From an uncultured Owenweeksia sp. (lineage in GTDB: Bacteria; Bacteroidota; Bacteroidia; Flavobacteriales; Schleiferiaceae), in contig CAKZRR010000026.1 of assembly GCA_937146805.1 (NCBI GenBank), positions 1 to 64,000 of the forward strand: DNA of 64,000 nt, written 5' to 3'. Position numbers and translations under genes: made by a program. Positions within the stretch are counted from its first letter, which is position 1, and the number at the start of each line of letters is the position of its first letter. Of this stretch, positions 1-64,000 are shown in pieces. The notes under the pieces were generated by a model. The model was not told the DNA's origin. It saw only the letters and a list, made by a program, of their open reading frames with translations, and made no database searches.

Positions 1-2845
1 GTACGTCAACCTCTACGCAAAGGATGAAAGCATGGACGAAAAATTCCTGTACAACTACGCCAATGTTCAGATGATACCGGAAATAAATAGAATAAAAGGG
101 GTGGCCAGAGCTCAGATACTGGGTAGCCGCAGGTATGCGATGCGCGTTTGGCTAAACCCAGATAGAATGCGCGCGTACAACATTTCTATTGATGAGGTAA
201 TGGACGCTTTGAAAGAACAAAGTATAGTAGGCCGCCCAGGTAGATTGGGTCGTAGCTCTGGCATTAAAGCACAATCACTAGAATATGTGCTTACCTATAA
301 AGGAAGATACAATGAGCCTGAGCAGTATGAGGACGTAATAATTCGCGCCAATTCAGAAGGTGAAAGCATTCATCTAAGGGATATTGGAAGAGTAGAATTG
401 GGTAGTGAGTTCTTTGATATTTATTCCAATTTGGATGGGCATCCATCTGCGGCAATTGTTTTAAAACAGAACTATGGAAGTAATGCTAGTGATGTAATAG
501 AAGAAGTAAAAGCGCAGCTTGAAGAAATGAAAGCGTCATTTCCGCCCGGCATGGATTATAAGATTAGCTATGATGTATCTCAATTTTTAGATGCTTCTAT
601 GGAACAGGTGATCCATACGCTACGAGATGCGTTTTTTCTGGTAGCACTAGTGGTGTTCATATTCTTAGGAGATTGGCGCTCTACCCTTATTCCAATATTG
701 GCAGTTCCGGTGTCTTTGATTGGCGCCTTCTTTGTTATTCAGTTTTTTGGGCTCTCGATCAATTTGGTTACGCTATTTGCCTTAGTACTAGCCATTGGTA
801 TTGTGGTTGATGATGCCATTGTGGTGGTAGAAGCGGTACATGCCAAGATGGAGGAGTTTCCTGATTTTTCTCCTTATCAAGCGGTAAAAAAAGTGATGAG
901 TGAAATTGGCGGAGCTATTATCGCCATTACTGCTGTGATGGTTTCGGTATTCCTGCCTATCTCTTTTATGTCAGGTCCGGTGGGCACTTTTTACCGCCAA
1001 TTTTCCATTACCATGGCAAGCTCCATTGTTATTTCTGCAGTAATAGCCCTTACGCTTACCCCTGTTTTATGTGCCATGCTATTAAAAAATAATCATGGAA
1101 AAGAACAGAAAACAAATCTACTGACAAGATCCCTAGATGCTTTTAATCGAATGTTTGATAAGCTTACTGGGCGTTATGTAGCATTGCTGAAAAGAATAGT
1201 TAGCCGCAGATGGGTAACGTTTGCAATACTCTTGCTTTTTGGTGCAGGTATCTTTTTTGAAAGTCAAATTCTTCCCTCTGGATTTATCCCCAGCGAAGAT
1301 CAAGGGACCATCTATGCAATTATCCAGACCCCTCCTGGAGCCACACTAGAAAGGACCAATCAGGTTTCTCAAAGGCTGCAAAAAATATGTGAAGAGGTGG
1401 ATGGAGTGGAATCTGTATCGTCATTGGCCGGTTATGAAATAATGACTGAAGGCCGTGGGTCAAATGCTGGAACCTGTCTTATCAATCTTAAAAAATGGTC
1501 AGACCGAGAACACACGGTTAAGGAAATAATGGAAGAGCTAGAGGAGAAATCTAGAAACCTAGGAGCCATCGTTGAGTTTTTTGAACCACCTGCAATTCCT
1601 GGTTTTGGTTCATCTGGTGGTTTTTCGATGCGCTTATTGGATCAAACTACCAATACCGATTATCAAGATTTTGATAAAATAAACAAACAGTTTATGGACG
1701 ATCTGGCTAAGCGCCCAGAGCTTACTGGCTTGTTTACTTTTTTTGCCGCCAATTATCCTCAATTTGAGTTAGAGATAGACAATGATAAGGCGATGCAAAA
1801 AGGGGTAACCATTGGCAAAGCCATGGAAAATCTCAACATCTTAATTGGAAGTACTTATGAGCAAGGTTTTATTAAGTTCGGGCGGTTTTTTAAAGTTTAC
1901 GTTCAATCCGATCCAAAGTTTAGAAGGCTTCCTTCGGATGTATTAAAGTTGTTTGTAAAAAACGATCATGGTGAAATGGTACCGTACTCTGCCTTTATGA
2001 CCCTCAAAAAAACGCAGGGACCCAATGAAGTTACTCGTTTCAATATGTACAATTCGGCAGCTATACGTGGACTTCCAGCAAAAGGCTATACCACAGCTGA
2101 TGCCATACAAGCCATTAGAGAAGTAGCCATGGAATCTTTACCTAAAGGCTATGACATTGCCTGGGAAGGTCTTTCGTATGATGAATCAAACAGAGGAAAT
2201 GAATCCCTCTACATTTTTATCATCGTTTTGGTTTTTGTGTATTTGGTATTGGCGGCACAGTACGAAAGTTTCATCATCCCTCTTTCGGTAATTTTTTCTT
2301 TACCAGTAGGAGTCTTTGGCTCTTTTGTGTTGTTAAAATTTATGGGACTTGACAATGACATTTATGCCCAAATAGGGCTCATCATGCTGGTGGGGCTACT
2401 TGGAAAAAATGCTGTATTAATTGTAGAGTTTGCTGTTCAAAAACGACAACAAGGCTCCAGCATATTAGATGCAGCTATTGAAGGAGCCAAGGTTCGTTTC
2501 CGCCCAATTCTGATGACTTCCTTCGCTTTTATCGCTGGGTTAATTCCTTTAATAATGGCTCATGGAGCAGGTGCTATTGGCAACCGAACCATCGGGGCAT
2601 CTGCTTTGGGCGGGATGTTGTTCGGAACCATTTTCGGGGTAATCATAGTCCCCGGCCTGTACTTCATATTTGGCAGTTTGGCCGATGGTCGTACACTTAT
2701 CGAATTTGAAGAGAAGGGCTCCTTGTCAGAAAGTATTGTGAGCCAAAAAGTGGATACTAAATCTTCAGACAAACTGAGGAGAATGAAAACCCTCCTGAAA
2801 CTGATGCGCAGGAGAATGAACCGCGGAAACCATAAAAACGACTAA
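1..2845 (+). CDS. RND efflux pump inner-membrane subunit (HAE1/AcrB family), 5' truncated
   Basis: Proton-driven drug or solute exporter of the resistance-nodulation-division superfamily, expected to form an inner-membrane trimer that works with a periplasmic adaptor and an outer-membrane channel. The frame is open to the first base of the window, so the N-terminus (TM1 and part of the porter domain) is missing. Counting from the first internal ATG at position 32, the proton-relay aspartates of TM4 are D260 and D261 (in GIVVDDAIVV), and the TM10 lysine is K792 (in LLGKNAVLIVEFA). Two blocks of hydrophobic helices flank the large porter loop, as in AcrB. The C-terminus has a basic tail. The stop lies 3 nt before the TolC-like gene, so the two are co-transcribed; the adaptor gene presumably lies upstream of the window. 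Substrate cannot be told from sequence. Confidence 0.95.
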   Translation, partial: YVNLYAKDESMDEKFLYNYANVQMIPEINRIKGVARAQILGSRRYAMRVWLNPDRMRAYNISIDEVMDALKEQSIVGRPGRLGRSSGIKAQSLEYVLTYKGRYNEPEQYEDVIIRANSEGESIHLRDIGRVELGSEFFDIYSNLDGHPSAAIVLKQNYGSNASDVIEEVKAQLEEMKASFPPGMDYKISYDVSQFLDASMEQVIHTLRDAFFLVALVVFIFLGDWRSTLIPILAVPVSLIGAFFVIQFFGLSINLVTLFALVLAIGIVVDDAIVVVEAVHAKMEEFPDFSPYQAVKKVMSEIGGAIIAITAVMVSVFLPISFMSGPVGTFYRQFSITMASSIVISAVIALTLTPVLCAMLLKNNHGKEQKTNLLTRSLDAFNRMFDKLTGRYVALLKRIVSRRWVTFAILLLFGAGIFFESQILPSGFIPSEDQGTIYAIIQTPPGATLERTNQVSQRLQKICEEVDGVESVSSLAGYEIMTEGRGSNAGTCLINLKKWSDREHTVKEIMEELEEKSRNLGAIVEFFEPPAIPGFGSSGGFSMRLLDQTTNTDYQDFDKINKQFMDDLAKRPELTGLFTFFAANYPQFELEIDNDKAMQKGVTIGKAMENLNILIGSTYEQGFIKFGRFFKVYVQSDPKFRRLPSDVLKLFVKNDHGEMVPYSAFMTLKKTQGPNEVTRFNMYNSAAIRGLPAKGYTTADAIQAIREVAMESLPKGYDIAWEGLSYDESNRGNESLYIFIIVLVFVYLVLAAQYESFIIPLSVIFSLPVGVFGSFVLLKFMGLDNDIYAQIGLIMLVGLLGKNAVLIVEFAVQKRQQGSSILDAAIEGAKVRFRPILMTSFAFIAGLIPLIMAHGAGAIGNRTIGASALGGMLFGTIFGVIIVPGLYFIFGSLADGRTLIEFEEKGSLSESIVSQKVDTKSSDKLRRMKTLLKLMRRRMNRGNHKND

Positions 2846-2848
2846 ACC

Positions 2849-4294
2849 ATGAAATCTAAAAACATGTTTAAAAAAGCACCGTATTTGGGACTAGGTGCCG
2901 TCTTGCTATTTTCTTCTCTTACAAGTTGTAAATCATTAGAGGCTACCAGCAAAACTACCAATACCACTATGCCTGAGAGTTATACCAGTTCTCAGGATTC
3001 TACAAATACTGCCAAGGTACCTTGGAAGGATTACTTTACTGATCCCTACTTAAATGCATTAATAGATACCGCTCTAAAAAACAATCAGGAGCTAAATATT
3101 ATACTACAGGAAATTGAAGTAGATAGGAGTGAAATACGCGCCAAAAAGGGTGAGTACTTACCCTCGGTAGGAATTGGCGCTGGAGCTGGTGTAGATAAGG
3201 TAGGACGCTACACCAGCCAAGGTGCCAATGATGCCAACACAGATATTGCTCCAGGAGTAGAAACTCCCGACCCTTTACCCAATTATATGGTGGGTGCGTT
3301 TGCTACTTGGGAGGTAGATATTTGGAAAAAACTGCACAATGCCAAAAATGCCGCTGTAGTGCGATACCTCTCTAGTGTAGAAGGGAAAAACTTTATGGTG
3401 ACACATCTCATTTCAGAAATAGCCAGTTCGTACTATGAATTGCTAGCGCTGGATAATGAGTTAGAAATTGTAAAGCAGAACATCCAAATACAAAGTGATG
3501 CCCTAGCGATAGTGCGGATGCAAAAACAAGCGGCTCGGGTTACTGAGCTGCCTGTTAAGCGCTTTGAAGCCCAGTTGCTAAACACCCAAGGTTTGCAGTT
3601 CAACATACAGCAGGAAATTACCGAAACTGAAAATAGAATCAATTTCCTGCTGGGGAGATATCCACAGACTATTGAGCGCGATGCGAGTAATTTTATAAAC
3701 CTTGTGCCCGATACCATTTATGCTGGGATACCCTCGCAATTGCTTACCAATCGCCCGGACATCAAACAAGCGGAGCTAGAATTGGAAGCTGCAAAGCTGG
3801 ATGTAAAAGTAGCCAGAGCACAGTTTTACCCTAGGCTGAGCATTAATGCCGGCATCGGTTATGAGGCATTCAATCCTGAGTACTTTATCAAAACGCCACA
3901 GTCCTTGTTGTTTTCATTGGCTGGAGATTTGGCCGCACCCCTTATTAATAGAAACGCTTTAAAAGCAGCCTTTTATAGCGCCAATGCAAAACAGATACAG
4001 GCTATTTACAATTATGAGTTAGCTCTATTAAATGGTTATATAGAAGTGGCTAATCAGCTAGCTAAAATTGGAAATATGGAAAAGAGCTATAATTTGAAAG
4101 CTAAAGAAGTAGCGACTCTTACTGAGTCTATCAGCATTTCCAACCGTCTTTTTAGGTCTGCTAGGGCAGATTACATGGAAGTACTGCTTACCCAGCGAGA
4201 TGCACTTGAATCAAAATTTGAATTGATAGAAACCAAACAACAACAGATGAATACTTTTGTACATATGTACCAAGCTTTAGGTGGTGGTTGGTAA
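2849..4294 (+). CDS. TolC/OprM-type outer-membrane efflux lipoprotein
   Basis: Outer-membrane channel of a tripartite efflux system, 481 aa, a normal length for the NodT/OprM family. The N-terminus is a lipoprotein signal peptide with lipobox LTSC and the acylated cysteine at about residue 27. Two outer-membrane-efflux repeats follow: long amphipathic helices rich in E, K, Q and A (roughly residues 65-270 and 290-475) and the family hallmark RPDI near residue 304 (LLTNRPDIKQAELELEAA). The ATG is 3 nt after the pump stop, so it is translationally linked to it. It should pair with the upstream RND subunit. Confidence 0.93.
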   Translation: MKSKNMFKKAPYLGLGAVLLFSSLTSCKSLEATSKTTNTTMPESYTSSQDSTNTAKVPWKDYFTDPYLNALIDTALKNNQELNIILQEIEVDRSEIRAKKGEYLPSVGIGAGAGVDKVGRYTSQGANDANTDIAPGVETPDPLPNYMVGAFATWEVDIWKKLHNAKNAAVVRYLSSVEGKNFMVTHLISEIASSYYELLALDNELEIVKQNIQIQSDALAIVRMQKQAARVTELPVKRFEAQLLNTQGLQFNIQQEITETENRINFLLGRYPQTIERDASNFINLVPDTIYAGIPSQLLTNRPDIKQAELELEAAKLDVKVARAQFYPRLSINAGIGYEAFNPEYFIKTPQSLLFSLAGDLAAPLINRNALKAAFYSANAKQIQAIYNYELALLNGYIEVANQLAKIGNMEKSYNLKAKEVATLTESISISNRLFRSARADYMEVLLTQRDALESKFELIETKQQQMNTFVHMYQALGGGW

Positions 4295-4647
4295 TAGCCT
4301 ATTTATAAAATCGTAATCCCTGATTTCCCTTTCGTAAATTTTAAAGACTCACGAGCTAAATACTTCTCGTTTTAAACTAATTAAAACTCTACAAGATTCA
4401 AGTCCAAAAGACTTAATCCTAAAAGCTTTTGAAAGTAAACAAGACAATGGTTTGGATGAAATGTTGAATCATCTAAAAATTTAGCCATGAGCTTGGATGC
4501 CAAAGTTTAAAACTTGGTTTTTTGGATAGTAAAAATTCTGAAATTTTGTACGAAAAAACCATGGTAAATGTTACATTGCTCCAAATAAGTCGAACTAAAC
4601 CGAACAAGACTCTAAACTGAAGTAGGTAAAATCTAAACCATTTTAAA
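4295..4647. other. Spacer of about 350 bp between efflux operon and TRL lipoprotein
   Basis: The spacer holds no convincing full gene. The only protein-like stretch is the short open frame at 4338-4484, listed separately. The remainder is AT-rich. I find no TAnnTTTG box and no hairpin with a T-tract behind the efflux operon. Confidence 0.5.
4338..4484 (+). pseudogene. Short protein-like open frame without a start, possible gene remnant
   Basis: An open frame of 48 sense codons lies between an in-frame TAA (4335-4337) and TAG (4482-4484). It has no ATG at its 5' end. The translation reads as a plausible charged helical protein tail (contains SSPKDLILKAFESKQDN), with codon choice like the neighbouring genes. 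I do not recognise a family. It could be the 3' end of a decayed gene or chance; the coding signal is weak because of the length. Confidence 0.25.
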
Positions 4648-4965
4648 TTGAAAAAGTTAAAAACCTTTGCATTTATTGCTGGTGCTGCTTTATTTATGTC
4701 CAGCTGTGCCACTGTGTCTAGCCCATTATCAGGTGTTATTTTTACCGATGTAAAATCTCCAATCGCTGCCACGGGCAATGCCAATTCCACTAAAGTAGGA
4801 AAGGCGGAAGCTACTTCTATTTTAGGAATTGCCGCTACAGGTGATGCCAGTATTGAGGCTGCGGCCAAATCAGCAGGCATAACCAAAATTCATCATGTAG
4901 ATGCGCACTCCACCAGTATTCTTGGTGTATACGCAACCTATACCGTATACGTATATGGTGAATAA
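4648..4965 (+). CDS. TRL-like family lipoprotein
   Basis: Small secreted lipoprotein, 105 aa. A TTG start gives MKKLKTF, followed by a hydrophobic stretch and lipobox MSSC with the acylated cysteine near residue 20. The mature part has the pattern of the TRL family (named for a tRNA-associated locus): GVIFTDVKSP, a KVGKAEATSILGIAATGDAS block, an alanine-rich helix and a closing ILGVYATYTVYVYG strand. Function in the family is unknown. A strong inverted repeat just after the stop looks like its terminator. The 3' end overlaps the probable start of the next gene by 11 nt in another frame. Confidence 0.75.
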   Translation: MKKLKTFAFIAGAALFMSSCATVSSPLSGVIFTDVKSPIAATGNANSTKVGKAEATSILGIAATGDASIEAAAKSAGITKIHHVDAHSTSILGVYATYTVYVYGE

Positions 4966-5500
4966 AAAAATTAAGAGGGTGCCTTTTGGGCACCCTCTAT
5001 TTATTGTCTTTAGCTTGTTTCTTTTACAACCAAATTTACAAGCTCAAAAAATAGACAAACACTACACCTCCTCCATACAAGAGAATGGCACCTTGTACTT
5101 TATTAAAACCATTGAAGGCTATAAAAACGCTCCAAAAAAAACGAGCCTCTCTTTTGATATAACCTACCTCTCCTCTACCGATTCAGCCATTCTCAACTTC
5201 ACTTATCTATCCAATCAAATTAGCCAAATAGACAGTATCTCCTTTATTCATGGAAATACTTCTACAAATAGTGTTTCTTCTAAATTATTTATTGAAGCTG
5301 AAAAACTAAATTGGGAACATCGTTATTCCAGCAAGTTTTCATTCTCAGATATAGACCTCATTTTTAAATCAGAATCACCCGCCAAAATGAGGTTATTCTA
5401 TGAAAATGAATCAATGGAACTGGTGATAAGTGAGAAAACTTGGAGCAAAAAATCCGAGATTCTTAGGCGTATAATTTCTATGATTAAAGCCAATAATTAA
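4955..5500 (+). CDS. Secreted protein of unknown function
   Basis: Open frame of 181 codons from the ATG at 4955, which overlaps the TRL gene by 11 nt. The frame stays open a further 18 codons upstream, but those would lie inside the TRL gene. The protein begins with basic residues, then a hydrophobic core (FIVFSLFLLQPNLQAQ) resembling a signal peptide with cleavage after AQA. The mature part of about 150 residues is rich in S, T, I and F, has no cysteines, and looks beta-rich. I recognise no family. The first codons are encoded by the terminator stem of the preceding gene, so a non-ATG start downstream (for example the ATT near 5002) is possible. How it would be transcribed past the hairpin is unclear. 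Confidence 0.55.
   Translation: MVNKKIKRVPFGHPLFIVFSLFLLQPNLQAQKIDKHYTSSIQENGTLYFIKTIEGYKNAPKKTSLSFDITYLSSTDSAILNFTYLSNQISQIDSISFIHGNTSTNSVSSKLFIEAEKLNWEHRYSSKFSFSDIDLIFKSESPAKMRLFYENESMELVISEKTWSKKSEILRRIISMIKANN
4974..5005 (+). terminator. Hairpin after the TRL gene, inside the next reading frame
   Basis: A perfect 10-bp stem pairs 4974-4983 (AGAGGGTGCC) with 4989-4998 (GGCACCCTCT) around a 5-nt loop. It is followed by only a few T residues on the plus strand. A T7 run flanks it on the minus-strand exit side, so it could stop transcription in both directions. It lies within codons 7-15 of the overlapping secreted protein. Confidence 0.6.
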
Positions 5501-5553
5501 AGAGGCTAAATACCAACCGCTTAGTTTTCATTTTTCAGCATCTTTGCAGCCTC

Positions 5554-5982
5554 ATGAGCATGGATAAAGAAAAACAACTTCGCTACGATAAAACCTACCT
5601 CAGCATGGCCAACGAGTGGGCGCAGTTATCGCATTGCGAACGCAGAAAGGTAGGTGCCCTAATTGTAAAAGATCGCATGATAATGTCGGACGGATACAAC
5701 GGGACCCCTACAGGTTTTGATAATTTTTGCGAAGATGAAGAAGGCTATACCAAGTGGTATGTACTGCATGCCGAGGCCAATGCTATTTTAAAAGTAGCTT
5801 CCTCTAACCACAGTTGCGAAGGCGCCACGCTATACCTAACTTTATCGCCCTGTAAAGATTGCAGCAAACTAATACACCAAGCGGGTATTAAACGATTGGT
5901 GTTTGTAGAGCGTTATAAAGACGATAGCGGCTTGCAGTTTTTAGAAAAAGCAGGCATCGCTATTGAGCAAATTGAAAACTAA
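5554..5982 (+). CDS. Deoxycytidylate (dCMP) deaminase
   Basis: Zinc-dependent hydrolytic deaminase converting dCMP to dUMP for thymidylate synthesis; 142 aa, normal for the bacterial family. Zinc and catalytic residues are visible: H72 and E74 in HAEANAIL, and C100/C103 in PCKDC. The substrate-side GYNGTPTGFDNFCED block typical of dCMP deaminases (ComEB type) is intact. The ATG is preceded by a CATCTTTG box (5539-5546), one base from the TAnnTTTG consensus, giving an almost leaderless mRNA. The last codons overlap the start of the S41 protease, a common pairing in Flavobacteria, so the two probably form an operon. Confidence 0.92.
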   Translation: MSMDKEKQLRYDKTYLSMANEWAQLSHCERRKVGALIVKDRMIMSDGYNGTPTGFDNFCEDEEGYTKWYVLHAEANAILKVASSNHSCEGATLYLTLSPCKDCSKLIHQAGIKRLVFVERYKDDSGLQFLEKAGIAIEQIEN

Positions 5983-7573
5983 AAGCTTGAAAATCAACAA
6001 AATTTATTTCCCTATTATTTTGGCGCTGGGCGTTGTAGCCGGTATAGGCTTGGGTATGTATTTCAACTTTCCCAATACTTTGGTTCCACCCCAAGCATCC
6101 CTCGAAAGAGAAAACAAAATAAAACTGGTGATGAGCTACATTGACAACCAGTATGTAGATGCCGTTGATACCGACAGCTTGCTCAACCAAACCATTAGCG
6201 AATTACTTAGAAAGCTGGATCCGCACAGCGCCTTTATTGCTGCGCAAGATGTGGCCGAAAGCGAAGAAGAAGTAAACGGTGGTTTTGTAGGTGTGGGTAT
6301 TGAGTTTCGTATTTTTAAAGATACCCTTACCGTACTAAAAGTAATGGCCGATGGGCCTGCCGCCAAAGCGGGTGTGCTGGCTGGAGACCGTATTTACAGA
6401 GCCAATGATAACCCCATGTATGGTGATAGCTTGCATACCAACGATGTGATAGCAGCCCTTAAAGGAGAGGAAGACACCGAAGTTTATATAGAAATAAATA
6501 GGGGGCAACCACGCAGCTACCATGCTCTTACCATAACGCGTGGAATGGTGCCCATAAAAAGCGTTAGCAGCCAACTAATGTTGGATGAGCGCACTGCCTA
6601 TGTGCGCTTAGACAGGTTTGCCCAAACTACCGCCACCGAAGTAAAAAATGCCATTACTACTTTACGCCAACAGGGAGCCGAACGACTGGTTTTTGATTTA
6701 CGCGATAACCCTGGGGGCCTACTTACTATGGCCAACGCAGTTTCGGATCAATTTTTAGCCCGTGGAGAGCTGATTGTTTTTACGCAAAACCGAGAATTAG
6801 ATAGAGTAGATTATGAAGCTTCGCGCGAAGGCGTTTTTGAAAATGGCGACTTGGTTATTTTAATTGATGAAGGCTCTGCCTCGGCCAGTGAAATTGTAGC
6901 CGGTGCGGTGCAAGACAATGATAGAGGTTGGATTATTGGGAGACGATCTTTTGGGAAGGGTTTGGTACAAGAAGAGATTCCATTGCCCGATGGCTCTAAA
7001 ATGCGCTTAACCACTAGGCGTTATTATACCCCGAGTGGTAGAAGCATTCAAAAACCATTTAAAGATTACGACCAACGTTACTTGCAAAACAATGGATACC
7101 ACAGTTCGTGGGAAGATAGCCCGCAGGACAGTAACGCTACTTACTACACCACTGGGGGCCGCGAAGTATTTGGCGGAGGAGGTATTTTACCTGACGTTGC
7201 TGTAGCTATTGATACCAACCGTGATGCTATTGTAGTGTACCATCTTATTAATTTGGCCAATATACAAGGCCAAGCTTTTGCCTATGTAGATGGCAATAGA
7301 AAAGAGTTTTCGGCTATAAGCCAAACCGAGTTTGAAAAATCGTTTGAAATAACCCAAGATGTACTGGATTACTTTTTTAAAGACAATGTTGGCAGACTGG
7401 AAAGCTTAAAACCCAGCGCATTTGAATTACTAAAGCTACGCATTAAGGCCTATTTGGCGTATGAACTATACAATCAATCGGCTTACCAAAAAATATACTT
7501 TAAGGCCGACCCCTTGATTAACAAAGCCTTGGAAGTATTGAACAGCGATACCCTATTGCTACCGAAACCATAG
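5963..7573 (+). CDS. S41 carboxyl-terminal processing peptidase (CtpA type)
   Basis: Periplasmic serine protease of the C-terminal processing family, 536 aa from the most upstream TTG. One hydrophobic segment at about residues 14-32 (IYFPIILALGVVAGIGLG) anchors or exports it. Next come a PDZ domain at roughly 105-195 and the S41 core. The GSASASEIVAG signature (about residues 304-314) carries the nucleophile, and FGKGLVQ carries the general-base lysine (about 332). The start is uncertain: TTG at 5963, 5972 and 5987 are all in frame, and 5972 gives the more usual MKTKSLKIN beginning. It overlaps the dCMP deaminase gene by 11-20 nt. A second CtpA paralogue lies at 32.8 kb. Confidence 0.9.
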   Translation: MSKLKTKSLKINKIYFPIILALGVVAGIGLGMYFNFPNTLVPPQASLERENKIKLVMSYIDNQYVDAVDTDSLLNQTISELLRKLDPHSAFIAAQDVAESEEEVNGGFVGVGIEFRIFKDTLTVLKVMADGPAAKAGVLAGDRIYRANDNPMYGDSLHTNDVIAALKGEEDTEVYIEINRGQPRSYHALTITRGMVPIKSVSSQLMLDERTAYVRLDRFAQTTATEVKNAITTLRQQGAERLVFDLRDNPGGLLTMANAVSDQFLARGELIVFTQNRELDRVDYEASREGVFENGDLVILIDEGSASASEIVAGAVQDNDRGWIIGRRSFGKGLVQEEIPLPDGSKMRLTTRRYYTPSGRSIQKPFKDYDQRYLQNNGYHSSWEDSPQDSNATYYTTGGREVFGGGGILPDVAVAIDTNRDAIVVYHLINLANIQGQAFAYVDGNRKEFSAISQTEFEKSFEITQDVLDYFFKDNVGRLESLKPSAFELLKLRIKAYLAYELYNQSAYQKIYFKADPLINKALEVLNSDTLLLPKP

Positions 7574-7576
7574 GGC

Positions 7577-7610
7577 AAAAAAAATCCGTGGCGCTGAGTT
7601 GGCACCACGG
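7577..7610 (-). terminator. Intrinsic terminator of the acidic lipoprotein gene
   Basis: A 9-bp stem with one mismatch pairs 7586-7594 with 7602-7610. On the minus strand it is followed at once by a T8 run, which makes it a good terminator for the minus-strand gene starting at 7906. On the plus strand it may also stop readthrough from the protease gene, though the T-tract there is weak. Confidence 0.7.
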
Positions 7611-7642
7611 AAATTTCGTTTAAACGATAATTGTCTTAAAGA

Positions 7643-7906
7643 CTAGCCTTCAGTAGCGTCTTCTACTACTTCGGTAACTTCTTCAATTACTTCTTCGGCA
7701 GATGCTTCTACTGAATCAGCAACTTCTTCAACAGCCTCTTCAACTTCTTCCATCACTTCTTCAGCGTGGTCGTGTCCTGAATGGTCGTCCATTGTTTCTT
7801 CTTGTACTTCGTTAGCAGTTTCATCAGCAGAAGTTTCTGCATTACCGCAAGCGCCCATAAAGCCAACTAATGCTAGCGATAGTGCAAATAAGCTTACTTT
7901 TTTCAT
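7643..7906 (-). CDS. Small acidic lipoprotein with Glu/Val repeats and a His cluster
   Basis: Lipoprotein precursor of 87 aa. A signal peptide ends in lipobox GACG, acylated cysteine at about residue 20. The mature part is extremely acidic. After a histidine-containing patch (DDHSGHDHAEE, about residues 41-51) come short repeats of the type EEVxEEVxEVxD, likely a continuous amphipathic helix. I know no assigned function; small Glu-rich lipoproteins of this sort are common in Bacteroidota. The His/Asp patch could bind a divalent metal, but that is inference. It is monocistronic, with its own terminator downstream and a TACTTTCG sequence upstream resembling a -7 box. Confidence 0.75.
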   Translation of the reverse strand: MKKVSLFALSLALVGFMGACGNAETSADETANEVQEETMDDHSGHDHAEEVMEEVEEAVEEVADSVEASAEEVIEEVTEVVEDATEG

Positions 7907-7988
7907 TGTGTAACAGATATTTGGTTATTATATATAATGAGGCGAAAGTAATATTTTTCTATTCAAAAAGACCAAAAGTCCGTAGGTA

Positions 7989-9524
7989 TTAAGGCTTTAA
8001 GAGATTTTTTATACTCACTAATTCCTCCACTCTATTGGCTAAGTCGCTGATGCTGATTCTTTCCTGTTGCATGGTATCCCTGTTTCGCAACGTAACTGTT
8101 TGGTCTTCTTTTGTTTGATGATCTACCGTTATACATAGTGGCGTACCAATAGCATCGTGTCTGCGGTAGCGTTTTCCTATCGCATCTTTCTCATCGTACT
8201 GGCAATTATGGTCTAGTTGCAAGCTACTTAGCACTTCTCTAGCAATTTCGGGCAAACCATCTTTTTTAAGCAAAGGCAAAACCGCCACTTTTACAGGCGC
8301 CAAAGGCATGGGTATTTTTAAAAGGGTACGGGTACTACCGTCTTCCAATTTTTCTTCGCGTAAAGCGGAAGAAAGCACCGCTAAAAACATACGATCCAAT
8401 CCAATAGACGTTTCTACCACATAGGGTGTGTAGTTTTCATTAATCTCGGGATCAAAATATTGCAGCTTTTTACCACTGTGTTCCTCATGCGCTTTTAAGT
8501 CAAAATCGGTGCGGCTATGAATACCCTCCAACTCCTTAAACCCAAAAGGGAAGTTAAACTCAATATCGGCAGCGGCATTGGCATAATGCGCCAATTTATC
8601 GTGGTCGTTAAAGCGGTAATTCTCCTTACCCAAGCCCAAGGTTTGGTGCCAGTTAATGCGCGCCTCTTTCCAGTAGTCGTACCATTTCATTTCCTCACCT
8701 GGGCGCACAAAAAATTGCATTTCCATTTGCTCAAATTCACGCATACGGAATATAAACTGACGGGCTACTATCTCGTTTCTAAAGGCTTTACCGGTTTGGG
8801 CAATACCAAACGGAATTTTCATCCTCCCCGTTTTTTGCACATTTAAAAAATTCACAAAAATACCTTGCGCAGTTTCGGGGCGCAGATATACGGTGCTGGC
8901 GCCATCGGCTGTAGAGCCCATTTGCGTGCCAAACATTAGGTTAAACTGGCGCACTTCTGTCCAGTTTTTAGAACCCGATACCGGGCAGGCAATACCTTTT
9001 TCTTCAATCAATGCCTTTACATCTTCCAAGTCCTCGGCCTCTAAACTTTTGGCCATACGCGTCATGGTTTCTTGGGCTTCATCCAAGTATCCTTTTACGC
9101 GCGGGTTGGTTTCTCTAAACATGGCCTCGTCAAAGCTTTCACCAAATCGTTTGGCGGCTTTTACGCATTCTTTATTCGCCTTTTGGCGGAGCTTTTCGGC
9201 ATAATCTTCCAACAACACATCGGCACGGTAGCGCTTTTTGCTGTCCTTATTATCAATCATGGGGTCGTTAAAAGCATCTACATGGCCGCTGGCTTTCCAA
9301 GTGGTGGGGTGCATAAAAATAGCCGAATCCAGGCCAACAATATTTTCGTGCATTTGCACCATGGCTTTCCACCAATAGTCTCTAATATTTTTTTTGAGTT
9401 CTACCCCGTTTTGGCCGTAATCGTAAATGGCTTGCATGCCATCGTATATCTCACTCGATTGGAAAATAAACCCATACTCCTTGGCATGAGAAATCACCTT
9501 TTTAAATAGCTCATCTTGATTCAT
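7989..9524 (-). CDS. glyS: Glycyl-tRNA synthetase, homodimeric class II type
   Basis: Charges tRNA-Gly with glycine in the cytoplasm. At 511 aa it matches the alpha2 (eukaryote/archaea-like) GlyRS found in Bacteroidota, not the alpha2beta2 enzyme. Class II motifs are visible: STVYLRPETAQGIFVNF, the motif 2 stretch KAFRNEI with REFEQMEMQFF after it, and motif 3 near ETSIGLDRMFLAVL. The C-terminal 110 residues (from about PLAPVKVAVLPLL) form the anticodon-binding domain. The protein begins MNQDELFKKVISHAK, which suits the family, so the ATG at 9524 is kept. It is a stand-alone gene. Confidence 0.96.
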   Translation of the reverse strand: MNQDELFKKVISHAKEYGFIFQSSEIYDGMQAIYDYGQNGVELKKNIRDYWWKAMVQMHENIVGLDSAIFMHPTTWKASGHVDAFNDPMIDNKDSKKRYRADVLLEDYAEKLRQKANKECVKAAKRFGESFDEAMFRETNPRVKGYLDEAQETMTRMAKSLEAEDLEDVKALIEEKGIACPVSGSKNWTEVRQFNLMFGTQMGSTADGASTVYLRPETAQGIFVNFLNVQKTGRMKIPFGIAQTGKAFRNEIVARQFIFRMREFEQMEMQFFVRPGEEMKWYDYWKEARINWHQTLGLGKENYRFNDHDKLAHYANAAADIEFNFPFGFKELEGIHSRTDFDLKAHEEHSGKKLQYFDPEINENYTPYVVETSIGLDRMFLAVLSSALREEKLEDGSTRTLLKIPMPLAPVKVAVLPLLKKDGLPEIAREVLSSLQLDHNCQYDEKDAIGKRYRRHDAIGTPLCITVDHQTKEDQTVTLRNRDTMQQERISISDLANRVEELVSIKNLLKP

Positions 9525-9596
9525 GGCGCGAAAATAAAGATTTAGACCTTTGTCCGCTTCATTGTACCCTGTAGATCACTAAATTAATCTTAGCCC

Positions 9597-11069
9597 TTAT
9601 TTTTCAAACAGCACCTTTACCGAATACACATTTTGCGCTCCTATAATTTGGAGTACACAAGGGCCTAAAACGCCCTCTTTTACTGCTATTTGAATATCCG
9701 CACTACTCAAAGCGCCTTGCTGTAGCAAACGGCCATCCATACTGTACAATTCGTAACTATAACGCTCTGTATTTTGGGGGAAGTTTATATGCAATACATC
9801 TTTAGCAGGATTGGGATGTACCTGAATCAACTCATCTTCAGCAACCCTCTCTTTTAAGCCAATGCCGGGCGTGCTGCAAACCGCATTAGGGCCGTGGAGG
9901 TAATCGCCATCAAAATAACTAAGGTAACTTACACTATCTCCATTAACAGTTGTTGGGTTTTTAAAAGCTACAAACAAAGTATCGTTAACGATACCAAAGG
10001 ATACTGGCGCGCTCCCAAAACTGGCAGGCGTACCACACCACTGATGGCCGTTCCAACCTGCAAGATAGGAAATGGCAACATCACCGAACTTATGGGAAGT
10101 GCTGAGACCTCCATTGATGTTACAGTACAAAATGGTATCATGGGCAAAGAGATCTTTTACAAAACCCACCGTTCCACCACCAACATTTTCCCAACTACTT
10201 CCATTCCATTTTGCGATATGATTTCCAGGGTCTTGAGGATACACCATCTTATCAAAAGTTCCTCCCATATAAAGATTTCCTTCAAAAAATTCAAAATCGT
10301 AAGTTTTTGAAAAGATTCCAGCTAATCCTGAGCCATATGAATGCCACTGATGACCATCCCAGCGGCAAATACCTCTAAACACACTTCCAATATTTGAACC
10401 GTTGTTGATTGTTAGAATATCACCATTGGGTAAGATTTTCAATTTTTCGATGGCTCCAAAATTCGCCAAAGTATCAGTGGGGTGAGTGATTGAATAAGGG
10501 TACATCCATGAGCTGCCCTTATCTGGTGTCATGAAGTGGGTATAGGTAAATGATGAATCCTTGGGATTATAATAACTCCCGCCCCAAACAAGCAAAGAAT
10601 CTCCTTTAACAGACATATCATCTACAACGTAGACTGGGCCGGAGCTATTCACTTTTGAACTTGTCCATAAACTATCGTCATACCATTTTAAGAGGAACGT
10701 TGAAGGAAGTTGAACTGAGTCTTTATCCAAAACAATCTCTTGAAAAACCCCTCCTATGTATAGAGTATCACCATACATTTCGATGTCACTTGCCACATTT
10801 GCATAATATCCAGAAAATGGTAGCGAATGCCAACTCCCACCAAGCCTGTACGCAACGCATCTACGAATTGAATCAGAATCATACCACCCTCCAACTATCC
10901 AATCTCTACCTAATGGCCCATCCGATACAAAATTTACCTCAAAACCGTAGGCAGAGGCGCCTAGCTGACGAGAATGGAACCCATTCATTGCAGGTTTCCA
11001 GTCCTGAGCATAAACTCCAGTGCCAGCACAAGCAAACAGAAGTAAACTACAGCTTAATAACTTTAGCAT
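9597..11069 (-). CDS. Secreted T9SS type A cargo protein, propeller-like (tandem copy 1)
   Basis: Large secreted protein exported by the type IX system. The preferred start is the ATG at 11069, giving signal peptide MLKLLSCSLLLFACAGTGVYAQ and 490 aa; an upstream in-frame ATG at 11123 would add 18 residues. The body has repeated blades of the form W-G-D-x-L-Y-I-G-G with WDGHQWHSYGSG or WNGSSWENVGGG, as in galactose-oxidase/kelch-like propellers used for surface display. The last 80 or so residues (HPNPAKDVLHINF onward, ending VKVLFEK) are a type A sorting domain. The next gene upstream is a paralogue with the same architecture and nearly the same C-terminus. No catalytic residues are recognised. 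Confidence 0.85.
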   Translation of the reverse strand: MLKLLSCSLLLFACAGTGVYAQDWKPAMNGFHSRQLGASAYGFEVNFVSDGPLGRDWIVGGWYDSDSIRRCVAYRLGGSWHSLPFSGYYANVASDIEMYGDTLYIGGVFQEIVLDKDSVQLPSTFLLKWYDDSLWTSSKVNSSGPVYVVDDMSVKGDSLLVWGGSYYNPKDSSFTYTHFMTPDKGSSWMYPYSITHPTDTLANFGAIEKLKILPNGDILTINNGSNIGSVFRGICRWDGHQWHSYGSGLAGIFSKTYDFEFFEGNLYMGGTFDKMVYPQDPGNHIAKWNGSSWENVGGGTVGFVKDLFAHDTILYCNINGGLSTSHKFGDVAISYLAGWNGHQWCGTPASFGSAPVSFGIVNDTLFVAFKNPTTVNGDSVSYLSYFDGDYLHGPNAVCSTPGIGLKERVAEDELIQVHPNPAKDVLHINFPQNTERYSYELYSMDGRLLQQGALSSADIQIAVKEGVLGPCVLQIIGAQNVYSVKVLFEK

Positions 11070-11146
11070 TGTAATATTTGTTAAGTGTGATGGTATAAAG
11101 TCCCTTTTTTTAGTTTGAAACAAGCAGCACGCTTTTTACGAAAAAA

Positions 11147-12658
11147 CTATTTTTCAAACAGCACCTTTACCGAATACACATTTTGCACTCCTATAATTTG
11201 AAGCACACAAGGGCCTAAAACGCCCTCTTTTACCCTTATTTTATTTTGTGCCTTGTTTAATGCGCCCTGTTGTAGCCTGCGCCCATCCATACTGTACAGC
11301 TCGTAATTATAACGCTCTGTATTTTGGGGGAGGTTTACATATAAAACTTCTTTGGCGGGGTTGGGGTATATCATAATAGCTCCCTCCTTTTTTAACTCTG
11401 CTTGCCCAATGGTAGGGGTGCTGCAAATGGCATTGGGGCCGTTTAAATAATCACCATCAAAGTACATTACATGATCTACGGGTTTGCCGTTTACCGTTGC
11501 ATTTGAGTATGGGGGCTTTGAGCTAAAGTTTAAATACAAAGTATCATTTATAAAACCCATGCGCTCGGGTGTTGCCGATAGATTATCAATACCTAAAGGC
11601 GTACCGCACCACTTTTCGCCATCCCAACCTGCAAAACTAGGAATGTGCACATCTCCAAATTTATGATGCGAGTAAATCCCTCCACCTATAAAAACATACA
11701 ATATGCTGTCATGCTCTATTATATCGCGTACTCCTCCTTCCATAATGCCTCCGCCCAAACCTTGCCAATCGGTACCATCCCAGCGGGCAATACTATTTAC
11801 TGGCGGATCGTTTGGGTTAAACCATATCGTATCTCCGTAAAAAGTACCATACGTGCCAAAACTGCCTCCCAAATACAGTTCTCCATTATAAAATTCAAAC
11901 TCCGTAGCAGCCGTATGATGCATGCTGCCCGGATAGTTGCCGTAGCTATGCCATTGTTGACCATCCCACCTAATTAAACCTTTATAGGCAGATGAAACGG
12001 GTCCTTCATCATTTAGCTTTAAAATATCTCCATTATCTAAAATTTGAGTTTTTTGATGAATCCCAAAACTTGGATATTGACCCGTATCAGTAGGGTGTGT
12101 TATACTAAAAGGATACTGCCAAGTTTGAGCCCCATCAACCGTCATAAAGTTGTTACCTATAATAGCTTGCGGGGGTTTATGATAGTGAGCCCCTGCTATT
12201 AACAATGAATCGCCCTTGGTAGCCATTGCTTTTACGCGCCATACATGATCAGATCCCGACCAAAAACTATCTTGATGATACATTAACAAATTAGTTTGTA
12301 TGGCTACTGTACTACTGTCTTTTTCCCATTCCATGGGGCGCATATCACCTCCAATACACATGGTATCGCCCCACATGGCCAAATCATTAACCGCTCCTAT
12401 ATAATTTGTTTTAATAGGCAAGGGCACCCACTTACCCCCACTGCGGTAGGCAACATAACGCAACACAGAGTCCTTATCTAAAAACTGACCATATATCCAA
12501 TCTTTACCCAACGGCCCATTGGCCCTAAATTTAATAGGCAACTCTGCACCACCTATTATCTGATTGTGAAACAAGCCATCCATAGCTGGTTTGAGCAATT
12601 GCCCCATAGAAACATGACAAAACACACTAAGAAAAATGGCTAAAAGAATGCTACGCAT
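11147..12658 (-). CDS. Secreted T9SS type A cargo protein, propeller-like (tandem copy 2)
   Basis: Paralogue of the downstream gene, 503 aa, same layout. Signal peptide MRSILLAIFLSVFCHVSMGQ is followed by propeller-like blades (LYLGGSFG, IARWDGTDWQGLGGG, GWDGEKWCG) and a type A sorting domain (YPNPAKEVLYVNLPQNTERY onward, ending VKVLFEK). The body has diverged clearly from copy 1, with small insertions, but the sorting domain is almost identical at DNA level. The 77 nt to the preferred start of copy 1 hold no obvious terminator, so the pair may be co-transcribed. Probably a surface or secreted protein; ligand or substrate unknown. Confidence 0.85.
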   Translation of the reverse strand: MRSILLAIFLSVFCHVSMGQLLKPAMDGLFHNQIIGGAELPIKFRANGPLGKDWIYGQFLDKDSVLRYVAYRSGGKWVPLPIKTNYIGAVNDLAMWGDTMCIGGDMRPMEWEKDSSTVAIQTNLLMYHQDSFWSGSDHVWRVKAMATKGDSLLIAGAHYHKPPQAIIGNNFMTVDGAQTWQYPFSITHPTDTGQYPSFGIHQKTQILDNGDILKLNDEGPVSSAYKGLIRWDGQQWHSYGNYPGSMHHTAATEFEFYNGELYLGGSFGTYGTFYGDTIWFNPNDPPVNSIARWDGTDWQGLGGGIMEGGVRDIIEHDSILYVFIGGGIYSHHKFGDVHIPSFAGWDGEKWCGTPLGIDNLSATPERMGFINDTLYLNFSSKPPYSNATVNGKPVDHVMYFDGDYLNGPNAICSTPTIGQAELKKEGAIMIYPNPAKEVLYVNLPQNTERYNYELYSMDGRRLQQGALNKAQNKIRVKEGVLGPCVLQIIGVQNVYSVKVLFEK

Positions 12659-12802
12659 AGCGGTGGCAGTTTGGTTGGTTTAAAGAAGTTGTTAAAGTAG
12701 TGAAGATACCACAAACTTTGCAACACCATTTAGTTTACGGTTTTTGGTTTACCGATATGTAAAATAAAAGAACGCTTTATTTTACTTTAGCCAGCACTCA
12801 AA

Positions 12803-13741
12803 ATGCTATTCATGAAAAATGCCTTCTTGTTTTTAATTTTCGCGCTTTCTGCTATTGGCAGCCAAGCCCAAAACCTCTATTCCAAATCCTTTGGCGAAAA
12901 GCAAAACCCCGCCTTAATTTATTTACATGGTGGCCCCGGTTACAACTGCTCTAATTTTGAGGTAAGCACCGCCAACACTTTGGCCAAAGCCGGCTTTTAT
13001 GTAATTGTATATGATAGGCGTGGTGAAGGCCGATCGGAGGATGCGGCAGCTGCTTATACTTTTGAGCAAACGTTGCAGGATTTAAACGCACTGTATGAGC
13101 AATACCATTTAGAAAAAGCCACTTTACTAGGGCATAGCTTTGGCGGCATGGTGGGCATTAAATACGCAGCACAATTCCCCAAAAGGGTAAAAAATTTGGT
13201 GTTGATTGGCGCGCCTATTTCTTTACAGGAATCTTTTAAAACCATACTGGCTACCGTAAAACCCATTTACCTAGCCAAAGAGGATAAAACCAACCTCAAC
13301 TATATTGCTATGTTAGAGAATATGGACAGCAGCAGCCTGCAATACAGCTCGTATTGTTTTATGCACGCCATGCAAAATGGTTTTTACAGCCCTGCAAATT
13401 CAAACCCTAAAGCTACAGAGTTGTACGCCCTTTTTAAAACCGACAGCATTTTAAAAAACTATGGCGCCAAAATGGGTTATGCTGCCCCCCAAGGTTTTTG
13501 GAAAAACGAACAATACACCACGCTTGATATGACCGCCGAATTACAAAAAACACTTAAACAAGGCACTGCGGTATATGGGCTGTATGGCAAAGAAGATGGC
13601 TTGTACTCGGAAAAACAAGTACTGGATTTACAAGCTTTATTGGGCGCTGAAAACTTGCTGTACCTAGAAAACTGCTCACACAATGTATATATAGACCGGC
13701 AGGTTGCTTTTATACAGTTTATTGAAAAAGTAGAACGTTAA
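12803..13741 (+). CDS. Secreted alpha/beta hydrolase (proline iminopeptidase-like)
   Basis: Alpha/beta-hydrolase fold enzyme of 312 aa with an N-terminal signal peptide (MKNAFLFLIFALSAIGSQAQ). The ATG at 12812 is an alternative to the one at 12803. Visible residues: oxyanion-hole motif HGGPG (42-46), as in proline iminopeptidases; nucleophile S112 in LGHSFGGM; probable acid D265 (GKEDGLY); H293 (CSHNVYID). A helical cap at about 140-240 separates the halves. The signal peptide points to a periplasmic or secreted hydrolase, and the substrate is not inferable. Its stop overlaps the convergent response-regulator gene by 4 nt, so the two are not co-transcribed. Confidence 0.85.
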   Translation: MLFMKNAFLFLIFALSAIGSQAQNLYSKSFGEKQNPALIYLHGGPGYNCSNFEVSTANTLAKAGFYVIVYDRRGEGRSEDAAAAYTFEQTLQDLNALYEQYHLEKATLLGHSFGGMVGIKYAAQFPKRVKNLVLIGAPISLQESFKTILATVKPIYLAKEDKTNLNYIAMLENMDSSSLQYSSYCFMHAMQNGFYSPANSNPKATELYALFKTDSILKNYGAKMGYAAPQGFWKNEQYTTLDMTAELQKTLKQGTAVYGLYGKEDGLYSEKQVLDLQALLGAENLLYLENCSHNVYIDRQVAFIQFIEKVER

Positions 13742-14373
13742 AGCAAACCCCAATCCATCGCTTTCTTTATCATTCCTACTGAGTTCTTTACGTCCATTTT
13801 TACAAAAAGGTTGCGCTTGTGAGTAGCCACGGTGTTGGTGCTAAGAAACAAGGTATCGGCAATTTGTTGGGTAGTATATTGTTGGGCTATTAACTTTAAA
13901 ACCTCCAGTTCTCGTCTGGTTACTTTAGGTATAAGTCCAGCCGATGGTTTTGGTTTTCCGCTTAAACTCTCTATCATTTTTAATGTTAAATGCGGACTCA
14001 ATACTTTATTCCCCTCATAAGCATCCTTTATGCCTTGAATCAAAACTTCTTTAGATGAGTTTTTCAATAAATATCCGGTAGCCCCTTTTTTGAAAATGGT
14101 AGTAATAATGCTGCCCTCATCATTGGTAGTAAGCATAAGAACCCTCACTTCCGGGTATTGCTTAGATACATGCTCCAAGGTTTGCAAACCGTCCATTTTG
14201 GGCATTTGTAAATCCAATAAAAGCACATCAATTCTTTTTGTTTTTAAAACCTCCAAAGCTTCCAGCCCATTGCCTGCGGTAGCTACCACTTTAAGCTTAG
14301 TATCTGTCTCTAAGATTGCTTTGATGCCATCCAATAAAATCTGATGATCGTCTGTAATTAATATTCGAATCAT
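13738..14373 (-). CDS. NarL/LuxR-family response regulator
   Basis: Cytoplasmic transcription regulator, 211 aa. The receiver domain (1-120) has acidic pocket D8/D9, phosphoacceptor D54 (LLLDLQMPKMDG), the switch threonine in LMLTT and conserved lysine near 104 (YLLKN). After a short linker, a LuxR-type helix-turn-helix (about 147-205) reads TRRELEVLKLIAQQYTTQQI through STNTVATHKRNLF. It follows the histidine kinase gene by 3 nt and is certainly its partner. Targets are unknown; the divergent sulfur operon and the kinase operon itself are the nearest candidates. Confidence 0.93.
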   Translation of the reverse strand: MIRILITDDHQILLDGIKAILETDTKLKVVATAGNGLEALEVLKTKRIDVLLLDLQMPKMDGLQTLEHVSKQYPEVRVLMLTTNDEGSIITTIFKKGATGYLLKNSSKEVLIQGIKDAYEGNKVLSPHLTLKMIESLSGKPKPSAGLIPKVTRRELEVLKLIAQQYTTQQIADTLFLSTNTVATHKRNLFVKMDVKNSVGMIKKAMDWGLL

Positions 14374-14376
14374 AAA

Positions 14377-16311
14377 CTAGCTTTTTGAATTTGATGAATC
14401 CATCGTTTTGGCCATCAAAGGAATGTTAATGCTTAATAAGGTACCTCTTCCTATTCGGCTATCAATCTCGTACTCGCCACCAATAGAGTTTACTCTAAAG
14501 GCCATGCTCTTAAGTCCCATTCCATGATTTTCTGAAACAGCTTTTGGATCAAATCCCTTTCCATCATCCTCAAGGGTAAGGTTTAATAAATCATGGCTAT
14601 AAATAAGTTGAAGGACTACTTCACTCGCCTCTGCGTGATTCACTATATTATTTATGGCCTCTTGTATTACCCTAAAAAGCATCATATTTTGATGGTCATC
14701 CAACAATTGCTCCTCTCCATAGGTTTCGAAAAGAGCATTTACCCCTGCCCTATTATCTAGATTTCTCATTTGATCTTCCAGCGCTTTTTTAAGGCCCAAT
14801 CTTTCCAATGCTTGCGGCATCATTTCATGCGCTATTTTTCTAACCTCTGTGCAGGCATCGTCTATCATTAGGTTTACAGCCACATACGTTTGTGAATTTA
14901 CTGCAGATTCTATGCACTCGTTCATGGCTCCAATACTAATCTTTAAGCCCGAAAGCATATTACCTAGTCCATCATGCAAATCCCGTGAAACACGCGCCCT
15001 TTCCTTTTCCTGTCCCTCCAGCATGGCCAACATAGCTATCTTTTGCTGTTCTTGCTTAGCCCTTGTTAGCTGTAAGTGTTTGAATCGTAATCTATTTTGA
15101 AAAATTAGCAATCCAATAATAAGTACCAATACCACTATCCCCAAAAAAAATAGTAGCACACTAACCTGTTTTTCCTTTTTACGACTCTGCACTTCCTCTT
15201 CTAGCAACCTAAGCCTTAACTGATCTTGCTCGTATTTTATTTTTAAATCTGCAAAACCCTTTAAACTGGCATTGCTTAGCTTACTTTCTTCATTAATCTG
15301 TTTTTCCTTTAGCAATAAATCATACGCTTTTTCAAAGTTTCCATAAGCCAAAGCCTTTTTTCTGCGAGCCTTTAATATACCGGGTATAAAAGAGGTTCGC
15401 CCTTTTTTTAATGCAATCGCTTCTGCTGTATCAAGCATAGCACTACTATTTACAAAACCCATCTGCTTGATTTGTCTACTTACTACAAGACTATCGGTGG
15501 TAGCTGTATCATGTATCAAAGAGGCCAATTCTATCAATACTTCTACAATGGCTACATTTTCAATTTGGTTTCTATAATTATACGATTGCGCAAAGTGATG
15601 CACCGCTTGATCAGTTTGCCCCAAGAGCTTAAATGAATTACCTAAACCAAAATACACCCTACCTAGACTAACCTCTCTTTGAGGCTTCTCATTTAAAAGA
15701 ATCTGCAGCGTGCGGTTATACATAGTTATTGCCAAATCAGGGTTTCCCAATTCATTTTGTGTAACCCCCAAATTATTTAAAATCGAAGCTTGCCTTTTAT
15801 CATTTCCTAATTCCTCAGACAACGCTAAGGCTTTCTCTAGACTAACCTTAGCTTCCTCAAACGATTTATACTCCAACATTATACTGGCCTTGGTATTATA
15901 CACTGCAGCTTGGCCACTTTTGTTTTCCATTTGCTCAAAAAGGTGCAGAGCGCTATCTAAATAAGCAGTTTTTTTATTTACCTCTTTGTAACCAAGGCAC
16001 CATGCTAAGGCGTTAAACGATTTCGCAATAAGCAAGGGGCTGTTTAAGTTTTTGGCCAATCGCAATGCTCTTTGAGCATTATTTTCTGCAGTAGCACCAC
16101 TATACTGTGCCAATGATAAACTCACCAAATACTCGCATTTAAGCGAATCGGGCGGCAGTTCTTCTATCAATAAAGTAAGGCTATCTATTTTATTTGTGCT
16201 GCCAAAAACAACTACACTGCACAGCACACAAGCCATCAGCACTAGTACTTTTAATTGGTTGCCAAAACCACCAGCAGTCGCTATTCTACGTAAAAACCCA
16301 CTCTTTTTCAT
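14377..16311 (-). CDS. Membrane sensor histidine kinase with TPR sensor domain (HisKA_3)
   Basis: Sensor kinase partner of the NarL-type regulator. I prefer the ATG at 16311 (MKKSGFLRR), giving 644 aa with a hydrophobic segment at about 21-37; an in-frame start at 16380 would add 23 residues. A periplasmic region follows with four or five tetratricopeptide repeats (clearest: AAVYNTKASIMLEYKSFEEA and ASILNNLGVTQNELGNPDLA), then a transmembrane helix at about 383-404, a HisKA_3 dimerisation helix with the phospho-histidine near 446 (ARVSRDLHDGLGN), and a HATPase_c domain (NHAEASEVVL, DDGKGFD, GMGLKSM). TPR-type HisKA_3 kinases are frequent in Bacteroidota and the signal is usually unknown. Confidence 0.92.
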   Translation of the reverse strand: MKKSGFLRRIATAGGFGNQLKVLVLMACVLCSVVVFGSTNKIDSLTLLIEELPPDSLKCEYLVSLSLAQYSGATAENNAQRALRLAKNLNSPLLIAKSFNALAWCLGYKEVNKKTAYLDSALHLFEQMENKSGQAAVYNTKASIMLEYKSFEEAKVSLEKALALSEELGNDKRQASILNNLGVTQNELGNPDLAITMYNRTLQILLNEKPQREVSLGRVYFGLGNSFKLLGQTDQAVHHFAQSYNYRNQIENVAIVEVLIELASLIHDTATTDSLVVSRQIKQMGFVNSSAMLDTAEAIALKKGRTSFIPGILKARRKKALAYGNFEKAYDLLLKEKQINEESKLSNASLKGFADLKIKYEQDQLRLRLLEEEVQSRKKEKQVSVLLFFLGIVVLVLIIGLLIFQNRLRFKHLQLTRAKQEQQKIAMLAMLEGQEKERARVSRDLHDGLGNMLSGLKISIGAMNECIESAVNSQTYVAVNLMIDDACTEVRKIAHEMMPQALERLGLKKALEDQMRNLDNRAGVNALFETYGEEQLLDDHQNMMLFRVIQEAINNIVNHAEASEVVLQLIYSHDLLNLTLEDDGKGFDPKAVSENHGMGLKSMAFRVNSIGGEYEIDSRIGRGTLLSINIPLMAKTMDSSNSKS

Positions 16312-16496
16312 TCCTATAAAGGTACTTGTAATTAAGTAGTCACTATTCACTCTTTTCGTTGATTTTATCTCCTCACACAATAGTGTTAACTAAATCCCCT
16401 AAAACGCTCATTTTTAAATATCATGGTAATAGATGTGGTACGGGTTACTAGGCTAAATGACATTTGTCCCAGCAATAATCCAAAAGATTAACCGCC

Positions 16497-16988
16497 ATGA
16501 AAGATCACAATTTAATATCTAAAAAACGCCTTAACAGGCTGCGCCAGCAAGGTTATAAAAAGCAGAACGATGCAGAGTTGAGTAAACTGGCTTTTGGTAA
16601 CCGATTTGCCTTTATTATATGCACCAGCCTCTTACTAATTGGTATTGGTTCGCAAAATATAACACTCTTAAGTGTTATGCTAGGTATTGCCTTTTTAGGC
16701 GTAATTCTACCCTACCACCCATTCGATTACATCTACAATTATATAGTGGTACCTAATACCAAACGACCCAAGCTGCCACGTAGATCCGAACAGCTCAAGT
16801 TTGCCTGTACCATGGCTAGCCTTTTCATAGCCTCCATCATTTTTTTGTTTATCAACAACTTTAATACAGCAGCATACACAGTAAGTGCCATTCTACTTGT
16901 AATAGCTGTGCTTGTAGGTACCACAGATTTTTGTCTTCCATCCATTATGTACAATCGTCTATTCTTAAAAAATAAACCTCGCCCTTAA
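16497..16988 (+). CDS. DUF4395 family membrane protein, first gene of sulfur operon
   Basis: Integral membrane protein of 163 aa. A basic N-terminus (LNRLRQQGYKKQ) precedes about four hydrophobic segments (roughly 38-60, 62-77, 100-120, 124-142). The arrangement, with a cytoplasmic loop PYHPFDYIYNYIVVP between the first and second pairs, fits DUF4395, a family often near or fused to rhodanese or thioredoxin-type proteins. Three cysteines are present, one at the C-terminal end of the last helix (TDFCLPSIM). The role is unproven; a membrane partner or channel for a small sulfur species is inference from context. It is 46 nt upstream of the rhodanese gene and divergent from the sensor kinase. 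Confidence 0.7.
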   Translation: MKDHNLISKKRLNRLRQQGYKKQNDAELSKLAFGNRFAFIICTSLLLIGIGSQNITLLSVMLGIAFLGVILPYHPFDYIYNYIVVPNTKRPKLPRRSEQLKFACTMASLFIASIIFLFINNFNTAAYTVSAILLVIAVLVGTTDFCLPSIMYNRLFLKNKPRP

Positions 16989-17034
16989 AAAAGGCTCATT
17001 AATCACCAATAATAAACGCTTAAATCCTTTTACA

Positions 17035-17382
17035 ATGAATACTATCGAAACACCCGAATTACAGTTAAAATTATTAATCAGCCATCCAAATTTTAAACTG
17101 GTAAACGCTTTGGAACCTACCAAGTTTCGCCTCAAGCACATACCCGGGTCTATTAACATTTTCAATTCAAAAGACATTTCGAAAAAGCTGGATAAGGAAA
17201 ATGAGATTGTGATTTACTGTTCAGATTACTGCTGTAAAAAAAGCATTAGTTTATACTACCAGCTAGTTGATTTGGGCTACCAAAACGTAAGACGCTATGC
17301 CGCTGGTTTAACCGAATGGGAAAAATACGGACTCCCACTAAGAGCTTCAGCCTTAGGATCTCATGTGTTACTAACCCGTTAA
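17035..17382 (+). CDS. Rhodanese-like sulfurtransferase
   Basis: Single rhodanese domain, 115 aa, no signal peptide, so cytoplasmic. The expected elements are present: substrate-strand FRLKHIPGSINI (about 31-42), the catalytic loop beginning VIYCSDYCCKKS with C62 at the canonical nucleophile position, and the C-terminal VRRYAAGLTEWEKYGLPL. C66 and C67 in the active loop are unusual and could stabilise or pass on a persulfide. It likely carries sulfane sulfur between operon partners; it could also act on thiosulfate. It is 7 nt upstream of the methyltransferase gene. Confidence 0.85.
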   Translation: MNTIETPELQLKLLISHPNFKLVNALEPTKFRLKHIPGSINIFNSKDISKKLDKENEIVIYCSDYCCKKSISLYYQLVDLGYQNVRRYAAGLTEWEKYGLPLRASALGSHVLLTR

Positions 17383-17389
17383 TATAAAA

Positions 17390-18178
17390 ATGATGATAGC
17401 TACTAAAAACACAACTCAGGTAGATGCCAAGGCCTTAGAGCAAAAAGTAAAAATGATGTATACGGACGTGGCAGAAAGACCAAAAGAACCTTACCATTTT
17501 GAGATGGGCCGCCAACTAGCCGAAAGACTGGGGTACCCAGCCAGTAAGCTTAATAAAATCCCTGCCGAAGCCATTGAATCCTTTGCAGGCGTGGGCCACT
17601 TTTTTGACTTAAGTCATATTAAACCAGGAGACCACGTGGTTGACCTAGGTAGTGGCTCTGGCTTAGATGCCTTTTATGCTGCGCAATTAGTGGGTCTTTC
17701 TGGAAAAGTTATCGGTATAGATATGACACCCGCTCAAATAGAAAAAGCCAACCGTTTAAAAACCAAAAACGGCTTTGCGCAGGTGCAGTTTGTTGAGAGT
17801 TATATCGAGCAAATACCCTTGCCGGATGCCAGTGCTCATACCGTGATAAGCAATGGTGTAGTAAACCTATCGAGCGATAAAGAAGCTGTTTTTAAAGAAG
17901 CCGCCAGAGTATTAAAACCAGGCGGACGTCTAGTACTTGCCGATATTGTGAGTAACCAAACTCTTCCCGAATCAATAACATGCAATGCCTCGCTTTGGGC
18001 TGCCTGCATAGGAGGTGCCATGCAAATTGATGCGTACATAAAACTAATAGAATCTGCTGGGTTAACGGTAATAGCTACCGTTACCAACCCTTACCAATTT
18101 ATTTCAAATAGTGCCCAATCTGCTACAAGGGATTACGGTATTAAAAGTATTTCACTAATGGCCGTAAAGGCTTCATAA
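17390..18178 (+). CDS. ArsM-like SAM-dependent methyltransferase lacking the first ArsM cysteine
   Basis: Class I SAM methyltransferase of 262 aa. The SAM site is clear: motif I DLGSGSGLD (85-93), acidic strand end GIDMT (109-113), and RVLKPGGRLVLADI (173-186). The layout, including SNGVVNLSSDKE and CNASLWAACIGGAMQIDAYIK, resembles arsenite methyltransferases and their relatives. Only C198 and C206 are present. ArsM enzymes usually carry a cysteine right after motif I (GxDC), where this protein has GLDAF. No arsR, arsB or arsC gene is nearby. Arsenic methylation is therefore doubtful; methylation of sulfide, a persulfide, or selenium or tellurium is possible but unproven. It lies inside the sulfur operon. 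Confidence 0.82.
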   Translation: MMIATKNTTQVDAKALEQKVKMMYTDVAERPKEPYHFEMGRQLAERLGYPASKLNKIPAEAIESFAGVGHFFDLSHIKPGDHVVDLGSGSGLDAFYAAQLVGLSGKVIGIDMTPAQIEKANRLKTKNGFAQVQFVESYIEQIPLPDASAHTVISNGVVNLSSDKEAVFKEAARVLKPGGRLVLADIVSNQTLPESITCNASLWAACIGGAMQIDAYIKLIESAGLTVIATVTNPYQFISNSAQSATRDYGIKSISLMAVKAS

Positions 18179-18205
18179 ATAAACCCCAATTTAAAAACTA
18201 TCAGT

Positions 18206-18571
18206 ATGTCAAACAGTAAAAAATTAGTTGTTGTTCTTACCAAAAATGCCAACAACGATGTGTCGTCAGTAGCCTTTACCATTGCCAATGCGGCATTAAG
18301 CAAAGGAACCGAAGTAGGTATATTTTTAACCTCAGATGGTGTGGAACTTAGTAAAGCCGGAGCTACCGAGTTTACGCATGTACCTCCTTTTAAAAAGCTG
18401 AACGACCTTATCGAAAATTTTACTTCTAACGGAGGAGTACTTTGGTCCTGCGCACCTTGTTTTAATCATCGCGGATTACCCGCTGATGAAACGGTGCCAG
18501 GAGCAGAGATAGTAGGTGCTGGCCCAATGCTCGATTGGGTTACCAATGGAGCGCAAACACTTTCATTTTAA
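18206..18571 (+). CDS. DsrE-family sulfur-carrier protein
   Basis: Soluble protein of 121 aa with the DsrE fold: a KLVVVLTKN first strand, helix with AFTIANAALSKG, GIFLTSDGVEL, and a C-terminal AEIVGAGPMLDWV. Two cysteines sit in a CAPC motif (C82 and C85, in LWSCAPCFNHRG), the position where DsrE-like proteins hold a reactive cysteine able to carry a persulfide. DsrE proteins commonly work with TusA, rhodaneses and cysteine desulfurases. Its neighbours here, 27 nt after the methyltransferase and 25 nt before the cysteine desulfurase, fit a relay role. The direction of transfer is unknown. Confidence 0.83.
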   Translation: MSNSKKLVVVLTKNANNDVSSVAFTIANAALSKGTEVGIFLTSDGVELSKAGATEFTHVPPFKKLNDLIENFTSNGGVLWSCAPCFNHRGLPADETVPGAEIVGAGPMLDWVTNGAQTLSF

Positions 18572-18596
18572 TTGATTTTTGCAATTTTTTGTTAAA

Positions 18597-19748
18597 ATGA
18601 AACAGGAACACATATATCTTGATTCGCACGCAACTACGCGTGTGGATCGAGATGTTCTGCATTGTATGATGCCCTACTTTACCGAACATTATGGTAATGG
18701 GAATCATGCCCTAGGCTGGAAATCGGATGCGGCCATAGAAAACGCACGTGTTCAGGTTGGTCAGTTAATTGGTGCCAAACCCAGTGAGTTTATTTTTACT
18801 AGTGGCGCAACCGAAGCCATTAACCTGGGGTTACTAGGACTCGCAAAAAACAATGACTCTGGTCGTAATCATATTATTAGCCAAAAAACAGAGCACGCTG
18901 CCGTATTGCAAACTTTACAGCAACTTGAGCAAGAAGGTTATAAGATAACCTTGTTAGATGTAGACCCCGTTGGTAGGATAAAACTAGAAGACCTTAAAGA
19001 AGCTATTTCTGAAAACACATTTATGGTGGCCATTATGTTATCTAACAATGAAATTGGCACCATACAACCCATTCATGCTATTGGTGAAATCTGTAAAAAA
19101 TGGGGTAGCCTTTTCTTTTGTGATCTTACCCAAGGGGTAGGTTGGTATAATTTAAACCTACAAACCCTGCCCATAGACTTAGCCGCTTTTTCTTCGCATA
19201 AAATTTACGGCCCAAGAGGGGCAGGAGCCCTATTTGGCCAAAAAAAACTATTAAAAAAATTAGCGCCCATTATGTATGGAGGTGGCCAAGAAAAGGGATT
19301 AAGACCCGGAACCGTAAATTTACCAGCCATAGTAGGCTTTGGAAAAGCTTGTGAAATAGCCTTTCAAAACGCTAAAAATATCACACCCAAAATAGAGACG
19401 CTCCGTAATTATTTTCAAGATCGCCTCTTTTCTGCAATTCCTGGCATTCGGTTAAACGGTTGCCCCGAAAACAGACATCCTGGTAACCTTAATATTTCCA
19501 TTGATAATGTTTCGGGAGAAGAACTGGCGGGGCAATTACCTCAACTTATTTTCTCGAACTCCTCCGCTTGTACTAATAATAAAACATCTCATGTATTAGC
19601 AGCACTCCCTAATAAATCTGCATTAGCCAACGAAAAGTCTTTGCGCTTTGGCATTGGAAAATACAATACAGCAGAACAAATAGATTTAGCCGCTCAAAAA
19701 ATTATTAATGCTGCCCATATTTTACTTCAAAAAAAGGCGAGAATTTAA
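18597..19748 (+). CDS. Cysteine desulfurase (IscS/NifS-like)
   Basis: PLP enzyme that removes sulfur from cysteine and holds it as an enzyme persulfide. The ATG at 18597 gives MKQEHIYLDSHATTRVD and 383 aa; a TTG 18 nt upstream is also in frame. Key positions match IscS closely: H100 (KTEHAAV), D176 (FFCDLTQG), PLP-lysine K202 (FSSHKIYGPRGAG) and persulfide cysteine C325 in SSACTNN. Two tail sequences differ from housekeeping IscS (SNSSACTNNKTSHVL), and no IscU/SUF genes are adjacent. This suggests a dedicated sulfur supply for the upstream rhodanese/DsrE genes. Last gene of the operon; its stop overlaps convergent marC by 4 nt. Confidence 0.93.
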   Translation: MKQEHIYLDSHATTRVDRDVLHCMMPYFTEHYGNGNHALGWKSDAAIENARVQVGQLIGAKPSEFIFTSGATEAINLGLLGLAKNNDSGRNHIISQKTEHAAVLQTLQQLEQEGYKITLLDVDPVGRIKLEDLKEAISENTFMVAIMLSNNEIGTIQPIHAIGEICKKWGSLFFCDLTQGVGWYNLNLQTLPIDLAAFSSHKIYGPRGAGALFGQKKLLKKLAPIMYGGGQEKGLRPGTVNLPAIVGFGKACEIAFQNAKNITPKIETLRNYFQDRLFSAIPGIRLNGCPENRHPGNLNISIDNVSGEELAGQLPQLIFSNSSACTNNKTSHVLAALPNKSALANEKSLRFGIGKYNTAEQIDLAAQKIINAAHILLQKKARI

Positions 19749-20320
19749 TCAAAAAGCTGTTGTACGTTTTCGGAAAACAATTTCACAGCAATCGCTAAAC
19801 AAATAATACCAAACACTTTTCGCAATACGCCAATACCCGCCTTACCAATTTTACGCTCAATTAGCGGAGCACTTTTTAACACGACATATACCAAACCGCA
19901 GTTTAACAAAATAGCCACCACTATATTTTCGGCAGCGTACTCCGCTCGTATAGAAATAATAGTAGTAAGCGTTCCGGCTCCCGCTATAAGCGGAAATGCA
20001 ATGGGTACAATAGAAGCTGCTTTGGGCTCTTCATCTTTAAAGAGGTTTACGCCTAAAATCATTTCCAGTGCTAAAATTAACAGCACAAACGATCCGGCCA
20101 CGGCAAACGAGTTCACATCTACCCCTAAATATTGCAGTAAGGTATCGCCCACAAACAAAAAGGCAATCATAATACCACCTGCCACCAGCGTGGCACTACC
20201 ACTTTGAATTTTACCTGCCGTTTGGCGTAAGCTTATAATAATAGGAATACTGCCAATAATATCTATTACAGCAAATAAAACCATGGCGGCCGAAAATATT
20301 TCTTTTATACTGAAATTCAT
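19745..20320 (-). CDS. MarC-family integral membrane protein
   Basis: Inner-membrane protein with about six transmembrane helices. The ATG at 20320 (MNFSIKEIFSAAMVLFAV) gives 191 aa, the family's usual length; an upstream ATG at 20392 would add 24 polar residues unlike MarC. Family signatures visible are DIIGSIPIIISL in TM1, a glycine-rich AFPLIAGAGTLTTI loop and a terminal GIICLAIAVKLF helix. The function of MarC proteins is unsettled; the old link to multiple antibiotic resistance was not confirmed. It converges on the sulfur operon with a 4-nt overlap of stop codons. Confidence 0.9.
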   Translation of the reverse strand: MNFSIKEIFSAAMVLFAVIDIIGSIPIIISLRQTAGKIQSGSATLVAGGIMIAFLFVGDTLLQYLGVDVNSFAVAGSFVLLILALEMILGVNLFKDEEPKAASIVPIAFPLIAGAGTLTTIISIRAEYAAENIVVAILLNCGLVYVVLKSAPLIERKIGKAGIGVLRKVFGIICLAIAVKLFSENVQQLFD

Positions 20321-20478
20321 GACGTTAGCGCTATTTTTTGAAATTTTCGGCAAAAGTACTGTGCCTTTTTTAATTGGCGTGTTTTGTTGCACTTTTCTTT
20401 TATCATTTGGTTAATAAAATGGTGTTTAATTTAAAGGATGAATCTCTTTAACCACTAGGGCTGTTGCACTTCAAGCGC

Positions 20479-20486
20479 TACCTTTG
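20479..20486 (+). promoter_or_regulatory. TAnnTTTG -7 box before DUF3109 gene
   Basis: TACCTTTG matches the Bacteroidota -7 consensus TAnnTTTG exactly and lies only 5 nt before the ATG at 20492. Transcription would start at or next to the start codon, giving a leaderless mRNA. No convincing -33 TTTG is seen at the usual distance. Confidence 0.45.
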
Positions 20487-20491
20487 TCGGC

Positions 20492-21076
20492 ATGATAGCT
20501 ATAGATGACACCTTAATTTCGGAAGACCTATTGGAGAAGGCCTTTGTTTGCGACCTTACCAAATGTAAAGGCGCCTGTTGTGTAGAAGGCGATGCTGGTG
20601 CACCCCTAGCCGATGATGAAATGAGCATTTTAGAAGAAATTTATGAAGATGTAAAACCCTTTTTACGAAAAGAAGGTGTGGCGGCTATTGAAGCTCAAGG
20701 CACTTCGGTAAAAGACCCTGCCGATGGCGAGTGGGTTACCCCTTTAGTAAACAATGCCGAATGTGCTTATGTAATTTTTGATGACAAAGGTGTAACCAAA
20801 TGCGGTATTGAAAAAGCCTGGGAAGAAGGTGCCGCACAATGGCGCAAACCCGTTTCGTGCCATCTCTACCCTATTCGTATAGATAGCTACCCAACCTACG
20901 ATGCCGTGAACTATCATAAATGGCAAATTTGCAGCCCCGCCTGTAGTTTAGGCGAAAGCTTAAAAGTACCTGTATATAAATTTACCAAGGATGCCCTTAT
21001 TAGAAAATACGGGCCAGACTGGTATGAACAATTACAGGAAGTGGCTGAACATTGGCCGCAGAAAATGGGTGAGTAA
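20492..21076 (+). CDS. DUF3109 family cysteine-rich protein
   Basis: Cytoplasmic protein of 194 aa. The N-terminal cysteine cluster C20, C25, C29, C30 (FVCDLTKCKGACCVEG) and later cysteines in KCGIEKA, SCHLYPIRI and CSPACSLGE make up the DUF3109 pattern, which is related to YkgJ-type clusters thought to bind zinc or an iron-sulfur centre. Length is normal for Bacteroidota members. Biochemical role is unknown. It stands alone between marC (divergent) and the nrd region. Confidence 0.85.
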   Translation: MIAIDDTLISEDLLEKAFVCDLTKCKGACCVEGDAGAPLADDEMSILEEIYEDVKPFLRKEGVAAIEAQGTSVKDPADGEWVTPLVNNAECAYVIFDDKGVTKCGIEKAWEEGAAQWRKPVSCHLYPIRIDSYPTYDAVNYHKWQICSPACSLGESLKVPVYKFTKDALIRKYGPDWYEQLQEVAEHWPQKMGE

Positions 21077-21433
21077 AAGCTGAACTTTTCTCCAAAGTAT
21101 GATTGTTCCAATTTTAGATTGACGTTATCAACAATTCGTGTGTATTATTTTTTAAAAATGCATGTCAAATAAGTTTGGTTTTATTTCAACCTACGGGTTC
21201 GCTGCTTTTAGGCTTGTAGGAAGTATAAATAGGTGTTAATAAATGCACTGCAATGTTAAAAACTAGCCCTTGTATGGGCTTTTTTAATTCCTAAAATTTG
21301 TGAAGCAAGATGATAGCCACTCATCGTTACACCGCAAAAACAAATTAATATTTTACTGATTTTCAGCATTATACCAATTTGAATGGAGGGCTAACTGTCA
21401 GCAAATGAAAGGAATTAAGAATACTGTTTTACT
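21077..21433. other. Spacer of about 360 bp upstream of nrdB
   Basis: Contains no open frame of note. It holds a TAAGTTTG box, a weak CCTAC/GTAGG inverted repeat and a hairpin plus T-run, listed separately as a candidate small transcript. The 150 nt directly before nrdB must carry the nrd promoter. I see no clear NrdR box pair there and no exact TAnnTTTG. Confidence 0.5.
21170..21286 (+). ncRNA. Candidate small transcript or nrd leader (promoter box to terminator)
   Basis: A perfect -7 box TAAGTTTG (21170-21177) is followed about 90 nt later by a short GC-rich hairpin (AGCCC at 21265-21269 pairing GGGCT at 21276-21280, 6-nt loop) running into a T run. The stretch between has no ORF and contains an imperfect stem CCTAC/GTAGG. 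This would give an RNA of about 100 nt ending before the nrd promoter region. No known RNA family is recognised. The stem is short, so this is tentative. Confidence 0.3.
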
Positions 21434-22408
21434 ATGAGCTTACAAGAACCGATACTTCAAGAAAACAAAAACCGCTACGTGCTCTTTCCTATTGAGCACC
21501 ATGATATTTGGGAGTGGTATAAAAAACAGGAAGCCAGTTTTTGGACAGCTGAAGAGATAGACCTAAGTGCCGATTTAGTAGATTGGAATGATAAGCTAAA
21601 TGATGACGAGCGCTATTTTATAAAACACATTTTGGCATTTTTTGCTGCCAGCGATGGTATTGTAAACGAAAACCTAGCTGAGAACTTTGTAAACGAAGTA
21701 CAGTTTACAGAAGCTAAATTCTTTTACGGCTTTCAAATAATGATGGAGAACATTCATAGCGAAACGTATTCGTTATTAATTGATACCTATATTAAAGACA
21801 AAGAAGAAAGCAACAAACTATTTAAGGCCATTGAAACTTTTGAGGCCATTAAAAAGAAAGCCGACTGGGCTATTAAGTGGATTGAATCTGATTCGTTTGC
21901 CGAAAGACTTATTGCCTTTGCAGCAGTAGAAGGTATCTTTTTTAGTGGCTCATTTTGTTCCATTTTTTGGCTTAAAAAACGTGGCTTAATGCCAGGGCTA
22001 ACCTTTAGTAACGAGTTAATTTCGAGAGACGAAGGCCTGCATTGCGATTTTGCGGTACACCTACACAACAAGCACCTTGTAAACAAGGTACCTAAAGAGC
22101 GTATCAAGCAAATTATTGTAGAAGCCTTAGATATTGAGCGTGAGTTTATTACGGAAAGTTTACCCGTAAACTTAATTGGAATGAACGCCACTTTAATGAC
22201 CCAATACTTAGAGTTTGTAGCCGACAGATTATTGGTAGAACTTGAATGTCCTAAAATTTATGACGTAAGCAACCCGTTTGATTTTATGGATATGATTAGC
22301 CTACAAGGCAAAACCAACTTTTTTGAAAAGCGCGTAGCCGAATATCAAAAAAGCGGGGTAGTACAAGGACAAGATTCGCAGCAAATTTCGTTTGACGCTG
22401 ATTTTTAA
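21434..22408 (+). CDS. nrdB: Ribonucleotide reductase class Ia small subunit (R2)
   Basis: Provides the diiron-tyrosyl radical for ribonucleotide reduction; 324 aa. Metal ligands are visible: D in [13 protein letters not shown], then E and H in [13 protein letters not shown], where the tyrosine four residues after the histidine is at the radical position, and later E/H in [13 protein letters not shown]. The C-terminal tail QISFDADF resembles the eukaryotic R2 tail that docks on R1, not the E. coli NrdB tail. It starts with [20 protein letters not shown]. It is followed 57 nt later by nrdA, an order typical of Flavobacteria. Confidence 0.97.
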
Positions 22409-22465
22409 ACAAACGAACAAAAACAACCACCAACACACATTAAACTAACATTTTAAACACAGGGC

Positions 22466-24931
22466 ATGTACGTACTAAAAAGAGATGGGAGAAAAGAGAC
22501 GGTAAAATTTGATAAGATTACCGCACGTATTCAAAAGCTATGTTACGGCTTTAGCAACTTGGTAAACCCTACCAATGTAGCTATGAAAGTAATTGAAGGT
22601 ATTTACGAAGGAGTAACTACCTCCGAATTAGATAGCTTGGCAGCAGAAGTTGCCGCCAGTATGACCACACGTCACCCCGATTATGCGCAGTTAGCAGCGC
22701 GTATTGCCGTGAGCAACCTCCACAAAAACACCGAAAAATCTTTTAGCGAAACCATGAAATCGCTGAGAGAATATGTAAATCCAAGAACCGGTTTACACTC
22801 TCCGCTTATTGCCGAAGATGTGTACGAACTAATACAGAACAATGCTGCCCTGCTTGATTCTACCCTTATTTACGATCGTGATTTTGGATATGATTATTTT
22901 GGTTTTAAAACTCTAGAAAGGTCTTACCTATTACGCCTTAACGGCAAGGTAGCCGAGCGCCCTCAACACATGCTTATGCGTGTAGCTTTAGGTATTCATA
23001 AGGACGATTTAGAATCGGCTATTGAAACCTACGACTTAATGTCTAAAAAGTACTTTACCCACGCTACACCTACCCTGTTTAACTCGGGTACACCCAAGCC
23101 ACAGATGTCGTCTTGCTTTTTATTAACCATGAAGGATGACAGTATTGATGGTATTTACGATACTCTAAAGCAGTGTTCAAAAATTTCACAGTCGGCTGGA
23201 GGTATTGGCCTTTCTATTCACAATGTACGCGCTACCGGTTCGTACATCCGTGGAACCAATGGCACCTCTAATGGTATAGTACCTATGTTACGCGTGTTTA
23301 ATGATACGGCCCGCTATGTAGATCAAGGTGGTGGTAAGCGTAAAGGTTCTTTTGCTATTTATTTGGAGCCTTGGCATGCGGATGTTTTTGAATTTTTAGA
23401 TCTCAAGAAAAATCACGGTAAGGAAGAAATGCGTGCCCGCGATTTATTTTTCGCACTTTGGACCCCTGATTTATTTATGAAAAGGGTAAAAGAAGACGGA
23501 GACTGGACTCTAATGTGCCCTAATGAGTGCCCCGGGCTTTGTGATACTTATGGCGAAAAGTTTGAGCAATTATACACGCAATACGAATTAGAAGGTAAAG
23601 GCCGAAGAGTAGTAAAAGCGCGTGATTTATGGTCAAAAATTACCGAATCGCAAATTGAAACAGGCACACCTTACATGCTGTACAAGGATGCTGCCAACGA
23701 AAAAAGCAATCAAAAAAACTTAGGAACTATCCGCTCATCCAACCTATGTACCGAAATTATGGAGTACACTTCGGAGGATGAAGTAGCGGTATGTAACCTA
23801 GCGTCTATCGCCTTGCCAATGTACATTGCAGATGGTAAGTTTGACCACCAAAAGTTGTTTGACGTTACGTATAAAGTAACAAAAAACCTAAATCGCATTA
23901 TAGATAGAAATTACTATCCGGTAGCTGAAGCTCGTAAAAGTAACATGCGTCATCGCCCGGTAGGTTTAGGAATTCAAGGTTTAGCTGATACCTTTATAAA
24001 GCTTCGTTTACCCTTTACATCAGAGGACGCTAAGAGCTTAAACAAGGATATTTTTGAAACCATTTACTACGCCTCTTTATGTGCTTCGAAAGATGAAGCC
24101 AAAATAGATGGTGCTTACGAAACCTTTGCAGGCTCTCCTATTAGTGAAGGTAAATTTCAGTTTAACCTTTGGAATATTGACGAAGGCACATTGAGCGGAA
24201 ACTGGGATTGGCAATCGCTTAGAGAAGAGGTAATGCAGCACGGTGTACGCAACTCGCTACTATTGGCGCCAATGCCTACAGCTTCTACCTCTCAAATTTT
24301 AGGTAATAACGAATGTTTTGAACCTTACACTTCTAATATTTACACACGTAGAGTTTTAAGTGGTGAGTTTATTGTGGTAAACAAGCACTTGCTTATTGAC
24401 CTAGTAGATTTGGGCCTCTGGAGTGAGGATCTTAAAAATGATATTATTCGTGCCAATGGATCTATCCAAAATATTGATAGCATTCCTCAAAACCTAAAAG
24501 AGATTTACAAAACGGTTTGGGAAATGAGCATGAAAGATATTATTGATATGAGTGCGGATAGAGGCATGTTTATTGACCAATCACAATCGTTAAACTTGTT
24601 TGTAGAAAATGCCAATATTGGCAAACTTACTTCGATGCACTTTTACGCTTGGGAAAAAGGTTTAAAAACTGGAATGTACTACCTACGTACCAAGGCGGCT
24701 AGTGATGCCATTAAATTTACGGTACAAAAACAAAGTAAAGCGCAAGTAGAGCCCGTAACCGAAAGCAAGCAAACCGAGAAGATTCAAGAGAAAGAAAGCT
24801 TGGAAAAAACCGCTGCTTTAGGAAAACAACGTACCAGCGAAATGACCAATAACATGGATGATTTTAGCGATGCTGAAATTTTAGCCTGTTCTATTGATAA
24901 TCCAGATGACTGTGAAGCTTGTGGATCTTAA
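22466..24931 (+). CDS. nrdA: Ribonucleotide reductase class Ia large subunit (R1)
   Basis: Catalytic subunit reducing ribonucleoside diphosphates; 821 aa, eukaryote-like R1. An N-terminal ATP cone (about 1-90, [15 protein letters not shown]) handles allosteric activity control. The barrel core has SSCFLLTM with the first redox cysteine, the radical/second cysteine region [13 protein letters not shown] and [22 protein letters not shown]. The tail ends with a redox pair CEAC two residues from the end, which is re-reduced by thioredoxin or glutaredoxin. A short E/K/Q-rich linker precedes that tail. Co-transcribed with nrdB and followed by a strong terminator. Confidence 0.97.
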
Positions 24932-24965
24932 TGACCCAATAAAACTACTGTAGTTTAGTTTGTAA

Positions 24966-25003
24966 AATAAGCCATTTGGTTCTGCCAGATGGCTTATTTT
25001 TTT
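24966..25003 (+). terminator. Intrinsic terminator of nrdBA
   Basis: A 14-bp stem (24966-24979 with 24985-24998, one G-U wobble) closes a 5-nt loop and is followed by a T7 run ending at 25003. Clear rho-independent terminator 35 nt after the nrdA stop. Confidence 0.85.
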
Positions 25004-25021
25004 ACCCTTAAATTAAAATAA

Positions 25022-25504
25022 ATGCCTCTCGTTTTTCGGATACCTATGTTCTTTGTCTTGCTCGTAACGCAAACCATTACCGCACAGATTAATCCTGCTC
25101 AGCAGGCTTTAAACCAAGTAACCAAGGTCCTTAGCGGCACCGCTTATTTTGACACCACCCAAATACACACACTACTACAGGCTCAGCCTTGGGAAGCCTT
25201 GGCTTATGTTCATAAAGGCGATTCCATCATCTCAGAAAACTTAGAAGAAGCTGTTCCGGATTATTATCACTTTAGTAATGATAGCATTCTTCACATTAAA
25301 TTAGTGGATCAAAGTAATGCTCCCAATTTCCAAAACACCATTACTGTAAAGTATAAGTTAAATGCGCAATTGGAAATAGAATTGATAAAGCCCAACCTTG
25401 CTGCACCAAAAATAGTTTGGACCATCATCTATATTGATGAAAACTATTTTGCCTTGGATTTTGGTGATGTAAGAATGTTCATGAATACTACCTTTGAACA
25501 GTAA
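25022..25504 (+). CDS. Secreted protein of unknown function
   Basis: Protein of 160 aa with a signal peptide (FRIPMFFVLLVTQTITAQ, cleavage near residue 22). The mature part of about 138 residues has no cysteines and alternating beta-prone strands (ILHIKLVDQ, NTITVKYKLN, VWTIIYIDENYFALDF), so it may be a small beta-barrel or lipocalin-like fold; that is a guess from pattern only. The ATG at 25022 follows the nrdA terminator by 18 nt. No family recognised. Confidence 0.65.
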   Translation: MPLVFRIPMFFVLLVTQTITAQINPAQQALNQVTKVLSGTAYFDTTQIHTLLQAQPWEALAYVHKGDSIISENLEEAVPDYYHFSNDSILHIKLVDQSNAPNFQNTITVKYKLNAQLEIELIKPNLAAPKIVWTIIYIDENYFALDFGDVRMFMNTTFEQ

Positions 25505-25536
25505 GCAAAACGTATTTTTGTAAAAAAGCAAAACCC

Positions 25537-25941
25537 ATGTCTGACGACAGCCAAAATCTCAAGATCTCACAAATTCAAAAGGAAATAGAAGCCTATTTAA
25601 GCCCCGGGCAAACTTCCATCATTTTTGAATATGCTGCCAATAATGGCCAAGTTCGCCTGGATGTAATTACAGTAAACCCACGACACAACCAATCCTTCTT
25701 GTTTCATACCTGTTCGGGCTTTAGTAAGATTGATGTACTACAACAAATGCAAGATTACGTTAGTACGTATAAAGAAAAAAACAGCAGCTACACGCTTCAA
25801 TGGTCCGTAAAAGGCGAAGGAGAATTACATACCAGCTACTTTAGAGCCAAAGATATTCCTGAAGCCATTGATAAGCTTCACTATGGAAGAGACCCCAACA
25901 GCATCACTATTTTTAGTGTAGTACTAAACCCTATTTCTTAA
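25537..25941 (+). CDS. Conserved-looking cytoplasmic protein of unknown function
   Basis: Protein of 134 aa without signal peptide or membrane segment. An N-terminal helix (ISQIQKEIEAYL) is followed by strands (SIIFEYAANNGQVRLDVITV), a TCSGFSKIDVLQQMQDYV helix, further strands (YTLQWSVKG) and a C-terminal helix-strand (EAIDKLHYG, SITIFSVVLNP). Codon use resembles neighbours. It begins 32 nt after the secreted protein upstream and may be co-transcribed with it. No family recognised. Confidence 0.65.
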   Translation: MSDDSQNLKISQIQKEIEAYLSPGQTSIIFEYAANNGQVRLDVITVNPRHNQSFLFHTCSGFSKIDVLQQMQDYVSTYKEKNSSYTLQWSVKGEGELHTSYFRAKDIPEAIDKLHYGRDPNSITIFSVVLNPIS

Positions 25942-26025
25942 AGCAAAATCAATGTTGCGTAAGTCCATATTTTTGGTATATTAAATTTTTGAAAAACAAC
26001 TAATCGAACAACAAAATAAGTACGC

Positions 26026-26187
26026 ATGCCAAGAGAAAGAGCTAGAATTGTAAGGCAACGAGCGAAGAAAATAAAACAAGCTACAAAGCCCAATCTTACC
26101 ACCCGAGACTATTTGCAAAGGGCATTAGTTATTCTAATTATTTTAGGGATTTTGGTAACGGCTGTAATACTAAGTGAGCAAATGTAA
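26026..26187 (+). CDS. Small single-pass membrane protein (53 aa)
   Basis: An ATG-started frame of 53 codons. The N-terminal half is strongly basic (MPRERARIVRQRAKKIKQ), and the C-terminal half is one hydrophobic helix (RALVILIILGILVTAVIL) ending SEQM. Positive-inside topology would put the basic half in the cytoplasm. This arrangement and the clean separation of charge and hydrophobicity argue for a real gene. The function is unknown. Confidence 0.5.
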   Translation: MPRERARIVRQRAKKIKQATKPNLTTRDYLQRALVILIILGILVTAVILSEQM

Positions 26188-26339
26188 TTACCCATCAGTA
26201 TTATAACTTTAGCTGTTAACAGGTGCTTGGTATTCCTATCAATTCGAACAATTCCGACATTATTTTGACGTAGTATACTGATTACCTTCGCTTTAAATTA
26301 TTTTATTTAAGTTTGGGTATAACCATAAACAACTACAGC

Positions 26340-26444
26340 ATGGAAAAAACTACGAAGCACAACATTGCAATTAAGCCAGAATACATTGGTATAGTTTTAA
26401 TCATTTCAGGAATTGTTCTAGCTGCTCTTTATTTTGGTACTTAA
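26340..26444 (+). CDS. Tiny single-pass membrane peptide (34 aa)
   Basis: An ATG-started frame of 34 codons: a short polar start (MEKTTKHNIAIKPEY) and one hydrophobic helix (IGIVLIISGIVLAALYFG). A strong intrinsic terminator begins 25 nt after the stop, and a TACCTTCG sequence (26283-26290), one base off the -7 consensus, lies upstream, so it looks like a complete monocistronic unit. No known family recognised. Confidence 0.5.
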   Translation: MEKTTKHNIAIKPEYIGIVLIISGIVLAALYFGT

Positions 26445-26469
26445 CCAATAAATAGACTTAAAACTCACA

Positions 26470-26498
26470 AACCACCCAAATTTGGGTGGTTTTTTTTT
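26470..26498 (+). terminator. Intrinsic terminator after the 34-aa membrane peptide
   Basis: AACCACCC (26470-26477) pairs with GGGTGGTT (26484-26491) around AAATTT, followed by a run of T residues to 26498. A strong rho-independent terminator whose stem is a near-perfect palindrome. Confidence 0.85.
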
Positions 26499-26810
26499 GC
26501 TTAATATTTTTTGTAGGATTAGTACATCTTTTTGTATTGCTAATTACTCCCAATTTATATAAATCCTTCCTAACTGTCGGGCATTTACATTCTAATATTT
26601 TCACAAGTCAAATTATAATTGAAAACCACAATTAACTAACAAACAGGTAGTTGAAATAAAAAAACATCTCTAATAATTTGGATAACTGAAAACTTATGCG
26701 GTAAATTTGGCGCTCAACGAAAGAAGAATGATGGTTATCGAAACATCTATTAAGATGTAATAATCCTACAGTTCTTTTGCCCTGAAAAATAACTACTCTT
26801 ACAAGAAACT
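26499..26810. other. Spacer of about 310 bp before the LruC lipoprotein gene
   Basis: AT-rich, no convincing ORF on either strand. The only signal is a promoter-like pair near 26677-26709, listed separately, which would give the LruC gene a leader of about 95 nt. Confidence 0.5.
26677..26709 (+). promoter_or_regulatory. Bacteroidota-type promoter for the LruC lipoprotein gene
   Basis: TTTG (26677-26680) and TAAATTTG (26702-26709) match the -33 and -7 consensus of the Bacteroidota housekeeping sigma factor, with a 21-nt spacing. It is the best-matched full promoter I see in the window and lies about 100 nt upstream of the ATG. Confidence 0.5.
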
Positions 26811-28988
26811 ATGAAAGTACGCACTCTTTTTCTTGCCTCTGTCTCCCTGGCATTAGTTAATACTGCCTGTGTTAAAGACACGTCTGGTGATTCAAATAAA
26901 ATTACCAGTTTTTCCGAATTAACGGTACCCAATGATTTTAATTATCAAACCTCTAAAACCGTATCGTACAACATTAAGGCGGTTAGCAATTGGAGTAAAG
27001 AAAAAATTCTCCTTGAAATTTATGATGGCTTACCTCTAGCTGGTGGCGAAATAATAACGGCCACTTTTTTAGATGGTTTTGCAAGAGCTCAAGGCGAAAT
27101 TCAAATTCCATCTGCTCAAAACAAACTTTACGCAGTAGTAAGATACCCTGATGGGAGCTCAAGCATGACTGCCATTACTGGAGTTGAAGATCTATATCAA
27201 TTTGACTTCTCTATCAAAACAGCCCCAGCTAGAAAACTGGCCGCTATTAGCCCTGATTGCAATACAGGTTGTGCCAACAACATTACTGGCGGTGGCAACT
27301 ACAACATTAACGGCAATCAACCTTCTGGGGTTTATTGTTTGACCAATTCCTTTACCGGGAAAAATATTAATGTAAATCGCGCAGGCGTAACCATTAGACT
27401 GTGTGGAATTGTAAACCTTGATAAGATCAACCTTAACAGCGGATCTGACATGGAAATTACGGATGGCTCCGTGCTAAACATCAAGCAAATTAATTTAAAC
27501 CAATCTGCATCGTTACTTACTATATACAATGCCACAGTTACTTTTAAAGATAATATGAACCTCTCGGGCAACTTGGTTAATCACGGTACTCTTATCGCAA
27601 AAAAAGCCTTTCACATTAACGGGTCGGCCAGCGTAGTGAACAACGGGAGTATGGATATTAAAAAAGACTTACACGCCAACAGCGGTTTAATTAACAACTC
27701 TGAAATACTAGTTGAAGAGGATCTTAAGCTAAACTCAGGCTCAGCCGTAATTAATAACTGTAAAATTATTGTTGGCGATAAGCTACATGTAAATAAATCA
27801 TGGACCAACTCAGGTTATGTAAGCGTAGGTTACCGCACATACTTCAATGGCAATAGCACAACCACGCTAAACGATAACGCCATGCTTGAAACCGAAAAGG
27901 CAGAAATTAATGCAACCATTAATGGTGCTGGTATTAATAAGGCTCTTGTAAAAGTAAATACAGAAACTACTATTAATGGTGGTGGCAACTTAATGGGAAA
28001 CCTTGACTTTTGCGACCTTAATGGTATTGAAACGAACTATGGCTCTATGGCTAACAGTGTAAGTCAATCTTGTTCAACCTATATACCTACAAGCCCCTGT
28101 AACCCAGCCGGAAACGGAAGTGTTCAAATTAGTGATTCAGATCAAGACGGTGTAGCCGATGCTGTAGATAAGTTTCCAAATGACCCTACCTTAAGTGGTA
28201 TTTCATACTATCCATCTGAGCACAACTTTGCCACCTTGGCGTTTGAAGATTTATGGCCTAAAAAAGGAGATTATGACTTTAATGACCTTGTTATTGGATA
28301 CCAACATTCCTTATTAACCAATGCTACTAATATGGTGGTAAAAATGGAGTCTAAGTTTGTGATACAAGCTATTGGAGGTAGTTATAGAAATGGTTTTGGC
28401 TTTCAGCTTGATTTAATTAGATCTCAGGTTGCCAGCGTTACTGGAACGGATATAACTGACAACGTGGTAAGCATTGGCCCTAATGGTACCGAGGACAATC
28501 AAAATAAAGCTACTATTATTGTTTTTGATAATGCCCAAAACACAGCCAACTTTGCAAGCGGTTTTATGAATACGGTTAAAGGAAACTCTACAATTGGACA
28601 AGACACCATTACGGTGATAACTACTTTTATAGCTCCGCAACAAGCTTCCAATATTGGTTCAATGCCGCTTAACCCTTTCCTAATCATTAATAGAGAAAGA
28701 GGCAAAGAATTGCACCTTATTAATGAAATGCCTACGGACTTAGCCAACACCAATTACTTTGGCACTGATGAAGATGCTTCAAACATTGGAACTAATAGCT
28801 TTTACAAAACACAATTAAATCACCCTTGGGCGATTAACATTATAACAGATTTTGATCACCCAGCTGAGAATAACGACATTGTTACCAGCTACAACTACTT
28901 TACGCGTTGGGCACAATCAGGAGGTTCATTATCTCCAGATTGGTATATGGATAACCCAGGGCACCGAAACTCCGCCAAATTATACTAA
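26811..28988 (+). CDS. LruC-domain surface lipoprotein with repeat body
   Basis: Large lipoprotein, 725 aa. Signal peptide with lipobox NTAC, acylated cysteine at about residue 20. An N-terminal beta domain (about 30-140) is followed by a low-complexity repeat region (about 165-410) with recurring units around LNSGS, INGSAS, NNGSM and VEEDLKLNSGSA, which reads like a parallel beta-helix with about 20 residues per turn. Next come a calcium-type motif DSDQDGVADAVDKFPNDP (about 442-459) and the LruC domain (FEDLWPKKGDYDFNDLVIGY onward). LruC proteins are Bacteroidota surface lipoproteins of unclear role. It probably reaches the cell surface. Monocistronic, with a terminator after it. Confidence 0.85.
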   Translation: MKVRTLFLASVSLALVNTACVKDTSGDSNKITSFSELTVPNDFNYQTSKTVSYNIKAVSNWSKEKILLEIYDGLPLAGGEIITATFLDGFARAQGEIQIPSAQNKLYAVVRYPDGSSSMTAITGVEDLYQFDFSIKTAPARKLAAISPDCNTGCANNITGGGNYNINGNQPSGVYCLTNSFTGKNINVNRAGVTIRLCGIVNLDKINLNSGSDMEITDGSVLNIKQINLNQSASLLTIYNATVTFKDNMNLSGNLVNHGTLIAKKAFHINGSASVVNNGSMDIKKDLHANSGLINNSEILVEEDLKLNSGSAVINNCKIIVGDKLHVNKSWTNSGYVSVGYRTYFNGNSTTTLNDNAMLETEKAEINATINGAGINKALVKVNTETTINGGGNLMGNLDFCDLNGIETNYGSMANSVSQSCSTYIPTSPCNPAGNGSVQISDSDQDGVADAVDKFPNDPTLSGISYYPSEHNFATLAFEDLWPKKGDYDFNDLVIGYQHSLLTNATNMVVKMESKFVIQAIGGSYRNGFGFQLDLIRSQVASVTGTDITDNVVSIGPNGTEDNQNKATIIVFDNAQNTANFASGFMNTVKGNSTIGQDTITVITTFIAPQQASNIGSMPLNPFLIINRERGKELHLINEMPTDLANTNYFGTDEDASNIGTNSFYKTQLNHPWAINIITDFDHPAENNDIVTSYNYFTRWAQSGGSLSPDWYMDNPGHRNSAKLY

Positions 28989-29018
28989 TGATTTTTTGAT
29001 TGGTTTTTTGGTTTGTAG

Positions 29019-29058
29019 AAGGGAGGATCTCGAAAGAGTTCCTCCCTTTTCTTTTTTT
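29019..29058 (+). terminator. Intrinsic terminator of the LruC gene
   Basis: A 13-bp stem with one mismatch (AAGGGAGGATCTC from 29019, paired with GAGTTCCTCCCTT ending 29048), GAAA tetraloop, then TTCT and a T7 run. The T-run overlaps the stop codon of the convergent apt gene by two bases. Confidence 0.85.
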
Positions 29059-29599
29059 AGTAAGAGGCCAAAGACTTTATCTCGATAGAGCTGCTGAAAT
29101 TTTCTCTTGCCTCCAAAAAGCAAAGCTCCACTAACGTGTGAAAGGCCACTACACTTGCTCCTGCCATTTCGCAAAGATTAATGGCTGCGGTAGCCGTACC
29201 TCCAGTCGCCAACAAATCATCGTGCACTAAAACCCGGCTTCCATTGTTTATGTCTCCTTTCTGGAGCTCTAAACAGGCCGACCCATATTCTAAGTCATAG
29301 CACTTTTTATGCACCGCCCTAGGCAATTTACCTGCTTTCCGAATCGGAATAAATGGAACACCTAATCGCTGTGCTAAAGCATAGCCGAACATAAATCCAC
29401 GAGACTCAATTCCAACGACCACATCAATAACCAGAGGCTCTGCCCATTTTTCCATTTCATCAATAATAGCAGCACCCAAAGCAGGGTTCTTAAAAATGGG
29501 GGTAATATCCTTAAAAGAAATACCCGGCTTTGGAAAGTCGGGTATTTCAATAATGGTGTTTTTTATTTGATCGCTTAGCATCTTATTTAAATGCTGCAT
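29057..29599 (-). CDS. apt: Adenine phosphoribosyltransferase
   Basis: Purine salvage enzyme making AMP from adenine and PRPP; cytoplasmic dimer, 180 aa from the ATG at 29599 or 174 aa from the ATG at 29581 (MLSDQIKNTIIEIPDFPKPG). The second is the usual family start and begins right after the upstream stop. The adenine-side FPKPGISFKDITP and GIESRGFMFGYALA are visible, as is the PRPP-binding loop RVLVHDDLLATGGTATAA. It is directly downstream of the acyl-CoA dehydrogenase gene on the same strand, so they may share a transcript, though the pathways are unrelated. Confidence 0.95.
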   Translation of the reverse strand: MQHLNKMLSDQIKNTIIEIPDFPKPGISFKDITPIFKNPALGAAIIDEMEKWAEPLVIDVVVGIESRGFMFGYALAQRLGVPFIPIRKAGKLPRAVHKKCYDLEYGSACLELQKGDINNGSRVLVHDDLLATGGTATAAINLCEMAGASVVAFHTLVELCFLEARENFSSSIEIKSLASY

Positions 29600-30761
29600 G
29601 GCCAGTTACATCCATACCCGTAATCAGTAAATGAATATCGTGTGTACCTTCATAAGTAATCACCGATTCTAAATTCATCATATGTCGCATAATAGGGTAC
29701 TCTCCCGAAATACCCATTCCGCCCAACATTTGACGAGCTTCTCTAGCAATTTTCAAAGCCATATCTACACTATTTCTCTTGGCCATCGAAATTTGGGCGC
29801 TGGTTGCCTTTTTCTCGTTTTTAAGAACACCCAATCTCCAAACCATCAATTGCGCTTTGGTAATTTCGGTAATCATCTCAGCCAATTTTTTCTGCTGTAG
29901 CTGAAAAGCACCAATTGGTTTTCCAAACTGAATCCGTTCTTTAGAATAACGCAAAGCAGTATCATAACAATCCATAGCAGCACCAACAGCCCCCCAAGCA
30001 ATTCCAAAACGAGCACTATCCAAGCAGCCAAGTGGTGCTCCTAAGCCTGATTTATTAGGCAATAGATTCTCCTTTGGAACTTTCACATTATCGAACACTA
30101 GTTCACCTGTAGCACTTGCGCGTAAACTCCATTTATTGTGCGTTTCGGGAGTTGTAAAACCCTCCATACCACGTTCAACAACTAAACCGTGTATTCTATC
30201 ATTTTCATCCTTAGCCCAAACTACGGCTACATCGCAAAAGGGAGCGTTTGAAATCCACATTTTAGCGCCATTTAATAAATAATGATCACCCATATCTTTA
30301 AAATTGGTAATCATTCCGCCAGGATTAGATCCAAAGTTGGGCTCTGTTAATCCAAAGCTTCCTAAAAACTCGCCACTGGCCAGTTTGGGTAAATATTTTT
30401 TTCGTTGCGCCTCATTTCCATAGGCGTAAATGGGGTACATCACCAACGAAGATTGCACAGAACAGGTAGAACGAACACCTGAATCACCACGCTCAATTTC
30501 CTGCATCATCAAGCCGTAGGAAATTTGATCTAATCCAGCTCCGCCATACTCCACTGGAATATAAGGGCCAAAAGCACCGATTTCGGCCAAGCCCGGAATC
30601 AGTTGCTCCGGAAAAGCCGCCCGCTGAGCATAATCTTCAATAATGGGGGTTACATCCTTCTTTACCCAAGCTCTAGTGGCATCTCGTACCAATAAATGTT
30701 CTTCGCTTAATAAATCGTCTAACTGATAGTAATCGGGAGATTGAAATAAATCGCTGGCCAT
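29583..30761 (-). CDS. gcdH: Acyl-CoA dehydrogenase, glutaryl-CoA dehydrogenase type
   Basis: FAD enzyme of 392 aa, normal length. The stretch SVQSSLVMYPIYAYGNEAQR and the end of the catalytic domain, VITYEGTHDIHLLITGMDVTG, carry the catalytic glutamate in TYEGTHD and closely follow glutaryl-CoA dehydrogenases rather than general medium-chain enzymes. FAD-binding landmarks include FGLTEPNFGSNPGGM and KMWISNAPFCDVAVVWA. It would convert glutaryl-CoA to crotonyl-CoA in lysine or tryptophan breakdown; the latter would fit the tryptophan dioxygenase at 55.9 kb. The exact substrate needs an assay. The start at 30761 is divergent from the DUF4271 gene. Confidence 0.87.
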   Translation of the reverse strand: MASDLFQSPDYYQLDDLLSEEHLLVRDATRAWVKKDVTPIIEDYAQRAAFPEQLIPGLAEIGAFGPYIPVEYGGAGLDQISYGLMMQEIERGDSGVRSTCSVQSSLVMYPIYAYGNEAQRKKYLPKLASGEFLGSFGLTEPNFGSNPGGMITNFKDMGDHYLLNGAKMWISNAPFCDVAVVWAKDENDRIHGLVVERGMEGFTTPETHNKWSLRASATGELVFDNVKVPKENLLPNKSGLGAPLGCLDSARFGIAWGAVGAAMDCYDTALRYSKERIQFGKPIGAFQLQQKKLAEMITEITKAQLMVWRLGVLKNEKKATSAQISMAKRNSVDMALKIAREARQMLGGMGISGEYPIMRHMMNLESVITYEGTHDIHLLITGMDVTGHAAFK

Positions 30762-30832
30762 TAAATTCTAATTTTAACCGCAAATGTAATTAAAGCCCCC
30801 TAAGTGCCCACTTCAAAACCAACTAAAAAAAA

Positions 30833-30840
30833 TACCTTTG
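30833..30840 (+). promoter_or_regulatory. TAnnTTTG -7 box before DUF4271-hemD-rnpA
   Basis: TACCTTTG matches the consensus exactly, 8 nt before the ATG at 30849, predicting a leader of only a few nucleotides or none. It is the same 8-mer seen before the DUF3109 gene. Confidence 0.45.
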
Positions 30841-30848
30841 ACCGCTAA

Positions 30849-31511
30849 ATGGAACAACTATTAAAGGCACATCATACCGATTGGCTTTTGGGCGTTTTAC
30901 TACTTAGTTGGTTGCTAATTATTGTAGCTAGGTGGTTCAATCCCGATCGATTTAATCAAGTAGCCATACTGCCCTTTCACGGTAGCAGGCGGGAAGTAGA
31001 AACTACTTTTAATCCCTCTAGAGGAAAAGGCATGTATGCCTTTAACCTTAATGTAGTCTCTAACATCATCATTTCCCTGAGCCTATTTTTGTTACTTCAT
31101 TTTCCGGACAATAAAATTCCAGATTTTAGTAATTGGAGTTTATTTTTAAAACTCTTTTTCGGGATTAGCTTTTTCTTCATATTTAAAAACTTTGTAGGCC
31201 TTTTTGTAGGTTGGGTATTCAATAGTTCAGATGAACTGGCCGAATCACAAAACATTCACCTCGCCTACCGCATTTGGATGTCTATTGTATTAGCACCCAT
31301 TTGTGTGATAGCCGTTTATTGGCCCAATAGCTTCTCGATTGCCTACTTTTTGGTAGCTCTTATATTGGTGATTGGTTATTTACTGGCCCTTTTATTTTCC
31401 AGTATTAAAATATGGACACTTCCACTGAGAGGATACTATAAAATTAGTTACCTTTGCGCGCTGGAAATCACCCCCCTAATTTACTTGCTTTTATGGTTTA
31501 ACAACCAATAA
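30849..31511 (+). CDS. DUF4271 integral membrane protein
   Basis: Bacteroidota-specific membrane protein of 220 aa with about six hydrophobic helices (for example DWLLGVLLLSWLLIIVA, FLVALILVIGYLLALLF, ALEITPLIYLLLWF). It sits directly before hemD, the gene order usual in the phylum. Its function is unknown; the fixed synteny with hemD hints at a link with envelope or haem metabolism but proves nothing. Confidence 0.85.
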   Translation: MEQLLKAHHTDWLLGVLLLSWLLIIVARWFNPDRFNQVAILPFHGSRREVETTFNPSRGKGMYAFNLNVVSNIIISLSLFLLLHFPDNKIPDFSNWSLFLKLFFGISFFFIFKNFVGLFVGWVFNSSDELAESQNIHLAYRIWMSIVLAPICVIAVYWPNSFSIAYFLVALILVIGYLLALLFSSIKIWTLPLRGYYKISYLCALEITPLIYLLLWFNNQ

Positions 31512-31555
31512 AATCTCTGTAAATCAAAAGATTACGAACTCAAAAAATCAGTGTT

Positions 31556-32302
31556 TTGAAGGTAAAAACTATCCTTGTTTCGCAGCCCGCTCCTCAAACC
31601 GAGAATTCTCCCTATTTTGATTTAGCGGCTAAGAATAAAATTAATATTGATTTTAGACCTTTCATTCACGTTGCCGGTGTTGACTCAGGCGAGGTTCGTA
31701 AACAAAAGGTAAATATACCCGCTCATACCGCTGTAATTTTAACCAGCAGAAATGCCGTAGATCACTTTTTTAGAGTGGCCGAGGAAACACGCTATGCCGT
31801 GCCTAATGAGCTTAAGTATTTTTGTACTTCAGAAGCTATTGCCTACTATCTTCAAAAGTATGTGGTGTATCGCAAGCGTAAAATTTACTTTGGAAACAAT
31901 CAATTCAAAGATCTTCTTCCGCTGTTTAAAAAACATAAAGACGAAAAGTACCTATTACCCTCTTCGGATGTGCTAAAGCCAGAAATCACCAAGCTTTTAA
32001 AAGACAACAAGGTAAACTACAACCGCGTAGTATTGTTTAACACGGTGGCTAGTGATCTTTCGGATTTAGCGGATGTATACTATGATATTTTGGTTTTCTT
32101 TAGTCCTTCAGGAATAAAATCACTGCTGGAAAACTTTCCAGATTTTGATCAAAATGACACGCGAATTGCTGCCTTTGGCACCAGTACACATAGAGCCGTA
32201 AAAGAAGCAGGTTTACGCCTTGATATTAGCGCGCCAACACCCAAAGCACCTTCTATGACCATGGCTATTGAGGCTTACATTAAAGAGGTTAACAAAAAGT
32301 AA
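31556..32302 (+). CDS. hemD: Uroporphyrinogen-III synthase
   Basis: Cyclises hydroxymethylbilane to uroporphyrinogen III in haem and sirohaem synthesis. 248 aa from a TTG start (MKVKTILVSQPAPQTENSPYF). Two alpha/beta lobes are visible. Landmarks include VILTSRNAVDHFFRVAEE in the first lobe and DILVFFSPSGIKSLLENF followed by RIAAFGTSTHRAVKEAGL near the end, which correspond to the family's two Ser/Gly loops. Sequence conservation is low in this family, but these motifs and the DUF4271 neighbour make the call good. 44 nt after DUF4271, 46 nt before rnpA. Confidence 0.9.
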   Translation: MKVKTILVSQPAPQTENSPYFDLAAKNKINIDFRPFIHVAGVDSGEVRKQKVNIPAHTAVILTSRNAVDHFFRVAEETRYAVPNELKYFCTSEAIAYYLQKYVVYRKRKIYFGNNQFKDLLPLFKKHKDEKYLLPSSDVLKPEITKLLKDNKVNYNRVVLFNTVASDLSDLADVYYDILVFFSPSGIKSLLENFPDFDQNDTRIAAFGTSTHRAVKEAGLRLDISAPTPKAPSMTMAIEAYIKEVNKK

Positions 32303-32348
32303 ACTAATAGAAATAAGCGCCCATGCGATTAGCTAATTTACTGCGCTT

Positions 32349-32735
32349 ATGAAATTTAGTTTTACCCAAGAGGAACATCTTAAAAGCAAAAAGCAAATTG
32401 ACGCCCTTTTTACAAATGGCAAAACACTTAAGGCCTACCCCTTATTTTTTGTTTACACCACTACCCCCATTTCCAAAAACCCAAAACCTCAAGTAGGGTT
32501 TTCGGTGGCCAAACGAAAAATTAAACTAGCGGTAAAGCGCAATCTCCTAAAGCGAAGAATTAAAGAATGCTACCGTTTAAATCACTTGCAATTTTTAGGT
32601 GATACACCTCTACCCTTTGCCGGAATGTTTTTGTACCAAAGCAATCAGATAGAAAGTCAAGAAAAACTGCAACGTTGTATGCAGAAAATATTGAGCAAAC
32701 TAAAAGAAGAACTTTCGCAAAATTCTAGCAATTAA
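32349..32735 (+). CDS. rnpA: Ribonuclease P protein component
   Basis: Protein subunit assisting RNase P RNA in 5' maturation of tRNAs; 128 aa. The RNA-binding signature VGFSVAKRKIKLAVKRNLLKRRIKECYR is present in order, with its RNxxKRR core. An N-terminal FTQEEHLKSKKQIDALFTNG is typical of Bacteroidota members. It is not next to rpmH, as is normal in this phylum, and lies in a run with hemD and an S41 protease. Confidence 0.95.
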   Translation: MKFSFTQEEHLKSKKQIDALFTNGKTLKAYPLFFVYTTTPISKNPKPQVGFSVAKRKIKLAVKRNLLKRRIKECYRLNHLQFLGDTPLPFAGMFLYQSNQIESQEKLQRCMQKILSKLKEELSQNSSN

Positions 32736-32813
32736 TTCACCGCAAAATCGTTTTTAAGTACATTCGCTTTATTCTAAAACGGCTACGCGTTCTTGAAGCT
32801 TTGATTTCCACAA

Positions 32814-34463
32814 ATGAAAAAATTATCAAAAATTACTTTAGGGTTTATTTCATTGATAGCACTGACTATCACATTGGCCTATACCCCAGATTACTTCGAG
32901 ATTAGCAAACAACTCGACATTTTTACCAATGTATTTAAAGAGGTAAACCTGCACTATGTAGATGAAACCGAACCGGGCGAGTTAATGGATGAAGCACTTA
33001 ATTCTATGCTTCAATCATTAGACCCTTATACCAACTACATTCCAGAAGAACGTGTTGAAGATTTCAAAATTCATACAACTGGTCATTATGGTGGTATTGG
33101 AGCCATGATAAGAAGTTATCAAAACAAAATAGTTATTACTGCCCCTTATCAAGGCTTTGCAGCTGATAAAGCTGGGCTTAAAGCGGGCGATGAACTAATA
33201 GAAGTAGATGGAAAATCTGTAGTGGGTAAATCAACAGATGCGGTGAGTACCGTACTTAAAGGAGCGCCTGGAACGGAGGTTACTATTAACTACATCCGCC
33301 AAGGAAAAAACTATACACAAACCATAGAACGCGAAGAAGTACAGGTTAAAAGTGTGCCGTATTATGGTATGCTTGCAAATGATATTGGCTATATAACCCT
33401 TACCAGTTTTACCGAAAAGGCTAGTAAAGAAATTAAAGCTGCTTTGCGCGAGTTAAAAAAAGAAAACGACCTAAAAGGTTTGGTTTTAGACCTGCGTGGA
33501 AACCCCGGTGGCTTATTGATAGAAGCCGTAAACATCTGCAATCTATTTATAGAGAAAGGATTAGAAGTAGTAGAAACAAAAGGTAAACAGGCCGAAAGAT
33601 CGGGCACCTATAAGACCCTAAATGGACCCGAAGATTTAGAAATTCCCTTGGCCATTTTAATTAATGGAGGCAGTGCCTCTGCCTCCGAAATTGTAGCCGG
33701 TACATTGCAAGACTACGATCGTGCTGTAATTATTGGTCAACGTAGTTTTGGTAAAGGATTAGTGCAGCAAACCCGAAAACTATCCTACGGAGCTCAACTA
33801 AAAGTTACTATTGCTAAGTATTATACCCCCAGCGGTAGATGCATACAGGCTATTAACTATGCGCAACGCAGCGAGGACGGCAGTGTAGCCAAGTTACCCG
33901 ACTCCTTGCGTACCGAGTACAATACGAAGGCCGGACGTTCGGTTTTTGACGGAGGTGGTATTGACCCAGATGTTAACCTTGAGGAAAAAGATATTTCAGG
34001 CGTAATGATAGCCTTGTTTAGAAAAATGTACATTTTTGATTGGGCCACGCAATACACTTACAACCACGCTACTATTGCTGCAGCTGATGCCTTTACCCTA
34101 AACAACAATGAATACCAAGAGTTTGTGAAATGGCTCAAAAGCCAAGAGTTTGATTATAAAACCAAAACAGAAAAGTCTATTGAAAGTTTGGTGGCTACAG
34201 CCGAAAAAGAAGAGTACTACGAAGATTTAAAAAACGAGCTGGATCAACTAAAAAACAAATACCAAAAGGAAGAGGCGGACGATTTAACACACTACGCCAC
34301 CGAAATAAAAAGCTTGTTAGAACAAGAAATTGCCTCTCGTTATTACTACCAAAGTGGGCGTCTTAAAAAATCGTTGGTGACCGATACGGAAGTTCAAAAA
34401 GCTGTTGAAGTACTAAACAACCCCAGTGCCTACACGGATATTTTAACCCTTGCCAAAGACTAA
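32814..34463 (+). CDS. S41 carboxyl-terminal processing peptidase (second CtpA paralogue)
   Basis: Periplasmic serine protease of 549 aa. A signal peptide or anchor at 6-24 (ITLGFISLIALTITLAY) is followed by an N-terminal helical domain, a PDZ domain (about 90-170, GIGAMIRSYQNKIVI to VTINYIRQG), and the S41 core with NGGSASASEIVAG and SFGKGLVQ, the catalytic Ser and Lys. A C-terminal helical extension of about 150 residues ends with a likely coiled stretch (EDLKNELDQLKNKYQKEE). It follows rnpA by 78 nt, an arrangement common in Bacteroidota. It overlaps the next gene by 14 nt. Confidence 0.93.
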   Translation: MKKLSKITLGFISLIALTITLAYTPDYFEISKQLDIFTNVFKEVNLHYVDETEPGELMDEALNSMLQSLDPYTNYIPEERVEDFKIHTTGHYGGIGAMIRSYQNKIVITAPYQGFAADKAGLKAGDELIEVDGKSVVGKSTDAVSTVLKGAPGTEVTINYIRQGKNYTQTIEREEVQVKSVPYYGMLANDIGYITLTSFTEKASKEIKAALRELKKENDLKGLVLDLRGNPGGLLIEAVNICNLFIEKGLEVVETKGKQAERSGTYKTLNGPEDLEIPLAILINGGSASASEIVAGTLQDYDRAVIIGQRSFGKGLVQQTRKLSYGAQLKVTIAKYYTPSGRCIQAINYAQRSEDGSVAKLPDSLRTEYNTKAGRSVFDGGGIDPDVNLEEKDISGVMIALFRKMYIFDWATQYTYNHATIAAADAFTLNNNEYQEFVKWLKSQEFDYKTKTEKSIESLVATAEKEEYYEDLKNELDQLKNKYQKEEADDLTHYATEIKSLLEQEIASRYYYQSGRLKKSLVTDTEVQKAVEVLNNPSAYTDILTLAKD

Positions 34464-35718
34464 AAAGTACATACTCAATGTTAAGTGGGAACAAAGACTA
34501 TACTTTTATAGTCTTTTGTTTTTTGCTGTCCTTTTGCCTTTTCAGCCCATTAAATTGCCGCTTACTTTAGGTTTAATGTTATACAGCGCAGTATGGCTTA
34601 TTACATTGCAATTTGGTACTAAACTTAAACTACTAGCCAAAAACAAAATGGCAAGTTTGTGTTTTGCCTATTTTTTATGGATTGTAATTGGCGCCATTTA
34701 CAGTCCCGAAAAAGGAGAAGCCATTAAAGATATGGTACTTAAGGTACCCTTTGCGGTTTGGCCCATACTAATTGGTAGCGTAGCGCTGTTTGGCACAAAA
34801 AACCGTGAGCAGCTTGTAAAAGCTTTTATAGTTGCACTGGCGGTGGGTACTCTTTTCAATTTTATTTTGGCCTTTGTTAACTATGCCTCTACAGGCGATT
34901 CTCAATATTTTTACTTCAGTAAACTAATAGTTTCTAAGCTTATACCGCCTCACTATTTTGGTATGTACCTCAATATGACTTATGGCATTTTGCTACTGGG
35001 TCTTCTTCAAAAAAACTATCTTTTTAAAAAGCAGTATTGGCAAATAGTCTTGCTGGCTATTTGTGTTATAGGGGTAATTTTTGCTGCCGTTCGCATGCAG
35101 TATATTGTATTTATTGCCATTACGCTTTTCGTGTTTTTTCGTGGCTACCATCATAAATCGATAGGAAAAAAGATGCTTGCCATGTTAGGACTTGTTGCGG
35201 CCATGCTGGGTCTATCTATGGCTTTCCCGGGAAGCCGGGCACGCTTAAACGATACCGTTAATGAGTTTAATTCTCGGAATGAAATGGTAAATAGCAAGCA
35301 AACCAACCATCGCAAATTTATATGGACGGAAGGCCTGGAAGTGATTAAACAAAATTGGCTTTTTGGAACAGGAACTGCCGCTGCCGACCCTGTTTTAAAT
35401 GCACGACTTTACACGATAGAGGCCACTTTTTGGAATGGCGAGAGCACCTATAAGCTTAGAGACAAAAAGTACAATTACCATAATGCCTACTTACAACATT
35501 GGGCCGCTCATGGTTTAATTGGTTTTATTTTGTTAGTAGCTATTTTTGTGGCTGGCTGGAGAAACACGCCTGACTTGGTTCCTAAAATATTTCTACTGGT
35601 ATGCGCCCTAAGCTTTATTACCGAAAGCATGCTTGAAAGGCAAGCAGGTGTCCTCTTCTTTTCCTTTTTTTACACTTTGTTTTTTATCCTCAAACCTAAA
35701 AAGGAAGTAACTATCTAG
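34450..35718 (+). CDS. O-antigen ligase/polymerase-like membrane protein (copy A)
   Basis: Polytopic membrane protein of 422 aa from a TTG start, with about 10-11 hydrophobic helices and a large periplasmic loop carrying a Wzy/WaaL-type signature (LFGTGTAAADPVLN through YNYHNAYLQHWAAHGLIGF). It could polymerise repeat units or attach glycan to lipid A core or protein; the two families cannot be told apart by eye. The TTG overlaps the S41 protease stop by 14 nt. It is convergent with a second member of the same family, the 3' ends overlapping by 4 nt. Confidence 0.83.
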   Translation: MPKTKKYILNVKWEQRLYFYSLLFFAVLLPFQPIKLPLTLGLMLYSAVWLITLQFGTKLKLLAKNKMASLCFAYFLWIVIGAIYSPEKGEAIKDMVLKVPFAVWPILIGSVALFGTKNREQLVKAFIVALAVGTLFNFILAFVNYASTGDSQYFYFSKLIVSKLIPPHYFGMYLNMTYGILLLGLLQKNYLFKKQYWQIVLLAICVIGVIFAAVRMQYIVFIAITLFVFFRGYHHKSIGKKMLAMLGLVAAMLGLSMAFPGSRARLNDTVNEFNSRNEMVNSKQTNHRKFIWTEGLEVIKQNWLFGTGTAAADPVLNARLYTIEATFWNGESTYKLRDKKYNYHNAYLQHWAAHGLIGFILLVAIFVAGWRNTPDLVPKIFLLVCALSFITESMLERQAGVLFFSFFYTLFFILKPKKEVTI

Positions 35719-37031
35719 TTTTGATCTTCTTCAAATTTCAGTAACATTACAGGAAAGAAAATGGCGAAGAGGTTTAATGCCCAGGTTCTTTCAAACATAG
35801 ATTCGGTGAGCATAGAGATAGCAAAAAATACCAGACAGCTTAATAGGCCATATTTTTTTTGACGCCAAGCCAATCGGCCATAGCCAACTAATAAAATTAA
35901 CAACAATATAAAACCTGCTAAGCCCGTAGCTATGCTCGTTTCTACATACTGGTTGTGGGCATTAAACTTTCGTTCCGCTCCCGCCCAAAAAGCTCTTTCT
36001 TTATAAGCATCTTGCAAAGCCTTTCGGTTATCACCCATACCTACGCCTAGCCAAATGTTTTCTTCAATCACATCAAAGGCGCAAAGCCATTCGGCCAATC
36101 TGTATGTGGCACTGTTAAAATCATTTCCGGATATATCGTAACTAAAATCAGGCGCTTGAAAATACCTCGATTTCATCTGCGGAGACGCAAACAAAACAAA
36201 CCCGAGTAACAACACTAATGGAGCTGCTGGCAGTACCAACCATTTATACGCCTTCAACTTAAACGTAGCTATTATAGCCCCTAATCCAAGTACTGCAAAC
36301 AGCGCCAAAATATTGATACGCCCTTGTAGCATAACCAACGTAAAAAACAAAAAGAACAGCACCAAGCCTGTAAGTAATCTCTTCTGAGTTTGTTTAAAAA
36401 GGAGCAAATAAAGCGCTATAATAATGGCAAAACCAATATAGGTAGATAGGTAACCAGGGTGCATTAAAGGTTCTGCCAAATCCTCATATAAAAAGTAATA
36501 ATGCCTGTAATCACTTCCAGGTAAGGTGAAAAACCAACTACCGCTACTCAATACTCTGTATGCTGCGTAGGCAAAAACAAATAGGCCTGCTACCACATTA
36601 CCCCATAAAAAAGCTTGAATAATTTTAGGCCGAAAACCTGTTTTAAAAAGTGATTTATTGGCCACTAAGACAAAGGGTATCACTAACAATCCCATTTTTA
36701 TATTAAACTGAATCAAACCCTCAGAAACATCTGATGCCCACAGTATACTTAACCCTTGAAAAACTAGATAAGCACCGGGTAAAATAAAAATAGGTGATCG
36801 CAAAGCTGATTTCCAACCTTGTTTTGAGACACTTATAAAAGAGTGTATTAAAAAGAGGGTTAACACGATATTGATGAGAGTACCTTTTCCAAAAGGGAGT
36901 ATAAAAAACAGCACTAGTAGAAGCAGTAAAAGCCGCTTTGAGCTATTTTGTTTACTAAATATTGGGGGTAGTTGCGGCACTGCTTTTCTTTCTGCTTTTT
37001 TTGATAACAAAGGGTACCTGCGAAAGGGCAA
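35715..37031 (-). CDS. O-antigen ligase/polymerase-like membrane protein (copy B)
   Basis: Polytopic membrane protein, 438 aa from the ATG at 37031, with about 11 helices and the Wzy/WaaL loop (IWLGVGMGDNRKALQDA through FNAHNQYVETSIATGLAGF). That ATG puts the first 77 nt inside the upstream wecA-like gene in a different frame. An in-frame GTG at about 36980 would shorten the overlap. It is the last gene of the minus-strand polysaccharide run. One of copies A and B may be the polymerase and the other the ligase. Confidence 0.83.
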   Translation of the reverse strand: MPFRRYPLLSKKAERKAVPQLPPIFSKQNSSKRLLLLLLVLFFILPFGKGTLINIVLTLFLIHSFISVSKQGWKSALRSPIFILPGAYLVFQGLSILWASDVSEGLIQFNIKMGLLVIPFVLVANKSLFKTGFRPKIIQAFLWGNVVAGLFVFAYAAYRVLSSGSWFFTLPGSDYRHYYFLYEDLAEPLMHPGYLSTYIGFAIIIALYLLLFKQTQKRLLTGLVLFFLFFTLVMLQGRINILALFAVLGLGAIIATFKLKAYKWLVLPAAPLVLLLGFVLFASPQMKSRYFQAPDFSYDISGNDFNSATYRLAEWLCAFDVIEENIWLGVGMGDNRKALQDAYKERAFWAGAERKFNAHNQYVETSIATGLAGFILLLILLVGYGRLAWRQKKYGLLSCLVFFAISMLTESMFERTWALNLFAIFFPVMLLKFEEDQN

Positions 37032-38046
37032 GTGCCAACAAAGATAGACTTAATAAAAGGTAACTAGCCCTTAGATAAGGGTTTAAGAAATAGGTGAAGG
37101 CTATTAAAAATACATTAGAAAAAAACAGTGCGGCTGTTGCAGATACATGGCTCAATCCAATATCTAACAAAGCATGATGGATATGATTTCTATCAGCTGA
37201 AAAGGGAGAGCGTTTTAGAATGAAAACGCGTAAAAAAACCACTCTTAAAGTATCGATAATAGGTATGATTAATACCGAAAGCGCAAAAACTACGGCATCA
37301 ATATGCAGCAATACAGTTTCACTGGTACGCTCATTGGCCTGCAAAAAATAAATACTTAACAAAGCGCCAAAAAAGCCCAAAATCATAGAGCCTGAATCGC
37401 CCATAAATATTTTAGCATTGATAAGATTATAGCGTAAAAAAGCCATTTGCGAACCCGCAATGCATAAAGCCAACACCAAAAATAACGGCTGATCTAAATA
37501 GTAAAACCAACCTGCATATACCAAACTAAACAGAATCCCAATACTAGAACTTAAGCCATTGATGCCATCAATAAAATTAAAGGAATTAATAATGCCCAAA
37601 AAGAAGATGAAGCTAATAGCCACGCTCACCCAAAAGGGTAAATCCCAAATTCCGAATAGGCCATAAAAACGCTCTAAACGAATATCGCCCTGAAGGATAA
37701 CGATACCCACCGCCAGTATTTGGCCTAGCAATTTTTTATAAGGAACCAGTGGGTACAAATCATCCTTTACGCCTGTAATAAACAGCACAAACAGCGCCAC
37801 TAACACCGAGTTTAACGTAGGGTTGATTAGATGCGCACTAAAAAAGATAAAGGGAATAATCAATCCACCAAAAATGGCAATACCGCCCAAAGGGGTAATT
37901 CTGCTGGCGTGTTTTTTTCGGTCATCAGGCTGGTCATATAATTTTTTAACTAGCGATAAACGAATAATAGCCGGCACCGAAAAATAGGTAATTACAAAAG
38001 CTGCCAAAAAAGCAAAAAGAGGATAGTAAGGCAGTAATGCTTTCAT
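36955..38046 (-). CDS. Undecaprenyl-phosphate GlcNAc-1-phosphate transferase (WecA/TagO type)
   Basis: Membrane enzyme that starts glycan synthesis by moving a HexNAc-1-phosphate onto undecaprenyl phosphate; 363 aa with about 11 helices. Family motifs are visible: DDRKKHASRITPLGGIAIF, the metal-binding GVKDDLYPLVPYKKLLGQ, NFIDGINGLSSSIGIL, ICIMGDS-like IFMGDSGSMILGF, and the cytoplasmic HHALLDIGLSH loop. It begins 11 nt after the GT2 gene. The natural role here is initiating the polysaccharide built by the neighbouring glycosyltransferases. Confidence 0.92.
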   Translation of the reverse strand: MKALLPYYPLFAFLAAFVITYFSVPAIIRLSLVKKLYDQPDDRKKHASRITPLGGIAIFGGLIIPFIFFSAHLINPTLNSVLVALFVLFITGVKDDLYPLVPYKKLLGQILAVGIVILQGDIRLERFYGLFGIWDLPFWVSVAISFIFFLGIINSFNFIDGINGLSSSIGILFSLVYAGWFYYLDQPLFLVLALCIAGSQMAFLRYNLINAKIFMGDSGSMILGFFGALLSIYFLQANERTSETVLLHIDAVVFALSVLIIPIIDTLRVVFLRVFILKRSPFSADRNHIHHALLDIGLSHVSATAALFFSNVFLIAFTYFLNPYLRASYLLLSLSLLALALSQVPFVIKKSRKKSSAATTPNI

Positions 38047-38056
38047 ACGTAATCTA

Positions 38057-38887
38057 TTAAGAGCTAATGCGAATTAATTTGTAAATCGGCTTAACTAAAA
38101 ACGAAGGTACTAATCTCACCACCGTTTTTACACTTACATGGAACAACCAAATGCCTCGATTAAAGAGTCCCAATTTGTACAAAGCATTTACCTCTTTAAC
38201 TTCATTTTTAAGATAGTTTAAACCCCTCCTTCTTTTACCAAAAAAAGCATCTCCGGCACGAGCATCCACTAAGTTTTCTTGAATATTGGCTGATTTATAA
38301 TCGTTCACTAAAAAGCGCGCCCACAATTCATAATCATCTCCTACCGCGCCAAAATTTTGGTATTTGCCCAACTTCCTTACCACAGCCGTTTTATACATCA
38401 CCGTCATATGATTAAACGGGCAGCGCCATTGGGCGTAACTCCTTAATTCCTTATGTGTTTCCGGCACTCTTCGGGTGCCTGTTACCTGCTCAGGAGTTTC
38501 TGAAAACTCATCAATCCAACTACCTAAAATACTAAGCTCCGGGTGTGCTTTAATATATTCTACCTGCTTCTCAAAACGGTACGGTTTACAAATATCATCC
38601 GCATCCATTCTGGCAATCCACTCCCCTTTGGCCGCGTCAATTCCAGCATTTAGGGCAACCGATAAGCCTTGATTCTTTTCTAAAACTATGGGTTTAATAT
38701 GTTCATTCTTAACGCACCATTTTTGAAGCACCTTACCAAGTTCCTCACCAATGGGTCCATCCTGTACTATTAAAATTTCTAAAGGCGAAACGGTTTGTTC
38801 ACACACGCTTTGAAGCGCCACATCAAAATGAGCGGCTACATCTCCTTTATAAACGGGCATTACCACCGATATGGAAACATCTGCCAT
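38057..38887 (-). CDS. Glycosyltransferase family 2
   Basis: GT-A fold sugar transferase, 276 aa from the ATG at 38887 (MADVSISVVMPVYKG); a GTG one codon upstream is also in frame. The nucleotide-binding strand ISVVMPVYKGD, the acceptor-side ILIVQDGP and the metal-binding GEWIARMDADDICKPYRFEKQ (DADD at about residues 96-99) define the family. It probably adds one sugar to the lipid-linked repeat unit. The start abuts the stop of the GT4 gene (overlap of 1 nt), showing translational coupling. Confidence 0.92.
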   Translation of the reverse strand: MADVSISVVMPVYKGDVAAHFDVALQSVCEQTVSPLEILIVQDGPIGEELGKVLQKWCVKNEHIKPIVLEKNQGLSVALNAGIDAAKGEWIARMDADDICKPYRFEKQVEYIKAHPELSILGSWIDEFSETPEQVTGTRRVPETHKELRSYAQWRCPFNHMTVMYKTAVVRKLGKYQNFGAVGDDYELWARFLVNDYKSANIQENLVDARAGDAFFGKRRRGLNYLKNEVKEVNALYKLGLFNRGIWLFHVSVKTVVRLVPSFLVKPIYKLIRISS

Positions 38888-39909
38888 CACCCCAAGTAAT
38901 TGTAAAGTTCTAAATATTGCTTGGCCACGATGGTGGGATGATACTCGCTTTCAAATCTACTTTTTGCGTTCCGTACCAATTCGTCTTTATCGGTCAACGC
39001 CTTAAAAACAGCCTGTTGCAAGCTTTTGGTGTTTTCCAATTCAAACAGGCAAATTTCTTTAGGGCTAAAAATCTCATTAAAAACAGGTAAGCCCGAACAA
39101 ACCACCGGCACCCCAATTTGCACCGCTTCCATCAACGAAAGAGGAAAACCCTCTGAGTAGGACGGCAGGATAAAAACATCAAAGGCCGCGGCATACTCCC
39201 AACCTCTCTCCTTAGCTCCCATAAAAAAGCACCTATCCTCTACCCCAAAATAAGCTGCTTTCTTTATCAGCTCCTGAGTGTTTCCTCCACCAATATGCAC
39301 ATAAACCCAATCTTTATTTTGCTCCAAAAAAGGAAAAATCTGCTTTGTTCCTTTACGCTTCGTAAGATGCGATACCGATCCCAGTATTTTTCGCCCTGCT
39401 GCTATTTTTCCAACCTCAGCTACACGCTCTTGATTGGGTTTTAAGTCGATAATTCGAGTATTGGGAATATGAACCAGATTTTGGTTTCGCCAAAACTTAA
39501 AATAATACAATTTCATGTGATGACTTAAGGCCACATTGGCATCGTGCTTAGCACAAAACCAACTCCAAACGGGTGTAAAAAATGCCGCTACCATTTTACC
39601 GTAACTAAAGGTAAGTTCCTGTCTTACATAATTATGTAATGTACTCACCGTAATAGGCATACTCCTGTAATGCCTACGTATATATTGGTCGGGCCGTAAA
39701 CCATGCGAATGCACCACATCATAACCATCCCAATTTACTGGCTGGCTTAAAGTGATTTTACTGGCCTCTTCTTGCACCGCTCCTGGCAATTCGTCAAAAT
39801 AAAAGAAATGTACCTGATGCCCTAATTGCCTAAAGGTTTTAGCTAAATCAAGCGCCACATTAACAGGACCTGTAGGCTTTAAGGAAGGTACTATTTGTGC
39901 AATTTTCAT
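38887..39909 (-). CDS. Glycosyltransferase family 4
   Basis: GT-B fold retaining glycosyltransferase, 340 aa. The N-terminal KIAQIVPSLKPTGPVNVALDLAK is the acceptor domain start. In the C-terminal domain the donor-binding E-x7-E region is visible in LPSYSEGFPLSLMEAVQIGVP, with GSVSHLTKRKGTKQIF before it. Substrate sugar is unknown. Part of the tightly spaced polysaccharide run; 6 nt after the pyruvyltransferase gene. Confidence 0.92.
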   Translation of the reverse strand: MKIAQIVPSLKPTGPVNVALDLAKTFRQLGHQVHFFYFDELPGAVQEEASKITLSQPVNWDGYDVVHSHGLRPDQYIRRHYRSMPITVSTLHNYVRQELTFSYGKMVAAFFTPVWSWFCAKHDANVALSHHMKLYYFKFWRNQNLVHIPNTRIIDLKPNQERVAEVGKIAAGRKILGSVSHLTKRKGTKQIFPFLEQNKDWVYVHIGGGNTQELIKKAAYFGVEDRCFFMGAKERGWEYAAAFDVFILPSYSEGFPLSLMEAVQIGVPVVCSGLPVFNEIFSPKEICLFELENTKSLQQAVFKALTDKDELVRNAKSRFESEYHPTIVAKQYLELYNYLG

Positions 39910-39915
39910 TGCCTA

Positions 39916-40869
39916 TTAAGCTTTAAATTGATTTTTCCATTGCGCAATTTTATCCTCCGGAATTTGAACATTCATAGGTGTGGTAGATGATATATAACTT
40001 TTCAAAAATTCAGGTGCATCCTGTCGTTTAACCACATTTAAATTAAACGACTTTCCCATTTCAATAGCTCTGTTATCTACCGCCAAAATGCAGGTTCTCC
40101 TTTTATGATTTAGTGCTCTAATACCCGCATGCAACCTAGTTCCTATATACTCTACATCATTTCTACTCAGCACCTCATCAAAAGCCTCAACACTGGGAGC
40201 AATGGTTTTTACCAGATTTAAAACACCTAGTTTTTCGGCCAGTTCTACATCCTTAAAACCCTGTATCCATAGATACACATTATCGTAATTCTCCTTTAAG
40301 GTTTTAATAATCTCTCGATCAATTTTAGCATAGCCATCGTAATCGGTAAGGGTGGTAATTACATTTCTAGCTCTGGTAGCCGCAATATCTTTGCAAAAAT
40401 CGGGTGTTAATTTCCAAGTGGTAGGACAGCCTGTATTTAAAACGTTTTTAAAACCTGCTTTGCGCATTACTTCTTCGGTATAACTATCACGCACCGATTG
40501 TATTCTACCTGAACCTAAAACACTTTTTAAAAGCAATTTTGTGTACACATCTAACTTGCCATAATAGCTACTAGTGCCTACTCCCATTAGTGTGGCGTTC
40601 TTTAAAAAAACAGCATCTCGCCAATTTATTTTCCACTGGTTGTAGAAATACATTTTATCGTGCAACAAATTGGTACCACATACTATTTGCTCATCCGTTT
40701 TACGGATATACTTGTACGATGCCCTGCGGGCATAATCGTGGGTGGGGGCATGAAAAAAATAATCCTTCGGAAAAACGTCTCGGAGTTGCTGCTCGGCATA
40801 GTCCATAATAATGGCATCGCCCATATTAGCTGAACTCACAAACGTATTAAACACCGTAATTTTTTTCAT
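39916..40869 (-). CDS. Polysaccharide pyruvyl transferase family protein
   Basis: Protein of 317 aa of the family that adds pyruvate ketals to glycans (CsaB, ExoV, WcaK). The start KKITVFNTFVSSANMGDAIIMDYAEQQL carries the usual small-residue loop near the N-terminus. GVGTSSYYGKL and VQSVRDSYTEEVMRKAGF-like text follow, and ISTRLHAGI-type YIGTRLHAGIRALNHKRRTCI marks the end of the Rossmann-like core. It may decorate the repeat unit. The start overlaps the flippase stop by 4 nt (ATGA). Confidence 0.87.
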   Translation of the reverse strand: MKKITVFNTFVSSANMGDAIIMDYAEQQLRDVFPKDYFFHAPTHDYARRASYKYIRKTDEQIVCGTNLLHDKMYFYNQWKINWRDAVFLKNATLMGVGTSSYYGKLDVYTKLLLKSVLGSGRIQSVRDSYTEEVMRKAGFKNVLNTGCPTTWKLTPDFCKDIAATRARNVITTLTDYDGYAKIDREIIKTLKENYDNVYLWIQGFKDVELAEKLGVLNLVKTIAPSVEAFDEVLSRNDVEYIGTRLHAGIRALNHKRRTCILAVDNRAIEMGKSFNLNVVKRQDAPEFLKSYISSTTPMNVQIPEDKIAQWKNQFKA

Positions 40870-42125
40870 GTAAAGAGGCCTTTTTTAAAGCTATATACAA
40901 AGCGAAGCAGCGTATTTACACCATCGCTAAGCAGCAACAAAAGTAGGCAATTGACGATGGAAACCGCATCAAAAGCCAACAGTAAAACTAGGCCAATTAT
41001 GTACAACGCATTGGCAGCCATAACCAAACGGCTAAATAGTTTTACAAAACCAAAAGCCACCAAATAAGGTTGCCCTAAGCCGTAGCTTAGGCAGGTTATA
41101 AACAATAGTGCGGCCACAAAATAGAGCAAGTAAGCCATCGGTTCCATCTCAGGGCCGCCAACTAAGGTTGCAATTTCTTTTGCAAACACCGATAATAAGA
41201 TGGCCGCTAAAATGGCCCACGCGCTGCCTAGTAGCAACTGCCTTTTAGCCAACAATTTATTTTGCGTTTGTGCAATACGCGGAAATACCGTTTGGGCCAA
41301 AATATCTGCCGGAATTTTAAAGGCATGCAAAATTTTAAGCGCAAAATCGTAATAGGTTACAGCGCTCATTCCTAAAAATGCCCCAATAACCAATACATTG
41401 GCCCGCTCTGTAACTACGCTGCTTACGCGCGAATAAAATACTGGAAGACTATTGGCTAGCAACTCCTTTAGATAAGACCACGATTGCCAATTTAGCTTCA
41501 CCTTTTGCACTCGTAACAACACGTACAACGAAATAATGCCCGCCAGCAAAGCTCCCAAACCATAAAAAGCGGGCACTCGTAAATAATCGCTTTCTTGATT
41601 TACAAAGAGGAAAATAAGTAACACAAAAGTTACACGAGATGCAAGTTGAATAAAAGTGATGTACTTCATTTTTTCGATGCCCTGAAAAAACCAAATGGGA
41701 AATAACCATTCGTTAAAACATACCCCGAATGATAGTAGGTACAACGCTCTATCTTCCGCGAAAGCGGGAACAGTATAGCACAAAACCAATAGCAAGACAA
41801 AAGCCAGCAACAGCAATAAACCCTTGATGCTCAGCACTCCGGAAACCAACTGATGAAGCTTGTTTGGCTTGTTGCGTAACACGGCAACATCACGCGTAGC
41901 GGTAATATTAAAACCAAAATTTACCACCACGGCAGCATAGGCAGCAATGGCTTGGGCAAACAAAACCGAACCAAATACTTCGGTTCCTAAAACGCGAATA
42001 AGGTAAGGGTAGGTAACCAGCGGCAAGATAAGATTGAGCCCCTGCAAAGCACTTAGGTAGCCAAAATTGGCCAACAAGTTTTTATTTTTTAGGGCTTGCT
42101 TGCTCAGCTTTTGAAGTTTACTCAT
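40866..42125 (-). CDS. Oligosaccharide flippase (Wzx/RfbX type)
   Basis: Polytopic membrane protein of 419 aa with about 12 helices, beginning LLANFGYLSALQGLNLILPLVTYPYLIRVLG, the hallmark of polysaccharide-biosynthesis flippases in the MOP superfamily. It moves the undecaprenyl-linked repeat unit to the outer face of the inner membrane. It is 12 nt downstream of dnaG on the same strand, so the polysaccharide genes are probably read from the dnaG promoter. With the two Wzy/WaaL-like proteins it completes a Wzx/Wzy-type pathway. Confidence 0.93.
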   Translation of the reverse strand: MSKLQKLSKQALKNKNLLANFGYLSALQGLNLILPLVTYPYLIRVLGTEVFGSVLFAQAIAAYAAVVVNFGFNITATRDVAVLRNKPNKLHQLVSGVLSIKGLLLLLAFVLLLVLCYTVPAFAEDRALYLLSFGVCFNEWLFPIWFFQGIEKMKYITFIQLASRVTFVLLIFLFVNQESDYLRVPAFYGLGALLAGIISLYVLLRVQKVKLNWQSWSYLKELLANSLPVFYSRVSSVVTERANVLVIGAFLGMSAVTYYDFALKILHAFKIPADILAQTVFPRIAQTQNKLLAKRQLLLGSAWAILAAILLSVFAKEIATLVGGPEMEPMAYLLYFVAALLFITCLSYGLGQPYLVAFGFVKLFSRLVMAANALYIIGLVLLLAFDAVSIVNCLLLLLLSDGVNTLLRFVYSFKKGLFT

Positions 42126-42137
42126 CTGCCAAACAAC

Positions 42138-44105
42138 CTATACAATGCGGTTTAATTCGCTGTTAATTTTTACGCGCAGTTGGTTGAGTTTTGTCAAAGA
42201 TTGAATATTAGATATTAAGTCCTTCTCTACGTTATCAGAAGCTTTCAACTTGTTTTGAATATCTAAAATCATTTTGCCAATGCGCTTTTCGCGGAGGCGC
42301 AATACGGCTTCTTTGGTATAGCGTGGCACAAATTCCTCCATGGGTGGCACGTTAATATTTTGGCTTTTCCAATTGTGCATTTCGTATTTCTCAGTTACCA
42401 AATCTACCACTACATTTATCAGCCCGCTATCCTCCATTCGGGTAAAATAATCGGCTGTAAGCAGTTCGTTCTTTGCATGAAATACCTCCGAAAAATTTTT
42501 AAAAATGGCCTGAAAAACTTCATTCTCAAACTCGATTTCATCGTGCTCCAGCTCTAGAATAATGTATTCGGTTACCGCTTCCTCTTCTATTTCTTCTTCA
42601 CTTTCTTCTCCGCTTGGTTCCGAAAACTTGGCTTTTAAACCCCCATAATTTAGCATTAGCCATATAAGCGCTTTTTCCTGCTCAAAAAACAAACCGCCCT
42701 TGCTAAGGTCTCTCAGTTGCGCCTGTTTTGGGCTTTCCACCACCTCCATTTCAGGCGCTACTTGGTTGGCTCTTTTTTGCTCGCGGTGTTTTTGGGTTGC
42801 AATATTTTTTTGAATTTGCGCCAACTCGCTAAACAGCACACGCTCTTCCATTTGCAGCACCGTAGCACACTCCTGCACATAAGCGTTTCGCTGTAAAGCA
42901 TCCGGTATTAGCGCAATGCTTTCTACCATTTGTCTGGCCGCCTTCGATTTTTCTAACGGGTTATCTTTCGCTTCGCTTAGCAGTAACTTAGCCTTAAAGC
43001 GCAAAAAATCTTGCTTCTCATCAGCAATGTATTCCTTGAGCTCCGCGTCCGAAACTTTTTTGGCGTACGAATCCGGGTCATCGCCATCTGGAAACAGCAA
43101 CACCTGCACATTTAAGCCTTCCTCCAGCACCATATCAATCCCCCGCAGCGAAGCCTTTATTCCTGCCGCATCGCCATCAAACAAAATGGTAATATTAGGT
43201 GTGTAGCGCTTTATCAGCGAAATTTGGTCTTTTGTTAAAGCCGTTCCCGAAGAGGCCACCACATTTTTAATTCCGCTTTGATGCAAGCTAATTACATCGG
43301 TGTAGCCTTCTACCAGCAAGCAATTGTCTTGTTTCCCTATTTCGGCTTTCGCCTGATATAAGCCGTACAGCGTTTTACTTTTATGGTAAATTTCACTTTC
43401 GGGGCTGTTAAGGTATTTAGCAATTTTGGCCTCCGCCTGAAGCGTTCTCCCTCCAAAACCCAATACCCTACCGGTATGGCTTTGTATCGGAAACATTACG
43501 CGCCCTCTAAACCTATCGGTAGTACGCTGGTTATCGCCTTGCTTGGTAAGCCCTGTACCCACCAAGTACTGCAATTGATACGATTGACTTAAAGCCTCTT
43601 TGGTAAAAGCCTCGTACTGATTAGGGCTATAACCTAAATTAAAATATTTTATAGTTTCATCGGTAAAGCCACGTTCTTTAAAATACGAAAGGCCAATTTT
43701 TCGACCTTCTTCTGCTTCCCAAAGTTGTTTTTGAAAATATTGATTCGCAAACTCATTTACCAAAAACAAACTTTCACGTACCGAACGCTTTTCTTTTTCT
43801 TCGTCTGTTTGTTGAGTTTCCTCAACCTCAATATTGTATTTTTTGGCCAAGTACAGCAGCGCCTCGGGGTAGGTGTACTGCTCGTGGTCCATTAAAAAAC
43901 TAACCACGTTGCCGCCCTTGCCGCTACTAAAATCTTTAAAAATTTGCTTGCTAGGCGATACCATAAACGAGGGCGTCTTCTCGTTTACAAAAGGGCTTAA
44001 ACCCTTAAAGCTACTCCCCGATTTTTTGAGCGTAACAAAGTCACCAATCACCTCTTCAATACGGCTGGTCTCAAAAATTTTATCAATGGTTTCGCGTGTA
44101 ATCAT
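42138..44105 (-). CDS. dnaG: DNA primase with degenerate zinc finger
   Basis: Makes RNA primers for replication. The ATG at 44105 (MITRETIDKIFETSRIEEV) gives 655 aa; an upstream ATG at 44120 adds 5 residues. The N-terminal CHC2-type domain is present in shape (FKGLSPFVNEKTPSFMVSP, then FKDFSSGKGGNVVSFLM), but every metal ligand is replaced: the expected C-PFH reads S-PFV, and CFGCG reads DFSSG. The TOPRIM core is intact (LLVEGYTDVISLHQ, ILFDGDAAGIKAS). The C-terminal helicase-binding domain contains an acidic insert (EEESEEEI-like region near residue 510). First gene of the polysaccharide run. Confidence 0.95.
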   Translation of the reverse strand: MITRETIDKIFETSRIEEVIGDFVTLKKSGSSFKGLSPFVNEKTPSFMVSPSKQIFKDFSSGKGGNVVSFLMDHEQYTYPEALLYLAKKYNIEVEETQQTDEEKEKRSVRESLFLVNEFANQYFQKQLWEAEEGRKIGLSYFKERGFTDETIKYFNLGYSPNQYEAFTKEALSQSYQLQYLVGTGLTKQGDNQRTTDRFRGRVMFPIQSHTGRVLGFGGRTLQAEAKIAKYLNSPESEIYHKSKTLYGLYQAKAEIGKQDNCLLVEGYTDVISLHQSGIKNVVASSGTALTKDQISLIKRYTPNITILFDGDAAGIKASLRGIDMVLEEGLNVQVLLFPDGDDPDSYAKKVSDAELKEYIADEKQDFLRFKAKLLLSEAKDNPLEKSKAARQMVESIALIPDALQRNAYVQECATVLQMEERVLFSELAQIQKNIATQKHREQKRANQVAPEMEVVESPKQAQLRDLSKGGLFFEQEKALIWLMLNYGGLKAKFSEPSGEESEEEIEEEAVTEYIILELEHDEIEFENEVFQAIFKNFSEVFHAKNELLTADYFTRMEDSGLINVVVDLVTEKYEMHNWKSQNINVPPMEEFVPRYTKEAVLRLREKRIGKMILDIQNKLKASDNVEKDLISNIQSLTKLNQLRVKINSELNRIV

Positions 44106-44177
44106 AGGGGTAAAACACAAGTGTTTTATAAAATGTAAAATTAACCTTTTATGTTTTGCTTAAGAAAAGCTCTCTCC

Positions 44178-44203
44178 CAAAAAAGAAAAGCCCTAAACGG
44201 GCC
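44178..44203 (-). terminator. Intrinsic terminator of glmS operon
   Basis: On the minus strand GCCC-GTTTA-GGGC (plus positions 44190-44202) is followed by TTTTC and a T6 run. The stem is short but GC-only, and the T-tract is good. It separates glmS from dnaG, so dnaG needs its own promoter. Confidence 0.6.
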
Positions 44204-44236
44204 TTTCAATAATACTCCAGTAAACAATACAGTTTT

Positions 44237-46081
44237 TTATTCTACTGTAACCGACTTGGCTAAGTTTCTTGGTTGATCTACGTTACACTCACGCATTACC
44301 GCAATATGATAGGAAAGCAACTGCAACGGAATAGTGGTTAACAGTGGTGAAAACACTTCCATAGATTCTTCAATTTCGATCACATGATCTGCCATAGCGG
44401 CAATCTCCTTATCGCCCTTGCTTACCACGGCTATCACCTTACCGTTACGCGCTTTTACCTCTTGTATATTGCTTACAATCTTTTCATATTGTCCGCTTTT
44501 AGGTGCAATTACCACCACCGGCATGTTCTCATCAATCAAGGCAATAGGACCGTGCTTCATCTCCGCAGCGGGGTAACCCTCGGCATGGATGTAACTAATC
44601 TCTTTTAGTTTTAAGGCGCCTTCTAGGGCAACCGGAAAATTAAACCCTCTACCTAAGTACAAAAAGTTAGGGGCATCTTTAAACAAGCTCGAAATGTATT
44701 TTGCTTTCGAGTCACTCTCCAACATTTTTTCAATTTTGTCTGGCACCGCGTCCAGCTCGGCTAACAATTGGTAGTAATACGATTCTTTTAGCAAGCCTTT
44801 TTCATAGGCAATTTGAATCGCCATCAGCGAAAGCACTGCCACCTGTGTAGTAAAGGCTTTGGTAGAAGCCACCCCAATCTCAGGGCCTGCATGCGTATAA
44901 GCACCCGCATCCGATTCACGTGCAATGGATGAACCCACTACATTACAAACACCAAAAATGGTAGCACCTCGTTCTTTTGCCAATTTAATGGCCGCCAAGG
45001 TATCGGCTGTTTCGCCAGATTGGCTAATAGCTATTACCACATCTTTTTCGGTAATTACCGGATTACGGTATCTAAACTCAGAGGCATACTCTACCTCAAC
45101 AGGAATACGGGCTAAATCCTCAAATAAATATTCGGCTACCAAGCCAGCATGCCACGAGGTTCCACAACCAATAATCAAAATACGATCGGCATTCACTAAT
45201 TTCTCACGGTATTCAAAAATACCCGACATCTTAATAATTCCTTGATCGGCCAATAACCTGCCGCGCAAAGCATCGCGTAATGACTTAGGCTGTTCGTAAA
45301 TCTCTTTAAGCATAAAGTGATCGTAGCCCCCTTTTTCAATGGCTTCAATATCCATTTGCAACTGGTGCACATAAGGGTTAATCGCCTTATTATTAGGTAT
45401 AGAGCGCACTTTCACTTCTTCGCCTAACTCTACCACTGCCATTTCATCATCTTCTAAATAAATGGCCGTTTTGGTATATTCTAAAAATGGTGTAGCATCA
45501 CTGGCTATAAAAAATTCGTTTTCGCCAATACCTACTACCAGCGGGCTTCCTTTTTTGGCTACTACAATTTTGGTGGGATTATCAATTTCATAAACACAAA
45601 TAGCATAGGCACCAATAACTTGGTTTAGCGCCATGCGCACGGCTTTCGCCAGATTTACACCTTCTACCGTACGGATATCGTCAATCAGATTAACTAAAAC
45701 CTCTGTATCGGTATCACTTTTAAACTCTACACCACGGCTTTGTAAGGCCTCTTTAATAGAAGCATAATTTTCTATAATGCCATTGTGAATCAACACCAAC
45801 TTACCCGAAGCCGAAACATGCGGGTGTGCATTTACATCATTAGGCACCCCGTGGGTGGCCCAACGTGTATGGCCAATCCCGATACCACTTTCGGCTAAGC
45901 TACCGTCAATTTTATCTACTAAATCTTGAACTTTACCTTGGCACTTTACCACTTGCAAACCGCCATTAGCTACGGTTGCAATACCTGAGCTATCGTAACC
46001 GCGGTACTCCAAGCGTCTTAATCCTTTTATAATAATGGGCTCTGCATTTCTAAATCCCAAATATCCAACTATACCACACAT
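44237..46081 (-). CDS. glmS: Glutamine--fructose-6-phosphate aminotransferase (isomerizing)
   Basis: Makes glucosamine-6-phosphate, the first step to UDP-GlcNAc for peptidoglycan and surface glycans; 614 aa. The N-terminal class II amidotransferase domain starts with nucleophile Cys2 (MCGIVGYLG) and includes GHTRWATHG and HNGIIENY. Two SIS domains follow (GCGTSWHAGLVAEY, SQSGETADTLAA and GRGFNFPVALEGALKLKEISY). The C-terminus ends with the usual RNLAKSVTVE. It follows the DUF4270 gene by 9 nt. No glmS ribozyme would be expected upstream, and none is seen. Confidence 0.97.
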   Translation of the reverse strand: MCGIVGYLGFRNAEPIIIKGLRRLEYRGYDSSGIATVANGGLQVVKCQGKVQDLVDKIDGSLAESGIGIGHTRWATHGVPNDVNAHPHVSASGKLVLIHNGIIENYASIKEALQSRGVEFKSDTDTEVLVNLIDDIRTVEGVNLAKAVRMALNQVIGAYAICVYEIDNPTKIVVAKKGSPLVVGIGENEFFIASDATPFLEYTKTAIYLEDDEMAVVELGEEVKVRSIPNNKAINPYVHQLQMDIEAIEKGGYDHFMLKEIYEQPKSLRDALRGRLLADQGIIKMSGIFEYREKLVNADRILIIGCGTSWHAGLVAEYLFEDLARIPVEVEYASEFRYRNPVITEKDVVIAISQSGETADTLAAIKLAKERGATIFGVCNVVGSSIARESDAGAYTHAGPEIGVASTKAFTTQVAVLSLMAIQIAYEKGLLKESYYYQLLAELDAVPDKIEKMLESDSKAKYISSLFKDAPNFLYLGRGFNFPVALEGALKLKEISYIHAEGYPAAEMKHGPIALIDENMPVVVIAPKSGQYEKIVSNIQEVKARNGKVIAVVSKGDKEIAAMADHVIEIEESMEVFSPLLTTIPLQLLSYHIAVMRECNVDQPRNLAKSVTVE

Positions 46082-46090
46082 AAACTAAAC

Positions 46091-47446
46091 TTAGGGTTGG
46101 GTGTAATACACCGTTAATTTCATAGGCTTATCAGCTCCGCTACCTTGTAAAATAGTACGATGAGCAGCGGTGCTTTTTATTGATGGAACCAAAGCAATTT
46201 TGCCCGTTTCGGCACCATTAACCACCTCGTACACATATTTGGTAATATCAAAACGGTAAAAACCACTTCGCAAACTACCGGTACGATAAGCTCCATCACC
46301 CGTAAATGTATTGCCTATACTAAAATCTTTAATGGTCGAAGTTGTAGTTCCTTCAACAAAATTTCGAATCTCTAAACGCTGCGGTGGGCTTAGCGCAAAG
46401 CCTGTTCCGTTGGATTTATGAACATCCAAAATAGCCTTATTAATAATTAAGTTTTGACCCATTAAGGAATCTAAACCTGGGATGGTAACCACGGTTGCAA
46501 CGCCCCCCATAGCCTGTACATACGTTTCTATCTCACCATTTATGGTGTCAAGACTCGCTAAATCAAAACCACTTGGATAACCTTCAAAATCTTGCTCAAA
46601 CAAATTGAAATTCATTGGAGTGGTCGTTTTATTTTGATTGAAGTTTAGTTCAATATCATTGGTGTCTCCTTCATCATTTCTAAAATACATCACCATTCTT
46701 GAATTGCCATCATTCAGCTTAAAATATAAAGTAGAGGCATCAACCGAAGGGCTGATCACCACAATACCTTTAAAGTATTCCACCAAATCATCATTTGAAG
46801 CAAAACTGGCAAAAGTGCCATCACCCACATCGGCAAACTTGGTTTGAAAGTAGCTGGCATCCATATCAATTTTTAATGTGGATTCCGTGCTATTATCTTC
46901 AATAACCACCTTAGTATTTGGTCTTGGTATAAAACCCATTTTCTCTCCAATTTTTTGCCCGAGTGTAGGTGTGTAATTTGAGAAAAAGGTGGTGTCTCTA
47001 TTCAGTACTTCATCCAACTCAAACACCTCAATATCCATTATTTTACTGGTGTCGCCATAAGCCCCGCTGTATTTTAAAAAAAGTTTAACCGAATCAATTA
47101 TCGGGTTCGTTCCAAAATCGGGATCTACTTGATTTAAGATTAGTTGGCTTACAAAAGACGATTGATTACGTCCAAAAAAACCATCGGTTTCAGAACCCAC
47201 CATTCGGTTGCCTCCGTAGCCACCAATTAGGCGTTGGTCATCGTAACTAAGAGCTACCAGAAGGCTATCAATAGAAGCTGTGTAGGCCACAATATTATTG
47301 AACTCTACTTTACCCAAAGCGGTGCTATCTCCACCAATAACCTGATTTAAACCCAGTAAATCATTGGGTTTTTCGCAGGCTATAAAAACAAAAGGAGCCA
47401 TTATAAAAATGGCTCTCTTTAGTACTAATTTCAATTTTCTTTTCAT
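46091..47446 (-). CDS. DUF4270 family lipoprotein
   Basis: Bacteroidota-specific lipoprotein of 451 aa. A signal peptide ends in lipobox IACE, acylated cysteine at about residue 24. The mature part is beta-rich. It contains the family pattern of an N-terminal LLVALSYDDQRLIGGYGGNR segment and a C-terminal jelly-roll-like half ending VPSIKSTAAHRTILQGSGAD and KLTVYYTQP. It lies between the GT5-like gene and glmS, an order often seen in the phylum. Its function is not known. Confidence 0.87.
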   Translation of the reverse strand: MKRKLKLVLKRAIFIMAPFVFIACEKPNDLLGLNQVIGGDSTALGKVEFNNIVAYTASIDSLLVALSYDDQRLIGGYGGNRMVGSETDGFFGRNQSSFVSQLILNQVDPDFGTNPIIDSVKLFLKYSGAYGDTSKIMDIEVFELDEVLNRDTTFFSNYTPTLGQKIGEKMGFIPRPNTKVVIEDNSTESTLKIDMDASYFQTKFADVGDGTFASFASNDDLVEYFKGIVVISPSVDASTLYFKLNDGNSRMVMYFRNDEGDTNDIELNFNQNKTTTPMNFNLFEQDFEGYPSGFDLASLDTINGEIETYVQAMGGVATVVTIPGLDSLMGQNLIINKAILDVHKSNGTGFALSPPQRLEIRNFVEGTTTSTIKDFSIGNTFTGDGAYRTGSLRSGFYRFDITKYVYEVVNGAETGKIALVPSIKSTAAHRTILQGSGADKPMKLTVYYTQP

Positions 47447-47458
47447 GCGCTAATTAAC

Positions 47459-48277
47459 TCAAGCAATAGTTTCTTCGGTAATTATACTCTCGTACAGATT
47501 TCGGAGTTGATCCATAAATTCTGCTTCGCTAGAATAATCCAACACATTATCAACGCTGTTTTTAATCTTTTCTTTTAGTTCATCCGAAACATTATCAGCT
47601 CCAATAACCGCAGCATCACAATACTTAGCAGCACCGGCATAAATGTCGTCTAATTTTGTATTCGAAAAATTAGCCATTTCTTCTTCGTTAAACCCGTCAA
47701 ATTTCAGGTTATTGCCTAATGTTGCGGGCATTTCCGCATCTTTAGAGTCGTACACCGAAAGAACGGTTTTACTATCTGCAAACAAAGGATCATCGTAATG
47801 AAACTTACGCAGATATAAAGGCATTAAGCTCGCCATCCATCCATGACAATGAATAATATCAGGTGACCAGCCTAGCTTTTTTACGGTTTCAATTACGCCT
47901 CTACAAAAGAAGATGGCTCTCTGATCGTTATCTGCAAAGAAATTACCATCCTCATCGTTAAAGGTGGCCTTACGCTTAAAAAATTCTTCGTTATCAATAA
48001 AGTACACCTGCATACGTGCTTGAGGCACCGAGGCTACTTTAATAATAAGCGGTTGATCCATATCATTTACGATAATATTGATACCGCTTAGACGAATTAC
48101 TTCATGAAGTTGATGTCTTCTCTCATTTATTAATCCGTAACGCGGCATAAACACTCTTACCTGATGACCTTTGGAGTTCATCATCTTTGGGAAATCTAAA
48201 GAGGGTTTGGATATTTCGTTTACTGGGAGATACGGATGAATTTCTTGACTAACATACAGAATTCGTTTACTATCCAT
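47459..48277 (-). CDS. Glycogen/starch-synthase-like half protein (GT5 N-terminal domain only)
   Basis: Protein of 272 aa corresponding to the N-terminal Rossmann lobe of GT5 glycogen synthases: KRILYVSQEIHPYLPVNEISK, DIIHCHGWMASLMPLYLR, and TVLSVYDSKD. The second lobe with donor-binding residues is absent. The first-lobe KTGGL motif normally following the start (ADP-glucose binding) is replaced by ISKPSLDFPKM. Catalytic activity as a synthase is therefore doubtful. Proteins of this size are widespread in Bacteroidota at this locus, so it is a conserved half protein and not a recent truncation. Operon with DUF4270 and glmS. Confidence 0.82.
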   Translation of the reverse strand: MDSKRILYVSQEIHPYLPVNEISKPSLDFPKMMNSKGHQVRVFMPRYGLINERRHQLHEVIRLSGINIIVNDMDQPLIIKVASVPQARMQVYFIDNEEFFKRKATFNDEDGNFFADNDQRAIFFCRGVIETVKKLGWSPDIIHCHGWMASLMPLYLRKFHYDDPLFADSKTVLSVYDSKDAEMPATLGNNLKFDGFNEEEMANFSNTKLDDIYAGAAKYCDAAVIGADNVSDELKEKIKNSVDNVLDYSSEAEFMDQLRNLYESIITEETIA

Positions 48278-48350
48278 TTGAGGTAAAATTACATTGGGTA
48301 AATAGTTTGCAAAACTACCATTTTTCTGTCAAATTTTCAACATATAATTA

Positions 48351-48358
48351 TAGCTTTG
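48351..48358 (+). promoter_or_regulatory. TAnnTTTG -7 box before panC operon
   Basis: TAGCTTTG matches the Bacteroidota -7 consensus exactly, 25 nt before the panC ATG, giving a leader of about 20 nt. It lies in the 106-bp divergent spacer shared with the GT5-like gene. No clear -33 TTTG at the right distance. Confidence 0.45.
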
Positions 48359-48383
48359 CCCCTAGTAATGGGCTCTTAGTACT

Positions 48384-49226
48384 ATGAAGCTATATCAAAA
48401 TGTTGACGAGCTGCAATTGCATTTAGCCAATCAACGGTCTAAAAAAAATAAAATTGGCTTTGTTCCTACCATGGGAGCCTTGCATGTTGGTCATTTACAA
48501 CTGCTTAAACAAGCTTTATCCGAAAATCAAGAAGTAGTTTGCAGCATTTATGTGAATCCTACTCAATTTAATAATTCAACCGACCTCGAAAAATACCCTC
48601 GAAACTTAGAGTCGGATCTGGAAATGCTAAGGGGTATTGGCGTTCAAACTGTTTTTACCCCAAAGCATGCCGATATGTATCCCAAAAAACTGGAAGCCGA
48701 CCATTATGAATTTAATGGCTTGGATATACCGATGGAAGGCTTACATCGACCAGGGCATTTTGCAGGCGTAGCTACGGTTGTAGCCCGTTTTTTTGAGTTA
48801 ATTATGCCCGATAGAGCTTATTTTGGCGATAAGGATTTTCAGCAATTATTGATTGTACGAAAGATGACCGCTTTGCGGAAATTTGATGTAGAAGTAATTG
48901 GCTGTACCACTGTGCGCAACGAGGTAGGCTTAGCATTAAGTAGTCGAAATCAAAGATTAAATGAGCAACAAATAAAAACGGCCACGGTTATTTTTACCAG
49001 CATGCAAGATGTAAAAGGCCAAGTTAAAGCTGGAGATCCTTTGAAGCTTAAAGAAAAGGCTATGCAGCAAATATTAGAAGCAGGGCTTGAGCCTGAATAT
49101 GTTGAAATTGTAGATGGAAAAACCTTGAACCCATTACTCAACTTTGAGGAGGCCAAAGAAGCCCGAATCTTTGTAGCTGCCTACCTAAACGGGGTTAGAC
49201 TCATTGATAATTTGTTATTATTTTAA
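48384..49226 (+). CDS. panC: Pantothenate synthetase (pantoate--beta-alanine ligase)
   Basis: Joins pantoate and beta-alanine with ATP in the coenzyme A pathway; 280 aa. HIGH-type motif at about 29-41 (PTMGALHVGHLQL), YVNPTQFNN, GHFAGVATVVARFFELIMPDRAYFGDKDFQQ and the KMSKS-like LALSSRN are all present. It is followed 14 nt later by panD, which supplies the beta-alanine, so the two consecutive steps are coupled. Divergent from the GT5-like gene. Confidence 0.97.
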   Translation: MKLYQNVDELQLHLANQRSKKNKIGFVPTMGALHVGHLQLLKQALSENQEVVCSIYVNPTQFNNSTDLEKYPRNLESDLEMLRGIGVQTVFTPKHADMYPKKLEADHYEFNGLDIPMEGLHRPGHFAGVATVVARFFELIMPDRAYFGDKDFQQLLIVRKMTALRKFDVEVIGCTTVRNEVGLALSSRNQRLNEQQIKTATVIFTSMQDVKGQVKAGDPLKLKEKAMQQILEAGLEPEYVEIVDGKTLNPLLNFEEAKEARIFVAAYLNGVRLIDNLLLF

Positions 49227-49240
49227 ATTAGTTTTGCCGC

Positions 49241-49591
49241 ATGCAAATAGAGGTTCTCAAATCTAAAATTCACCGTGTAAAAATTACGGGAGCTGACCTT
49301 AACTACATTGGCAGTGTTACCATAGATGAAGACTTAATGGATGCCGCCAACTTAATTGAAGGCGAAAAAGTAGCCATTGTAAATATTAATAACGGAGAGC
49401 GTTTAGAAACATACGTTATTAAAGGTGCGCGTAAAAGTGGTACCATTAATATGAATGGACCCGCTGCCCGTAAAGTACAAGCCGGAGATTTAATTATCAT
49501 TATCTCTTACGCTCAAATGGAATTTGAAGCGGCTAAAAAATTCAAGCCCAGCATTATTTTCCCCAACGAATTAACCAACCGCCTCAATTAG
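49241..49591 (+). CDS. panD: Aspartate 1-decarboxylase precursor
   Basis: Pyruvoyl enzyme producing beta-alanine from aspartate; 116 aa, typical length. Self-cleavage occurs between G24 and S25 in NYIGSVTID; the serine becomes the pyruvoyl group. [10 protein letters not shown], the lysine near residue 9 (KSKIHRV), and [21 protein letters not shown] are as in the family. In an operon with panC upstream and a UPF0104 membrane protein 5 nt downstream. Confidence 0.97.
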
Positions 49592-49596
49592 TAGCC

Positions 49597-50598
49597 TTGA
49601 ATAAAAAACTGCTTTCCGTTTTAAAATACAGTGCATTTATAGCCATTGGTGGCTTTTTGTTTTACCTAGCCTTAAAAGAAACGGAATTTGATAAACTAGC
49701 AGACGACTTTAAAAAAGCGCGCTATGAATATGTGGTTTTATCCATGATAATGGGATATGCTGCTTTTATTAGCCGAGGACTTAGATGGAAAATTTTATTG
49801 GAACCCTTAGGTGAAAAACCCAAAGCTTGGAATACCGTACATGCCATTGCCATTGGCTACCTTACCAATTTATTAATACCCCGGGCGGGTGAATTGGCAC
49901 GATGCACTTCGCTTAATCAATCCGATAAAATCCCCGTAAACCGCCTAATTGGCACCGTAATTTTAGAGCGTGTTATAGACGTAATAATGCTGGCCCTATT
50001 AATGGCCATTACCTTTATTATGGAATTTGATAACCTCAGTAAGTTTTTACAAACCGCCACCGAAGGGCAAACCGAAAGCACCGGAAGCAATACGGGATTG
50101 TATCTAAAAATAGCGGCCGTTGCGGCCTTTCTACTTCTTTTAGTAATAATCTATTTATTGAGAGGCAAGTTTCGCCACATGGCCATTTACATCAAAATAA
50201 AAGACTTTTGGCAAGGCATTAAAGAAGGGCTAAAATCTATTTCTAAGCTAAAGAATAAGTGGCCTTTTGTTTTACACACCCTATTCATCTGGATCATGTA
50301 CTACCTAATGGTATATATATGCGTTTTTGCCTTAGATGCTACTCAGCACCTAGATCCTTCTAGCGGCTTATTTGTAATGATGGTGGCCGGCTTAGGTATG
50401 GTAGTGCCCACCCCCGGAGGTATTGGTGCCTACCATTATTTGGTAATGTTGGCTATGGGCGTAGTGGGTGTGGCTAATGCCGATGGACTTAGTTTTGCCA
50501 CCTTAGTACATACGGGTCAAATGGTAATGACCATCATAGCAGGTCTAATCGCCTTTACCGCTTTAGCGCGATTTAAAAGAAGAAGTAAAATAGCCTAA
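49597..50598 (+). CDS. Lysylphosphatidylglycerol synthase TM-domain family protein (UPF0104)
   Basis: Polytopic membrane protein of 333 aa with about eight helices; TTG start giving MNKKLLSVLKYSAF. Family landmarks: SRGLRWKILLEPLG near residue 60, the LIPRAGELARCTSLNQ loop, VILERVIDVIMLALLM, and the late VPTPGGIGAYHYLVML. This matches the membrane half of MprF without the aminoacyl-transferase domain. Members are linked to lipid or glycan transport, but the substrate is unknown. Sits 5 nt after panD. Confidence 0.87.
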   Translation: MNKKLLSVLKYSAFIAIGGFLFYLALKETEFDKLADDFKKARYEYVVLSMIMGYAAFISRGLRWKILLEPLGEKPKAWNTVHAIAIGYLTNLLIPRAGELARCTSLNQSDKIPVNRLIGTVILERVIDVIMLALLMAITFIMEFDNLSKFLQTATEGQTESTGSNTGLYLKIAAVAAFLLLLVIIYLLRGKFRHMAIYIKIKDFWQGIKEGLKSISKLKNKWPFVLHTLFIWIMYYLMVYICVFALDATQHLDPSSGLFVMMVAGLGMVVPTPGGIGAYHYLVMLAMGVVGVANADGLSFATLVHTGQMVMTIIAGLIAFTALARFKRRSKIA

Positions 50599-50660
50599 AT
50601 CCAGTCGCTACTAAAAAGCAATTTACTTAATTTCGGCCATGCCTTTAGCACATTAAAATC

Positions 50661-52028
50661 ATGGCCAAAAAACCCAAAACCACATTTCTTTGTCAGCATT
50701 GCGGCAACCAACACAGCAAGTGGATGGGCCAATGCAATAATTGCCAACAATGGAACACCATTGTGGAAGAAGTAGTAGATCAAAATCTCTCTACAGCCGT
50801 TGCTTGGAAAAACAATTCTAAAACCAACAACAAAAGCAGCGTAAAACCAATTGGCCAAATTACTGCTGATCCTGGCGTACGAATTAAATCGGGAAGTAAA
50901 GAACTAGACCGCGTTTTGGGAGGCGGACTTATTGAAGGATCGGTAACCTTAATGGGAGGCGAGCCCGGCATTGGCAAAAGCACTTTGATGTTGCAAGTAG
51001 CCTTGCGAATTTCTAGAAAGTGCCTCTACGTATCAGGCGAAGAAAGTGAACAGCAAGTACAACTACGAGCCCAACGTATTGGCATACGAAATGAAAATTG
51101 CTTCATTTTAACCGCCACATCTACTCAAGAAATTTTTAAACAAATAGAAGCTGCACAGCCTCAAATGGTAATTGTAGATTCTATCCAAACACTGCACTCA
51201 CCTATTATAGAGGCGGCACCGGGTTCAGTTTCTCAAATAAGGCAATGCGCTGCCGAGTTTATTCAGTTTGCCAAAGAAACCAACACCCCTGTTTTTCTAA
51301 TTGGCCATATTACCAAAGATGGGCACATTGCTGGCCCTAAAATTTTGGAACACATGGTAGATACTGTTTTACAATTTGAGGGCGACCGACACCATGTTTA
51401 CCGCTTGTTAAGAGCTCAAAAAAACCGTTTTGGCTCTACAGCCGAGTTAGGCATTTACGAAATGGTGAGCGAAGGCCTCAGGGAAGTTTCCAACCCAAGT
51501 GAGATATTAATTTCTAAAAAAGATGGCGACCTCAGCGGTAATGCAGTTTCGGCTACATTAGAAGGTGTGCGCCCCATGCTTATAGAAATACAGGCATTAG
51601 TAAGCACAGCCGTTTATGGCACGCCACAGCGCAGCACCACCGGCTTTGATGCCCGAAGGCTCAATATGCTGCTGGCTGTTTTAGAAAAACGTTGTGGTTT
51701 CCACTTAGGTGGAAAAGATGTGTTTTTAAACATTACCGGAGGTATTAAGGTAGATGATCCTGCCATTGATTTAGCCGTAATGGCAGCGGTATTATCCTCT
51801 AGCCAAGATGTAGCTTTACCCGCCAAATCTGCTTTTGCAGCCGAGGTAGGCCTAAGCGGTGAGATACGACCTGTAGCACGCATTGAGCAGCGCATTATGG
51901 AAGCAGAAAAAATGGGTTTTGAAGAAATTTACGTGAGCAGTTACAATAAACTTAAAGCCGGAAAATTTGGCATTAAAGTTATAGGCTGCAGTAAAATTGA
52001 AGAAATTTATCAAACTCTTTTTGCCTAA
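50661..52028 (+). CDS. radA: DNA repair protein RadA (Sms)
   Basis: Branch-migration ATPase in recombination; 455 aa. N-terminal C4 zinc finger FLCQHCGNQHSKWMGQCNNC (about 9-28), RecA-like ATPase with Walker A GGEPGIGKST (about 98-107) and Walker B MVIVDSIQTL, the RadA-specific KNRFGS motif (AQKNRFGSTAELG), and a C-terminal Lon-like domain (DVFLNITGGIKVDDPAIDLA through VGLSGEIRPV). 62 nt after the UPF0104 gene; could be part of the pan operon transcript. Confidence 0.97.
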   Translation: MAKKPKTTFLCQHCGNQHSKWMGQCNNCQQWNTIVEEVVDQNLSTAVAWKNNSKTNNKSSVKPIGQITADPGVRIKSGSKELDRVLGGGLIEGSVTLMGGEPGIGKSTLMLQVALRISRKCLYVSGEESEQQVQLRAQRIGIRNENCFILTATSTQEIFKQIEAAQPQMVIVDSIQTLHSPIIEAAPGSVSQIRQCAAEFIQFAKETNTPVFLIGHITKDGHIAGPKILEHMVDTVLQFEGDRHHVYRLLRAQKNRFGSTAELGIYEMVSEGLREVSNPSEILISKKDGDLSGNAVSATLEGVRPMLIEIQALVSTAVYGTPQRSTTGFDARRLNMLLAVLEKRCGFHLGGKDVFLNITGGIKVDDPAIDLAVMAAVLSSSQDVALPAKSAFAAEVGLSGEIRPVARIEQRIMEAEKMGFEEIYVSSYNKLKAGKFGIKVIGCSKIEEIYQTLFA

Positions 52029-52033
52029 AAAAC

Positions 52034-52390
52034 ATGAAACCGCTTGACCAATTTTACGCAAAATTAGAAGAGCCAGAACAAAGTTGCCTTTTAGCTTTGC
52101 GCCAAGTTTTAGTAAACTTTGATCCAAATATTAGTGAGGAATGGAAATACAAATTGCCTTTTTTTTACCTTAACAAAAAACCTTTCTGCTATTTCTGGTT
52201 TCATAAAAAATACCAGCAGCCCTACATCGGCATTGTAAAAGGGCATTTGGTAAATCACCCGCTCCTTTTGCAGGAGAAACGAAAACAAATGAAGATACTT
52301 TTGGCAAACCCCAATACCGATTTACCATTGGCCGATATTCTAGAAGTATTGGAGCTGGCCAAGTCCGTTCATCGTCCTTCCAAAATTTAA
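52034..52390 (+). CDS. DUF1801 family protein (YdhG-like)
   Basis: Small cytoplasmic protein of 118 aa with the DUF1801 pattern: an N-terminal LDQFYAKLEEPEQSCLLALRQVL helix, the conserved EEWKYKLPFFYLNKKPFCYFWF core and a C-terminal ADILEVLELAK helix. Folds of this family resemble iron-chaperone frataxin-like proteins in some annotations, but function is unproven. It is 5 nt after radA. Confidence 0.8.
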   Translation: MKPLDQFYAKLEEPEQSCLLALRQVLVNFDPNISEEWKYKLPFFYLNKKPFCYFWFHKKYQQPYIGIVKGHLVNHPLLLQEKRKQMKILLANPNTDLPLADILEVLELAKSVHRPSKI

Positions 52391-52501
52391 CATTCCATTA
52401 AAAAATGCCTTAACAAACAAAGCCACTTTTAATCCATACTTTTAATCCTTCAAAAAGTCCCTACCTTCTGCTCTATCCTAATAAACCAAACATTTTACAC
52501 C

Positions 52502-55500
52502 ATGAAAAATTTAGTATCTAAGCTAGCCGTTCTTTTCCTTTTCGGCTTTGGAAGCAGCTACGCTCAAAATGCCCTTTGGCTGCGTTATCCCGCTATTTCG
52601 CCCAACGGAAAAACCATTGCCTTTAGTTACCAAGGTGATATCTATACCGTACCAGCAAGTGGTGGCAACGCCCAAGTTTTAACCCTCAATCAAGCGCACG
52701 ATTTTCAACCCATTTGGTCTAGAGATGGAAAAACTATTGCCTTTGCCTCCAATCGTTATGGCAATTTTGATGTATTTACAATTCCAGCTACAGGCGGAAA
52801 ATCTACGCGCCTCACCTTTCATTCTGCCAACGATTATCCTAGCGATTTTACACCCGATGGGAGCGAGATATTGTTCTCCTCTGCCCGTTTGGATTTAGCT
52901 TCTAATCAACAATTTCCTAGTGGAGCGTTGCCTGAGTTGTACAAAGTACCGGTGGTGGGCGGACGTATTGTCCAGCTTCTTACGGTACCCGCTAAGCGTG
53001 CCAAAGTAAGTACCAGTGGCAAACAAATTATTTACTACGATTCAAAGGGTTATGAAGATACCCATCGCAAGCACCATACCTCTTCGGTTACACGTGATAT
53101 ATGGCTGTATGATGTAGAACAGCAAACGCACACCCAGTTGAGTGCCTTTAATGGGGAAGATTTAGATCCTGTTTTTAGCAATCAAGCGGGCGATATATAC
53201 TATTTATCGGAGCAAACTGGGAGTTTTAATGTACACCAGTTAAAGCTCAATGACCCAACTAGCGATAAGGCAATAACCACTTTTGAAAAACATCCAGTAA
53301 GGCATTTGTCTATTGCATCATCTGGTTTGCTTTGCTATGGGTTTCATGGCGAAATATACACGCAATCTTTGGGCGAAAGCCCACAAAAAGTAACCGTAAA
53401 CATTGCGGCTGATGCGCGCTATAATCCCGAAAAAATAATACCTGTAAATAGCGGAGTAAGCGACATGGCAATATCGCCCAACGGTAAAGAAATTGCCTTT
53501 ATAAAGCGAGGCGAAGTATTTGTGAGTTCGATAAAAGAAGGAACTACCAAACGAATTACCAATACGCCCGAGCAAGAACGCGGCATTGATTTTAGCCCAG
53601 ACGGGCGCAGCCTTTTGTACGCCAGTGAGCGAAATAAAAGCTGGAATTTATACCAAACCACGCTGGCGCGCGAAGAAGAGAAATACTTTTTTAATGCCAC
53701 GTTACTCACGGAGGAAACCCTGTTGGAAACATCTGAAGAAACTTTTCAGGCCACCTACTCACCCAATGGAGATGAAGTAGCCTTTTTAGAAAGACGAACC
53801 GCCCTAAAAGTGCTTAACCTGAAGAGTAAAGAAGTACGTGAAATTATGCCGTGGCATAAACAATACAGCTATGCCGATGGAGATCAACACTACGATTGGT
53901 CGCCAGATGGCAAATGGTTTTTTGTAAACTTTTTACAAAAAGAACAATGGATTGACCAGCCAGGTTTAGTAAGTGCAGATGGCGAAGGGGAAATTTTAAA
54001 TCTGATGCCCACGGGTTACGGTGCCCATGGCCCTCAATGGATGATGGATGGAAAAGTAATGATGTGGGTATCTGGCCGAAATGGAATGAAGAGCCATGCC
54101 AGTTGGGGATCACAACACGATGTGTACGCCATGTACTTAACACAAGAAGCTTGGGATCGACACCGTATGAACGAGGAGGATTTTGAGCTTTGGAAAGAAA
54201 ACAAGGAGGAGGCTAAAAAAGAGGATGAGGACAAGAAAAAAGACAAGGATGAAAAGGAACTTACACCCGTAAAAATTGAATTGGAAGGGCGTGAAGACCG
54301 TATTAGCCGACTCACGGTACATTCTTCCAGTTTATCAGGAGCTATTATGGCTAAAGATGGAGCGAAGCTTTACTACTTGGCTAAATTTGAAAAAGGCTAC
54401 AATTTATGGGAAACCAACTTACGTACCCGCGAAACAAAAATTTTAAGCAAACTACAAAGTCGCTCAGGCGGAGGATTGGCCATGAACAAGGAAGGCACCA
54501 AGCTTTTTGTACTAGCGGGTGGTAAAATTAAAGAGATTACGCTGGCCTCTGGCGAAAGCAAAAGCCTAAACCTTAAAGGCGAGATGATACTCAATGAAAT
54601 GGCCGAGCGTACCTATTTATACGAGCATGTTTGGCGCCAAGTACGCGAGAAATTTTATCGTATTGATATTCAGGGGGTAGATTGGGATTTTTACAAAACA
54701 GCGTATGCATCTTTTTTACCTCACATAAACAACAACACCGATTTTGCCGAAATGCTAAGTGAGATGTTAGGTGAATTGAACGCTTCGCATACGGGAGCAC
54801 GCTACCGTAGCCGAATGAGTGGAGGTGATCAAACCGCTTCTTTAGGTGTTTTTTACGATTGGAACTACAACGGCAACGGTCTCAAGATCAGCGAAGTAAT
54901 AGATAAAAGTCCTTTATTTAAAAACGGCTCAAAAATTAGCGCTGGGGTAATTATTGAAAAAATTGATGGACAAGAAATTAACGCAAACAGCAACTTTTAC
55001 CCTATGCTCAACCGCAAAGCGGGTAAAAATACTTTGCTGGCTTTGTACAATCCTAAAACCAAAAAACGGTGGGAAGAAACGGTAAAACCTATTTCGATAG
55101 GCACGGAGTACCAATTGCGCTATGAGCGTTGGGTTAAAAATTGCGATAGCATTGTAAATCATGCTTCAAAGGGGCGAGCGGGCTATGTACACGTACGTGG
55201 CATGGATGATGGCAGCTTTAGACGCGTATATGAAACCGCACTTGGAAAACATCATAATAAAGAAGCTTTGGTAGTAGACACCCGGTTTAACGGTGGTGGC
55301 TGGCTGCACGATGACCTAGCTACTTTTTTAAGTGGCAAAGAGTATATTTATATGCGTCCGCGCGATCAAAACCTAGGCACCGAACCGCAGTTTAAATGGT
55401 CTAAAACCTCGGTGGTAGTAATGAATGAAGCCAATTATTCGGATGCTCATTTGTTTCCATTTACCTATAAAGCCTTAGGCATAGGCAAGTTAGTAGGCAT

Positions 55501-55720
55501 GCCTGTAGCAGGCACCGGCACTGCAGTATGGTGGGAAGGTTTGCAAAATGGCGTTGTGTTTGGAATACCCCAAGTAGGGATGATTGACAAAGGCGGCAAC
55601 TATATGGAAAATACGCAATTAGAACCCGATATAAAAGTAGCTAACCCTGTAGAGGAAGTGATAAAAGGACATGATACTCAGCTAGAAGAAGCCGTAAAAG
55701 AAGCCTTACGATACTTGTAA
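52502..55720 (+). CDS. Tricorn-type S41 protease, secreted
   Basis: Large periplasmic peptidase of 1072 aa. Signal peptide (VSKLAVLFLFGFGSSYAQ), then two WD40/TolB-like propellers (about 30-300 and 310-680) with repeats such as PIWSRDGKTIAFASNR and IDFSPDGRSLLYASER. A charged linker at about 545-595 is rich in K, E and D. A helical domain, a PDZ domain (about 770-850) and the S41 core follow. Catalytic residues match tricorn: Ser-His in LNASHTGAR (about 762-763) and Ser-Asp in EANYSDAHLFPF (about 980). It probably digests peptides as a large oligomer. Standalone gene. Confidence 0.92.
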   Translation: MKNLVSKLAVLFLFGFGSSYAQNALWLRYPAISPNGKTIAFSYQGDIYTVPASGGNAQVLTLNQAHDFQPIWSRDGKTIAFASNRYGNFDVFTIPATGGKSTRLTFHSANDYPSDFTPDGSEILFSSARLDLASNQQFPSGALPELYKVPVVGGRIVQLLTVPAKRAKVSTSGKQIIYYDSKGYEDTHRKHHTSSVTRDIWLYDVEQQTHTQLSAFNGEDLDPVFSNQAGDIYYLSEQTGSFNVHQLKLNDPTSDKAITTFEKHPVRHLSIASSGLLCYGFHGEIYTQSLGESPQKVTVNIAADARYNPEKIIPVNSGVSDMAISPNGKEIAFIKRGEVFVSSIKEGTTKRITNTPEQERGIDFSPDGRSLLYASERNKSWNLYQTTLAREEEKYFFNATLLTEETLLETSEETFQATYSPNGDEVAFLERRTALKVLNLKSKEVREIMPWHKQYSYADGDQHYDWSPDGKWFFVNFLQKEQWIDQPGLVSADGEGEILNLMPTGYGAHGPQWMMDGKVMMWVSGRNGMKSHASWGSQHDVYAMYLTQEAWDRHRMNEEDFELWKENKEEAKKEDEDKKKDKDEKELTPVKIELEGREDRISRLTVHSSSLSGAIMAKDGAKLYYLAKFEKGYNLWETNLRTRETKILSKLQSRSGGGLAMNKEGTKLFVLAGGKIKEITLASGESKSLNLKGEMILNEMAERTYLYEHVWRQVREKFYRIDIQGVDWDFYKTAYASFLPHINNNTDFAEMLSEMLGELNASHTGARYRSRMSGGDQTASLGVFYDWNYNGNGLKISEVIDKSPLFKNGSKISAGVIIEKIDGQEINANSNFYPMLNRKAGKNTLLALYNPKTKKRWEETVKPISIGTEYQLRYERWVKNCDSIVNHASKGRAGYVHVRGMDDGSFRRVYETALGKHHNKEALVVDTRFNGGGWLHDDLATFLSGKEYIYMRPRDQNLGTEPQFKWSKTSVVVMNEANYSDAHLFPFTYKALGIGKLVGMPVAGTGTAVWWEGLQNGVVFGIPQVGMIDKGGNYMENTQLEPDIKVANPVEEVIKGHDTQLEEAVKEALRYL

Positions 55721-55812
55721 ATCTATAATAATTCTTAATTAAAGACAAAAAGGTATTAAATTAAGTTTCAGTTAATAGATATTTATGGATATTTGTGTAT
55801 TCAAAAAAGCAC

Positions 55813-55850
55813 ACTTGAGCCTGCTATTGATTTCAGGCTCAAGTTTTTTT
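55813..55850 (+). terminator. Hairpin and T-run between the tricorn protease and tryptophan dioxygenase genes
   Basis: An 11-bp perfect stem (ACTTGAGCCTG at 55813-55823 with CAGGCTCAAGT at 55834-55844), 10-nt loop, T7 run to 55850. It is 92 nt beyond the protease stop but only 19 nt before the dioxygenase ATG, so it is either the protease terminator or a leader attenuator of the next gene. Confidence 0.8.
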
Positions 55851-55869
55851 ATACCTAAAATTCCAACTT

Positions 55870-56817
55870 ATGTCTGCCGTTAACCAGCAATTATTAAAAG
55901 ATTTAGAAACTAAATACGAAGCCATTGGCCAAAATGTAAACACCCATTTAGAGGGTTTATTACACTCTACACCCATTACCTATTGGGACTATATACAAAC
56001 CGATGCTTTGCTAAGCTTGCAAACGCAACGAACCCAACTACCTGATGAAATGGTGTTTATTATGTATCACCAAATCAATGAGTTAATTTTTAAAATGATA
56101 CTGTGGGAAATAAACCAAGTATCTGAATGTGAAAACCTCACCACCGATTTGTTTGCCAAACATTTAGGTAGAATTAGTCGCTACTTTGATATGCTTTCTT
56201 CATCATTTACTATAATGGGTGATGGAATGGACGTAGAGCAATACATGAAGTTTAGAAATACCCTTACCCCGGCCAGTGGATTTCAAAGTGCTCAATACCG
56301 TATGATTGAATTTGCCTCTACCGAGCTCATCAATTTAATTGACAATCGCTTTAGAGCCACTATAGACCGCAATACACCTTTTGAGCATGCCTTTAACCAC
56401 TTGTATTGGCAAGCAGCCGGAAAGGATCATGCTAGCGGTAAAAAAAGCACACTGCTCAACAAGTTTGAAGAACGCTACATGGAAGATTTTTTGGTGTTTA
56501 TGAAACAATATAACCAAAATAATTTGTGGTCTATTTTTAAGCGCCTACCCGAAGCCGACCAACAAAACAAGAAATTACGCAATGCCATGCGCCATTACGA
56601 CCACACCGTTAACGTGCGCTGGGTAATGGCGCACTACCATGCTGCCGGTAAGTACCTAAACAGTGGTGAGGAAAAGGCCGAAGCCACAGGTGGCAGTGAA
56701 TGGCAAAAGTATATGCACCCTAAGTATCAGCGCAGAATCTTTTTCCCAGATTTATGGGAAGCCGAAGAGCTAAAAAATTGGGGCGTTGATAACCTTGAGA
56801 GTATAAAGAAGCTGTAA
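55870..56817 (+). CDS. kynA: Tryptophan 2,3-dioxygenase
   Basis: Haem enzyme opening the indole ring of tryptophan to N-formylkynurenine; cytoplasmic tetramer, 315 aa, as in other Bacteroidota. Visible features: TYWDYIQTDALLSLQTQR, the substrate-side helix VFIMYHQINELIFKMILWEI, the GFQSAQYRMIE loop, and near the C-terminus the probable haem ligand helix HTVNVRWVMAHYHAAGKYL with GGSEWQKYM after it. No other kynurenine genes are nearby, though a glutaryl-CoA dehydrogenase-like gene lies at 29.6 kb. The only sequence upstream is a short leader with an intrinsic terminator. Confidence 0.93.
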   Translation: MSAVNQQLLKDLETKYEAIGQNVNTHLEGLLHSTPITYWDYIQTDALLSLQTQRTQLPDEMVFIMYHQINELIFKMILWEINQVSECENLTTDLFAKHLGRISRYFDMLSSSFTIMGDGMDVEQYMKFRNTLTPASGFQSAQYRMIEFASTELINLIDNRFRATIDRNTPFEHAFNHLYWQAAGKDHASGKKSTLLNKFEERYMEDFLVFMKQYNQNNLWSIFKRLPEADQQNKKLRNAMRHYDHTVNVRWVMAHYHAAGKYLNSGEEKAEATGGSEWQKYMHPKYQRRIFFPDLWEAEELKNWGVDNLESIKKL

Positions 56818-56885
56818 CATCCAATTAATTTTTAGATATTGAGGCACTGTTAAAAACATAGTAAACCACTAAAACTACCATATAA

Positions 56886-57224
56886 ATGGATGCACAAAAA
56901 GCCGACATGTTTCTAATGTCCAATGGAAAATATTTTGAAAGTCACCACCTGCCTCAAATAAGACAACGCCTTTTAGAGTTAGATGAAAGCAAATGGATTA
57001 TGGTACAATCCTTAGGTCTAAAAGATCCTACCACCAGCTTAATCGTTTCTATTTTGGCAGGTTCGTTGGGTATAGACCGTTTTATGATTGGAGACACTGG
57101 AATGGGTATTGGAAAACTAGTTACCTGTGGAGGTTTTGGCATTTGGGCCCTTGTTGATTTGTTTTTAATTATGGGTGCCACTCGCGAAAAAAATATGGAG
57201 AAACTTCAAGAGGTTCTATATTAA
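56886..57224 (+). CDS. TM2 domain-containing membrane protein
   Basis: Protein of 112 aa. A polar N-terminal helix (about 1-50) with the DESKWIMVQSLGLKDP segment precedes the TM2 domain: a first helix LIVSILAGSLGIDRFMIG, a turn carrying DTGMGIGKLVTCGGFG and a second helix IWALVDLFLIMGAT. The GxDRFxxG and K-x-T-x-G-G-x-G-x-W motifs are exact. TM2 proteins have unknown functions and are often fused to or encoded with stress-related partners. First of four membrane-protein genes in a tight run. Confidence 0.9.
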   Translation: MDAQKADMFLMSNGKYFESHHLPQIRQRLLELDESKWIMVQSLGLKDPTTSLIVSILAGSLGIDRFMIGDTGMGIGKLVTCGGFGIWALVDLFLIMGATREKNMEKLQEVLY

Positions 57225-57237
57225 AATTAAAAAATGT

Positions 57238-57642
57238 ATGACCAAGCTTCAATTTTATGGAATATTAGGCGGGCTTTGCATAGCCGCTTATTCCTATTTG
57301 GGCTTTAGTTATCAGCAATCACATACAGCTCCCGCCACCTTTTGTGTATTTAAATCTGCCACCGGAGTACCTTGTCCCGCTTGCGGCACTACCAGATCGG
57401 TGCAACACATTACTAAGGCAAACTTTGGAGCCGCATTAAAAATTAACCCCTTAGGCTTTTTAACCTTTGGGGTTTTATTAGTTAGCCCTTTTTGGCTTTT
57501 GGCCGATGCCTTAAAGCGAAAAGACAGCTACTACCGTTTTTACCAGCGCATAGAAAATGGGCTAAAGCGAAAAATAATCGCCATTCCTATTACCCTACTG
57601 TTGCTTGCTAATTGGTGCTGGAATATCTATAAAGGCCTATGA
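57238..57642 (+). CDS. DUF2752 membrane protein
   Basis: Membrane protein of 134 aa from the ATG at 57238; the frame extends upstream into the TM2 gene, but the ATG 13 nt after its stop is the sensible start. The family signature CVFKSATGVPCPACGTTRSV (about residues 38-57) is present with the three cysteines, followed by two hydrophobic helices (GFLTFGVLLVSPFWLLAD and the C-terminal IAIPITLLLLANWCW). Function unknown. Its stop overlaps the next ATG by 4 nt. Confidence 0.87.
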   Translation: MTKLQFYGILGGLCIAAYSYLGFSYQQSHTAPATFCVFKSATGVPCPACGTTRSVQHITKANFGAALKINPLGFLTFGVLLVSPFWLLADALKRKDSYYRFYQRIENGLKRKIIAIPITLLLLANWCWNIYKGL

Positions 57643-58076
57643 TTACGTTAAAAACCTTTTCTTACAAACCCTCAGATCACGAAGCAGAGCGTGCCTCTAA
57701 CAGTTATTTAATGTCTGTTATTGCTTTAATGGTGGGTATGCCATTCCCTATTGTTAACCTTATTGCCACCTTTATTTTTTATTTAGGAAACCGAAAAAGT
57801 ACCTACTTTGTTCGTTGGCATTGTATGCAGGCGTTGCTTTCGCAGATTTCCCTTTTTATACCCAATGCCTATAGTTTTTATTGGACCATCTCCATATTAA
57901 TGGGCGAAAAAGAGCTCAACAATGATTACTTCGCCTTTGTGATTATAGTTGCTGCCGTTAATTTTATTGAGTTTTTAGCAACGATTTATACCGCCACTAA
58001 ATCACGTAAAGGGATTCATGTGGAATGGATGTTTTATGGAGATTTAGCCAACTTAATTTGTCCTCCAAAATCATGA
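57639..58076 (+). CDS. DUF4870/Tic20-like membrane protein
   Basis: Protein of 145 aa with about three to four hydrophobic helices. The pattern of an N-terminal polar segment, SVIALMVGMPFPIVNLIATFIFYLGNRK, then FVRWHCMQALLSQISLF and a last pair of helices, resembles DUF4870-type proteins with their inward-facing F-V-R/H-x-x-Q-A motif. The assignment is by resemblance. Overlaps both neighbours by 4 nt (ATGA), so it is translationally coupled in the run. Confidence 0.6.
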   Translation: MITLKTFSYKPSDHEAERASNSYLMSVIALMVGMPFPIVNLIATFIFYLGNRKSTYFVRWHCMQALLSQISLFIPNAYSFYWTISILMGEKELNNDYFAFVIIVAAVNFIEFLATIYTATKSRKGIHVEWMFYGDLANLICPPKS

Positions 58077-58876
58077 AAAACCCTTTAATACAGCTTGGTA
58101 TCATTGCGGCCGTTTTAATTATATCCTGGCAAGCCCTGCGACAAGTTGATTGGTTAACGCTGTTTAGAGTGGAACAAGCCACTCAAAATACCGAAGAGAA
58201 ACTAGGCGACCTACTTTGGGAATACAATAGCACGCTAGAAATAGAATTAAAAAGTGATAGTGCCTTAGCACCTCTTAAAAAAATAGTGTTTCTAATTTGT
58301 GAGCATAACAATATCGACTCCTCCGAAATAAAATTACACCTACTACAAAACAGCGAGGTAAACGCCTTTGCTATGCCAGATGACCATTTGGTAATTTACA
58401 CAGGGTTAATTGCCAATTGTCAAAATGCCGAAGAACTTAGTGGTGTTATTGGTCATGAATTAGGCCATTTGGTAGAAAATCATGTAATGAAAAAGTTGAT
58501 TAAAGAAATTGGACTTTCCATACTAATAAGCATGACTACCGGAAACGGGGGAGGCGAAATTATTCAAGAAACCTTTGGGGCACTTACTTCTAAAGCCTAC
58601 GATAGAGATTTAGAGCGAGAGGCCGACACCCTATCCGTGGGATACCTGCTTAACGCCAACATTAACCCTGCTCCTTTTGGTGAGTTTTTGTTTAGGTTGG
58701 CCCAAGGCCACGAAAATGATTTAGACGCTTTATATTGGCTCAGCACCCATCCGCATTCGGAAGAAAGAGCAGCGAACGTTTTTAAATTTATTGAAAATGA
58801 GGAGCACCCTAAGGACACCTTGATGAGTCCAAGCGATTGGAAACAATATCAAAATTATATAGCACATGAGCAGTAA
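58073..58876 (+). CDS. M48 family zinc metalloprotease, membrane-anchored
   Basis: Peptidase of 267 aa from the ATG at 58073, which overlaps the upstream stop. One N-terminal membrane helix (LIQLGIIAAVLIISWQAL). The zinc site HELGH (VIGHELGHLVENH, about residues 137-147) and the third ligand in DLEREADTLSVGYL define M48 (HtpX/Oma1-like). The substrate-side motif ECNAFAMPDD-like NAFAMPDDHLVIYTGL is present. It lies at the end of the TM2-DUF2752-DUF4870 run, so it may process or quality-control membrane proteins. Confidence 0.9.
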   Translation: MKNPLIQLGIIAAVLIISWQALRQVDWLTLFRVEQATQNTEEKLGDLLWEYNSTLEIELKSDSALAPLKKIVFLICEHNNIDSSEIKLHLLQNSEVNAFAMPDDHLVIYTGLIANCQNAEELSGVIGHELGHLVENHVMKKLIKEIGLSILISMTTGNGGGEIIQETFGALTSKAYDRDLEREADTLSVGYLLNANINPAPFGEFLFRLAQGHENDLDALYWLSTHPHSEERAANVFKFIENEEHPKDTLMSPSDWKQYQNYIAHEQ

Positions 58877-58921
58877 CCTACTCGCATTTGCTAACCCCAA
58901 AATATTTAACTGATTTAGCCC

Positions 58922-59761
58922 ATGAAAAAATCATTTTTTACTTGTATTGTATTTGCCTGTTTAGCCTGCGGAAACAATAACCCCGCAGCCAACGATACTG
59001 GTACACAAACTAACCCCGAAGAAGTAGAAGTACTGGAAGAGCAACCACGCGAAAATGAAAACTGGCAAGAGGAACGAAACCAAGGATATGATTTTGTTGC
59101 TTTTGGTACTAAGCCCGATTGGACCTTATTGATTGACTGGGAAGGTGAAACACAATTAATTTCGCCAAAACTGATAGACACCTTAAAAATACATTTGGCG
59201 AAAGCCATTGAAAACAAAGACCCCAAACTCACTTTTTACGAGCAAACTACCAATGATAAACACATGGCACTGCGCATATACCAAAGTGATTGTGCCAACT
59301 CGGGTGCCAATGTTGAGCTGCCCTACGGTGTAAGCGTATTGGCCAAAGCCGATACCATGCAACATCCCAAAGAGCACCAGGGTTGCGGGTTTTATTTAGG
59401 TGATGCACGCTTGCATGGAACTTGGCAATTGCAAAAATGGCGCGGTGGCGTGGTTTCTACCGAAGCTTTTTTGGGGCAAAATGCAGGTTTAGCAATTAAT
59501 TTAGATGATTTTACGGTAAGTGGTTTTGGTGGTTGTAACCAGGTTAATAGCTCGGTAACCTTTGGTAGAGATCAAATTAACTTTAGCCATTTTAGATCTA
59601 CCAAAATAGCCTGTGACGCCCTTGATTTTGAAAGTGCTTTTGTAGCAGCCCTAAACGATGCGAGCTACACTTACCAATTTAAAGGTGACCAATTAACGCT
59701 TAGAAACAGCGAAGAAAACTTGATTTTTACCCGCGCTAAAACCTTGGTCAAAAGCCACTAA
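58922..59761 (+). CDS. META-domain lipoprotein
   Basis: Lipoprotein of 279 aa; lipobox LACG, acylated cysteine at about residue 17, then an acidic linker (EEVEVLEEQPRENENW). A middle domain (about 55-155, FVAFGTKPDWTLLIDWEG) resembles the YPQ/COG3650-type membrane protein domain. The C-terminal META domain (about 160-275) is marked by GTWQLQKWRGG, VSGFGGCNQVNSSV and STKIACDALDFE, its two cysteines close to the usual GCN-and-C positions. META proteins are heat-shock or secretion-linked; function here unknown. Separated by 45 nt from the M48 gene. Confidence 0.8.
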   Translation: MKKSFFTCIVFACLACGNNNPAANDTGTQTNPEEVEVLEEQPRENENWQEERNQGYDFVAFGTKPDWTLLIDWEGETQLISPKLIDTLKIHLAKAIENKDPKLTFYEQTTNDKHMALRIYQSDCANSGANVELPYGVSVLAKADTMQHPKEHQGCGFYLGDARLHGTWQLQKWRGGVVSTEAFLGQNAGLAINLDDFTVSGFGGCNQVNSSVTFGRDQINFSHFRSTKIACDALDFESAFVAALNDASYTYQFKGDQLTLRNSEENLIFTRAKTLVKSH

Positions 59762-59767
59762 ACCATT

Positions 59768-60745
59768 TTATTTACCGCCCGAAAGCACCTCTTGAATAGC
59801 GCCTAAATTAGGGGTAATAATAATTTCGGTTCTACGGTTTTTAGCTTTCCCTTTGGCTGATTCATTATCGGCAATAGGCACATACTCGCTGCGCCCACCG
59901 GCTGTAATCATAGAGGCATCTACTTCCTTATTTGCCGTAATTATTTTTACAATGGCTGTCGCTCGCATTACCGATAAATCCCAGTTATCTTTAACCGTAG
60001 CTCCGTTAAAAGCATCCGAATCTGTGTGACCTTCTACCAATACGTTTAAATCTTTATTTTCGGCCAATACATTCGAAAGCTCCTGCAAGGCTTCTTTTCC
60101 TTTGCCATCTACCTTCCAGCTTCCACTGCCAAAAAGTAAGCTATTTTCGAGGGATACATATACCTTTCCATTTTTAATTTCTACGGTTAAGCCCTTCCCT
60201 TCAAAATTGTATAAAGCCTTTTTAAGATTGGTTTCAATAGCATTTACCTTCTCTTGCTGAGCTGCAATTAATTGTTCCAATTCATTTACGCGGGCTTCTC
60301 TATCCTTTAAAGCATTGCCCAAAGCACCCATTTTTTGTTTCTCGCCTAATAAGGAATCCTCCTTGGCATACAACTCCTTTTGTAAAGCCGCCAATTTAGC
60401 CATCAACTTTTTGTTTTCGGCTTGGTTGCTCGCCATTAGCTGGTTGTTATTTTCCAGCAAAAACTCGTAATTTTTATTCAGATCGCGGTACTTACGCTTT
60501 AAGTTGCGGTATTTAATACCCGTTTTGGCCGTATCTTCTTTTAGTTGCTTAATCGCAGATGTTGCCTCGGCATAATCATCGGTAAGCTGCCCCAGGTTGG
60601 CTTTAAGCGAATCATTTTCTCCGCGTAGGCTCACATTTTCGGCCTCTAAACCCTTGTACTTGCTTTGCAGTTCATTATGAATTTTGGGCGCCACACAGGC
60701 GTTTAACAACAACAGACTAAAAGCAAACAACACAACTTTTTTCAT
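59768..60745 (-). CDS. OmpA-family peptidoglycan-binding lipoprotein with coiled coil
   Basis: Envelope protein of 325 aa from the ATG at 60745 (upstream in-frame GTG at 60766 possible). Signal peptide with lipobox NACV; the cysteine is at about residue 17. A long coiled coil (about 25-175) with E/L/N/K heptads follows. The C-terminal OmpA domain (about 195-318) is marked by VLVEGHTDSDAF, the SVMRATAIVKI helix and KAKNRRTEIIITPNL, the last with peptidoglycan-binding R residues. It probably links outer membrane to peptidoglycan. Convergent with the META gene. Confidence 0.93.
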   Translation of the reverse strand: MKKVVLFAFSLLLLNACVAPKIHNELQSKYKGLEAENVSLRGENDSLKANLGQLTDDYAEATSAIKQLKEDTAKTGIKYRNLKRKYRDLNKNYEFLLENNNQLMASNQAENKKLMAKLAALQKELYAKEDSLLGEKQKMGALGNALKDREARVNELEQLIAAQQEKVNAIETNLKKALYNFEGKGLTVEIKNGKVYVSLENSLLFGSGSWKVDGKGKEALQELSNVLAENKDLNVLVEGHTDSDAFNGATVKDNWDLSVMRATAIVKIITANKEVDASMITAGGRSEYVPIADNESAKGKAKNRRTEIIITPNLGAIQEVLSGGK

Positions 60746-60825
60746 GGCAATATTTTTAATTGACACAAAATTAAGCAGAGTACAGCCGCGCGGCTCGGTT
60801 AAAAAAATAAGTTTTAACTAGGGTT

Positions 60826-61001
60826 TTGTTAGTTGGGTAATTGGTTGTTAGTTGGGTAATTGGTTGACTGGTTATACGTTGATTTGTTAAATGGTTAATT
60901 GGTATCTCCGCAAGCACTTCGGTCTTCCGTCTATGGACTATCAACTACAAACTGTTGACTGGTTAATTGGTCTCTCCACAAAAACTTCCGTTTATCGACT
61001 G
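60826..61001. repeat. Modular intergenic repeat block 1
   Basis: Spacer upstream of the T9SS type B gene made of short repeated modules. It opens with two tandem copies of a 19-nt unit (60826-60844 and 60845-60863, TTGTTAGTTGGGTAATTGG) and then TTGACTGGTTATACG. A 26-nt module at 60939-60964 (beginning TATCAACTACAAACTG) recurs exactly at 62717-62742. GGTCTCTCCACAAAAACTTCC at 60968 onwards also recurs at block 2. Similar text recurs in blocks 2 and 3. Confidence 0.7.
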
Positions 61002-61057
61002 AAAAATATTACTTACATTAGCTTTTGCAGCTGCAAACTGCTAAGAAATGGAGCCTT

Positions 61058-62641
61058 ATGCTTAAACAGCACCTATTCATAATTCTACTATCACTATTTT
61101 TTGGGCGGCCTTTGGTCGCCCAAAATTTGGTGCCTAACCATGCTTTTAGCAATACCAAAACCTGTATTCAAAACGGTATAGCTCTTCAAAATTATTTTTA
61201 CAATTGGTTTACGCCACCAGTCAAAAATAGCAGCTCACTACATGGGCAGTTTAGTACTGCTTTTGTATATGCTAAGTGCAATTTAAACCTTCGTTTCGGC
61301 TACGATACGACTTATAAACCTTTTGTTATTCCTCCATGTATTAGAAAGGAATCCTTTTTACCTAATCCTGTTGAAAAAATGACATTCATTTCTTTAGTTC
61401 TTTTCGACACCATTAATGAAGTTCGAACTGGCTATAATGGCTGTCCTCCAAATGGACCATATATTCCAATCAATAGAACCGCGACCATTTCAACCATTGG
61501 CAGAAGTTTTGCGCAAGTTGCTTTACAGGATACTTTGGTAACGGGTAGCAAATATGTTATAGAATTCTCTGTGCAAAGGGAAGACCTAATAGCCATGCAT
61601 ATTGCCATTCAAAATATTGGCGCTTACCTAACTACCGATACTTTTTTTCATTTTGATTATAAAACCCAAAACATTAACCCCACGGTAGAAGCCAAACAAA
61701 TAATTTACAACAACCGCAATTGGCAAAGGGTAAGCGGTGATTTTACAGCCACCGGCAACGAGCATTTTTTAACCTTAGGCAATTTTAGAACGGATAAAAA
61801 TACCAATCATGTTTTTCTTCCGCTAGACACTAATAGACATGGTGGTTATGGCCCTAGTTACCACATTGATGCCGTGTATTTGTACCTACATACCGATACC
61901 ATTTTTAACGTATATTTAGGTAAAGACACCACAATATGCGCTGGCCAAAATATAGCATTACATGCTTGGCATGATGATGGTTTTAAATTGCAGGATACCG
62001 TAAAAACCTTTTTATGGAGCACAGGCAGCGTAGATAGCAGCATTACTGTAAACCAACCCGGTATGTATTGGGTAACCGTAACCTACAACCAACGGTTTTC
62101 TCAAACCGATACCATTCTTATAAACCCACATACACCCCCCTATTTAACAGGTTTACCCGATAGCGTAGGCGATTGTTTAGGTACCTCTATAAGCCTAAAT
62201 GCTTACCAAGATGGCTACCGCACTTTTGATTGGAGCACTGGTGAAACCACTAAAAATATAAATGCGCAAGACAGCGGCTTGGTGTGGCTGCAAGCCTACT
62301 CGGTTTGCGATACCATAAGCGATACCGTGTGGGTAAACCTATTTAATTGCGATACGCTAGAACCTGCACCAACCGTATATATACCCAATGCTTTTAGCCC
62401 TAATGGAGATGGACTTAACGATACTTGGGAAATTGTAAACTTACCTCCCGAAAATGAAGTAACGGTGCTAAGCCGTTGGGGCGAGGTTATTTTTAGCAGC
62501 ACCAATTATCAAAGCAATTGGGCCGCCACCGATAATCAAAACAAAAAACTACCCGCAGGCGTGTATGTGTATAAAGTAAGCTATGTGGTTTACCCTGGCA
62601 TCCGTAAAAACAAATACGGCTCTTTACATATTAGGGAGTAG
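61058..62641 (+). CDS. T9SS type B (CHU_C) sorted surface protein
   Basis: Secreted protein of 527 aa from the ATG at 61058 (MLKQHLFIILLSLFFGRPLVAQ). The N-terminal part (about 25-290) is a beta-sandwich-like domain beginning NLVPNHAFS with an FTATGNEHFLTLGNF motif, as in carbohydrate-binding-like sheets. Two Ig-like PKD-type modules with CAGQNIALHAW and CLGTSISLNAY cysteine pairs follow, then the gliding-motility-type C-terminal domain (YIPNAFSPNGDGLNDTWEI to the end). It would be exported by T9SS, possibly as an adhesin. The spacer before it carries repeats. Confidence 0.87.
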   Translation: MLKQHLFIILLSLFFGRPLVAQNLVPNHAFSNTKTCIQNGIALQNYFYNWFTPPVKNSSSLHGQFSTAFVYAKCNLNLRFGYDTTYKPFVIPPCIRKESFLPNPVEKMTFISLVLFDTINEVRTGYNGCPPNGPYIPINRTATISTIGRSFAQVALQDTLVTGSKYVIEFSVQREDLIAMHIAIQNIGAYLTTDTFFHFDYKTQNINPTVEAKQIIYNNRNWQRVSGDFTATGNEHFLTLGNFRTDKNTNHVFLPLDTNRHGGYGPSYHIDAVYLYLHTDTIFNVYLGKDTTICAGQNIALHAWHDDGFKLQDTVKTFLWSTGSVDSSITVNQPGMYWVTVTYNQRFSQTDTILINPHTPPYLTGLPDSVGDCLGTSISLNAYQDGYRTFDWSTGETTKNINAQDSGLVWLQAYSVCDTISDTVWVNLFNCDTLEPAPTVYIPNAFSPNGDGLNDTWEIVNLPPENEVTVLSRWGEVIFSSTNYQSNWAATDNQNKKLPAGVYVYKVSYVVYPGIRKNKYGSLHIRE

Positions 62642-62650
62642 TTGAATCGT

Positions 62651-62817
62651 TGACTGGTTATACGTTGATACGTTAAATGGTCTCTCCACAAAAACTTCCG
62701 TCTTCGGTCTATAGATTATCAACTACAAACTGTTGACTGGTTGATTTGATAAATGGTTAATTGGTCTCTCCACAAATTCTGCCGTCTTCCGTCTGTGGAC
62801 TTCCGACTATTGACTAT
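62651..62817. repeat. Modular intergenic repeat block 2
   Basis: Lies between the T9SS type B gene and the YdjM-type gene. It contains TGACTGGTTATACGTTGAT (also in block 1), the shared 26-nt TATCAACTACAAACTG module (62717-62742), and a 55-nt stretch (62763-62817, starting GGTCTCTCCACAAATT) that recurs exactly in block 3 at 63657-63711. Module order differs from block 1. Confidence 0.75.
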
Positions 62818-62825
62818 TAACCCAA

Positions 62826-63620
62826 CTAAAAATTCAGCGGTATCGAGTTATCCACTTCCTCCATAAAGTGAAACAAACGCTCCCCTAAAATTTCGCGTTG
62901 CAGTTCTTTTGATTTCTCTTCGTACTTCGCATAATCAACTTGATGATTTTGGTAGTTAAAATCAAAGTCTCGTGTAAAAATCTGAATCAAAAAAAGAATA
63001 AGCCCTAGGCCAAAGCAAACAAGTGGCACCTTGCGTACATCTCTTTTAACCCTACTACTCAGAATTAACACAGCCAAATTGACTATAATTACACTGGCTA
63101 TAATTAGCACCAAATCATAGTTATTCCACCACCAAATTTTACCCCATCCACCAACATATCCCGAACTTGGAAAAAACAAGTTAACCCCTCCCCAAACACT
63201 GTGAGGTGTAGGCATATCTTCTAACAAGTGAATAAGATAACCTAATGAAAAAGCTGTGCAGCGCCAAAAATTCTTCTTTAACCAAACCCCTAAAGGCAGA
63301 CCTTTAAAATATCGAAAACCCTTTGCTAGTAACATCGCGATTATTGGGAACAAAAAAGCGGCAAATAAAGAATGCATGGCCGCATGATGAGAGTACCAGT
63401 ACTTTCCAAAGTAAATTTCCTTGCCGGGCGGTAGGCCAAGCCAATAACCTATAGTTCCATCAAATTTCGACCACAAAGAAATCGCATCCAAATCCGGTAA
63501 AGCACCACCCAAACCACCCATAAGAATTACAGCCAACTGGTTCCATCCTCTTCTTTTAGTAAAAGCCGCCATCACAGTACCCACTGCAACACCTGATAAA
63601 GTATGGGAAATAATGTCCAT
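62826..63620 (-). CDS. Membrane-bound metal-dependent hydrolase, YdjM family
   Basis: Polytopic membrane protein of 264 aa beginning MDIISHTLSGVAVGTVMAAF; the D-x-x-x-H start is the YdjM hallmark (proposed metal site). Hydrophobic segments and a GALPDLDAIS motif follow, then HHAAMHSLFAAFLFPI and the LGYLIHLLEDMPTPHSVWGG block, all matching the family. Predicted hydrolase function is unproven. Repeat blocks border the gene on both sides (block 2 downstream, block 3 upstream). Confidence 0.88.
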   Translation of the reverse strand: MDIISHTLSGVAVGTVMAAFTKRRGWNQLAVILMGGLGGALPDLDAISLWSKFDGTIGYWLGLPPGKEIYFGKYWYSHHAAMHSLFAAFLFPIIAMLLAKGFRYFKGLPLGVWLKKNFWRCTAFSLGYLIHLLEDMPTPHSVWGGVNLFFPSSGYVGGWGKIWWWNNYDLVLIIASVIIVNLAVLILSSRVKRDVRKVPLVCFGLGLILFLIQIFTRDFDFNYQNHQVDYAKYEEKSKELQREILGERLFHFMEEVDNSIPLNF

Positions 63621-63643
63621 GGTTTGTTATTTGGTTCACTTGC

Positions 63644-63730
63644 TAAATGGTTAATGGGTCTCTCCACAAATTCTGCCGTCTTCCGTCTGTGGACTTCCGA
63701 CTATTGACTATGGTCTGTCAACTACAAACT
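63644..63730. repeat. Modular intergenic repeat block 3
   Basis: Spacer upstream of the YdjM-type gene and downstream of exonuclease III. The 55-nt core at 63657-63711 is identical to 62763-62817. It continues with TCAACTACAAACT (63718-63730), part of the module seen in blocks 1 and 2. Confidence 0.75.
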
Positions 63731-63735
63731 ACCAC

Positions 63736-64000
63736 CTACCCCACCTCCAGCAAAATTGGGCAATGATCCGAATGCTTGGCCTCTGGCAATATAGCTCCTC
63801 GTTGCAGTCTGCTTTCCAGTTGTTGGCTCGCCATTAAATAATCAATACGCCAGCCTTTATTATTATTTCTCGAATTGGCTCGATAACTCCACCAGCTATA
63901 GTGATGTGGGTCTTTATTAAAATAACGGAAACTATCAATAAAGCCACTGTTTAAAAAACCCGTAACCCACTCCCTTTCTTCGGGCAAAAAGCCGCTAGAG
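63736..64000 (-). CDS. xth: Exodeoxyribonuclease III, C-terminal part (5' truncated by window end)
   Basis: C-terminal about 88 residues of an AP endonuclease/exonuclease III; the frame runs off the window end, so start and length are unknown. Visible: PEEREWVTGFLNSGFIDSFRYF, PHHYSWWSYRANSRNNNKGWRIDYLMAS with the DNA-contact W-S-Y-R and the G-W-R-I-D-Y motif, and the terminal SDHCPILLEV, whose histidine is the catalytic base. Repairs abasic DNA sites. A repeat block lies directly downstream. Confidence 0.93.
   Translation of the reverse strand, partial: SSGFLPEEREWVTGFLNSGFIDSFRYFNKDPHHYSWWSYRANSRNNNKGWRIDYLMASQQLESRLQRGAILPEAKHSDHCPILLEVG

Follow-up and report, generated by a model that had tools for sequence, protein, structure and literature searches.

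Positions 13738–19748 of the window (the whole 64,000-nucleotide stretch analysed) may constitute an accessory, signal-responsive module for sulfur relay and methylation, a reading that we hold tentatively and at somewhat less than an even chance. It draws on gene order, protein families, intact catalytic residues, the linkage of a methyltransferase to a DsrE protein, that of a two-component system to the cassette, and the absence of the methyltransferase from congeners, each established at the level of sequence. The operon comprises five ORFs, all on the plus strand (16497–19748), separated by successive gaps of 46, 7, 27 and 25 nt. A DUF4395 membrane protein (16497–16988; 163 aa; PF14340, 62 bits against a gathering cut-off of 24.5) is followed by a single-domain rhodanese (17035–17382; 115 aa; PF00581, 46.5 bits, cut-off 22.2), an ArsM-like SAM methyltransferase (17390–18178; 262 aa; Pfam Methyltransf_31, 110.9 bits, cut-off 27), a DsrE-family protein (18206–18571; 121 aa; PF02635, 53.8 bits, gathering cut-off 22.7) and a class I (IscS/NifS-like) cysteine desulfurase (18597–19748; 383 aa counted from the ATG; Aminotran_5, 253.3 bits, cut-off 21.5). 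ORF calling and Pfam searches reproduced the coordinates, strand, gaps, families and catalytic residues given for these genes in a preliminary description; the unit that it drew, whilst right for the five genes, is too small, as a two-component system (13738–16380) also forms part of it.

This system lies on the minus strand and consists of a response regulator with receiver and LuxR/GerE HTH domains (13738–14373; Pfam Response_reg 97.5 bits, GerE 59.4) and a sensor histidine kinase of TPR–HisKA_3 architecture that is transcribed away from the operon (14377–16380; Pfam TPR_12, HisKA_3, HATPase_c), the true start of which is probably at an ATG downstream of the longest-ORF start. On sequence grounds we assign the pair to the cassette block because a full-length relative of the kinase occurs in the family only beside the cassette: across 88 family genomes the sole full-length match is in the cassette-bearing G018 (44% over residues 45–657), other matches being 24–36% identical and mostly to the kinase half alone. 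An orthologue of the response regulator, 68% identical, is found at locus L043, beside the kinase and the cassette. The gap between kinase and operon (16381–16496, no strand) is, from its position, a probable promoter/operator region; a consensus promoter scan of it scored no better than shuffled sequences, and an Rfam search found no RNA. The block occupies a site that is variable between relatives, and the methyltransferase is absent from three congeners.

A same-strand DsrE gene adjoins the methyltransferase in 17 of the 49 other bacterial loci retrieved (18 of 50 with the window counted), upstream in some and downstream in others, and on the methyltransferase tree this linkage must have been gained or lost at least eight times; DsrE is not adjacent in about 60% of the retrieved methyltransferase loci. 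The repeated neighbourhood across bacteria makes joint action of the two proteins probable, and supports the earlier proposal of a sulfur-handling system over chance neighbours. The operon DsrE protein carries a C82-x-P-C85 (CAPC) motif, the first cysteine of which falls, in the alignment to 3mc3, on the one that marks the DsrE active site; the reference for this equivalence is the active-site cysteine of sulfur-trafficking DsrE proteins (PMC4175335). Both cysteines are invariant in the 18 methyltransferase-linked DsrE proteins aligned, whose motifs are of the CAPC, CTPC, CSPC, CPPC and CPAC types; a UxxC motif has been described in DsrE-like selenoproteins (PMC13188914). No second close DsrE copy was found in 345 genomes of the phylum and 321 of the order, and a plasmid search for DsrE returned relatives of about 32% only. 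An OsmC gene lies directly upstream of the methyltransferase, in the place of DsrE, in five of six haloarchaeal loci, and other thiol-redox partners near relatives include AhpD-type proteins and a ResA-like thioredoxin. A literature search for OsmC with sulfane sulfur found nothing, and we therefore claim no link between OsmC and persulfide. Further recurrent neighbours, namely second ArsM-like methyltransferases, ECF sigma factors and cupins, need not have any connection to sulfur.

The complete five-gene set was found in the present genome only, although subsets of it are widely recurrent, so that the refuting condition set out earlier gives a mixed answer. At the Allomuricauda locus L078, the methyltransferase (61% identical), DsrE (70%) and desulfurase (55%) occur in the same order as in the window, together with a ResA-like thioredoxin gene, whilst a Schleiferiaceae relative has DUF4395, rhodanese and methyltransferase only; each of these trios thus recurs in another Bacteroidota lineage, in keeping with a system. 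The 'complete route' from cysteine sulfur that had been suggested is unestablished, since the full set is confined to this genome. Other sulfane-sulfur genes also appear around methyltransferase relatives, as ArsR–rhodanese fusions (L084, L091, L101, L125 and L128) and as rhodanese/metallo-beta-lactamase proteins with sub-threshold Blh matches (L099 and L101).

The desulfurase retains H100, D176, K202 (the PLP lysine), C325 (the mobile-loop cysteine) and R350 (in SLRFGIG), yet misses both IscS equivalog cut-offs (TIGR02006, 360.6 bits against 643; NF010611, 371.1 against 548), so that it is more safely called 'class I, IscS/NifS-like'. That it is the organism's sole IscS, which had been named as a point that would count against a system, is rejected: the genome holds three desulfurases, the others being SufS in a suf operon and a NifS-like enzyme on another contig. 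Its sister is the Allomuricauda cassette enzyme, with which it shares a YGNGNH deletion and DxTQGVGW, and to which it is 55% identical, the next best among 295 class genomes reaching about 47%; these comparisons rest on correctly extracted alignment rows and BLAST identities, the mis-extracted rows (L002, L003, L131, L137, L138, L141 and L149) having been left out. All three rhodanese cysteines reported previously are present, and the active-site C62 is kept in the only close orthologue (L043, 41% identical); C66 and C67 are missing from it (loop YCEDRFGLRS), and a functional role for these two is not supported. The DUF4395 protein (53% identical to its L043 orthologue) carries a conserved FC(L/I)PS close to its C-terminus, at a position taken by FCxGC in most of the other DUF4395 proteins. 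Its predicted model is all-helical (pLDDT 78) and a structure search returned chance helical-bundle matches, none informative, so neither a transport nor a redox function can be read from the model and the exported product proposed earlier is not supported. Elsewhere DUF4395 is partnered by rhodanese (L052) or thioredoxin (L055). Nothing on such a module came up in literature searches, whether these paired DUF4395 with rhodanese or combined DsrE with methyltransferase and desulfurase.

In the mechanism that we favour, the sensor kinase and regulator would turn the operon on, and persulfide sulfur would be generated by the desulfurase from cysteine, or by the rhodanese from other sulfane-sulfur donors. 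This sulfur would be loaded onto C82 of DsrE and either shared with C85 or resolved by it. The methyltransferase would then dock on DsrE and use SAM to methylate the bound sulfur, or a released small thiol or persulfide, and the resulting methyl thiol or methyl persulfide could exit the cell. Through DUF4395 the relay may be coupled to thiol redox at the membrane, or to sulfur entry. The joint action of methyltransferase and DsrE is thus pictured as, most likely, methylation of sulfur, the presumed substrate. The core would be the methyltransferase with a thiol-redox partner (DsrE or, in haloarchaea, OsmC or an AhpD-type protein), to which desulfurase, rhodanese and DUF4395 would be lineage-specific additions. 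Several points count against a relay-and-methylation module: the full set was found in one genome, most retrieved loci have no adjacent DsrE, some recurrent neighbours may be unconnected with sulfur, the haloarchaeal partners of the methyltransferase differ from DsrE, and a desulfurase, which supplies sulfur, would be more at home in biosynthesis or thiolation than in detoxification.

Desulfurase, rhodanese and DsrE might instead add sulfur to a specific acceptor (small molecule, protein or RNA), with the methyltransferase capping the thiol in a methylthio biosynthesis. We consider this unlikely, though it deserves weight: the enzymes are class-typical sulfur donors, the desulfurase would be the sulfur source as in tRNA and natural-product thiolation, and the Allomuricauda sister cassette likewise includes one. 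The block, however, has neither an adenylylating activating enzyme (ThiI/MnmA/MoeB-like) nor a recognisable acceptor or biosynthetic gene, and in most relatives the methyltransferase–DsrE pair occurs without a desulfurase.

Rather improbable is metalloid detoxification, in which a methyltransferase for arsenite (or antimonite, selenium or tellurium) would work with thiol-redox partners. The methyltransferase has a class I SAM fold related by sequence and structure to ArsM and AS3MT (about 30% identity); its model (pLDDT 91, pTM 0.90) has ArsM 4fr0 as top PDB match (TM 0.70), and C206, invariant across 41 aligned relatives, corresponds to ArsM C174. NCBIfam, moreover, includes ArsM-like selenoproteins fused to AhpD; these and related methyltransferase selenoproteins (NF041537 and NF047649) likewise combine an ArsM-like domain with a thiol (or Sec) redox partner, whereas the operon proteins lack Sec, are encoded separately and have a partner of another family. 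The position of ArsM C72 is V68, also invariant in the 41 relatives and aligned with the changed residue of the C72A mutant (5eg5), and C224 has no equivalent, as the sequence has no cysteine beyond residue 206. With two of the three arsenic-binding cysteines missing, arsenite is an unlikely substrate, selenium or tellurium being conceivable ones, and the designation 'ArsM-like' is apt for the fold and not for the cysteine set. The protein also scores under the NCBIfam arsenite methyltransferase threshold (NF008823, 215.8 bits against 263) and well under those of NF041537 (199 bits) and NF047649 (191 bits). Its relatives, 53–61% identical and spread over several bacterial phyla and haloarchaea, have their own motifs (the signature 'ESFAGVG ... 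WAACIGGA', and HFEMGR) and are linked to DsrE or OsmC rather than to ars genes; the neighbourhoods contain no recognised ars transporter or reductase, and the ArsR genes examined are rhodanese fusions. Variovorax beijingensis and Azoarcus sp. Aa7 are carriers of the methyltransferase that are in cultivation.

Still less probable is a module against electrophile or peroxide stress, with the methyltransferase modifying a small organic thiol or mending a damaged one and DsrE, OsmC, AhpD and thioredoxin as reductants; the recurrence of the last three partners and nearby stress-type regulators (ECF sigma/zf-HC2 and a ChrR-like cupin) suit it, whereas the desulfurase and rhodanese of the window cassette are left unexplained. 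A loose collection of genes of like chemistry at a variable locus, without joint function, is the least probable: it accords with the single sighting of the full set and the changing site, and it is opposed by the repeated methyltransferase–DsrE linkage, the full-length kinase found only with the cassette and the compact plus-strand operon.

Amongst known sulfur systems, the Rhd-TusA-DsrE and dsrE3A-dsrE2B-tusA modules of sulfur oxidisers (PMC4175335) resemble the operon in having a small DsrE carrier with an active-site cysteine, often clustered with rhodanese. The operon differs in having the methyltransferase and DUF4395 in place of Hdr/Dsr genes, and a Cys-x2-Cys rather than the Cys-x7-Cys of DsrE3A; no match to TusA was found among its five proteins with Pfam. 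The H2S/methanethiol S-methyltransferases MddA, MddH and MddM1/MddM2 (PMC12904073) share the proposed SAM-dependent methylation of reduced sulfur; MddM1/MddM2 (204–210 aa, UbiG/UbiE-family) and MddH (UbiE-family) are set apart by their description, and that paper mentions neither DsrE nor rhodanese. Mammalian TPMT, a SAM methyltransferase that S-methylates hydrosulfide, polysulfide and persulfide (PMC13089183), is alike in the proposed reaction, but is a different methyltransferase with no protein sulfur carrier.

We also regard as possible, though doubtful, that the pair represents an undescribed and widely scattered DsrE-coupled S-methylation, in which an ArsM-derived enzyme would receive its sulfur substrate from a persulfide-carrying protein; in the present block this system would have gained a desulfurase and rhodanese of its own, a membrane protein and a two-component sensor. 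Were DsrE-bound or DsrE-delivered persulfide indeed methylated, protein sulfur relays would be connected to S-methylation, and a function would be provided for a methyltransferase family of several bacterial phyla and haloarchaea that the profile searches match only as sub-threshold 'arsenite methyltransferase'. The methyltransferase–DsrE pair is small, probably soluble and experimentally tractable; it would offer a bacterial counterpart to the recently described mammalian methylation of reactive sulfur species, and a possible origin of volatile methylated sulfur.

The main finding is a recurrent methyltransferase–DsrE gene pair, around which, in the window lineage, a sensor-linked accessory block is built; the sulfur-system reading of the preliminary description is thus partly supported, whilst its ‘complete route’ from cysteine sulfur to a product, and the export of that product, are unsupported. 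The five plus-strand genes (16497–19748; gaps of 46, 7, 27 and 25 nt) were verified as described, as were the residues named in their products, and a Pfam search confirmed each family: in order, a DUF4395 membrane protein, a rhodanese, an ArsM-like methyltransferase, a DsrE protein and a cysteine desulfurase. The gene unit extends beyond these five and includes, by their Pfam domains, a TPR-HisKA_3 sensor kinase (14377–16380), divergent from the operon and directly upstream of it, and beside it a LuxR-type response regulator (13738–14373), also divergent. Among 88 family genomes, a near-full-length kinase match occurs only in G018, a Schleiferiaceae relative (44% over residues 45–657), the remaining matches being 24–36% identical and mostly limited to the kinase half; G018 also holds the family's only close methyltransferase relative outside the window genome (57% identical). 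Its locus L043 (apparently one contig with L090) has the regulator and kinase divergent from DUF4395–rhodanese–methyltransferase, with no DsrE or desulfurase gene after the methyltransferase. As regulator, kinase and the first three operon genes occur together in G018, the regulator pair and these three genes are co-inherited.

In the window, genes for an alpha/beta hydrolase and MarC flank exactly the seven genes at 13738–19748. In the congener G003, the tRNA synthetase gene is followed by those for an alpha/beta hydrolase, a 176-aa protein and MarC; in the relative G002 two other genes separate synthetase and MarC, and in G018 these directly adjoin. Between the class II tRNA synthetase gene and MarC (9575–20410 in the window), gene content differs in each relative examined. 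No close methyltransferase was found in three congeners, one of them a complete genome. The block behaves as a single accessory unit, either gained or lost, at a variable site.

The predicted methyltransferase structure (pLDDT 91, pTM 0.90) is nearest to ArsM (TM 0.70). ArsM binds arsenite through C72, C174 and C224, and structure entries 5eg5 and 5jx7 are its C72A and C224A mutants, respectively. C174 is retained in the window protein as C206, but the C72 position is occupied by V68, which is invariant across the family, and an equivalent of C224 is absent, there being no cysteine after residue 206; the enzyme is ArsM-like, not an ArsM.

A locus scan with a four-member methyltransferase alignment, at one genome per species, gave 53 loci, and a usable methyltransferase was present in 50 loci (window counted, duplicates removed). 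A same-strand DsrE gene lies within 1.2 kb of the methyltransferase, before or after it, in 18 of the 50 (window included), a fraction that is not a census because the retrieval patterns favour close relatives. Both cysteines of the CxPC/CPAC motif are invariant in the 18 linked DsrE sequences. On the maximum-likelihood methyltransferase tree the DsrE label (19 rows, including L082 and L121, added on weaker evidence) requires 11 changes, at least eight of them forced by well-supported branches. The labelled rows belong to Bacteroidota, Pseudomonadota and Myxococcota, a pattern of recurrence not expected of a chance neighbour. DsrE of the window type is otherwise rare: searches of 345 genomes from the phylum and 321 from the order found no close one.

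The window DsrE motif is C82-A-P-C85, and C82 aligns with a cysteine of the DsrE-family structure 3mc3. This is a relative of DsrE3A, for which the active site has been established as the first of the conserved cysteines (PMC4175335). The UxxC motif of DsrE-like selenoproteins (PMC13188914) would fit a reactive first cysteine in DsrE. A CPPC-type DsrE (33% identical), followed by an apparent stand-alone rhodanese gene, occurs in a complete Flavobacteriales-order genome (L182:1091-1875). On the Paracoccus ferrooxidans plasmid pFER4 (L198) a cysteine desulfurase is divergent from TusA-DsrE, with a methionine-synthase-like gene and selA further on, a cluster of a different sulfur/selenium type.

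The closest cassette, Allomuricauda L078, runs methyltransferase (61%), ResA-like thioredoxin, DsbD-like protein (labelled by eye, without a Pfam match), DsrE (70%), Dabb-domain protein and desulfurase (55%). The window and L078 desulfurases share a YGNGNH deletion and a DxTQGVGW segment; the next-best desulfurases in 295 class genomes are approximately 47% identical, and those correctly extracted have neither feature. The window enzyme, most plausibly starting at ATG 18597, has the complete catalytic set (H100, D176, K202, C325) and scores under the IscS equivalog cut-offs. It is not, as had been considered, the organism's sole IscS-type enzyme: the genome also encodes SufS, within a suf operon (recognised by eye), and a separate NifS-like enzyme, so it need not serve housekeeping. 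As a sulfur source, it keeps alive a biosynthetic alternative, in which sulfur would be put into a specific acceptor and the methyltransferase would then cap the new thiol.

Within the phylum DUF4395 is itself common, occurring in 121 of 395 genomes, and elsewhere it adjoins rhodanese (L052) or thioredoxin (L055); in family f32 many of the genomes sampled (e.g. L071, L076) carry the gene. The three rhodanese cysteines emphasised previously, C62, C66 and C67, are all present, but an orthologue retains C62 alone, and C66 and C67 therefore have no conserved role. In Ramlibacter/Variovorax, a DUF4395 gene, then a kinase and response regulator, are divergent from DsrE-methyltransferase; Comamonadaceae loci L113:4797-6408, L117:4795-6418, L115 and L130 show this arrangement, the histidine kinase after DUF4395 having an N-terminal cysteine-rich segment. 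Haloarchaeal megaplasmids carry the same methyltransferase at 52–57% identity. Of six such loci inspected, five (L192-L196) have an OsmC gene immediately before it, and the sixth has a carboxymuconolactone-decarboxylase gene there. A second ArsM-like methyltransferase recurs near relatives of the window enzyme (L079, L081, L083, L085, L095, L098, L104, L105, L106, L116, L119, L121, L123); in most cases an ECF sigma factor gene lies beside it, often together with one for a zf-HC2 anti-sigma factor.

ArsR-rhodanese fusions, and rhodanese/metallo-beta-lactamase proteins with sub-threshold Blh matches, also lie near methyltransferase relatives and point toward the sulfane-sulfur mechanism that we propose. 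The methyltransferase–DsrE step is proposed because the adjacency recurs, and a methylated product because such chemistry has been shown for other enzymes, Mdd methylating H2S/MeSH (PMC12904073) and TPMT methylating persulfides (PMC13089183). A signal would act through the kinase and regulator to switch on the operon; the desulfurase or rhodanese, judging from family chemistry, may then load a persulfide onto C82 of DsrE, to which the methyltransferase would pass a methyl group from SAM, yielding a methylated sulfur product.
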